From Egibacter sp. (GTDB taxonomy: Bacteria > Actinomycetota > Nitriliruptoria > Euzebyales > Egibacteraceae), in the NCBI GenBank assembly GCA_003553795.1, contig PWFH01000115.1, forward strand, positions 1-32,476: a stretch of 32,476 bases of DNA, written 5' to 3'. Positions 1 through 32,476 of the stretch are shown here, in pieces. Positions within the stretch are counted from its first letter, which is position 1; the number at the start of each line of letters is the position of its first letter. The notes beneath the pieces are model-generated. The model was given only the letters and a program-made list of their open reading frames with translations. It was not told the DNA's origin and searched no databases. Position numbers and translations under genes: made by a program.

Positions 1-1860
1 CCGCCCCTGGTGGAGGTAGATCGCACCGGGGTGCACCTGCCGGTGGGCGCGCGCCTCGTCGACGTCGAGCAGCCAGAGATCCGCGGCCCGCGGCAGGCGG
101 CCATCGGCCTCGGCGGTGGCCGCGAGGCGGAGCAGCCCGGCGCGCAGGTCGGCGAAGGCCATCATCGCCTCGCTGCGCAGCCGCTCGCGGCTGGTGATCG
201 TCGCCTGCGCCGCCCGCCAGACCGGGGTGAGCGCCCGGGCCCGCAGCGAGCGGGGCGGTGCGGGCGCCGCCGCGCGGGGCGGGGTCGCGGCCACCGCGAG
301 CAGCGCCGCGGGATCCTCGGCGAAGCGGGGGCGGGCGAGGTCGGACTCGTAGATGCCGCGGTGGCCGTGCGCGGCGAGGTAGCGCGACCACGCCGCGCGC
401 ACCTCCTGGTCGTCCGGCAGGCCCCCGCCGCGCAGCGCCTCGGCCGCGCCGGGCCGGGTCGCGACGAGCGCCCGCAGGTCGTCGAGGTCGGTGGCCATCC
501 GCGTCGCGGCGCTGCGACCCTCGCGCCCGAGCTCGGCGAGCACGCCGGCCCGGGCGAGCACCGCCACGGGCAGGCTCATCGCGTTCGCGAGCCCGAACAT
601 CTCGGTGACGAGCCCGGCGTAGCACGCCTCGGCGACGGCGACCGCCTCGCGGAAGCTCGCGGGTCGGGTCGCGGCGGCGCGCCGCAGCAGCGCCCCGGTG
701 CGCCGCGCCGAGCCGGCCACCCCGAGCTGGCGCACCCCGAGGCGCGCGAGGGCCGGCGCCTTGCGGGCCAGCCGCGCGGGGCGTGCACCGACGTCGGGCT
801 CGTCGAGGCCGGCCGCGCCGCCCATCGCGTCGGTGACGAGGCGTGTGGGCAGGCCGAGGTGGCGCAGGAGGTCGCGCAGGAGCGAGCGGTTGAGGAACGG
901 CCGCCCGGCGACGACCTCGACGAAGGGCCGCCCAGCCGGCAGGGTCGGGTCGGCGGCGCGGTAGTAGCCGAACAGCCGCGGGGAGGCGTCGGCGATGAGG
1001 CTCGTCATGAACGTCGACGGCAGGGCCGGCAGGATCTCCTTGTGGTTCGCGACGGTGAGGACCTCATCGCGCACGATCCCGCGGGTCAGCGGGCGGACCT
1101 GCACGAGCCAGCACGTGCGCCCGTCGTCGGCCCACTCGACATCCCAGTCCCCGCGCCCGAGGACGAGGCGGACCCCGCGCAGGAGCCGGGCCAGGCGGGC
1201 GGCGAACGGCGGCGCGCCCGCGGGCGCACGCGGGCGCTCGAAGGGCTCGAGACGCTCGAGGAGCGACCGTCGGCCGGTGACCCGTCCGGCGAGCAGGCGG
1301 TCGGCGAGGCCGTCGGTCCAGGCGACGACGTCGTCGAGGTGGTCGGCCTCGGTGGCCGCGACCCCGGCGTGGCGCGCCGGCACCATCGCGACGAGGAGCA
1401 CGTCGCGCCGCCGTGGCGCGCCGCCCCCACCGGAGGCTGGCCCCTGACCCCCGCCGGAGGCGCGCACCTGACCCCGACCGGAGGCGCGCACCTCCTCGAT
1501 CGCGGCGAGCAGCGCGGCGGGGTCGGCGCCGTCGACGTCGAGGAGGCTCGTGTAGCGACCGGCCTGCGCGGTGCCCTCGGCGTCCTCCCCGGCGAAGGCC
1601 GAGCGCACCGCGACGCGCGCGGGCACCTCGAGGAGACCACCTCGCCCACGGTCCCCGCTCGCGGCGAGGCCGAGGGCGGCGAGGCGCGCCCGGGGGGCCC
1701 CGGCGGCGCCGTGCCGCAGGGGCGCGAAGGCCTCGTCGGGCACGATCGCGCCGCGCGGAACCGGCAGGCCGGCGCCTGCGGCGTCGTGCAGGCGCGCGGC
1801 CTTGGGGGCGAGGGGCCCGGCGGGCGCCGCCCCGCCGAGCTCGAGGGCGCGGGCGGTCAC
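1..1860 (-). CDS. PEP-synthase / rifampin-phosphotransferase-like dikinase, partial (C-terminus outside window)
   Basis: The minus frame is open from a GTG at 1860 to the window edge (620 codons, no stop). The N-terminal ATP-grasp half resembles PPDK_N: a GLPVPRG segment near residue 31, VAVRSAFAGED at 83-93 (Arg86 in the nucleotide-binding position) and VEWADDG...LVQVRP at 241-257 (Glu242, Gln254). A helical middle region follows with NHKEILPALPS at 272-282 and HGHRGIYESDLARPRF at 498-513, a signature of PEP-synthase-like and rifampin phosphotransferase-like proteins. The phosphohistidine swivel domain should lie beyond base 1. The ATP-grasp part ends near residue 260, shorter than the roughly 310-330 I would expect, and carries a Gly/Ser-rich tandem-repeat linker at 124-147 where the YR segment normally is. 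Its GTG overlaps the hydrolase stop (GTGA). The family is clear, but the substrate (pyruvate, an antibiotic or other) cannot be told. Confidence 0.8.
   Translation of the reverse strand, partial: MTARALELGGAAPAGPLAPKAARLHDAAGAGLPVPRGAIVPDEAFAPLRHGAAGAPRARLAALGLAASGDRGRGGLLEVPARVAVRSAFAGEDAEGTAQAGRYTSLLDVDGADPAALLAAIEEVRASGRGQVRASGGGQGPASGGGGAPRRRDVLLVAMVPARHAGVAATEADHLDDVVAWTDGLADRLLAGRVTGRRSLLERLEPFERPRAPAGAPPFAARLARLLRGVRLVLGRGDWDVEWADDGRTCWLVQVRPLTRGIVRDEVLTVANHKEILPALPSTFMTSLIADASPRLFGYYRAADPTLPAGRPFVEVVAGRPFLNRSLLRDLLRHLGLPTRLVTDAMGGAAGLDEPDVGARPARLARKAPALARLGVRQLGVAGSARRTGALLRRAAATRPASFREAVAVAEACYAGLVTEMFGLANAMSLPVAVLARAGVLAELGREGRSAATRMATDLDDLRALVATRPGAAEALRGGGLPDDQEVRAAWSRYLAAHGHRGIYESDLARPRFAEDPAALLAVAATPPRAAAPAPPRSLRARALTPVWRAAQATITSRERLRSEAMMAFADLRAGLLRLAATAEADGRLPRAADLWLLDVDEARAHRQVHPGAIYLHQGR
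1420..1491 (-). repeat. Three tandem 24-bp coding repeats
   Basis: Read on the minus strand, three consecutive 24-nt units encode VRASGRGQ, VRASGGGQ and GPASGGGG (residues 124-147 of the dikinase-like protein). The first two units differ by about one base; the third is more diverged. They keep frame and insert a flexible Gly/Ser linker inside the ATP-grasp domain. The pattern suggests slippage duplication, so length may vary between strains. Confidence 0.8.
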
Positions 1861-2609
1861 GCGGCGGGCGCGGCGACGAGGCCGCGGGCGAGGTCGGCGA
1901 CGCGCCGGGCGTAGGCGCGGGGGTCGTCGAGCATCGGGAAGTGGTCCCAGCCTGGCACGCGGACGATCTCGGCCCGCGGCAGCAGGGCGCGGTAGTCCTC
2001 GACCTGCTCGACGGCGAGGAGCCGCTCGTCCTCGCCCCAGAGCAGGACCGCCGGCACGTCGACGGGGGCGAGTGAGGCGAACCACTCGGCGTCGATGAGG
2101 CGGAACATCGTCCCGAAGGCGGTGCAGCGCCCGTAGGCGGCGAGCATGCGGTCGGCGACGTCGACGGGCGTCTCGGGCGTGAGCGCGACGCGGCGCAGCA
2201 GCGGCCGCGCCGGCCGTGCGGCGATCGCCTGCTGCAGCAGGCGCGTCGCGCCGGGCAGGCGCATGAGGCGCGGCAGCGCGCGCTCGTCGAGGCGGGTGCC
2301 GACCGGCGCGTGGAGGATGACGCCGTCGACCTCCCCGACGTGGCGCTGGAGGAGGTCGAGGGCGAACGCGCCACCGATGCCGTGGCCGAGGACGACGCGC
2401 GGCCGCGGCGCGGCGAGCACGTGGCCGGCGAGGGCCTCGGCGTAGCCGGCGACGTCGGTGAGCGCCGGGTCGGCGGGCACGTCGGGGAAGCCCGGCAGGG
2501 TCGGCGCGACGAGCCGCACGCCCGCAGGGAGGTGCTCGTGGAGGAGGGCGAAGCGCAGCCCTCCCCCACCGTTGCCGTGCGCTGCGACGATCGTCACCGG
2601 AGGGCTCAT
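1857..2609 (-). CDS. Alpha/beta-hydrolase-fold protein lacking the nucleophile serine
   Basis: This 250-residue protein has the alpha/beta-hydrolase order: oxyanion segment AAHGNGGGG (residues 9-17), nucleophile elbow at 75-80, acid in LLWGEDERLL (Asp194) and the histidine in GWDHFPMLDDP (His223). The elbow reads GHGIGG where the family has GHSxGG, so residue 77 is Gly rather than Ser; the DNA clearly reads GGC. Asp and His are kept. It may have lost hydrolysis, work by another mechanism (some family members act as lyases or dioxygenases without Ser) or serve as a binding protein. The ATG at 2609 is preceded by GAGGG on the minus strand, rather close to the start. The stop overlaps the GTG of the dikinase-like gene, so the two are probably translationally coupled. 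It diverges from the SDR gene. Confidence 0.85.
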   Translation of the reverse strand: MSPPVTIVAAHGNGGGGLRFALLHEHLPAGVRLVAPTLPGFPDVPADPALTDVAGYAEALAGHVLAAPRPRVVLGHGIGGAFALDLLQRHVGEVDGVILHAPVGTRLDERALPRLMRLPGATRLLQQAIAARPARPLLRRVALTPETPVDVADRMLAAYGRCTAFGTMFRLIDAEWFASLAPVDVPAVLLWGEDERLLAVEQVEDYRALLPRAEIVRVPGWDHFPMLDDPRAYARRVADLARGLVAAPAA

Positions 2610-2773
2610 GCGCCCTCGCCTACCCGCCGGCGCGGTGGCCTATCCCCCCCTCCTCTTGCCCCCGGGGGCGGCACCGTGGCGGATGCCGGGCGTGCCACCA
2701 GGCGCAGGATGGGTATGAACGTCCGCCGGAGGGGGCAGCGAGGGCTCGGCCCTCTCGACCGAAGGGACCCGCC
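2610..2773. promoter_or_regulatory. Divergent intergenic region between the hydrolase and SDR genes
   Basis: These 164 bp must hold the start signals of two divergent units. Visible elements are a perfect palindrome GCCCCCGGGGGC at 2658-2669, a plus-strand TATGAA at 2714-2719 that could be a -10 for the SDR unit, and a minus-strand TAGGCG 7 nt before the hydrolase ATG that is only a weak -10. GAAGGGA at 2761-2767 is a good ribosome-binding site for the SDR. I cannot assign an operator. Confidence 0.4.
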
Positions 2774-3526
2774 ATGACGGAGCAAGCAGTCGCACTCGTG
2801 CTCGGGGGCGGTGGGGGCATCGGCAGCGCCCTCACCCGCCGCCTCGCCGGGTCCGGCTACCACGTCGTCGTCGCCGGACGGCGCCGCGAGCCCCTCGAGG
2901 CCGTCGCCGCCGAGGTCGGCGCGGGCGTCGAGGTGCGCCTCGCCGACGCGACCGACCCCGACGCGGTCGACGCGCTCGTCGAGGGTGTCACCGAGGCCCA
3001 CGGCCGCCTCGACGCCGCGGCGAGCGCCGTGGGCTCGCTCCTGCTCAAGCCCGCGCACCGCACGAGCGTCGAGGAGTACCGCGACGTCGTCGCCACGAAC
3101 CTCGACAGCGCGTTCTTCCTCGTGCGCGCCGCGACGAAGGCGATGCAGCGCAGCGGCGGGTCCATCGCGCTCGTCTCCTCGGTCGCCGGCCGCTTCGGCA
3201 TGAACCACCACGAGGCGATCGCCGCGGCGAAGGCCGGCGTCGAGGGCCTCGTCGTCGCCGCGGCGGCCTCCTACGCCGCGCGCGGCATCCGCGTCAACGC
3301 CGTGGCCCCCGGCCTCGTCGCCACGCCGATGACCGAGCGGCTCACGAGCAACGAGACCTCCCGCAAGGTCAGCGAGCACATGCACCCCCTCGGGCGCCTC
3401 GGCGAGCCCGACGACATCGCCTCGGCGCTCGCGTGGCTGCTCGACCCGGCGAACGGCTGGGTCACCGGCCAGGTCCTCGGCGTCGACGGCGGCATGGGCA
3501 CCGTCCAGCCGCGGCGGACCGGCTGA
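2774..3526 (+). CDS. SDR-family protein with catalytic Tyr replaced by Ile
   Basis: This 250-residue protein has the classical short-chain dehydrogenase fold. The N-terminal nucleotide loop is GGGGGIG (residues 11-17, normally TGxxxGIG). Asn109 is the structural Asn, VSSVAG holds Ser136, and the C-terminal part has RVNAVAPGLVATPM and a GQVLGVDGG ending. The active-site YxxxK reads IAAAK (Ile149, Lys153) in HHEAIAAAKAG; bases 3219-3240 show no frame problem. I recall SDR-like proteins with a similar NHEAIAAAK segment, so this may be an established atypical subgroup. Classical oxidoreductase chemistry is doubtful without the Tyr. Start: ATG at 2774 with GAAGGGA 6 nt upstream. Its stop overlaps the next ATG (TGATG). 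It heads the five-gene plus-strand unit. Confidence 0.85.
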   Translation: MTEQAVALVLGGGGGIGSALTRRLAGSGYHVVVAGRRREPLEAVAAEVGAGVEVRLADATDPDAVDALVEGVTEAHGRLDAAASAVGSLLLKPAHRTSVEEYRDVVATNLDSAFFLVRAATKAMQRSGGSIALVSSVAGRFGMNHHEAIAAAKAGVEGLVVAAAASYAARGIRVNAVAPGLVATPMTERLTSNETSRKVSEHMHPLGRLGEPDDIASALAWLLDPANGWVTGQVLGVDGGMGTVQPRRTG

Positions 3527-4911
3527 TGCCGCGCTTCACCTACGCGAGCCGGCTGCCGGTCGGCCAGGAGGAGGCCTTCGCCTGGCACGACCGCCCTGGC
3601 GCGCTCGAGCGGCTCTCCCCGCCCTTCCTTCCCGGCCGCGTCGAGCACCGCGACGGCTCCCTCGCGGAGGGCTCGCGGGTCGTCCTGCGGATGGGCCCGA
3701 CCCGCCTCGCACCGCGCTGGCACGCCCGCCACGTCACCTACGACCCGCCGCGGGAGTTCCGCGACGTCCAGGAGTCCGGCCCGTTCGCGGCCTTCGACCA
3801 CCGCCACCTCTTCGCCGCCGAGGGCGAGGAGGCCAGCGTGCTCACCGACGACGTCGTCTACCGCCTGCCCCTCGGGGCGCTCGGCGAGGCCGTCGCGGGG
3901 CCGATCGTCCGCCGCCAGCTCACGCGGATGTTCGCCTACCGCCACCGCCGCACGGTGGCCGACCTCGCCGCGCACGCCGCGGCCCGACGGAAGGGAGTGA
4001 CCCCCATGCGCATCGCCATCACCGGCTCGTCGGGCCTCATCGGCGAGGCCCTCACCGCGTTCCTCACCACCGGCGGCCACGACGTCGTGCGCCTCGTGCG
4101 GCGCGACCCCGCCGACGACGAGGCCTTCTGGGACCCCGCGAGCGGGCGCATCGACGCAGGCGCGCTGCGGGGCGTCGACGCCGTCGTCCACCTCGCCGGG
4201 GAATCGATCGCCTCCGGCCGCTGGACCGCCGAGCGCAAGCGCCGCATCCTCGAGAGCCGCACCGACAGCACCCGGCTGCTCGCCGAGACCCTCGCGTCGC
4301 TCGGCGACGAGGGGCCACGCACGCTCGTCTGCGCGTCGGGGATCAACTACTACGCCGACGGGGGCGACGAGGTCCTCACCGAGGAGAGCCCCGCCGGTGA
4401 GGACTTCCTCGCCCGGGTCTGCGTCGCCTGGGAGGCCGCCGCCGACCCCGCGCGCGAGGCGGGCGTGCGCGTCGCGCACCTGCGGACCTCCGCGGTGCTG
4501 AGCCCCGAGGGCGGCGCGCTCGGCAAGCAGCTGCCGATCTTCCGGGCCGGTCTCGGCGGGCGCTTCGGCAACGGCCGTCAGTACGACCCGTGGATCTCCC
4601 TCGACGACGTCGTGGGGCTCTACCACCATGTCCTCACGACGCCGGAGGTCGAGGGCCCGGTCAACGCCACCGCACCCAACCCGGTGACGAACGCCGAGTT
4701 CACCCGCACCCTCGCGAAGGTCCTGCGACGCCCGGCGGTCGTGCCGATCCCCAAGCTCGCTCCGCGCCTGCTGCTTGGCGAGATGGTCGACGGGCTGCTC
4801 TACCCGAGCCTGCGGGCCGTCCCGCGGGTCGCCGAGGCGACCGGCTACCGCTTCGCCCACCCCGAGCTCGAGGGCTGCCTGCGCGACGTGCTCGGCCGCC
4901 CCGCGGCGTAG
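3526..4911 (+). CDS. SRPBCC domain fused to TIGR01777-family epimerase-like SDR (YfcH/SDR39U1 type)
   Basis: This 461-residue protein has two domains. Residues 1 to about 155 form an SRPBCC/START-like ligand-binding domain (PRFTYASRLPV start, DHRHLF strand, DDVVYRLPLG ending). Residues 161-461 form an NAD(P)-binding epimerase-like domain starting MRIAITGSSGLIGE, with VVHLAGESI, CASGINYY and the C-terminal helix region typical of TIGR01777. Such fusions occur in several phyla; substrate and reaction are unknown. The ATG at 3526 overlaps the SDR stop (TGATG). Inside the gene, GGAAGGGAG at 3989-3997 lies 8 nt before an in-frame ATG at 4006, exactly at the epimerase domain start. A separate epimerase product or a relic of a two-gene ancestor is therefore possible. 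Confidence 0.85.
   Translation: MPRFTYASRLPVGQEEAFAWHDRPGALERLSPPFLPGRVEHRDGSLAEGSRVVLRMGPTRLAPRWHARHVTYDPPREFRDVQESGPFAAFDHRHLFAAEGEEASVLTDDVVYRLPLGALGEAVAGPIVRRQLTRMFAYRHRRTVADLAAHAAARRKGVTPMRIAITGSSGLIGEALTAFLTTGGHDVVRLVRRDPADDEAFWDPASGRIDAGALRGVDAVVHLAGESIASGRWTAERKRRILESRTDSTRLLAETLASLGDEGPRTLVCASGINYYADGGDEVLTEESPAGEDFLARVCVAWEAAADPAREAGVRVAHLRTSAVLSPEGGALGKQLPIFRAGLGGRFGNGRQYDPWISLDDVVGLYHHVLTTPEVEGPVNATAPNPVTNAEFTRTLAKVLRRPAVVPIPKLAPRLLLGEMVDGLLYPSLRAVPRVAEATGYRFAHPELEGCLRDVLGRPAA
3989..4008 (+). promoter_or_regulatory. Internal ribosome-binding site and in-frame ATG at the domain junction
   Basis: GGAAGGGAG at 3989-3997 is followed after 8 nt by ATG at 4006. This is in frame with the fusion protein and is the first codon of the epimerase domain (residue 161). 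Spacing and sequence are those of a good Shine-Dalgarno site. Use in vivo is inferred only. Confidence 0.5.
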
Positions 4912-4959
4912 CATGAGCGGGACACGCCTCGAGGAGCACACGACGACGAGGAGGCTGCG

Positions 4960-6210
4960 ATGAGCGCCGCGGACACCGACGTCCTCATCGTCGGCGGCGG
5001 GCTTGCCGGGCTCGCCGCGGCGAGGGCACTCGAGGACGCCGACGTCGACTGGCTCCTGCTCGACGCCGCCGACGCCCCGGGCGGGCGGGTGCGCACCGAC
5101 GTCGTCGACGGCTTCGCCCTCGACCGCGGCTTCCAGGTGCTGCTCACCGCCTACCCCGAGGCGCGCGAGGCCCTCGACTACGACGCCCTCGACCTCCACG
5201 CCTTCCTGCCGGGCGCGCTCGTGCGCGTCGAGGGGTCCCTGCGGCCGGTCAGCGACCCGTTCCGACTGCCGAGCCGCGCCCTGCGCAGCGCGCGCGCGCC
5301 GATCGGCTCGCTCGCCGACAAGCTGCGCGTCGCGAGCCTGCGCCGCCGGGTGCGCGACGAGGACCCCTTCGCCGTGCCCGAGCAGACGACCCTCGAGGAC
5401 CTGCGCGCGCTCGGCTTCAGCGAGCGCATCATCGACCGCTTCTTCCGCCCGTTCCTCGGCGGCGTGCTCCTCGACCCCGAGCTCGCGACCTCCAACCGGA
5501 TGTTCCGCTTCGTCATGAAGATGTTCGCCGAGGGCGACAGCGTCCTGCCCGCCGGCGGCATCGAGGCGATCCCCACCCAGCTCGCCTCCCATCTGCCCGC
5601 CGCGCGCCTGCGCATGGGCACCGCGGTCGCCGCGTTGCACGGGCGCGAGGCCACGCTCGCCGACGGCGACGAGCTCTACGCGCGCCACGCCGTGCTCGTG
5701 GCCACCGACGGTCCGGGCGCGGCGACCCTGCTCGAGGAGGTCGACGACCCCGGCTCGCGGGCGACGACGACGCTCTACTTCGCCGCGGAGCGCCCGCCGG
5801 TGGCCGAGCCCATGCTCATCCTCGACGGCGACGACTCCGGACCGGTCAACCACCTCTGCGTGCCGAGCCAGATCGCCCCCGGCTACGCCCCCGACGGCGC
5901 CGCGCTCGTCTCGGCCTCGGTCGTCGAGGGCGGCGGCCTGCGCGCCGAGGCCCTCGCCGACGCCGTGCGCGAGCAGCTGCGCGGCTGGTTCGGTCCCGGG
6001 GTGCGCACCTGGCGGCTGCTCGGGGCCTACCACGTCGCCCACGCCCAGCCCGCCCAGGACCCCCCGGCCCTCGCCGAGCCCGTGCGCGCCCACCGCCTCG
6101 GCGCGGGCCGCTACGTCGCCGGGGACCACCGCGAGAACGCCTCGATCAACGGCGCGCTGCGCTCGGGACGCCGGGCCGCCGAGGCCGTTCTCGCCGACAT
6201 CGCGGCGTGA
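4960..6210 (+). CDS. FAD-dependent amine-oxidase-like oxidoreductase
   Basis: This 416-residue flavoprotein belongs to the amine oxidase / protoporphyrinogen oxidase / phytoene desaturase superfamily. An N-terminal dinucleotide fold has VLIVGGGLAGLAAA (residues 8-21) and the downstream GGRVRTD signature. The C-terminus has the FAD-closing motif YVAGDHRENASINGALRSG, where the family usually has an S-I-x-G-A-x-x-SG pattern. No signal peptide or membrane segment is evident. The substrate cannot be told; a steroid-, carotenoid- or lipid-like molecule would fit the family and the SRPBCC/epimerase neighbour. Start: ATG at 4960 with GAGGAGG about 7 nt upstream. A 48-bp gap separates it from the previous gene, and its stop overlaps the GTG of the following membrane gene. 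Confidence 0.82.
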   Translation: MSAADTDVLIVGGGLAGLAAARALEDADVDWLLLDAADAPGGRVRTDVVDGFALDRGFQVLLTAYPEAREALDYDALDLHAFLPGALVRVEGSLRPVSDPFRLPSRALRSARAPIGSLADKLRVASLRRRVRDEDPFAVPEQTTLEDLRALGFSERIIDRFFRPFLGGVLLDPELATSNRMFRFVMKMFAEGDSVLPAGGIEAIPTQLASHLPAARLRMGTAVAALHGREATLADGDELYARHAVLVATDGPGAATLLEEVDDPGSRATTTLYFAAERPPVAEPMLILDGDDSGPVNHLCVPSQIAPGYAPDGAALVSASVVEGGGLRAEALADAVREQLRGWFGPGVRTWRLLGAYHVAHAQPAQDPPALAEPVRAHRLGAGRYVAGDHRENASINGALRSGRRAAEAVLADIAA

Positions 6211-6644
6211 CGGCGCTGCTGCTGGCCCACGCCGCCGCGACGTGGGCGATGGTCGGGCTCATCTGGACGATCCAGGTCCTGCACTACCCGCTCTTCGCTG
6301 CCGTCGGCGACGGCGCCTTCGCCGGCTACGAGGCCGCGCACACCCGCCGGATCACCGGGCTGCTCGCCGTGCCGTGGGGCGTCGAGGCCGCGACGACCCT
6401 CGCCCTCGCCCTGCTCGCCCCGCCGGGCGCCGCCCGCGCGCTCGCCTGGGGCGGTGCGCTCCTGCTCGCCGGGATCGTCGCCTCGACGGTCGTCGCCCAG
6501 GTGCCGCTGCACCGGGCGCTGTCGGAGGGCTTCGACCCTTCGGCGCACCGCCGGCTCGTCGCGACGAACTGGCTGCGCACGCTGCTGTGGACCGCCCGTG
6601 GCGCGGTCGCCCTCGCCCTCCTCGTCATCGTGGGGCCGGCGTGA
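6207..6644 (+). CDS. Four-helix membrane protein of unknown function
   Basis: This 145-residue protein has about four hydrophobic helices: residues 2-20, roughly 50-72, 77-98 and 124-143. The first helix ends in a conserved-looking WTIQVLHYPLF segment followed by FAGYEAAHTRRITG and a VPWGVEAATT segment. This W-x-x-Q-V-x-HYPLF...H..RI pattern recurs in uncharacterised bacterial membrane proteins. Charged residues in the loops (HRALSEGFDPSAHRRLV) likely face the cytoplasm. The GTG at 6207 overlaps the flavoprotein stop (GTGA), so translation is probably coupled, and its own stop overlaps the next GTG. It may be the membrane partner of the flavoprotein, but that is inferred from position only. 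Confidence 0.7.
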   Translation: MTALLLAHAAATWAMVGLIWTIQVLHYPLFAAVGDGAFAGYEAAHTRRITGLLAVPWGVEAATTLALALLAPPGAARALAWGGALLLAGIVASTVVAQVPLHRALSEGFDPSAHRRLVATNWLRTLLWTARGAVALALLVIVGPA

Positions 6645-6811
6645 GCGGCGAGGCCGGGCCCGAGGCCAACCGCGCCGAGCCCCGCCGCGGGCCGCGGCCG
6701 GGCGAGCCCCCGACGGGCTGGCGCCTGACCCGGGTGCTCTTCGTCCTCACCGCCGTCGTGGCGGTGGCGATCACCGTCGTGCTCGTCGGCGCCGTCGTGC
6801 TCGGTTCGTGA
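6641..6811 (+). CDS. Small single-pass membrane protein, 56 aa
   Basis: This short frame starts at the GTG at 6641, which overlaps the preceding stop (GTGA). It encodes a 28-residue hydrophilic, Pro/Arg-rich N-terminus followed by one hydrophobic helix (residues 32-54) and a two-residue tail. The arginines before the helix predict a cytoplasmic N-terminus. I recognise no family. Support comes from the start-stop overlap shared with the other genes of the unit, the well-formed transmembrane helix and the fit into the gap before convergent trpA (7 bp away). It could be an accessory subunit or membrane anchor of the preceding genes. Confidence 0.6.
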   Translation: MSGEAGPEANRAEPRRGPRPGEPPTGWRLTRVLFVLTAVVAVAITVVLVGAVVLGS

Positions 6812-6818
6812 GCGCCCC

Positions 6819-7661
6819 TCAGCCGGGGTAGCCGCGGCGGCAGCCCTCGGCGAGCTCGGCGGTGAGCTCGGCGACCGCGGACGGCCCGCCCGCCGCGATC
6901 GCCCGCACGAGGGCGGAGCCGACGATGACGCCGTCGGCGAAGCCGGCGACCTCCTCGGCCTGCGCGGCGGTCGACACGCCGATGCCGACGCAGACGGGCC
7001 GCCCGCTGAGCGCCCGCAGGCGCTCGACGAGCGGTCGTGCGCTGTCGGCGAGGGTCTCGCGGGCGCCGGTCACCCCCATCGTCGAGGTCGCGTAGACGAA
7101 CCCGGTCGAGGCCTGCGCGGCGGCGGCGAGGCGCTCCTCGGAGGAGACCGGCGCGGTGAGGAACACCGTCGCGAGGTCGTGGGCGTCGGCGACGGCGCGC
7201 CACGGTCCGCCCTCCTCACCGGGCAGGTCGGGGATGATCGCCCCGGCCAGGCCCGCCTCGGCGGCGTCGACGGCGAAGGCCTCGAGCCGCTCGGTGCCCC
7301 CGTAGTGCCACACGAGGTTGTAGTACGTCATCACGAGCGCGGGCACGTCGATCGCCGCGGTGAGCTCGGCGCACATCGCGAAGTCGTCGCGGGGCGTGAG
7401 GCCGGCCTCGAGGGCGACCTGGTTGGCGGCCTGGATCGTCGGGCCGTCCATGAGCGGGTCGGAGTAGGGGAAGCCGACCTCGAGGAGGTCCGCCCCGCCC
7501 TCCACCGCGGCCTCGAGGCAGGCCCGGGAGCCGGCGAGGTCGGGATAGCCCGCCGGCAGGTACACGACGAGGGCGGCGCGGCCCTCGTCGTTGGCGGCGC
7601 GGATCGCCGCCTCGACGCTCGCCGCGCGCGCGCCCGCCGCGGTCGGCGTGGCCGCGCTCAC
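6819..7661 (-). CDS. trpA: Tryptophan synthase alpha subunit
   Basis: TrpA cleaves indole-3-glycerol phosphate to indole and glyceraldehyde 3-phosphate and passes indole to TrpB. This 280-residue TIM-barrel protein shows the family signature [19 protein letters not shown] (59-77), with catalytic Glu61 and Asp72 in the expected places. It also has [16 protein letters not shown], the [11 protein letters not shown] loop and a [13 protein letters not shown] phosphate-binding end. Length is normal; the first 14 residues are Ala-rich and may be dispensable. The GTG at 7661 overlaps the trpB stop (GTGA), which fits 1:1 coupled synthesis of the alpha2beta2 complex. It is the last gene of the trpCBA block and converges on the small membrane gene; no clear terminator fits in the 7-bp gap. 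Confidence 0.97.
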
Positions 7662-8890
7662 GACGTCGCCTCGGCGCCGAGGGCCTCCCCGCGGACCTCG
7701 CGCAGGACCCGCTCGACCTCGTCGACGTCCTTGTCGCCGCGACCCGAGAGGTTGAGGACGACGACGCCGTCGGGCCCGAGCTCGCCGGCGAGGCGCAGCG
7801 CGGGCAGGACCGCGTGGGCGGGCTCGAGGGCCGGGATGATGCCCTCGAGCTCGGAGAGCAGCCGGAAGCCCTCGAGGGCCTCGGTGTCGCTCGCCGCGAG
7901 GTAGGTCCCGCGACCGGAGTCGGCGAGCCAGGCGTGCTCGGGGCCGACACCCGGGTAGTCGAGGCCGGCGGAGACCGAGTGGGTCGGGCGCACCTGGCCG
8001 TAGTCGTCCTGGAGGACGTAGCTGCGCGCGCCGTGGAGGATGCCCTCGGTGCCACCGGAGATCGTCGCGGCGTGGCGGGGGGTGTCGAGGCCCTCTCCGC
8101 CGGCCTCGACGCCGACGAGGCGCACCCCGGCGTCGTCGATGAAGGGGTGGAACATCCCCATGGCGTTCGAGCCACCGCCGACGCAGGCGACGACGGCGTC
8201 GGGCAGGCGGCCCTCGCGCTCGAGGATCTGGACGCGGGTCTCCTCGCCGATGACCTTGACGAACTCCCGCACGAGCATCGGGAAGGGGTGGGGGCCGACG
8301 ACCGAGCCGATGAGGTAGTGCGTCGTGGCGACGTTGGTGACCCAGTCGCGCATCGCCTCGTTGATCGCGTCCTTGAGCGTGCGCGTGCCCGAGGTCACCG
8401 GCACGACCTCAGCGCCCATGAGCTGCATCCGCACGACGTTGAGGTGCTGGCGGCGGGTGTCCTCCTCGCCCATGTAGACGATGCACTCCATGCCGAGCAG
8501 CGCGGCGATCGTCGCCGTGGCCACGCCGTGCTGGCCCGCCCCGGTCTCGGCGATGAGGCGGCGCTTGCCCATGCGCTCGGCGAGCAGCCCCTGGCCGAGG
8601 ACGTTGCAGAGCTTGTGGCTGCCGGTGTGCGCGAGGTCCTCGCGCTTGAGGTAGATCCGCGCCCCGCCCCCGTGGGCGGTGAGGCGCTCGGCGAGGTAGA
8701 GCTTCGTCGGGCGGCCGCCGTAGTCCTCGCGCAGTGCGGCCATGCGCGCGCCGAACGCGGGGTCGGCCTGGGCCTCGGCGAGGGCGGCCTCGAGCTCGCC
8801 GAGGGCCCCGATGAGCGCCTCGGGCACGAAGCGGCCGCCGAAGCGGCCGTAGTGGCTGGCGTCGGTGGCAGGAAGGTCGGTCGCGGTCAC
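7658..8890 (-). CDS. trpB: Tryptophan synthase beta subunit
   Basis: TrpB is the PLP enzyme that condenses indole with serine to give tryptophan. The 410-residue sequence has [11 protein letters not shown] near the N-terminus, the PLP-lysine segment [26 protein letters not shown], the glycine-rich phosphate cradle [10 protein letters not shown] and [16 protein letters not shown] near the C-terminal half. This matches the TrpB1 type that pairs with TrpA. The GTG at 8890 overlaps the trpC stop and its own stop overlaps the trpA GTG, so trpC-trpB-trpA are joined by two GTGA overlaps. Confidence 0.98.
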
Positions 8891-9738
8891 GGTCGCTCCA
8901 ACGTCGCTCGGCCCGGGTCGTCCCCCCGCTCGCCACGCCCGGCTGCCACCAGGCTACGCACCTCGGCGGCGGGATCCACCGCCGTGACGACGTGGGTGCC
9001 GACGAGCACGGCGTCGGCGCCGGCGGCGGCGACCCGGGCGACGTCGGCGGGCGCGGCCACGCCCGACTCGGCGACGGCGAGCGCGCCGTCCGGCAGCGCC
9101 GCGACGCAGGCGGCGAAGCGCGCCGGGTCGACCTCGAGGGTGGCGAGGTCGCGGGCGTTGACGCCGACGACGGGGCGCGTCGTCGGGGCGGCCGCCGCCA
9201 GCGCCGTCCGGGCGCGCTCGGCCTCGGCGACGTCGTGCACCTCGACGAGGGCCTCGAGGCCGGCCTGCCCGGCCTCGGCGAGCAGGCCGGCGAGCGTGGC
9301 GTCGTCGAGCGCGGCGACGATGAGCAGGACCGCCGCCGCCCCGGCCGCGCGCGCCTCCCACACCTGGTAGGCGTCGACGAGGAAGTCCTTGCGGATCGTC
9401 GGCGCGTCGGTGCCGGCGGCGACGACGGCGAGGTCGGCGAGCGTGCCGCGGAAGTGCGCCGGCTCGGTGAGCACGCTCACCGCCGCCGCGCCGCCGTCGA
9501 CGTAGGCCCGCGCCCGGGCGAGGGGGTCGGGCAGCCAGGCGAGGTGGCCCGCCGAGGGGCTCGCCCGCTTGAGCTCGGCGATGACCGCGGTGCCCGGCCC
9601 GCCGAGTGCTGCGGCGAGCGACGGCGGGGTGGGGGTGGCCAGCCCCTGCTCGCGCAGCGCGGCGTCACCGACGAGGCGACGCGCCTCGGCGACGCGCTCG
9701 CGGGCCTGCGCGCAGGCGAGGTCGAGGAAGCTCTCCAC
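8887..9738 (-). CDS. trpC: Indole-3-glycerol phosphate synthase
   Basis: This enzyme closes the indole ring from CdRP in tryptophan synthesis. The 283-residue barrel shows [13 protein letters not shown] (residues 52-64, catalytic Lys57), [22 protein letters not shown] with the second catalytic Lys, LVEVHDV with the catalytic Glu, [13 protein letters not shown] and [12 protein letters not shown] chose the GTG at 9738 because it begins the family's usual N-terminus ([10 protein letters not shown]) and has CGGAG about 8 nt upstream; the frame stays open further upstream but is not protein-like. No trpF or trpD lies next to it. It leads the trpCBA block and diverges from the MFS gene across 85 bp, so it needs its own promoter there. 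Confidence 0.96.
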
Positions 9739-9823
9739 GGGCGGGCTCCGATCGGTCGACGCGGGGCGGATGCGTGCCGCGGCGCGGGGCGTGACGCACC
9801 GACGGCAGGGTAGCGTCCGCGTG
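9739..9823. promoter_or_regulatory. Divergent promoter region trpC / MFS gene
   Basis: These 85 bp separate trpC (minus) from the exporter gene (plus). On the plus strand TAGCGT (9811-9816) fits a TANNNT -10 and ends 7 nt before the ATG at 9824, predicting a leaderless mRNA. On the minus strand TACCCT (9812-9807) shares bases with it and could serve trpC, giving a leader of about 60 nt. No Trp-codon leader peptide or attenuator is visible. No convincing -35 is seen for either. Confidence 0.4.
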
Positions 9824-11080
9824 ATGGCCGACTCCCCCGCGCCCGACGCCGCGACGCCGCGCCCGGTGCGCGCCCTGCTCACCGACCCGACGTTCGGGCC
9901 GTGGTTCCTCGGCAACCTCGCCTCGAACAGCGGCAACTGGCTCTACAACGTCACCGCGGCGGTCGTCGTCTTCAACCTCACCGGCTCGGCCCTGCTCGTC
10001 GGGCTCGTGAGCGTCGCGCAGTTCGCCTCCCTCGCGGTGCTCTCCCCCTGGGCGGGCGCGCTCGCCGACCGCCTCGACCGGCGGCTGCTCCTGCTCGCGA
10101 GCCAGTCGGTCGCCGCGGCGAGCGCGACGGCGATCGCCGTCGCCGTCGTCGTGCTCGGCGTCGACGGGCTGCCCGGCGCGTGGCCGGTCATCGCCGCGAG
10201 CGGGGGCATCGGCGTCGGCGTCGCCTTCGCCGGCCCCGCGCTCAACGCCCTCGTGCCCGCGCTCGTGCCCGACGCCGACCTCGAGGACGCTGTCGCGCTG
10301 ACCTCGCTGACCTTCAACATCGGCCGCGCGCTCGGCCCCGCGGTCGGCGGGGTGCTCCTCGCCACCGTCGGCGCCGAGGTCGCCTTCGTCGCCAACGCCG
10401 TGAGCTTCCTCGCCCTCATCGGCGCGCTCGCGGTCATCCGTCCGCGGGAGGTCGACCGCAGCGGCAGCGGGGACCGCTCGGTGCGGGCGGGACTCGCCTA
10501 CGTCCGCGCCGACGGGGTCCTCGTCCTGCTCCTCGTCGGCGTCGGCGCGGTCGGCTTCGCCACCGATCCCATCAACACCCTCGCGCCGCCGCTCGCCGCC
10601 GCGCTCGGCGGCGGTGACGGGCTCGTGGCCTTCCTCGTCAGCGCCTTCGGCCTCGGCGCCGCGGCGGTCGCGCTGCTCGCCGGGCGGGCCCAGCGCCGCG
10701 CCGGCCTCGCCACCGTCGCGACGGGGGGCAGCCTCCTGCTCGCCTGCGGGCTCGCCCTCGCCGCGCTCGCGCCGGTCGCCGCGCTCGCGCTCGTCGGCTT
10801 CGCGGCGATGGGCGCGGGCTTCCTCCTCGCCCTCACGAGCCTCACCGCCCTGCTCCAGCGCCGGGTGCGCGAGGACGTGCGGGGGCGGGTCATGGCCCTG
10901 TGGACCGTCGCCTTCCTCGGCACACGCCCGCTCGCCGCCCTCGTCGACGGCGCCGCGGCCGACGCCTTCGGGGTGCGCCCCGCCTTCGGGATCGCCATCG
11001 CCGTCGCCCTGCTCGGTGCGGCGGTCGGCCGGGCGCTCCAGGGCCGCATGGGGGCACCCGCGCCGGCGCCACGGGTCTGA
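9824..11080 (+). CDS. MFS transporter, EntS-like exporter family
   Basis: This 418-residue polytopic membrane protein has about 12 hydrophobic helices. It opens with a TDPTFGPWFLGNLASNSGNW segment, then GALADRLDRRLLLLASQ, the loop between helices 2 and 3 that marks MFS proteins (G-x-x-x-D-R-x-x-R-R). LTFNIGRALGPAVGG and RVREDVRGRVMALW in the second half are typical of the MFS_3/EntS-like group, which includes siderophore and drug exporters. The substrate cannot be told. I chose ATG 9824 because the MFS N-terminus begins there and a -10 hexamer lies 7 nt upstream; GTG 9821 is an alternative adding one residue. The fructoside operon has its own promoter after a 144-bp gap, so a role in sugar use is uncertain. 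Confidence 0.85.
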   Translation: MADSPAPDAATPRPVRALLTDPTFGPWFLGNLASNSGNWLYNVTAAVVVFNLTGSALLVGLVSVAQFASLAVLSPWAGALADRLDRRLLLLASQSVAAASATAIAVAVVVLGVDGLPGAWPVIAASGGIGVGVAFAGPALNALVPALVPDADLEDAVALTSLTFNIGRALGPAVGGVLLATVGAEVAFVANAVSFLALIGALAVIRPREVDRSGSGDRSVRAGLAYVRADGVLVLLLVGVGAVGFATDPINTLAPPLAAALGGGDGLVAFLVSAFGLGAAAVALLAGRAQRRAGLATVATGGSLLLACGLALAALAPVAALALVGFAAMGAGFLLALTSLTALLQRRVREDVRGRVMALWTVAFLGTRPLAALVDGAAADAFGVRPAFGIAIAVALLGAAVGRALQGRMGAPAPAPRV

Positions 11081-11170
11081 CGCCCCCCGGCAACCCGCGA
11101 CGCCGCGCAACCCTGACGAGCGCCGAGCCACGCGCTGCCACAGGCCGGTCGACTCGGTGCGAGAAACCTC

Positions 11171-11224
11171 TTGACAGCCGTCAGGACCACGCTGTAAAAA
11201 CGATTTGGCGAAAGGATTCAGCAG
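11171..11224 (+). promoter_or_regulatory. Promoter and candidate LacI-type operator for the fructoside operon
   Basis: TTGACA at 11171-11176 is a consensus -35. TGTAAA at 11193-11198 follows after 16 bp as the likely -10. The stretch is strikingly AT-rich for this window. AAAACGATTT (11197-11206) is a partly symmetric site with the central CG pair typical of LacI-family operators and overlaps the -10/start region. TGAC-AGCC-GTCA at 11172-11183 is a second inverted repeat over the -35. Both would let the LacI protein block its own operon. The aaaggattcag stretch before ATG 11225 provides an AAAGGA ribosome-binding site. Confidence 0.6.
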
Positions 11225-12259
11225 ATGGGTCACGACGCGCATCCCCCGGTCCGGCTCGTCGACGTCGCCCAGCGTGCCGGCGTGTCGACCTCGACGGCCT
11301 CGGTCGTGCTCAACGGCAAGGCCGAGCGCATCCCCGACGCCACCCGCCAGCGCATCCTCGACGCCGCCGAGGACCTCCACTACCGCGGCAACGCGATGGC
11401 GCGCAGCCTCCGGACGCAGCGCTCGATGACCCTCGCGCTCATCTCCGACGAGGTCGCGACCCAGCCCTACGCAGGCGCGCTCATCAAGGGCGCGCAGGAG
11501 GCGGCATGGGCGGCGCGCTACGTGCTCGTCGTCGCCGAGACGATGGGCAACCCCGACCGCGAGCGCCAGACCATCGAGGAGCTGTCCTACCGCCAGCTCG
11601 ACGGGATCGTCTACGGCGCGATGTTCCACCAGGTCATCAGCCCGCCGGCGATCCCCGCCGAGACGCCGACGGTCCTCGTCGACGCGCGCGACCCCGAGGC
11701 CTCGCTCACCAGCGTCGTGCCCGACGAGGTCCAGGGCGCCTACGACGCGGTGACCCATCTCGTCGAGGCGGGCCACACCCGCATCGGCTACCTGCAGAAC
11801 TTCACCGACATCCCCGCGACCGGGCTGCGCCTCGAGGGCTACGAGCGGGCCCTCAAGGACGCCGGCCTCGAGCTCGACCCCGCGCTCGTCGGCGAGACGG
11901 TGCCGGAGAACCGGGCGGTGTCGGTGGAGGCGACGATCGCGCTGCTCGAGCAGCCGGACCGGCCCACGGCGCTGTTCTGCTTCAGCGACCGGGCCGCCGC
12001 CGGCGCCTACGCCGCCGCCCGCACCCTCGGGCTGCGCATCCCCGAGGAGCTCTCGATCGTCGGCTTCGACAACCTCGAGCTCATCGCCGGCTGGCTCGAC
12101 CCGGGCCTCACGACGATGCAGCTGCCCCACGAGGCGATGGGGCGCTGGGCCATCGAGCGGCTCATCCGCCTCATCGACGACCCTGCGACCCCACCGAAGC
12201 AGAAGCTCATGCCCTGCCCGCTCGTCGAGCGCGGCTCGGTCGGTCCCCCACCCGGCTGA
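11225..12259 (+). CDS. LacI-family transcriptional regulator
   Basis: This 344-residue regulator has an N-terminal LacI helix-turn-helix (VRLVDVAQRAGVSTSTASVV, residues 9-28), the hinge helix near 48-64, then a periplasmic-binding-protein-like sugar-sensing domain. The end pattern IPEELSIVGFDNLE...LTTMQLPHEAMG is typical of the family. It is first in an operon with a sugar ABC transporter and a GH32 enzyme, so the effector is probably a fructose-containing sugar. The promoter directly upstream carries a candidate operator, implying autoregulation and control of the whole operon. The ATG at 11225 starts the conserved region with an AAAGGA site upstream. Confidence 0.93.
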   Translation: MGHDAHPPVRLVDVAQRAGVSTSTASVVLNGKAERIPDATRQRILDAAEDLHYRGNAMARSLRTQRSMTLALISDEVATQPYAGALIKGAQEAAWAARYVLVVAETMGNPDRERQTIEELSYRQLDGIVYGAMFHQVISPPAIPAETPTVLVDARDPEASLTSVVPDEVQGAYDAVTHLVEAGHTRIGYLQNFTDIPATGLRLEGYERALKDAGLELDPALVGETVPENRAVSVEATIALLEQPDRPTALFCFSDRAAAGAYAAARTLGLRIPEELSIVGFDNLELIAGWLDPGLTTMQLPHEAMGRWAIERLIRLIDDPATPPKQKLMPCPLVERGSVGPPPG

Positions 12260-12368
12260 GCCGGGGATCGCCCGCCACGGCCACGCCCCGGGGGCGCCCC
12301 GCCCGCAGGACCGCCACGCCGCGGCACCCCACCGCGGCACCGACCCGGCACAGGAGAGGAAGTCACCG
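12260..12368 (+). other. Intergenic leader between regulator and binding-protein genes
   Basis: These 109 bp hold a GGGGCGCCCC palindrome, a direct repeat CCGCGGCACC at 12319-12328 and 12332-12341, and a strong AGGAGAGGA ribosome-binding site before ATG 12369. No second operator or AT-rich promoter is visible, so transcription probably reads through from the regulator promoter. The hairpin may attenuate or process the message; this is inference. Confidence 0.4.
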
Positions 12369-13856
12369 ATGGACCAGTCACGGCACCGCAAGGGATGGAA
12401 GGCGCTGCTCGCACTCGTCGCACTGCTCGCGCTCGTCGCCGCGGCGTGCGCCGACGACGACGCCGACACCGCTGAGGACGAGCAGGAGGAGGAGGCGACC
12501 GAGGAGGCCGTCGACGACGACGATGGCGAGGCTGATGGCGAGGCTGCGGCCGACGGTGAGGTCGAGGGCACCCTGCGCATCGCGCTCTTCACGGACGAGG
12601 ACTCGATCAGCGACCCCCGCGTCGAGAGCTTCAACGAGGTCTACCCCGACGTCGCGGTGGAGTTCCTGCCGATCAGCGCCGTCGACTGGGAGGACTACTT
12701 CACCGCGGTCCTCGCCGAGGTGGCCGCGGGCAACACCCCCGACCTCGTCGCCGTGGCCACGGAGGGCACCCAGCTCTTCGCCGCCGAGGGGCTCGGCCAC
12801 CCCCTCGACGAGTTCGTCGAGCGCGACGCCGAGGAGCTCGAGGACTACTTCGACGACGTCCACCCGGCCCTCGTCGAGGCGATGATGTACGAGGGCTCGC
12901 TCTACCAGTTCCCCGACGACTGGAACGCGGCGAACATGTACCTCAACACCTCCCTCCTCGAGGAGGCGGGGCTCGAGATGCCCGACGCCGACTGGACGAA
13001 GGACGACTTCGAGGACTACGCCCGCGCGATCGCCGAGGAGACCGACGCCGACTTCGGCTACGGCTGGACGAACCGCCTGTGGGGCTCGTGGATGCCGTGG
13101 ATCTTCGCCAACGACGGCAACCTCTTCACCGAGGAGCGCGCGCCCGGCGGGGAGTGGCTCTGGGAGCGCTTCTACGCCGAGGACCCTGCCGCGGAGGGCC
13201 GTGGCGGCGGCTGGCGCTGGGAGGAGCCGACCGCGAACTCCCCCGAGGTCGTCGAGGCGCTCGAGTACGTCGTCGAGCTCCGTGACGAGGGCCTGACCCC
13301 CGCGGTCGAGATCGGCGGCGGGGAGCTCCTCGAGGGCTTCTTCGCCTCCGAGCAGATGGGGATGACCCCCGCCGGGGGCTTCTGGGCCGGCGGTCTGGCC
13401 GGCGCGGGCATGGAGCCCGGCGACTTCGACGTCCAGCTCTGGCCCGAGTGGGAGAGCCAGCGCCACCAGTTCGGGACCGCCGGCTTCGTCATGACCGACG
13501 ACAGCGAGAACAAGGAGGCGGCCTGGGCCTGGATCAAGCACACGATCCAGCGCGAGGTCATGGAGCTGCGGCCGGAGCACCAGGCCAACGTCACGACGCC
13601 GGTGCGCCGCTCGATGGTCAACGACGAGCGCTACGCCGACACCGGGCCGGCGAACTGGGAGACGTTCTACGCCACCCTCGACGACCACCCCGAGACCGCG
13701 CCGATCCCGGCGCCGCCGATCGCCAACCCGATGACCGAGGCCTTCGTGCGCTGGACGCAGCTGGCGGTCAGCGGCGCGGAGACCCCGCAGGAGGCGATGG
13801 ACGGGCTGCAGGCCGAGCTCGAGGAGATCCTCGAGGCCCACGGCGACCAGTACTAG
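12369..13856 (+). CDS. Sugar ABC transporter substrate-binding lipoprotein
   Basis: This 495-residue extracytoplasmic binding protein is of the family 1 solute-binding (MalE/UgpB-like) type. A basic start (RHRKGWK) is followed by a hydrophobic stretch and the lipobox VAAAC with Cys27, so it should be cleaved and lipidated; Lgt is encoded at 25725. Residues 29-66 form an unusually acidic linker (22 of 38 are Asp or Glu, no basic residue). The mature domain begins near EGTLRIALF, with FNEVYPDVAVEF, AGNTPDLVAV, PDDWNAANMYLNTSLLEEAG and GFVMTDDSENKEAAWAWIK as family landmarks. The ligand is probably a fructose-containing oligosaccharide, judged from the GH32 gene in the same operon. The start has AGGAGAGGA upstream. 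Confidence 0.93.
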   Translation: MDQSRHRKGWKALLALVALLALVAAACADDDADTAEDEQEEEATEEAVDDDDGEADGEAAADGEVEGTLRIALFTDEDSISDPRVESFNEVYPDVAVEFLPISAVDWEDYFTAVLAEVAAGNTPDLVAVATEGTQLFAAEGLGHPLDEFVERDAEELEDYFDDVHPALVEAMMYEGSLYQFPDDWNAANMYLNTSLLEEAGLEMPDADWTKDDFEDYARAIAEETDADFGYGWTNRLWGSWMPWIFANDGNLFTEERAPGGEWLWERFYAEDPAAEGRGGGWRWEEPTANSPEVVEALEYVVELRDEGLTPAVEIGGGELLEGFFASEQMGMTPAGGFWAGGLAGAGMEPGDFDVQLWPEWESQRHQFGTAGFVMTDDSENKEAAWAWIKHTIQREVMELRPEHQANVTTPVRRSMVNDERYADTGPANWETFYATLDDHPETAPIPAPPIANPMTEAFVRWTQLAVSGAETPQEAMDGLQAELEEILEAHGDQY

Positions 13857-13867
13857 GCCGCCGCCGC

Positions 13868-13931
13868 GGTGGGGGTCGGCCCCCGACACCGGCCCCCACC
13901 CGCCGCCGCCCGCGAAGCGCGCGGGCGGCGG
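13868..13931 (+). terminator. Two strong GC hairpins after the binding-protein gene
   Basis: Just after the stop (13854-13856), GGTGGGGG (13868-13875) pairs perfectly with CCCCCACC (13893-13900). A second stem of 12 perfect G-C pairs (13903-13914 with 13920-13931) closes the 5-nt loop AAGCG. There is no T-tract, and the next gene is a partner in the same operon. A partial terminator or a 3' mRNA stabiliser that raises binding-protein output over permeases is more likely than full termination. Confidence 0.6.
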
Positions 13932-13978
13932 ACCCGAACCCCCCTCACCCCCGAGGACGACCGCACGGAGGGTCCGAC

Positions 13979-14926
13979 ATGGCCACCGACACGAGCGTCG
14001 CGGAGCGCAGGACGCTGCGCACGGCCTTCTCCACCAAGGACATGGACGGGCTGCGACGACGGCGGGCCCTGCTCGGCTACGTCTTCCTCTCGCCGAGCAT
14101 CGTCGGGATCTCGATCTTCACCGCGATCCCCATCGTCGTCGCGCTGCTGCTGAGCCTCTTCGAGTGGAACCTCATCACCGACCCCGAGTTCGTCGGGCTC
14201 GCGAACTACGAGCGGCTCGTCAGCGACGCGCGCACGCTGACGACGTTCCTCAACACCGCGATCTTCGTCGCGCTCGCGGTCGGCCTGCAGCTCGGCATCG
14301 CGCTCATGCTCGCGCTCGGCCTGCAGCGGGCGATGCCCGGCTGGCTGCGGGTCGGGCTGCGCGCAGCCTACGTCTTCCCGCTGCTGACCTCGGCGGCGTC
14401 GATCTCGATCGTCCTGACCTACACGTTCAACGAGAGCTTCGGCATCGCGAACTACTACCTCGGGCTCGTCGGCATCGACCCGGTCCCGTGGCTGAACTCC
14501 TCGCCGTACGCGCTGTTCGCCGTCGTGCTCACCTTCGTCTGGCACCAGCTCGGGTTCACGTTCCTCATCATCCTCGGCGGGGTCGCGTCGATGCCGCGCG
14601 ACGTCCTCGACGCCGCCGACGTCGACGGCGCGGCGGGCTGGCGCCGCCTCGTCCACATCACCATCCCGCTCGTGAGCCCCTCGCTGCTCGTCGCCGCGGT
14701 CATGAGCTTCATCAACGCGATGCAGGTCTTCGACCAGCCCTACGTCATGACCCGCGGCGGGCCCGGCGACAGCACGCGCACCGTCGTCATGGGGATCTAC
14801 GACGCGGCGTTCCGCAACCTCGAGCTCGGCTACGGCGCGGCGATCAGCGTCGTCCTCTTCGTGCTCATCCTCCTCGTCACCGCCCTGCAGTTCCGCCTCA
14901 GCACCCGTTGGGTCTTCTACCAGTAG
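13979..14926 (+). CDS. Sugar ABC transporter permease (MalF/UgpA-like)
   Basis: This 315-residue inner-membrane permease has about six helices. The cytoplasmic N-terminus is followed by LLGYVFLSPSIVGISIF (first helix) and a LFEWNLITDPEFVGLANYE loop characteristic of MalF/UgpA-type subunits. The ATPase-docking EAA loop reads DVLDAADVDGAAGWRRLVHI. The TRGGPGDSTRTVVMGIYD segment precedes the last helices. The frame is open far upstream, but the ATG at 13979 has GGAGGG at 13967-13972 and begins the expected N-terminus. It forms the channel with the next gene. Confidence 0.94.
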   Translation: MATDTSVAERRTLRTAFSTKDMDGLRRRRALLGYVFLSPSIVGISIFTAIPIVVALLLSLFEWNLITDPEFVGLANYERLVSDARTLTTFLNTAIFVALAVGLQLGIALMLALGLQRAMPGWLRVGLRAAYVFPLLTSAASISIVLTYTFNESFGIANYYLGLVGIDPVPWLNSSPYALFAVVLTFVWHQLGFTFLIILGGVASMPRDVLDAADVDGAAGWRRLVHITIPLVSPSLLVAAVMSFINAMQVFDQPYVMTRGGPGDSTRTVVMGIYDAAFRNLELGYGAAISVVLFVLILLVTALQFRLSTRWVFYQ

Positions 14927-14935
14927 GAGCCAGCC

Positions 14936-15859
14936 GTGGCCGTCGACGCCCTGACCTCCCGTCCCGCCAGCTCCGACGTCACACCCGACGCCGGTCTCCC
15001 GGACTCGCCCCCACCGCGTGAGCGCCGCAGGGGCCCGCGTCAGCTGCTGTCGCACTACGGGTCGCTCGCGCTGCTGCTGTTCGCTGCGGCGGTCATGCTC
15101 GCCCCGCTGCTGTGGGCGGTGTCGACCTCGCTGCGCGTTCCCGCCGAGTCGTTCACGCTGCCGCCGCAGTGGCTGCCGACGGACTTCGTCTGGGAGAACT
15201 ACCTCGCGGTCTTCGAGGTGTCGCAGTTCGCCCGCTACCTCACGAACAACATCATCGTCACCGTCGCGATCGTCCTCGGGCAGATGGCCACGGCGAGCCT
15301 CGCCGGCTACGCCTTCGCCAAGCTCGAGTTCCCCGGGCGCAAGCTCCTCTTCGGGCTCGTCCTCGCGACGATCATGGTGCCGATCCAGGTCACGATCGTG
15401 CCGGTGTTCATCCTCATCACCCAGATCGGCTGGGCCGACACCCTGCTCTCGCTCATCGTGCCGGCGTGGCCGACGGCCTTCGGCACGTTCCTCATGCGCC
15501 AGTACTTCAAGACCGTGCCCGACGAGCTCGCCGAGGCCGCGTCCATCGACGGCGCAGGGCAGTGGCAGATCTTCTACCGCGTCTACCTGCCGCTGGCCAA
15601 GCCCGGCCTCGCGGTCGTGGCGATCCTCGCCTTCAACTACCACTGGAACGAGTTCTTCCGGCCGCTGGTGTTCCTCTCCAGCCCGGAGAACTTCACGCTG
15701 CCGCTGGGGCTCGTCAACCTCCAGGGCTACATGGGCACCGGCTCGATCTCCATCGTCCTCGCCGGGATCGTCATCTCCCTCATCCCCGTCCTCGTGATCT
15801 TCATCATCGCGCAGCGCTTCGTCATCGAGGGCCTCATGCGCGGCGGCCTCAAGGGCTGA
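14936..15859 (+). CDS. Sugar ABC transporter permease (MalG/UgpE-like)
   Basis: This 307-residue permease is of the MalG/UgpE type. It has a hydrophilic start of about 35 residues, then around six helices. Landmarks are the VSTSLRVPAESFTLPPQWLP loop after helix 1, TASLAGYAFAKLEFPGR and the EAA loop DELAEAASIDGAGQWQIF. The family's conserved end is present (IAQRFVIEGLMRGGLKG). It starts with GTG at 14936, with GGAG at 14926-14929 overlapping the preceding TAG. No ATP-binding subunit follows; a shared MsmK/MsiK-type ATPase elsewhere in the genome would have to energise the pair. Confidence 0.94.
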   Translation: MAVDALTSRPASSDVTPDAGLPDSPPPRERRRGPRQLLSHYGSLALLLFAAAVMLAPLLWAVSTSLRVPAESFTLPPQWLPTDFVWENYLAVFEVSQFARYLTNNIIVTVAIVLGQMATASLAGYAFAKLEFPGRKLLFGLVLATIMVPIQVTIVPVFILITQIGWADTLLSLIVPAWPTAFGTFLMRQYFKTVPDELAEAASIDGAGQWQIFYRVYLPLAKPGLAVVAILAFNYHWNEFFRPLVFLSSPENFTLPLGLVNLQGYMGTGSISIVLAGIVISLIPVLVIFIIAQRFVIEGLMRGGLKG

Positions 15860-15909
15860 GGCCCCGCCGCGAACGGCCAGCCACCCACCGACGTCAGGAG
15901 AGCACCGCC

Positions 15910-17334
15910 ATGAAGCCCAACCGGCCCCGGGCGCACCTCACCGCCCCGTCGGGATGGATCAACGATCCCAACGGCCTCATCGAGTGGCAGGGGCACTACC
16001 ACGTCTACTACCAGTACAACCCCTTCTCCTGTGAGTGGGACACCCCCTACTGGGGCCATGCGGTGAGCACCGACCTCGTGCACTGGCGGCAGATGCCCGT
16101 CGCCCTGCGCCCGACCCCGGGGGGCCCCGACGCCGACGGCTGCTTCTCGGGCTGCATGGTCGACGACGGCAACGGCGCGCCCATCGCGGTCTACACCGGC
16201 GTCGTCGGCGCCGACGAGGACATGCGGGTGGAGACGACCTGCCTCGCCCGGGCCTCGGAGGACCTCACCCGCCTGCGGGCCCACGCCGCCAACCCCGTCG
16301 TCGACGGGCCGCCCTCCCCCGAGGCCACCGAGGGCTTCCGCGACCCGTTCGTGTGGTTCGAGGACGGCCGCTGGCAGCAGATCGTCGGCTCCGGCAGCCG
16401 CGACGTCGGCGGGATCATCTACCGCTACGTCTCCGACGACCTCCTGCGCTGGGAGTACGCGGGGGTCTTCCACCGCGGTGTCGGCGACCGTCACGACACC
16501 CACGACACCGGGATCATGTGGGAGTGTCCCCAGCTCGTGCGTGGTGAGGACGGCGACGTGCTCATCATCTCGGTCCTCGACCGCGAGGACCCGAGCCGCC
16601 GCAAGGTCGTCGGGCTGGCCGGCGAGGTCACCCCCGAGGGCTTCGTCGAGAAGTCGCGCCACCTCGTCGACCACGGCTCGGCGTTCTACGCCCCCGCGGT
16701 GATGCGCGACCGGCGGGGTCGCACGCTGCTGTGGGGCTGGATCACCGAGTCGCAGACCCCGACGGCCTGCACCCGGCAGGGCTGGGCGGGCACGCTGACC
16801 CTGCCGCGGGAGGTCTGGGTCGGCCCCGACGGCGCGCTGCGCAGCCGCCCGGCCGCCGAGCTCGCCAGGCTGCGCGGCACGCCCCTGCTCGAGGCCGGGC
16901 TCGACCTCGCCGCCGGCGAGCGCCACCCCCTCACCGAGGCTGGCGCGCACCTCTGGCTCGAGGCCGACCTGCGCCTCGACGACGCCGACGCGGTGCGCAT
17001 CGAGCTGCTCGCCTCCCCCGACCGTCGCGAGCACACCGACCTCGTCGTCGACCGCCGGGCGGGTGAGGTGCGCCTCGAGCGCGGCGCCTCGAGCCGCTCG
17101 CAGGCCGCGGAGACGGCCACGGAGCGCTGCGCGTTCGACCCGTCGAGCGGTCGCGTCGGGCTCACCGTCGTCGTCGACGCCTCGACGATCGAGGTCTTCG
17201 TCGGCGAGGAGGCCGCGATCACCTCGCGCGCCTACCCCACCGGACCGACGAGCACCGCCGCGGCGATCACCGCCGAGGGCGGCCGGGCCTGCGCCGAGGT
17301 CGCCTGCTGGGAGCTCCTCGCCGCGATCAGCTGA
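15910..17334 (+). CDS. GH32 beta-fructosidase (sucrose/fructan hydrolase)
   Basis: This 474-residue glycoside hydrolase family 32 protein hydrolyses terminal beta-fructofuranosyl bonds in sucrose or short fructans. The three catalytic motifs are intact: WINDPNG (16-22) with nucleophile Asp19, FRDP (143-146) with transition-state-stabilising Asp145, and WECPQL (204-209) with acid/base Glu205. The five-blade propeller is followed by a C-terminal beta-sandwich ending in DASTIEVFVGEE, as expected for the family. There is no signal peptide, so it should act in the cytoplasm on sugar imported by the preceding transporter. The frame extends far upstream without protein character; ATG 15910 has AGGAG at 15896-15900. 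Sucrose versus fructo-oligosaccharide preference cannot be read from sequence. Confidence 0.95.
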   Translation: MKPNRPRAHLTAPSGWINDPNGLIEWQGHYHVYYQYNPFSCEWDTPYWGHAVSTDLVHWRQMPVALRPTPGGPDADGCFSGCMVDDGNGAPIAVYTGVVGADEDMRVETTCLARASEDLTRLRAHAANPVVDGPPSPEATEGFRDPFVWFEDGRWQQIVGSGSRDVGGIIYRYVSDDLLRWEYAGVFHRGVGDRHDTHDTGIMWECPQLVRGEDGDVLIISVLDREDPSRRKVVGLAGEVTPEGFVEKSRHLVDHGSAFYAPAVMRDRRGRTLLWGWITESQTPTACTRQGWAGTLTLPREVWVGPDGALRSRPAAELARLRGTPLLEAGLDLAAGERHPLTEAGAHLWLEADLRLDDADAVRIELLASPDRREHTDLVVDRRAGEVRLERGASSRSQAAETATERCAFDPSSGRVGLTVVVDASTIEVFVGEEAAITSRAYPTGPTSTAAAITAEGGRACAEVACWELLAAIS

Positions 17335-17344
17335 GCGGGGCGGC

Positions 17345-17854
17345 TCAGGGCTCCTCGTCGCGCGGGTCGACGGCCTGCGACCACTCCCCGGCCTCCTCGG
17401 CCTCGTCGAGGTCGAAGCGCGCGGGCAGGGCCGGCGGGGGACGGTCGCGGCGCAGCGCGAGCGCGCCGCCGGCGAGCAGCGCGACCACGGCGAGGCCCGC
17501 GAGGGCGGGAGCGGCGGTGAGCGCGCCGCGCTGGGCGGCGGCGAGCGCGCCGCGGACGACGTCGACGCCGGCGAGCAGGCCGAGGGCGAGGAGGAGCAGG
17601 CCGGCGAGCCGGCGCAGGCGTCCGCGGGCGGGCACGAGCGCGATGCCGGCGAGCCCCGCGAGCAGCCCGGCGCCGAGCGCGACCGGCGCGAGCTCGGCGC
17701 CGGCGACCGCGGCGGTCTCGGTGACCTCCGCACCGGCGACGTCGCGCACGACGACGCCCTCGGCCCACGACGCCGTCACCGCACCGAGCAGGACGAGGCC
17801 CCCGACGACGGCGAGGAGGGCCGCGGCGGGCCCGGTCGCGCGCGCGCTCGCCAC
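17345..17854 (-). CDS. Trp-operon-associated membrane protein (TIGR02234-like)
   Basis: This 169-residue protein has four hydrophobic helices (about 8-28, 55-74, 84-101 and 117-134). The long loop between helices 1 and 2 carries TASWAEGVVV, and the cytoplasmic C-terminal tail is acidic. Position right after trpE and the helix pattern match the actinobacterial Trp biosynthesis-associated membrane protein (Rv1610 type), whose function is not established. The GTG at 17854 lies 5 bp after the trpE stop. In related genomes this gene is followed by trpC; here it ends 10 bp from the convergent GH32 gene, at the edge of the inserted block. Confidence 0.8.
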   Translation of the reverse strand: MASARATGPAAALLAVVGGLVLLGAVTASWAEGVVVRDVAGAEVTETAAVAGAELAPVALGAGLLAGLAGIALVPARGRLRRLAGLLLLALGLLAGVDVVRGALAAAQRGALTAAPALAGLAVVALLAGGALALRRDRPPPALPARFDLDEAEEAGEWSQAVDPRDEEP

Positions 17855-17859
17855 CGCCG

Positions 17860-19371
17860 CTACCCGTCGACCTCGGCGAGCAGCTGCTCGGCGGCCTTGA
17901 CCGCGGCGAGCAGCGCCATGGCCTTGGCCCGGGTCTCGGCGTACTCGGCCTCGGGCACGGAGTCGGCGACGAGGCCCGCACCGGCCTGGACGTACGCGCG
18001 CCCCCCGGTGAGCAGGAGCGTGCGGATGGCGATGCAGAGGTCCATGTCACCGGCGAGGTCGAGGTAGCCGATCCCGCCGCCGTAGGGCCCGCGGCGCACC
18101 GGCTCGAGGTCGTCGATGATCTCCATCGCCCGGACCTTCGGCGCGCCCGACAGCGTGCCCGCCGGGAACGTCGCACGCAGCACGTCGACCGCGGAGGTCC
18201 CCGGGCGCACCCGACCCGACACCGCCGAGTGCAGGTGCATGACGTGGCTGTAGCGCACGAGGCTCATGAACTCGTCGACGGCGACCGAGCCGAGCGCCGA
18301 CACGCGGCCGAGGTCGTTGCGCGCGAGGTCGACGAGCATGACGTGCTCGGCGCGCTCCTTGTCGTCGGCGAGGAGGCTCGCCGCGAGCGCGGCGTCGGCG
18401 GCGTCGTCGGCGCCGCGCGGCCGGGAGCCCGCGATCGGCCAGATCGTCGCGGTGTCGCCGGCGAGGCGCACGAGCGCCTCGGGCGAGGAGCCGACGATCT
18501 CGAGGTCGTCCCACTCGAAGAGGTACATGTACGGCGAGGGGTTGATGAGCCGCAGCACCCGGTAGAGCGAGAGCGCGTCGGCGGTCGTGTCGAGCGCGAA
18601 GCGCTGCGAGGGCACGACCTGGAAGATGTCGCCGGCGGCGATGTGCTCCTTCGCCCGCTCGACCGCGGCGAGGAAGCCCTCACGGGTGAACGTCGAGTCG
18701 GCGTCGTCGACGTCGACGGTCGCCGGCGGGGCGACCGGACGGGCGGTCACCGGCTCGGCGAGGCGGGCGACGAGCGCCTCGGTCGCGGCGACGGCCTCGT
18801 CGTAGGCCGCGTCGGGCTCACCGCCGGTGGCGACGTTCGTCACGACGACGAGGCGCTGGCGCAGGTGGTCGAAGGCGACGAGCCGCCCGGGGAAGAGCAG
18901 CCGCACGTCGTCGAGGCCGAGGTCGTCGGGGGGGCCGTCGCCGAGGTCCTCGATCGAGCGCACGACGTCCCAGCCGAGGTAGCCCACCGCGCCGCAGAAC
19001 AGCGGCGGCAGGCCGTCGAGCTGAGGGGCGGCGAGCTCGGCGAGCAGCGCCTCGAGGGTGGCGAGCACGTCGCCGTCGGCCGCCGCGGCGCGGGCCGCCG
19101 GCGGCGCGGGGCCCTCGAGGCGGACCTCGCCGCCCTTGGCCGACAGCGTGAGGAAGGGATCGAGGCCGATGAAGGAGTAGCGGCCCCAGCGCTCACCCTG
19201 CTCGACGGACTCGAGGAGGAACGTCGGCCCGCCCTGCGCCCGCAGGCGGTCGTAGACCGACAGGGGCGTGGCGAGGTCGGCGAGGACCTCGCGCCAGACC
19301 GGCACGACGGCGTGGTCGGCGGCGAGCTCGCGGAAGCGCGCCTTCGAGGGCGCGTAGGCCACCGGGCTCAC
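17860..19371 (-). CDS. trpE: Anthranilate synthase component I
   Basis: TrpE makes anthranilate from chorismate with ammonia from a glutamine amidotransferase (TrpG, not in this window). The 503-residue protein has the N-terminal tryptophan-binding motif LLES (52-55), so feedback inhibition is expected. The chorismate-binding domain shows [71 protein letters not shown] and [12 protein letters not shown], all intact. I chose the GTG at 19371, which overlaps the hisI stop (GTGA) and begins the normal N-terminus; the frame runs further up into hisI DNA. It is co-transcribed with hisHAFI by all appearances, and no attenuator is visible before it. Confidence 0.96.
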
Positions 19372-19717
19372 GCCGGCTCCACGGGATTGTGGAAGCAGCT
19401 GCGCACCCCGAGGTGGCAGGCCGCACCTTGCCCGCCCTGGTCGACCCTGACGAGGACGACGTCGGCGTCGCAGTCGGCGACGACCTCGACGACGCGCTGG
19501 GTGTTGCCGCTCGTCGCGCCCTTGTGCCAACGCTGCCCGCGGCTGCGCGAGTGGAAGACCGTCTCGCCGAGCGCGAGGGTCTCGCCGAGGCTCTCCTCGC
19601 TCATCCAGGCGACCATGAGCACCTCGCCGGTGTCGTGCTGCTGCACGACCGCGGGGATGAGCCCGCGCTCGTCGTAGGCGAGCTCGGCGGGCACGACCGC
19701 GCGTCCGACCCCCTCGC

Positions 19718-19721
<4 letters not shown>
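19368..19721 (-). CDS. hisI: Phosphoribosyl-AMP cyclohydrolase
   Basis: HisI opens the purine ring of PR-AMP, the third step of histidine synthesis. This is the monofunctional form (117 residues, no HisE domain). Signatures are [32 protein letters not shown] and the metal-binding [10 protein letters not shown]...[12 protein letters not shown], with conserved Asp and Cys residues. The ATG at 19721 overlaps the hisF stop (ATGA), and its own stop overlaps the trpE GTG. hisE and hisG are not in the window. Confidence 0.97.
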
Positions 19722-20502
<781 letters not shown>

Positions 20503-20506
<4 letters not shown>

Positions 20507-21237
20507 GCGGCGCCCCCGGCGGCCGCCGCGAGGGCCTCGGGCAGGGTGAAGCGGCCGGCGTAGAGGGCCTTGCCGACGATCGCGGCGTCGACGCGCTCGT
20601 GGGTGGCGGCCAGCGCGCGGAGGTCGTCGAGGCTCGCGACGCCGCCCGAGGCGGTGACCCGTGCGGTCGTGCCCTCGGCGACCTCGGCGAGGCGCTCGGT
20701 GTTGGGGCCCGAGAGCATCCCGTCGCGGGCGATGTCGGTGAAGACGAAGCGCGCGACGCCCATGAGCGTGAAGCGCCGCAGCGCGTCGAAGAGGTCACCG
20801 GCGTCGGCGGTCCAGCCGCGGGCGCGCAGCGTCTCGCCGTCGGCGTCGAGGCCGACGGCGACGCGGTCGCCGTGCTCGGCGACCGCCGCGGCGACGAAGG
20901 CGGGCTCCTCGAGGGCCATCGTGCCGATGACGACCCGGGAGGCGCCGTAGCCGATCGCCGCGTCGAGGTCGGCCATCGAGCGGATCCCGCCGGAGGCCTG
21001 CACGTCGACGCCGGTGGCCTCGACGATGTCGGCGATGAGGTGGCGGTTGCGCGGCTCGCCCTCGAAGGCCGCGTCGAGGTCGACGACGTGCAGCCACGAC
21101 GCCCCCTCGGCGACGAAGCGCTCGGCGACGGCGACGGGGTCGGCGTCGTAGACGGTCTCGGCGTCGGCGCGGCCGCGCTCGAGGCGCACGGCGTTGCCGC
21201 CGCGGATGTCGACGGCCGGGTAGAGCGTGAACGTCAT
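20503..21237 (-). CDS. hisA: HisA / PriA-like phosphoribosyl isomerase
   Basis: The enzyme isomerises ProFAR in histidine synthesis. Many actinobacterial homologues (PriA) also do the TrpF step. The 244-residue barrel keeps the catalytic pair Asp10 (YPAVDIRGG) and Asp172 (TDIARDGM). It has Ser82 in ASGGIRS, where dedicated HisA enzymes often have GGG, and Arg140 in the RGW turn, matching the Arg143-Gly-Trp145 of M. tuberculosis PriA. The ending [18 protein letters not shown] is also PriA-like. Dual HisA/TrpF activity is thus likely, and no trpF is present beside trpCBA. I chose ATG 21237 because it overlaps the hisH stop (ATGA); the frame is open far upstream. Confidence 0.95.
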
Positions 21238-21881
21238 GAGGCGGCCCTCCCGCCGTCCCGGGCCGCCCGCACGACCTCGGCGAGCCACTGCTCGAGCAGG
21301 CGCCCGCCCACCGCGGAGGACTTCTCCGGGTGGAACTGCGTCGCGGCGACGCTGCCGACCCGCACGACCGCGGGGAACGACGGGCCGTAGGGGCAGGTCG
21401 CGACGACGTGGGCGGGGTCGTCGGGCTCGGCGTAGTAGGAGTGGACGAAGTAGACCTGCGCGCCGTCGAGGCCTGCGACGAGCGGGTCCTCGGCGACGAT
21501 CGTGAGGCGGTTCCAGCCCATGTGCGGCACGGTGACGCGGTCGGGCAGGCGCACGGTGCGCCCCGGCAGGACGCCGAGCCCGGCGACGTCGGGCGCCTCC
21601 TCGCTCGAGGCGTAGAGGATCTGCATGCCGACGCAGACCCCCAGGACCGGACGGTCGGCGGCCTGCCATTCGGCGACGAGGCGGTCGAAGCCGCGGGCCC
21701 GGAAGGCCTCGACGCACTGGCCGAAGTGGCCGACGCCAGGCACGAAGAGGCCGTCGGCGACCGCGGCGGCGGCGGGGTCGTCGACGACGTCGGCGACGGC
21801 GCCGGCGCGCTCGAGCGCCTTGGCCGCACTACGGAGGTTGCCGGCGTCGTAGTCGAGCACGGCGATGCGCGGGCGGATCAT
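21234..21881 (-). CDS. hisH: Imidazole glycerol phosphate synthase, glutaminase subunit
   Basis: HisH supplies ammonia from glutamine to HisF. The 215-residue class I amidotransferase has IAVLDYDAGNLRS at the N-terminus, the oxyanion-region segment VPGVGHFG (48-55), the nucleophile Cys83 in GVCVGMQ and the His/Glu pair in QFHPEKS near the C-terminus. The ATG at 21881 follows a 45-bp gap after hisB, the only real gap in the his block, with a TACGCT -10-like hexamer 7 nt upstream. It probably starts a second, leaderless transcript covering hisHAFI-trpE. Confidence 0.97.
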   Translation of the reverse strand: MIRPRIAVLDYDAGNLRSAAKALERAGAVADVVDDPAAAAVADGLFVPGVGHFGQCVEAFRARGFDRLVAEWQAADRPVLGVCVGMQILYASSEEAPDVAGLGVLPGRTVRLPDRVTVPHMGWNRLTIVAEDPLVAGLDGAQVYFVHSYYAEPDDPAHVVATCPYGPSFPAVVRVGSVAATQFHPEKSSAVGGRLLEQWLAEVVRAARDGGRAAS

Positions 21882-21926
21882 GGCGCCAAGCGTAGCGGGG
21901 GCCGGGAAGGGTCGACGCGCGGGGCC
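21882..21926 (-). promoter_or_regulatory. Candidate internal leaderless promoter before hisH
   Basis: In this 45-bp gap the minus strand has TACGCT (21894-21889) ending exactly 7 nt before the hisH ATG, and no Shine-Dalgarno site. TANNNT at this distance is the actinobacterial arrangement for transcripts that begin at the start codon. GTCGAC upstream is only a weak -35 candidate. Confidence 0.5.
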
Positions 21927-22517
21927 CTAGCCGAGGACGCCCTTCGTCGAGGGCACCCCGCCACCGGTCACCGCGACGGCGCGGCGCAGCGCCACGGCCA
22001 CGCCCTTGAAGACCGCCTCCTGGATGTGGTGGGTGTTGTCGCCGGCGAGGAGCGCGACGTGCAGGGTGATGCGGCTGTTGGCGACGAGCGCCTCGAAGAA
22101 GTGCTTCGTGAGCGTCGTCTCGTACGTGCCGGTCACCGCGACCGGCGTCGGTGCGTCGTAGACGAGGTAGGGCCGCCCCGAGAGGTCGATCGCGACGCGC
22201 GCGAGCGCCTCGTCGATCGGCACGGTGGCGTCCCCGAAGCGCTCGATGCCGGCCTTGTCGCCGAGCGCCTCGGCGAGCGCCTGGCCGAGGGCGATGCCGG
22301 TGTCCTCGACGGTGTGGTGGGCGTCGACCTCGAGGTCGCCGTCGGTGCGCACGGTGAGGTCCATGCGGCCGTGGCGGCCGAGCTGGTCGAGCATGTGGTC
22401 GAAGAACGGCACGCCGGTGTGGCAGTCGGTCGTCCCCGACCCGTCGAGGTCGACGGTGACGCGGACGTCGGTCTCGGCGGTGGCACGGGCGATCGTCGCG
22501 GTCCGGGCAGCGGTCAC
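21927..22517 (-). CDS. hisB: Imidazoleglycerol-phosphate dehydratase
   Basis: HisB dehydrates imidazole glycerol phosphate to imidazole acetol phosphate. This is the monofunctional 196-residue form without a phosphatase domain. The manganese-binding His clusters DAHHTVED and NTHHIQEA are intact, as are TGVPFFDHMLDQLGRHG and the C-terminal VPSTKGVLG. I chose the GTG at 22517, which overlaps the hisC stop (GTGA). It ends hisDCB; the 45-bp gap to hisH carries a possible promoter. Confidence 0.97.
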   Translation of the reverse strand: MTAARTATIARATAETDVRVTVDLDGSGTTDCHTGVPFFDHMLDQLGRHGRMDLTVRTDGDLEVDAHHTVEDTGIALGQALAEALGDKAGIERFGDATVPIDEALARVAIDLSGRPYLVYDAPTPVAVTGTYETTLTKHFFEALVANSRITLHVALLAGDNTHHIQEAVFKGVAVALRRAVAVTGGGVPSTKGVLG

Positions 22518-23593
22518 GGCAGGACCTCCTCGAGGGCGGAGAGCAGGCGGTCGTTCTCCTCTGGGGTGCCGATCGTCACCCGCACGCAGCGGGGCGTGCC
22601 GGGGGCGTCGGCGAAGTCGCGGACGAGCACGCCGCGCTCGAGGAGGCGGTCGAAGAGCCCGTCGACCTCGGCGGCGACGAGCAGGAAGTTCGCCTGCGAC
22701 GGGGTGACGGTGAGGTCGCCGCGCGCGGCGAGCGCGGCGGCGACGCGCTCGCGCTCGGCGACGATCGCGGGGATGTGCGCGGTCATCTCCCCGGCGAGCT
22801 CGCAGGCGACGACGCCCGCGGCCTGGGTGATCGCGTCGAGGTGGTAGGGCAGGCGCACGGTGCGCACGTCGTCGAGCACCCACGGGTCGGCGAGGAGGTA
22901 GCCCAGCCGCAGCCCCGCGAGGCGGAAGGCCTTCGAGAACGTCCGGCTGAGCACGAGCCGCGGCAGCTCGTCGAGCAGCGCGAGCCCGTCATCGTCGGCG
23001 AACTCGACGTAGGCCTCGTCGAGGATGACGAGCGCGCCGCCGGCGTCGTGCAGCGCGCGGACCGCCTCGAGGGAGACCGACGTGCCCGTCGGGTTGTTCG
23101 GCCGGGCGAGGCAGACGAGGTGGGGCTGCTCCCGGCGCACCGCCTCGGCGGCGGCGTCGACGTCGAGGTCGTAGCCGGGCGCGTCGAGGTCGACGAAGGC
23201 CACGGCGGTGCCGGTCGACCGCGCGATGGTCGGCAGGGCGGGGAAGCCGGGGCGTGCGGCGAGCACCCGCCGGCCCGGCCCGCCGTAGGCGAGGTGGAGC
23301 TGGGCGAGGACCTCGTTCGAGCCGTTGGCGGCCCAGACCCGCTCGGCGTCGACGCCGACGTGGGCGGCGAGCGCCTCACGCAGCCGGCGCAGCTCGCGGT
23401 CGGGGTAGCGGTGCAGGTCGAGGTCGGCCAGCCGCGCGGCGAGGCGCTCGGCGAAGGCCGGCGGCGGCGGGTACGGCGTCTCGTTGGTGTTGAGGCGCAC
23501 CGCGACGTCGAGCTGCGGCGCACCGTAGGGCACGACGCCGGCGAGGTCGGCGCGGACGGGCACCCGCCCGCCGGCGGGAGCGGGCCCGCTCAC
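22514..23593 (-). CDS. hisC: Histidinol-phosphate aminotransferase
   Basis: This PLP aminotransferase converts imidazole acetol phosphate to histidinol phosphate. The 359-residue fold-type I sequence has RLNTNETPYPPPP (33-45), ANGSNEVL (89-96), ARPNNPTG (163-170), LDEAYVEF (191-198) and the PLP-lysine segment SRTFSKAFRLAGLRLGY (Lys221). I chose the GTG at 23593 because it overlaps the hisD stop (GTGA) and gives a normal-length protein; the same frame is open well into hisD DNA. A related activity on aromatic amino acids, as in some actinobacterial HisC homologues, is possible. Confidence 0.97.
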   Translation of the reverse strand: MSGPAPAGGRVPVRADLAGVVPYGAPQLDVAVRLNTNETPYPPPPAFAERLAARLADLDLHRYPDRELRRLREALAAHVGVDAERVWAANGSNEVLAQLHLAYGGPGRRVLAARPGFPALPTIARSTGTAVAFVDLDAPGYDLDVDAAAEAVRREQPHLVCLARPNNPTGTSVSLEAVRALHDAGGALVILDEAYVEFADDDGLALLDELPRLVLSRTFSKAFRLAGLRLGYLLADPWVLDDVRTVRLPYHLDAITQAAGVVACELAGEMTAHIPAIVAERERVAAALAARGDLTVTPSQANFLLVAAEVDGLFDRLLERGVLVRDFADAPGTPRCVRVTIGTPEENDRLLSALEEVLP

Positions 23594-24882
23594 GGCCGTT
23601 CCAGGCGCACCTGCGCGGCGCGCGCGTGGGCCGGGAGGTCCTCGGCGGCCCCGAGGGCGTCGACGACGCCGGCGAGGTCGGCGAGCGCGCCCTCGTCGTA
23701 GGCGACCCAGTTGACCGGCACGAGGAAGTCGTCGGTGCGCAGGCCCCCGCTGAAGCGCGCGGTGCCGCCGGTCGGCAGGGTGTGGTTCGGCCCCGCCGCG
23801 TAGTCGCCGAGGCTCACGGGGGTCATCGCGCCGATGAAGAGCGTGCCGGCGCGGCGGACCTTCGCGGCGACCGCGTCGTCGGCGGCGGTCTGGACCTCGA
23901 GGTGCTCGGCGGCCCAGCGGTTGCAGACCTCGACGGCGTGGTCGAGGTCGTCGACGAGCACCGCCGTGCCCTGCCCCTCGAGGGAGGCCACGACCCGGTC
24001 GACGTGGCGGGTCGCGGCGACCTCCTCGGCGAGCGCGGCCTCGACGGCCTCGACGAGCCCCGGGGAGGGGGTGACGAGCATCGACGTCGCGAGCGGGTCG
24101 TGCTCGGCCTGGGCGACGAGGTCGGCGGCGACGTGGCGCGGGTCGGCGGTGTCGTCGGCGATGACCGCGACCTCGGTCGTGCCGGCGAGCAGGTCGATGC
24201 CGCAGACGCCGGCCATCGCGACCTGCTGCTTGGCCTCGGCGACGTAGGCGTTGCCCGGCCCGACGATCTTGTCGCAGGCGGGGATCGTCGCGGTGCCGTA
24301 GGCGAGCGCGCCGATGGCCTGCGCTCCGCCGACCCGGTAGAGGCGGTCGGCGCCGCCGGCGATCGCCGCGGCGGCGAGGATGCCAGGGTCGACGCGCCCG
24401 TCGGGGCCCGGCGGGGTCGCGAGGACGACCTCGCCGACGCCGGCCACGCGCGCGGGCACGATCGTCATGATCGCCGTGGAGACGAGCGGGCTGAGCCCGC
24501 CGGGGATGTAGACGCCGACGCGGTCGAGGGGCTCGTGGCGCACGCCCATGCGCGCGCCGTCGCGCTCGTCGGCCCAGTCGGGGGGACGGCAGCGCTCGTG
24601 GAACCAGCGGACCTGGTCGGCGGCGCGCTCGAGCGCAGCGCGCAGCGTCGGGTCGATCGCCGCGAGCGCGGCCTCGACCTCCCCGGGGTCGATCGCCAGC
24701 GGACCCTCGTAGCCGTCGAAGCGGGCGCTGCAGCGGGCGACCGCCTCGTCGCCGTGAACGCGGACGTCGGCGAGCACGCCGGCGACGGCGTCGCGGACGG
24801 CGGCGACGTCCTCCTCGCGCGCCCGCGGCAGGCGGTCGGAGGGGTCGCGGTGGTCGCCTCGGAGGTCGATGAGCTCGAGCAT
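23590..24882 (-). CDS. hisD: Histidinol dehydrogenase
   Basis: HisD oxidises histidinol to histidine in two NAD-dependent steps and needs zinc. The 430-residue protein shows VGVYIPGGLSPLVSTAIMT, the KIVGPGNAYVAEAKQQV signature and IDLLAGTTEVAVIAD. It also shows AQAEHDP, AAEHLEVQT and GPNHTLPTGGTARFSGGL, with the metal and catalytic His residues in place. I chose ATG 24882: it begins the normal N-terminus and has TACGCT 7 nt upstream with no Shine-Dalgarno site, so the message may be leaderless. It heads the his-trpE block and diverges from the LON-domain gene. Confidence 0.97.
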   Translation of the reverse strand: MLELIDLRGDHRDPSDRLPRAREEDVAAVRDAVAGVLADVRVHGDEAVARCSARFDGYEGPLAIDPGEVEAALAAIDPTLRAALERAADQVRWFHERCRPPDWADERDGARMGVRHEPLDRVGVYIPGGLSPLVSTAIMTIVPARVAGVGEVVLATPPGPDGRVDPGILAAAAIAGGADRLYRVGGAQAIGALAYGTATIPACDKIVGPGNAYVAEAKQQVAMAGVCGIDLLAGTTEVAVIADDTADPRHVAADLVAQAEHDPLATSMLVTPSPGLVEAVEAALAEEVAATRHVDRVVASLEGQGTAVLVDDLDHAVEVCNRWAAEHLEVQTAADDAVAAKVRRAGTLFIGAMTPVSLGDYAAGPNHTLPTGGTARFSGGLRTDDFLVPVNWVAYDEGALADLAGVVDALGAAEDLPAHARAAQVRLERP

Positions 24883-24997
24883 GGGCTGCAGCGTAGCCAC
24901 CGGGCAGGGGCCGCGCGACGCGGGGACGGGCGGAGCGACACGCCGGGAGGGGACGTAGCCTGGCCGTCGTAGACCCAACCGCGATCCGGGGACCGCC
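24883..24997. promoter_or_regulatory. Divergent promoter region hisD / LON-domain gene
   Basis: On the minus strand TACGCT (24895-24890) lies 7 nt before the hisD ATG, predicting a leaderless his transcript. On the plus strand TAGCCT (24956-24961) could be a -10 for the LON-domain gene, giving a leader of roughly 30 nt with GGGGA (24988-24992) as a modest ribosome-binding site before GTG 24998. No operator or attenuator is evident. Confidence 0.45.
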
Positions 24998-25660
24998 GTG
25001 ACGTCCGTGCTGCCGCTCTTCCCCCTGCGCGTCGTCCTCTTCCCCGGCCGCCCCCTGCCGCTGCACATCTTCGAGCCGCGCTACCAGGACCTCCTCGCCG
25101 ACGTCCTCGCCGCCGACCGGCGCTTCGGCGTCGTCGCGATCCGCCAGGGCGCGGAGGTCGGCGCCGCCTCGGAGGTCCACGCGATCGGCACCGTGGCCGA
25201 GGTCGAGGAGGTCGAGCACCACGACGACGGCCAGGCCGACATCGCCACGCGCGGCGTCGAGCGCTTCCGCATCGTCGAGCTGCTCGACGACCGCCCCTAC
25301 CTCCGCGCCCGCGTCGAGCCCTGCGGGGACCGCATGCCCGAGCCGGCGGTGGGCAACGGCGCGCTGCGCGAGCCCACCGCGACGCTGCGGCGGCTGCTCG
25401 GGCCCTACCTCGCCGACCTCGGGGCACCGCAGGAGATGCTCGAGCACCTGCCCAGCGACCCCTCCGAGCTGTCATGGCTCGCCGCCGCCGCCCTGCAGGT
25501 CGACGTCGCCGAGCAGCAGCGCCTCCTCGAGCTCGACGCCCTCGACGAGCGGCTCGCCGCGACGACGCGGCTGCTGCGCCGCGAGTCGGGGATCGTGCGC
25601 CACCTCGGCACGATGGCCTCGCTCAACCCTCCCGGCCCGGGCGGTGCCGAGCTCAACTGA
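24998..25660 (+). CDS. LON-substrate-binding-domain protein
   Basis: This 220-residue protein has the N-terminal domain of Lon protease without ATPase or protease parts. Landmarks are VLPLFPLRVVLFPGRPLPLHIFEPRY (split as VLPLFPLRVVLFPG at 4-17 and LHIFEPRY at 22-29), FGVVAI near 45 and a DIATRGVERFRIVELL strand. A helical second half (about 125-205) completes it, as in stand-alone LON-domain proteins. No transmembrane or signal sequence is seen. The function of such proteins is unknown; peptide or substrate binding is assumed from Lon. GTG at 24998 is the first start giving the full domain. lgt follows after a 64-bp gap containing a hairpin. Confidence 0.85.
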   Translation: MTSVLPLFPLRVVLFPGRPLPLHIFEPRYQDLLADVLAADRRFGVVAIRQGAEVGAASEVHAIGTVAEVEEVEHHDDGQADIATRGVERFRIVELLDDRPYLRARVEPCGDRMPEPAVGNGALREPTATLRRLLGPYLADLGAPQEMLEHLPSDPSELSWLAAAALQVDVAEQQRLLELDALDERLAATTRLLRRESGIVRHLGTMASLNPPGPGGAELN

Positions 25661-25681
25661 GGGCGCGGTGGGCGTCCCCGC

Positions 25682-25701
25682 CGGCGGCGGAGCCGCCGCC
25701 G
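25682..25701 (+). terminator. Hairpin between LON-domain gene and lgt
   Basis: CGGCGGC (25682-25688) pairs with GCCGCCG (25695-25701), a 7-bp all-GC stem 21 bp after the LON gene stop. It has no T-tract. With the separate -10 before lgt it suggests that the two genes are transcribed separately. Confidence 0.4.
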
Positions 25702-25712
25702 TCCCGCCGAGG

Positions 25713-25724
25713 TAGGGTCGCCGG
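25713..25724 (+). promoter_or_regulatory. Candidate leaderless -10 for lgt
   Basis: TAGGGT at 25713-25718 fits TANNNT and ends 6 nt before the lgt ATG at 25725. No Shine-Dalgarno sequence is present. This is the same arrangement as for hisD, hisH and the MFS gene. Confidence 0.45.
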
Positions 25725-26510
25725 ATGCTCGCCCAGATCCCGCCCCCGCCCAGCAACGCCCTCGAGCTCGGGCCACTGACCCTGCGCTACTACGGGCTCG
25801 CCATCGCCGTCGGCGTGCTCGCCGCGGTGCTGCTGACCCGTCGCCGCTACGCCGCCCGTGGCGGCAACCCCGACGACGTCGACCTCGTCGCCATCGGCGC
25901 GATCGTCGCCGGCTTCCTCGGCGCCCGGCTCGGCTTCGTGGTCTGGCGGCTCGAGGACTTCGCCGACCGGCCGCTCAGCGTCTTCGCGGTGTGGGAGGGC
26001 GGTCTCGTGCTCTTCGGCGGGCTGCTGGCCGGCATCGCCGTGGGCTGGCTGCTCGCGCGGCGCCGCGGCCTCGACATCGCGGCCTTCGCCGACGCCGTGG
26101 CGCCGGCGATCCCCCTCGCGCAGGCCATCGGCCGCTGGGGCAACTACGCCAACCAGGAGCTCTACGGGCGGCTCACCGATCTGCCGTGGGCCCTCGAGGT
26201 CCGCGCGCCCGACGGCTCGGTCACCCTGCACCACCCGACCTTCCTCTACGAGTCCCTCGCCAACCTCGTGCTCGTCGGCGTGCTCCTCGCCGTCGACCGC
26301 ACCGGCAGGGTCGCCCGCGGTGGGCTGCTCTTCGCCTACCTCGCCGGCTACGGCGCGATCCGCTTCGGCGTCGAGCTCCTGCGCATCGACACCGAGTTCC
26401 GGCTGCTCGGCCTCTCACGCAACAACTGGGCGTTCCTCGCGCTCACCCTCGTCGGGCTCGCCGGCCTCGTGTGGTGGCAGCGCCGCGAGCGCGCCGACGC
26501 CGCGCGCTGA
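25725..26510 (+). CDS. lgt: Phosphatidylglycerol-prolipoprotein diacylglyceryl transferase
   Basis: Lgt moves a diacylglyceryl group from phosphatidylglycerol to the lipobox cysteine of prolipoproteins at the cytoplasmic membrane; the sugar-binding lipoprotein at 12369 is a likely client. The 261-residue protein has about seven helices, the early LRYYGLAIAVGVL (20-32), EGGLVLFGGLLAG (91-103), the family signature IGRWGNYANQELYG (135-148) and HPTFLYES. A YGAIRFGVELLRID segment follows near the C-terminus. It is complete. In many actinobacteria it follows trpA; here it lies on the other side of the his genes and on the opposite strand. Confidence 0.96.
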   Translation: MLAQIPPPPSNALELGPLTLRYYGLAIAVGVLAAVLLTRRRYAARGGNPDDVDLVAIGAIVAGFLGARLGFVVWRLEDFADRPLSVFAVWEGGLVLFGGLLAGIAVGWLLARRRGLDIAAFADAVAPAIPLAQAIGRWGNYANQELYGRLTDLPWALEVRAPDGSVTLHHPTFLYESLANLVLVGVLLAVDRTGRVARGGLLFAYLAGYGAIRFGVELLRIDTEFRLLGLSRNNWAFLALTLVGLAGLVWWQRRERADAAR

Positions 26511-26580
26511 GCCACCGCCCCGCCGATGCCATGGCCGGGGCGCTGCCGCGGGTCGCCCGACGGCCCTGCTGCAGGGCCGC
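26511..26580. terminator. Bidirectional terminator region between convergent genes
   Basis: Two stems fill the 70-bp gap between lgt and the opposing membrane gene. CGCCCCG (26516-26522) pairs with CGGGGCG (26536-26542) over a 13-nt loop. CGGCCCTG (26561-26568) pairs perfectly with CAGGGCCG (26572-26579) over a 3-nt loop. Neither has a T-run on either strand, which is common in high-GC genomes. Confidence 0.55.
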
Positions 26581-27045
26581 TCAGCGCCGCTCGTCGTCGC
26601 CGTCGTCCCGGCGGTGCCCATCGGGGTCGGGCAGCTTGCTGGCGCGGACCCAGACGATGAGACCGAGGATCGCGAGCACCGCCGCGAGGGAGGTGAGCGC
26701 GGCGCCGAGCTCGACGGCGGGCGTGAGCGCGGCGACGAGCGCGACGAGCGTGGCCAACGTCGCCCCGCCGACGAAGGCCTGCCACCAGCGCGTGGGGTAG
26801 TCGAGCGGCGTCGCCGCGTACGCGCCGAGGCGCACGCTGATGCCGAGGGGCAGCGACAGCGCCACCGCGGCGAGCGCCGCGGCGAACAGCCACGGCGGCA
26901 CGAAGGGCAGACCCGTGAGGATGCCGCCGCCGAAGACCACGACCATGAACGTCGTCGCGGCGCGCAGCACCTCCTCGAGCATCGCCTCGCGCCGTTGACG
27001 GCTGCGCTGGGCTGCATCGTTGAGGTAGGCGTCGTCGCGTCGCAC
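26581..27045 (-). CDS. Membrane protein of unknown function, 154 aa
   Basis: The sequence has a hydrophilic, Arg/Asp-rich N-terminus (DDAYLNDAAQRSRQRREAML), then four hydrophobic helices arranged as two hairpins (about 25-45, 46-64, 82-102 and 103-122). A short charged tail ends in DDGDDERR. I do not recognise a family. I chose the GTG at 27045 because AGGAGGGAG lies about 6-8 nt upstream on the minus strand. An ATG at 27165 in the same frame would add 40 Arg-rich residues that do not look like protein. deoA lies upstream on the same strand across a 157-bp gap, so co-transcription is uncertain. Confidence 0.65.
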   Translation of the reverse strand: MRRDDAYLNDAAQRSRQRREAMLEEVLRAATTFMVVVFGGGILTGLPFVPPWLFAAALAAVALSLPLGISVRLGAYAATPLDYPTRWWQAFVGGATLATLVALVAALTPAVELGAALTSLAAVLAILGLIVWVRASKLPDPDGHRRDDGDDERR

Positions 27046-27202
27046 CGTCGTCTCCCTCCTGCCGCGATCTCTGCGACAGCGCCGAGGAGGCTGTCTCCGC
27101 TCGAGGACCCCGCCTCGGCGATGGCCTCGATCGTCGTGAAGGTACCCGGCCTCCTCGCGGCTCATCCCCGACGTCCGGCGGGCGCGCGAGGGACGGTCGT
27201 CC
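27046..27202 (-). other. Intergenic gap downstream of deoA
   Basis: This 157-bp gap on the minus strand holds a weak inverted repeat GACAGC...GCTGTC (27073-27093) and, at its end, the AGGAGGGAG ribosome-binding site of the membrane gene. No clear promoter hexamers or T-tract terminator are visible. The frame upstream of the GTG stays open but has no protein-like composition. Confidence 0.35.
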
Positions 27203-28516
27203 TCATGCCCCGCCGAGGCGTGCCCGCAGCGTCGGCGCGGGGCTGACCGGCCCGCCGACCTCGACGAGCGCGGCGAGGCGCGCAGCGGCCTCCTCGGCCT
27301 GCGCCCCGGTGCGGGCGAGGACCTCGCCGAGCGGGTCGCCGGCGGCGATCTCGTCGCCGACCTCGACACCGAGCCAGACCCCGACGGCGGGGTCGACGGC
27401 GTCGTCCTTGCGCGCCCGGCCAGCGCCGAGCGCGACGGTCAGCTCCCCCACCGCCCGCGCGGGCACACGGCGCACGACGCCGCCCTCGGCGGCGGGCACC
27501 GTGGCGCGCACCGGCGCGGCGGGCAGGACGCCGCGCGGGTCGTCGCACACCGCGGGGTCGCCGCCCTGCGCGGCGATCATCGCCGCGAGGCGCTCGAGCG
27601 CGGCGCCGCGCCCCCACGCCTCGCGCAGCTCCGCCTCGACCTCGGCGGGCGCGAGCCCGCGGGCACCCGCGAGCCCCTCGGCGGCGAGCGCGAGGGCGAC
27701 CTCGGCGAGCCGGCCCCGCGGCGGAGCGGACAGCAGCTCGACGGCCTCGACGACCTCGAGGGCGTTGCCGATCCCCCGACCCAGAGGCTCGTCCATGCCG
27801 GTGACGAGCGCGCTCGTGCGCCGGCCGGCGCCCTCGCCGATGGCGACGCAGAGCTCGGCGAGCTCGGTCGCCGCGGCGTCGTCGGGCATGAACGCGCCGT
27901 CGCCGGCCTTGACGTCGAGGACGATCGTCGACGCGCCGGCCGCGAGCTTCTTCGACATCACGCTCGAGGCGATGAGCGCGACGGACTCGACGGTCGCGGT
28001 GACGTCGCGCAGCGCGTAGAGCGCCCGGTCGGCGGGCACGAGCCGGTCGGTCTGCGCGGCGACGACGCAGCCGACGTCGGCGGCGATGTCGAGGATCTCC
28101 TCCTCGGCGAGGCCGACGCGCAGCCCCGGGATCGCCTCGAGCTTGTCGAGCGTGCCGCCGGAGTGGCCGAGCCCGCGCCCCGAGAGCTTGACGACCTGCG
28201 CCCCGCAGGCGGCGAGCAACGGCGCGACGAGCAGCGTCGTGCCGTCGCCGACCCCGCCGGTCGAGTGCTTGTCGATCGTCGGACCGGCCAGCCCCGAGAG
28301 GTCGAGCACCTGCCCGGAGGCGGTGAGGATCCGCGTGAGCGCGAGCGCCTCGGCACGGGTGAAGCCGTTGAGGACGCCGGCCATGAGCAGCGCGGCCATC
28401 TGCCCCTCGGAGACGCTGCCGTCGAGGTAGCCGCCGACGAGCAGGCCGAGCTCGTCGTCGGTGAGGGCGCCGCCGTCGCGCTTGCGGGCGATGAGCGCGG
28501 CGGGGCGCGGCCTCAC
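27203..28516 (-). CDS. deoA: Thymidine / pyrimidine-nucleoside phosphorylase
   Basis: The enzyme phosphorolyses thymidine or other pyrimidine nucleosides to base and (deoxy)ribose 1-phosphate in salvage. The 437-residue sequence begins LIARKRDGGALTDDEL and has IDKHSTGGVGDGTTL, the family signature LSGRGLGHSGGTLDKLEA (Ser where many have Thr) and MSKKLAAGASTIVLDVKAGDG. The C-terminal part resembles the PYNP C domain (GDEIAAGDPLGEVLA). Thymidine versus uridine preference cannot be told. The GTG at 28516 overlaps the stop of the zinc-finger gene (GTGA); the frame is open upstream but protein-like only from here. Confidence 0.93.
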   Translation of the reverse strand: MRPRPAALIARKRDGGALTDDELGLLVGGYLDGSVSEGQMAALLMAGVLNGFTRAEALALTRILTASGQVLDLSGLAGPTIDKHSTGGVGDGTTLLVAPLLAACGAQVVKLSGRGLGHSGGTLDKLEAIPGLRVGLAEEEILDIAADVGCVVAAQTDRLVPADRALYALRDVTATVESVALIASSVMSKKLAAGASTIVLDVKAGDGAFMPDDAAATELAELCVAIGEGAGRRTSALVTGMDEPLGRGIGNALEVVEAVELLSAPPRGRLAEVALALAAEGLAGARGLAPAEVEAELREAWGRGAALERLAAMIAAQGGDPAVCDDPRGVLPAAPVRATVPAAEGGVVRRVPARAVGELTVALGAGRARKDDAVDPAVGVWLGVEVGDEIAAGDPLGEVLARTGAQAEEAAARLAALVEVGGPVSPAPTLRARLGGA

Positions 28517-28866
28517 CGCTGGCTCGCGCAGTCGACGCAGCGCACCGAGAGGGGGCGCGCCTCGAGGCGGGCCTCGCCGATGGGCCCGCCGCAGTCCTCG
28601 CAGACGCCGTAGGTCCCCTCGTCGATCTTGCCGAGGGCGGCCTCGACCTGGCCGAGCCGCACGCGCGCCTGGTCGATGAGGGCGTAGATCTCGCTGCGCT
28701 CGGCGGTCGACTGGGCGAGATCGGCGAAGTTCTCGTCGACGCCCTCGAGCTTGTCGACCCGCTCGGAGTAGGGGTCGGCGCCGTAGTCGCGGATCTCGGC
28801 GATCGCCGCGTCGCGCTCGGACTCGAGCTCCTTGCGGACTCGGGTGATGAGGTCGTCGTCGGTCAT
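28513..28866 (-). CDS. DksA/TraR-family C4 zinc-finger protein
   Basis: This 117-residue protein has a long N-terminal coiled-coil-like helical hairpin (residues 5-80) and a C-terminal four-cysteine zinc finger: CEDC (Cys89, Cys92) and CVDC (Cys110, Cys113). Proteins of this family insert the hairpin into the RNA polymerase secondary channel and modulate initiation; actinobacterial members are little studied. The hairpin tip lacks an obvious DxxDxA motif, so it may not act like E. coli DksA. The ATG at 28866 overlaps the xerD stop (ATGA), and its stop overlaps deoA (GTGA), so the three are tightly coupled. Confidence 0.88.
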   Translation of the reverse strand: MTDDDLITRVRKELESERDAAIAEIRDYGADPYSERVDKLEGVDENFADLAQSTAERSEIYALIDQARVRLGQVEAALGKIDEGTYGVCEDCGGPIGEARLEARPLSVRCVDCASQR

Positions 28867-29816
28867 GACGTCGGCGCTCCTTCATCGGTCTCGCCGCTCG
28901 GCTCGAGCGACGCGCGCGGGTGCGCGGCGTCGTAGACGGCGCGCAGCCGCTCCTCGGTGACGAGCGTGTACACCTGTGTGGTGTTGACACTGGCATGCCC
29001 GAGGAGGTCCTGGACGACACGTACGTCGGCCCCTCCGTCGAGGAGATGGGTGGCGAACGAGTGCCGCAGCGTGTGCGGGCTCACCCGCTCGCCGAGCCCG
29101 GCGGCGTCGGCGTGGGCCTTGACGATCTTCCAGCCGCCCTGGCGCGTGAGCCGGCCTCCGCGCTGGTTGAGCAGGAGCGCCGGGCCGCGCGGGGCGAGGG
29201 CCGGCCGCCCGCGCACGAGCCAGGCGTCGAGGGCCTCGGCGGCCACCCGCCCCACCGGCACGACGCGCTCACGCCCGCCCTTGCCGAGCGCCCGGGCGGT
29301 CCGCCCCTCGAGGTCGACGTCGTCGACGTCGAGGGCGACGAGCTCGGAGATCCGCAGGCCCGTGGCGTAGAGCAGCTCGAGCAGGACACGGTCGCGCAGC
29401 GCGACGGGGTCCTCGCCGGTGGGAACCGCGAGCAGGGCCTCGACCTCGACGGCGGACAGGGCCTTGGGCAGGCGCTGGCCCGGGCGGGGCCCGGCGAGCT
29501 CGCCGGAGGGGTCCTCGGCGGCGAGCCCCTCGTCGAGGAGGAAGCGGTGCAGCCCCCGCACGGCGACGAGCGCCCGGGCGATGCTCGAGGCCGCGTAGAG
29601 CCCGCCCCGCGGGGTCGGGCGCACCCGCAGCCAGGCGACGAAGTCCGCGAGGTCCCCGCGGGTGGCCTCGCGCGGGTCGGCGATCGCCCGCTCGTCGAGA
29701 TAGGCGCCGTAGAGGCGCAGGTCGCGGCGGTAGGCGGCGAGGCTGTTCGCGCTCAGGCCGCGCTCGACGGCGAGGTGGTCGAGGTAGCGATCGGCGAAGC
29801 GCGGCAGTGCGCCCAC
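28863..29816 (-). CDS. xerD: Tyrosine recombinase XerD-type
   Basis: This 317-residue site-specific recombinase probably resolves chromosome dimers at dif with XerC. It has an N-terminal SAM-like core-binding domain (about 1-105) and a catalytic domain with all six active residues: Arg155 (ATGLRISEL), Lys179 (GKGGRER), His248 and Arg251 (HTLRHSFATH), His274 (LGHASVNTT) and Tyr283 (QVYT). Size, completeness and position in a housekeeping stretch near pyrG and a NUDIX gene argue for XerD rather than a phage integrase. The GTG at 29816 has a strong GAGGAGGGA site about 6 nt upstream. It heads the xerD-zinc finger-deoA unit. Confidence 0.9.
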   Translation of the reverse strand: MGALPRFADRYLDHLAVERGLSANSLAAYRRDLRLYGAYLDERAIADPREATRGDLADFVAWLRVRPTPRGGLYAASSIARALVAVRGLHRFLLDEGLAAEDPSGELAGPRPGQRLPKALSAVEVEALLAVPTGEDPVALRDRVLLELLYATGLRISELVALDVDDVDLEGRTARALGKGGRERVVPVGRVAAEALDAWLVRGRPALAPRGPALLLNQRGGRLTRQGGWKIVKAHADAAGLGERVSPHTLRHSFATHLLDGGADVRVVQDLLGHASVNTTQVYTLVTEERLRAVYDAAHPRASLEPSGETDEGAPTS

Positions 29817-29899
29817 GGCATCCCTCCTCGGGTCGGTGATGCCGAGCCTACCACCACGGTTGACATAATGATCGCCTCCTGCGGCCGACGGCGGTGCGC
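29817..29899 (-). promoter_or_regulatory. Promoter candidate before xerD and AT-rich patch
   Basis: In the 83-bp gap the minus strand has TAGGCT (29850-29845), a TANNNT hexamer that would give a leadered message with the GAGGAGGGA site. A rare AT-rich patch TTGACATAATGATC (plus strand 29860-29873) lies just upstream and reads CATTAT on the minus strand, a second possible -10 or a regulator site. No regulator can be named. Confidence 0.35.
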
Positions 29900-29909
29900 T
29901 CAGCGCACC
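29893..29909 (-). terminator. Near-perfect palindrome spanning the NUDIX gene stop
   Basis: GGTGCGCT and AGCGCACC flank a single central base across the NUDIX stop codon, so a 6-bp stem with a 5-nt loop can form. There is no T-tract. It may mark the end of the upstream unit before xerD. Confidence 0.4.
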
Positions 29910-30451
29910 CCCAGGCGGTGGCCGGCGGCGAGCAGGCCGACGACGGTCTTCGCGTCGGTGAGCCCCCCGGTCGCCGCGGCGCGGACGGCCTCGACCAGCG
30001 GCATGCGCACGACGGCGAGGTCGGCCTCCTCGCCCTCGGGGGCGTAGCCCTCGGGCGCGTCGACGGCCCGCAGGTCCTCGCCGAGGTAGAGCGTCGTGTG
30101 CTCGTCGGTCCAGCCGGCGGAGTTGTGGATGCTCGTGAGGGGGGTCAGGCGCGCCGCGGCGAGGCCGACCTCCTCGGCGAGCTCGCGCGCGGCGGTGGCC
30201 TCGAGCGGCTCCCCGGCGACGTCGCAGATGCCGGCGGGGATCTCGAGCAGCTCGGCGCCGACGGGGTGGCGGTACTGGCGCACGAGGACGACCTCGTCGC
30301 CGTCGACGGCCACGACCGCGACGGCGTCGACGTGCTCGACGATCTCGCGCTCGAACGTCGCGCCGTCGGCGCCGCGCAGGGCGTCGACGCGGACCCGGGA
30401 GAGCACCCCGTCGTAGACGCGACGGCTCGTGGCGACCTCGAAGGCGGCCAC
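29900..30451 (-). CDS. NUDIX hydrolase, ADP-ribose pyrophosphatase-like
   Basis: This 183-residue enzyme hydrolyses a nucleoside diphosphate linked to another moiety, most likely ADP-ribose or an ADP-sugar. The Nudix box is complete: GICDVAGEPLEATAARELAE followed by EVGL, fitting GX5EX7REUXEEXGU. RQYRHPVGAELLEIPAG just before it and SIHNSAGWTDEHTTLYL after it are typical of the ADPRase group. The GTG at 30451 lies 2 bp after the thioredoxin-like gene stop, so the pair is co-transcribed. The NUDIX gene between pyrG and xerD is a familiar actinobacterial arrangement. Confidence 0.9.
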   Translation of the reverse strand: MAAFEVATSRRVYDGVLSRVRVDALRGADGATFEREIVEHVDAVAVVAVDGDEVVLVRQYRHPVGAELLEIPAGICDVAGEPLEATAARELAEEVGLAAARLTPLTSIHNSAGWTDEHTTLYLGEDLRAVDAPEGYAPEGEEADLAVVRMPLVEAVRAAATGGLTDAKTVVGLLAAGHRLGVR

Positions 30452-30453
30452 CG

Positions 30454-31059
30454 CTACGCCGGCTCGTTGCCGGGACGCCACTTGATCGAGCAGCCCACCG
30501 ACGGCATCTGCTCGGCGGCGACGCGCTGCCCGGTGAGCACCGCGTCGAGGGCGGCGCGCAGGTCGACGCCGTCGACGGGGGCGCCGTTGCCCGGACGGGA
30601 GCCGTCCATCTGCCCGCGGTAGACGAGCACGTGCCCCTCGGCGGTGGCCTCCGCGCCCTCCGGCAGCGACGCGGCGGGGCCGTAGACGAAGAAGTCGGGG
30701 GTGCACGCCGCGCCGTAGGCCTTGGCGACCTCCTGGGAGGCGTCGTGGAGGTAGGGGAAGGTGTAGCCGACGAGGCGCGCCTCCTCGGCCATCGCCTCGG
30801 GGCCGTCCTCGGGGTAGCGCTCGGCGTCGTTGGCGTTGATGCCGACGACGGCCACGCCGCGACGCTGGTACGCCTCGGTCAGGCCCGCCAGCTCGCTCCG
30901 GACGTGCTTGACGAACGGGCAGTGGTTGCAGATGAACATCACGAGGATCGCCGGGGCGTCGAGGAGGTCGGCGAGGGCGACCTCGCCGCCCTCGGTGTCG
31001 GGCAGGCGGAAGGGCGCGGGGGGCGACCCGAGGGTCACCATCGTCGAGCTCTCGGCCAC
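30454..31059 (-). CDS. Thioredoxin-fold (AhpC/TSA-redoxin type) protein
   Basis: This 201-residue redoxin has PFRLPDTEGGEVALADL near the N-terminus and an active-site CNHC (Cys44, Cys47) in FICNHCPFVKH. A GINANDAERYPED loop and a TPDFFVY segment with the cis-proline follow. The C-terminal SVGCSIKWRPGNEP tail is shared, as I recall, with a distinct thioredoxin-family group. No signal peptide is seen, so it is probably a cytoplasmic thiol oxidoreductase or peroxidase-like protein of unknown substrate. The GTG at 31059 has AAGGAG upstream on the minus strand. It is co-directional with pyrG, from which it is separated by 155 bp. Confidence 0.88.
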   Translation of the reverse strand: MAESSTMVTLGSPPAPFRLPDTEGGEVALADLLDAPAILVMFICNHCPFVKHVRSELAGLTEAYQRRGVAVVGINANDAERYPEDGPEAMAEEARLVGYTFPYLHDASQEVAKAYGAACTPDFFVYGPAASLPEGAEATAEGHVLVYRGQMDGSRPGNGAPVDGVDLRAALDAVLTGQRVAAEQMPSVGCSIKWRPGNEPA

Positions 31060-31214
31060 GTCGTGCTCCTTGCGTCGCGGCTTGCGGGGCCGGCTGGTCG
31101 CGGCGCCGCCTCACGCCGTCGCCCCCGCGGGGTGCGCGGGTCGGGGCGCGGCGCCGTCGGGGTCATCCCTACCCCGGCCGCGGCGGTGTCCATGCCGCCG
31201 CCGGGGCGGCGGGC
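31060..31214 (-). other. Intergenic region between pyrG and the thioredoxin-like gene
   Basis: Just after the pyrG stop, CCGCCGCC (31195-31202) and GGCGGCGG (31205-31212) form a perfect GC stem with a minimal loop, a likely pyrG terminator without T-tract. Further along the minus strand, TAGGGA could be a -10 for the thioredoxin-like gene. AAGGAG provides its ribosome-binding site. No further gene is seen. Confidence 0.4.
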
Positions 31215-32476
31215 TCAGACCGCGGCGGGGTCGGCGTCGAGGGCTGGCAGGCGGCCCGCCTGGGCGAGCATCCGCGCCTTGGCCGCGGCGACGAACCCGT
31301 CGAAGAGCGGCTGGGGCCGGTTCGGCCGCGAGCGGAACTCCGGGTGGAACTGCGAGGCGACGAACCACGGATGGTCGGCGAGCTCGACGACCTCGACGAG
31401 GCGGTCGTCGGGCGAGACCCCGGCGATGAGCATCCCGGCGGCGTCGAGCTGCTGGCGGTAGCGGTTGGCGACCTCCCAGCGGTGGCGGTGGCGCTCGTAG
31501 ACGACGGCCTCGCCGTAGGCTGCGTGCGCCTTCGTCCCCTCGCGCAGCTTGCAGGGGTAGGTCCCGAGGCGCATCGTCCCGCCGAGGTCGGCGACCTCGC
31601 GCTGGTCGGGCATGAGGTCGACGACGGCGTCGGGGGTCTCGGGGGCGAACTCGCTCGAGTTGGCCTCCGACAGCCCGAGGACGTGACGCGCGAAGTCGAT
31701 GACCGCGACCTGCAGGCCGAGGCAGATGCCGAGGTAGGGCACGTGGCGCTCGCGGGCGTGGCGGGCCGCGGCGATCTTGCCGTCGATGCCGCGCACGCCG
31801 AAGCCGCCGGGCACGAGCACGCCGTGGGCTCCCTCGAGGGCGCGCCGCGCCGCGCCGGGCTCGTTGAGGTCGTCGGCGGCGACCCAGTCGATGTTGACCT
31901 CGACGTCGTGGGCGATGCCGGCGTGGCCGAGCGCCTCGATGACCGAGAGGTAGGCGTCGGGCAGCGAGGTGTACTTGCCGACGAGGGCGATGCGCACCGT
32001 CTCGGAGGGGGCGAGCGCGCGCTCGACCATCGCCGTCCACTCCGACAGGTCGGGCTCGACGGCCGGGTCGAGGCCGAGGCGGCGCACGACGAAGGCGTCG
32101 AGGCCCTCCTCGCGCAGCAGCAGCGGCACCGCGTAGAGGCTCTCGGCGTCGTGGGCGGAGACGACCCCGTCGACGTCGACGTCGGAGAGCATCGCGATCT
32201 TCGTCTTGAGCTCGTCGGGCAACGGCCGGTCGGAGCGGCAGACCACCGCGTCGGGCTGGATCCCGATCGAGCGCAGCTCGCGCACCGAGTGCTGCGCGGG
32301 CTTGGTCTTGAGCTCGCCGGTCGGGCCGATGAACGGCACGAGCGCGCAGTGGACGTAGCAGATGTTCTCCCGGCCGACGTCGTAGCGCAGCTGACGCATC
32401 GCCTCGAGGAACGGCAGGCTCTCGATGTCGCCGACGGTGCCGCCGACCTCGGTGATGACGACGTCGACCGCCGAGC
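31215..32476 (-). CDS. pyrG: CTP synthase, partial (N-terminus outside window)
   Basis: CTP synthase aminates UTP with glutamine-derived ammonia. The window holds about 419 C-terminal residues; the N-terminal P-loop part, roughly 120 residues, lies beyond base 32476. The first complete codons encode the amidoligase segment VITEVGGTVGDIESLPFLEA, followed by KTKPAQHSVRELRSIGIQPD and RIALVGKYTSLPDAYLSV. The C-terminal class I glutaminase has the nucleophile in GICLGLQVAV and the His/Glu pair in QFHPEFRSRPNRPQPLF. It is intact as far as visible. An internal ATG at 32399 is not the real start because the conserved sequence continues upstream of it. Confidence 0.96.
   Translation of the reverse strand, partial: SAVDVVITEVGGTVGDIESLPFLEAMRQLRYDVGRENICYVHCALVPFIGPTGELKTKPAQHSVRELRSIGIQPDAVVCRSDRPLPDELKTKIAMLSDVDVDGVVSAHDAESLYAVPLLLREEGLDAFVVRRLGLDPAVEPDLSEWTAMVERALAPSETVRIALVGKYTSLPDAYLSVIEALGHAGIAHDVEVNIDWVAADDLNEPGAARRALEGAHGVLVPGGFGVRGIDGKIAAARHARERHVPYLGICLGLQVAVIDFARHVLGLSEANSSEFAPETPDAVVDLMPDQREVADLGGTMRLGTYPCKLREGTKAHAAYGEAVVYERHRHRWEVANRYRQQLDAAGMLIAGVSPDDRLVEVVELADHPWFVASQFHPEFRSRPNRPQPLFDGFVAAAKARMLAQAGRLPALDADPAAV

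Follow-up and report, generated by a model that had tools for sequence, protein, structure and literature searches.

A hydrolase-fold family with glycine at the nucleophile elbow that is co-inherited with a rifampin-phosphotransferase-like dikinase

A hydrolase-fold family without a nucleophile

The window analyzed here, a 32,476-nucleotide stretch of an Egibacter sp. contig, encodes an alpha/beta-hydrolase-fold protein that carries glycine (Gly77) at the nucleophile elbow. It belongs to a family of 44 members, all with Gly at this site, whose genes lie adjacent to and on the same strand as that of a rifampin-phosphotransferase-like dikinase in 39 of the 44 loci (fusions included). We favor a reading in which the hydrolase-fold protein is half of a two-protein metabolic enzyme with this dikinase, and we place its likelihood somewhat below an even chance.

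The gene is one open reading frame on the minus strand, from ATG to stop, that contains VVLGHGIGGAFAL and has Gly as residue 77 (Table 1). The initial annotation described a GHGIGG elbow in an otherwise intact fold. The elbow was confirmed by the minus-strand translation and by alignment, and the fold by a match to Abhydrolase_6 (75.2 bits against a Pfam cut-off of 26.3), which identifies the alpha/beta-hydrolase fold, together with an AlphaFold2 model that has a pLDDT of 94.7 and a pTM of 0.92. VIA-align of the model gave Z scores of 22.6–24.6 over 234–244 residues among the 50 matches listed. Foldseek and VIA-align returned generic hydrolases and left the function undecided; a family missing from these results may still be related.

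Table 1 Features of the hydrolase–dikinase locus in the window.
Feature	Coordinates	Strand	Basis or remark
Alpha/beta-hydrolase-fold protein, 250 aa, Gly77 at nucleophile elbow	1857..2609	minus	Translation, Pfam, AlphaFold2 model
GHGIGG elbow, codons 75–80 (Gly77 codon 2379–2381)	2370..2387	minus	Gly77 in 36/36 aligned rows
HGNGG loop, codons 11–15, invariant	2565..2579	minus	36/36 rows; after the model's first strand (5–11)
Invariant His100 codon	2310..2312	minus	36/36 rows
Invariant Arg110 codon, cap start	2280..2282	minus	36/36 rows
Glu195 codon, catalytic-acid column	2025..2027	minus	D/E in 36/36 rows
His223 codon, catalytic-His column	1941..1943	minus	His in 35/36 rows, 42/44 loci
Partner, first 620 aa, rifampin-phosphotransferase-like (PPDK_N ATP-grasp, then middle domain)	1..1860	minus	Runs off contig
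SDR, Ile at expected catalytic Tyr	2774..3526	plus	Pfam and alignment; linked to hydrolase only in close relatives
Divergent intergenic region, 164 bp	2610..2773		Between hydrolase and SDR
SRPBCC-like part (Polyketide_cyc2 below cut-off) and TIGR01777 oxidoreductase	3433..4911	plus	Longest ORF
FAD-dependent amine-oxidase-like protein	4960..6210	plus	Amino_oxidase 144.5 bits; HpnE below cut-off
145-aa protein, no Pfam/NCBIfam match, hydrophobic by eye	6207..6644	plus	Homologues upstream of module in L074, L116

His223, which was correctly reported as kept, is present in 42 of the 44 loci. The catalytic acid had been misassigned to Asp194. Column 194 is variable (the six commonest letters in 36 rows are R in 16, K in 6, E in 5, D in 4, H in 3, and N in 1). 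The neighboring column 195 is acidic throughout, with D in 20 rows and E in 16, and Glu195 therefore fits the catalytic acid. The family thus has the acid and His of a serine hydrolase and, in all 44 members, no Ser (or Asp or Cys) nucleophile at the elbow; in the 36-row alignment this is the arrangement of the dyad-only lyases and decarboxylases, His with acid and without nucleophile. Eighteen positions are invariant over the 36 members of six phyla, including the polar residues His11, Asn13, His100, and Arg110. The HGNGG loop may, by analogy, correspond to the oxyanion-hole region, and a His at position 100 is absent from the background hydrolase rows among the matches listed.

The 44 members (43 distinct, because the protein of L112 is identical to that of L054 and is counted once) come from six phyla, and the count of Gly combines the 36 aligned members with 8 others. 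Of an initial set of 36 loci, alignment A2 omits three fragments: L065, which shows GHGIGG, and L073 and L075, in which the elbow is missing. Gly-elbow members form one clade with a support of 100/99, whereas the elbow of 29 other alpha/beta-hydrolases (13 rows without an elbow omitted, and some proteins present as two alignment pieces) is Ser in 23, Asp in 5, and Gly in 1. The glycine is therefore no chance event or sequencing error. Another Gly-elbow hydrolase, L118, falls in a separate clade.

Members score 303–349 bits against the family profile and the next-best proteins score below 100 bits. A close relative bearing Ser was sought and none was found; the group below 100 bits includes Ser carriers (L082 and L091–L099) as well as L118. 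Conservation of the elbow in homologues had been proposed as a check on the initial annotation, and a Ser-carrying homologue with the same gene order had been named beforehand as grounds for refuting it. The check returned Gly in every member, and no such homologue was found; L040, L057 (elbow GHGIGG), and L064, the three other loci that share the divergent gene order, all carry Gly. Prevalence figures are lower bounds, with at most 9, 23, 18, and 14 first-pass candidates per genome scored in the family searches and 5–7 in the partner-side searches.

Linkage to a dikinase

The partner gene lies downstream of the hydrolase and, in the window, overlaps its stop by 4 bases. Spacing in 13 loci ranges from −41 to +16 bases as measured from longest-ORF starts, and is −4 in five of them. 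Four loci encode a fusion with the hydrolase as the N-terminal part (L042, L044, and L049 as one open frame, L045 open to the contig end), and these occupy two places in the hydrolase tree. Trees of hydrolase and partner from 28 loci have 14 of 25 splits in common, as against a mean of 0.21 and a maximum of 2 in 500 shuffles, and show no conflict at ≥95 on both sides. With the partner as the starting point, searches of 149 and 198 genomes yielded a close partner in at least three genomes, all with the Gly hydrolase, and three remote partner homologues without it. Co-inheritance and fusion in several phyla suggest that the two proteins share a reaction, and not that the gene is defective. The initial annotation had offered a cofactor-free lyase- or oxygenase-like activity or a non-catalytic role; both remain the leading readings, and the informative downstream partner had been passed over.

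Of the five loci without an adjacent partner, three lie at contig ends; His223 is missing from the remaining two and from no other member. At the L055 locus (Anaerolineae), 319 bp separate the end of the hydrolase gene from a contig end and the partner starts ~2.6 kb inside another contig, so that the two are probably unlinked, a point against the two-protein reading. His223 is replaced by Arg in L010/L039 and by Gln in L117, and no partner occurs within 2,667 bp (L039) or 1,492 bp (L117) downstream. His223 is kept in 39 of 39 loci with an adjacent partner and in 0 of 2 without (Fisher p 0.0012, uncorrected for relatedness), a link drawn from two cases, with one of the two genomes (G012) 84% complete. 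The genes in L117 and L010/L039 stay open despite the loss of His223, which counts against a catalytic reading.

The partner family combines ATP-grasp (PPDK_N), middle, and swivel-His (PEP-utilizers) domains, the architecture of rifampin phosphotransferase and of the HpeHI, CreHI, and PpsAB dikinases; in the genome of the window, the swivel-His motif lies on a fragment at the edge of contig C141. Key residues are retained at Lys25 (28/28), Arg74 (29/29), Glu211 (28/28), Gln223 (28/29), Arg225 (28/29), and His693 (29/29), counts that leave out the partner in the window and L107–L109. We take the ATP-grasp roles of the first five from PPDK/PEP synthase. The role of His693 in the swivel domain was assigned after PMC12167813. 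Judged by these motifs, which are intact, the partner is a predicted small-molecule dikinase.

Foldseek of the fused model placed rifampin phosphotransferase at ranks 1–6, with a match that spans residues 250–937; TM-scores by query length were 0.25–0.36 and rmsd 14–21 Å, and only the domain make-up is claimed. The partner differs from rifampin phosphotransferase in its association with the Gly hydrolase and in scoring 78.0 and 72.9 bits on the NCBIfam model RIF_Ptrans_rph, whose cut-off is 999, which leaves it outside the curated family. Models of the prodigiosin and undecylprodigiosin ligases PigC and RedH match the L036 partner weakly, at 92.2 and 76.5 bits, mostly in the same C-terminal part and far below the 1300 and 1350 bits set as their cut-offs. 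Going by these names, there are ligases among the related proteins.

A possible joint enzyme and its alternatives

In the two-protein enzyme that we favor, the hydrolase half would be catalytic, having given up nucleophilic (acyl-enzyme) catalysis for good. The Glu195-His223 dyad, together with the HGNGG loop, His100, and Arg110, may instead catalyze proton transfer in the manner of a lyase, a decarboxylase, or a cofactor-free oxygenase, with a small molecule that is anionic or enolizable as substrate. The dikinase half would draw on ATP through a swiveling phosphohistidine and either phosphorylate this molecule or activate it in some other way, whether ahead of the proton-transfer step or following it. 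Thr at position 76 in L005, L055, and L117 counts against this reading. A more specific scheme, which we consider rather unlikely, is a bifunctional catalyst of a new type. Decarboxylation, a retro-aldol cleavage, or an oxygenation in the nucleophile-free domain would give a reactive enol or enolate that passes directly to the phosphohistidine of the dikinase and is trapped there as a phosphoester; in many lineages, a redox protein of the SelL type would take part in this pathway.

In a doubtful but serious alternative, the main rival, the hydrolase-fold protein has no catalytic role: as a subunit it would bind the substrate and present it, or else control the dikinase, the dyad being kept as a ligand site. 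Loss of the nucleophile is permanent in all 44 members, the domain is fused to the N terminus of the dikinase in four loci, and conservation of a dyad may also serve ligand binding. Precedents include serine-less CGI-58, which is also a lipase cofactor, and two families of this fold, DUF687 and DUF3530, that have no catalytic residues and are probably non-enzymatic (all in PMC11878206), and dikinases of this fold can act as separate subunits (HpeHI, PMC12167813). However, an acid at position 195 in every row, His223 in every locus with a partner, and the invariant His11, Asn13, His100, and Arg110 appear to exceed the polar conservation that docking requires. Moreover, the dikinase has its own middle domain, alignable to that of rifampin phosphotransferase, whose middle domain binds substrate.

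It is quite improbable that the protein is still a hydrolase that employs another nucleophile or water activated by the His-acid dyad: dyad and HGNGG loop are intact and His100 is invariant, but the invariant columns of the 36 rows contain no Ser, Thr, Cys, or Asp, and the candidates at positions 108 (D/E/N/Q/K/H), 162 (C/A/S), and 76 (H/T) vary; the water route may still apply. It is scarcely credible that an ordinary esterase gave rise to the gene as a pseudogene-like paralogue now in decay, for although two members (L010/L039 and L117) are without both His223 and an adjacent partner, His223 is lost only where no partner was found, and the 18 positions that stay invariant in 36 members from six phyla, with open frames and coupled partners, indicate long selection.

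Comparison with known systems

NDRG proteins lack the catalytic Ser and Pfam contains an Ndr model; the Ndr family is absent from the four Pfam families matched by the hydrolase at E 0.01, which argues against NDRG membership. NDRG proteins share the hydrolase fold and are animal proteins, as is CGI-58/ABHD5, a hydrolase fold without the catalytic Ser (PMC11878206). The same paper describes lyases of this fold in which Ser is missing and a D/E-H dyad is present, a precedent for the reading that we favor, as are the decarboxylase and the oxygenase described next.

Tomato methylketone synthase 1 (ShMKS1), likened here by description only, resembles our hydrolase in its alpha/beta-hydrolase fold, in having Ala rather than Ser at the elbow, and in keeping its His; it decarboxylates 3-keto acids. 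It differs in its plant methylesterase lineage, in an Ala-His-Asn set as opposed to Gly-His-Asp/Glu, and in the lack of a dikinase in the available part of its description (PMC11644291). HOD-type dioxygenase, also likened by description only, has the same fold and a His-Asp dyad that runs the oxygenase by deprotonating the substrate, with the elbow residue tuning oxygen versus water; unlike our protein, it keeps Ser101 at the elbow, and the available part of its description includes no dikinase (PMC10548524).

In the open-access literature we found no description of this hydrolase–dikinase pair, which does not establish that the literature lacks one. Hydrolase-fold families without catalytic residues are already on record, as PMC11878206 attests for DUF687 and DUF3530. 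Such families mostly offer no functional handle; the Gly clade, spread over six phyla, gives one through its co-inherited dikinase, whose intact appearance means that its use of ATP can be screened with metabolite pools ahead of any knowledge of the substrate. Should the hydrolase half prove catalytic, it would be one more example in which this fold has abandoned nucleophilic catalysis, and the natural fusion would tell the coupled reaction. Should it prove non-catalytic, it would be a hydrolase-fold subunit of a dikinase, and we found none described in open-access literature.

Genomic neighborhood

The initial annotation had the hydrolase facing a Tyr-less SDR across a divergent region. The SDR, its Ile, and the 164-bp gap are real; the pairing is local, an SDR homologue adjoining the hydrolase in 4 of 44 loci (window included, eight loci having only 1.5 kb of flank), and the SDR was for this reason ruled out as the key partner. 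The SDR reads NHHEAIAAAK with Ile in place of Tyr, whose presumed position was placed by eye against the YxxxK motif. Its family occurs in 28 of 81 genomes (own genome included), and 11 of 15 SDR loci matched the search pattern used in the locus comparison. A consensus scan of 2500–2900 revealed no sigma-70-like promoter.

PADLOC at E 0.01 gave no match for the hydrolase, the partner (L036), the SelL-like protein (L054), the SDR, or the 145-aa protein, and a role in anti-phage defense was set aside. A light-response or photolyase-linked cluster, an idea suggested by the TIGR01777/SRPBCC neighbors, was dropped after a literature search yielded nothing to connect them. Neighboring genes vary by lineage and name no pathway. 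The SRPBCC/TIGR01777 gene probably starts near 3523, and its homologue lies upstream of the hydrolase–partner pair in L052 (Nitrospinaceae).

A family with a fixed glycine at the nucleophile elbow

The hydrolase-fold protein of the window, whose structure model is confident (pLDDT 94.7, pTM 0.92), has an elbow that reads GHGIGG, with Gly77 in place of the nucleophile. Its nearest relative (89% identity) comes from a genome of the window's genus whose record is labelled Nitriliruptorales. A search of 101 genomes, the window's own included, recovered nine further members at 49–89% identity, followed by a gap down to 28–38%, and a scan of the genome collection yielded 36 hydrolase loci. The initial annotation had proposed conservation of the elbow among homologues as a check; position 77 is Gly in 44/44 members. 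A tree that adds 16 non-family hydrolases places all 44 members on one side of a branch supported at 100/99; the 29 non-family hydrolases whose elbow could be aligned have Ser (23), Asp (5) or Gly (1). The serine-less hydrolase is real, and the case for it is stronger than first stated.

Record titles and taxonomy place the family in Actinomycetota, Acidobacteriota, Melainabacteria, Nitrospinota, Chloroflexota and Bacteroidota. The hydrolase and dikinase of a contig titled Thalassobius (Pseudomonadota; L067) group with those of Bacteroidota, and this contig is probably mis-binned. Distribution is patchy, with prevalence figures that are lower bounds because most searches scored part of the candidates: 6/296 genomes of the phylum, the window's own counted; 9/118 of an Acidobacteriota class (the query genome and eight additional members); and the query genome alone in three other groups (1/150, 1/194 and 1/77). 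A seventh match among the 296 genomes (L082) is a Ser hydrolase outside the family. Likewise no member is L118, the second match in one of the three groups (genome G847, from the class of an Anaerolineae genome). This alpha/beta-hydrolase, with the elbow GHGVGG, falls in another clade, where it groups with a Ser hydrolase (support 98/92); its nucleophile was apparently lost independently.

Features of the module, its surroundings and related loci
Feature	Location	Strand	Remark
Alpha/beta-hydrolase-fold protein, 250 residues	window 1857–2609	minus	translation and Pfam
Dikinase-like partner gene	window, start 1860, runs off contig	minus	directly downstream of hydrolase; PPDK_N
SDR	window 2774–3526	plus	Ile in Tyr position, Lys kept (NHHEAIAAAK)
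Genes after the SDR block	window 6819–9936		presumably trpA-, trpB- and trpC-like
Hydrolase L118	contig C12, 15705–16442		elbow GHGVGG
Remote partner homologue	L107, 2015–4303		candidate pseudo-dikinase
Remote partner homologue	L108, 1–1983		candidate pseudo-dikinase
Remote partner homologue	L109, 6921–8918		candidate pseudo-dikinase

Conserved residues of the hydrolase

His223, as claimed initially, sits at the usual position of the catalytic His. The proposal of Asp194 as catalytic acid failed. An alignment of 36 rows (the window, 33 of the 36 scan loci and two further ones) has chiefly Arg or Lys in column 194 and an acidic residue, Asp or Glu, at 195 in 36/36, so that Glu195 is the predicted acid of the window hydrolase. 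Eighteen positions are invariant in this alignment, among them His11, Gly12, Asn13, Gly14, Gly15, Gly77, Gly79, His100, Arg110, Phe165, Trp176, Trp221, Pro225 and Met226; no equivalent of His100 was seen in the non-family hydrolase rows compared. A basic cap formed by Arg110 (36/36), Arg/Lys114 (34/36), Arg/Lys140 (36/36) and Arg135 (31/36) would suit an anionic substrate.

Linkage to a dikinase-like partner

A partner gene adjoins the hydrolase on the same strand in 39/44 loci; in the window the two overlap by 4 bases (hydrolase stop, 1857–1859). Complete partner copies scanned contain PPDK_N and a C-terminal PEP-utilizers domain; in the window's genome, contig C141 carries at its edge a fragment with GGDLSHGS, the swivel motif. 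Three loci with no adjacent partner have 78, 72 and 319 bp of contig remaining (L040, L047 and L055); L039 and L117 have none despite 2,667 and 1,492 bp, respectively, nor does a wider stretch around L117 (L121). Partner pieces sit on other contigs in the genomes of L040 and L041, and a full partner lies ~2.6 kb inside a different contig in that of L055. Hydrolase and partner share a single open frame in L042, L044 and L049, and in L045 as far as the contig end; because L049 is placed apart from the others in the tree, fusion arose at least twice or was lost. By a quick method, and with the window's partner partial, the two protein trees agree in 14/25 splits over 28 shared loci without strong conflict (500 label shuffles: mean 0.21 shared splits, maximum 2).

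Among 149 genomes around Phaeodactylibacter, searches with partner proteins returned three remote homologues (26–27% identity) besides the query genome; 198 genomes around that of L042 gave two close partners. All three close partners adjoin or are fused to a Gly-elbow hydrolase. No family hydrolase occurs within the 7–12 kb stretches around the remote homologues, which have no equivalents of Arg74, Glu211 and the swivel His693. The serine-less hydrolase and small-molecule dikinase are a conserved module, which replaces the local oddity beside the SDR that the initial annotation had described; the serine-less elbow itself stands. Fixed nucleophile loss with such tight dikinase linkage would strike a specialist as both surprising and testable.

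Chemistry of the module

The solved proteins nearest the partner in sequence (5hv2, 5fbs and 5hv1), which the sequence table lists as phosphoenolpyruvate synthase, have entry titles that name rifampin phosphotransferase. Rifampin phosphotransferases fill ranks 1–6 of a fold search with the fused model, and in a second comparison model residues 250–937 align to one with Z 25.5 over 567 residues; the rmsd of 14.8 Å presumably reflects differing domain positions. Partner residues (L050 numbering) Lys25 (28/28), Arg74 (29/29), Glu211 (28/28), Gln223 (28/29), Arg225 (28/29) and His693 (29/29) are kept. Scoring 78.0 bits where the cut-off is 999, the partner falls outside the curated family of rifampin phosphotransferases. 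Its weak NCBIfam matches include prodigiosin ligases, and for the same fold phosphorylation of small phenols via a pyrophosphorylated His is described (PMC12167813); both a kinase and a ligase are therefore possible.

Sequence, clade, linkage, fusion and motif integrity of the module are direct observations; its reaction is approached here by analogy. Two papers describe hydrolase-fold lyases that work without a nucleophile through a D/E-H dyad (PMC11878206) and the nucleophile-free precedent ShMKS1 (PMC11644291). A third precedent, HOD, retains Ser101 at the elbow, where the window hydrolase has Gly77; its substrate is deprotonated by a His-Asp dyad, and Ser101 is described as tuning oxygen against water, with oxygen staying longer at the reaction site when Ser was changed to Ala in simulations (PMC10548524). 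On these precedents we tentatively favor, as most likely, a lyase, decarboxylase or oxygenase step that would be driven by the acid-His dyad of the hydrolase and coupled to phosphorylation by the dikinase. Ranked close behind, and itself rather doubtful, is a non-catalytic hydrolase subunit; PMC11878206 regards hydrolase-fold families lacking catalytic residues as probably non-enzymatic.

The distribution of His223 bears on dyad catalysis. It is present in 39/39 members with an adjacent partner and in 0/2 with room but without one (Fisher p 0.0012, a value that ignores kinship and has two cases on the partner-less side). Position 223 is Arg in L010/L039 and Gln in L117, which additionally carries Thr at position 76. 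The genome of L117 (G690) contains only a remote dikinase-like protein (≤35%), and that of L010 (G012) a C-terminal match of ≤39%; G012 is 84% complete, so the partner's absence there may be an assembly matter. We read this pattern as relaxed constraint on the dyad after dikinase loss, which favors catalysis by the dyad in a reaction shared by the two proteins; a ligand site that works jointly with the dikinase would also fit.

Gene neighborhood

Fifteen distinct loci from relatives in Actinomycetota and Acidobacteriota encode, ≤66 bp upstream, a redox protein related to SelL (136.8 bits with NF040769, cut-off 120; PF13911), which also adjoins the fragment L065; it is absent from that spot in the window and the other loci. 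Also upstream are homologues of the window's 145-aa protein (L074 and L116), a homologue of its SRPBCC-TIGR01777 protein (L052) and GMC-oxidoreductase-like proteins (L061, a piece in L060 and, by weak matches, perhaps L058). In L032, L033, L036 and L037 (family f4 genomes) the pair is divergent to a gene that we take to be thiolase-like, next to which L032, L033 and L037 have what is presumably a MeaB/ArgK-like GTPase gene.

The neighboring SDR does lack the Tyr, as first noted, yet among the loci searched the divergent block is common only to L040, L057, L064 and the window. SDR relatives occur in 28/81 genomes, its own included, at ≥51% identity, and a pattern search found NHEAIAAAK or NHHEAIAAAK in 11/15 SDR loci, the remaining four being unmatched; the Ile-bearing SDR is probably a conserved subfamily of its own. 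Relatives of the first two genes after the block recur near L040 and L057, and those of the presumed trpB-like gene also near L064.
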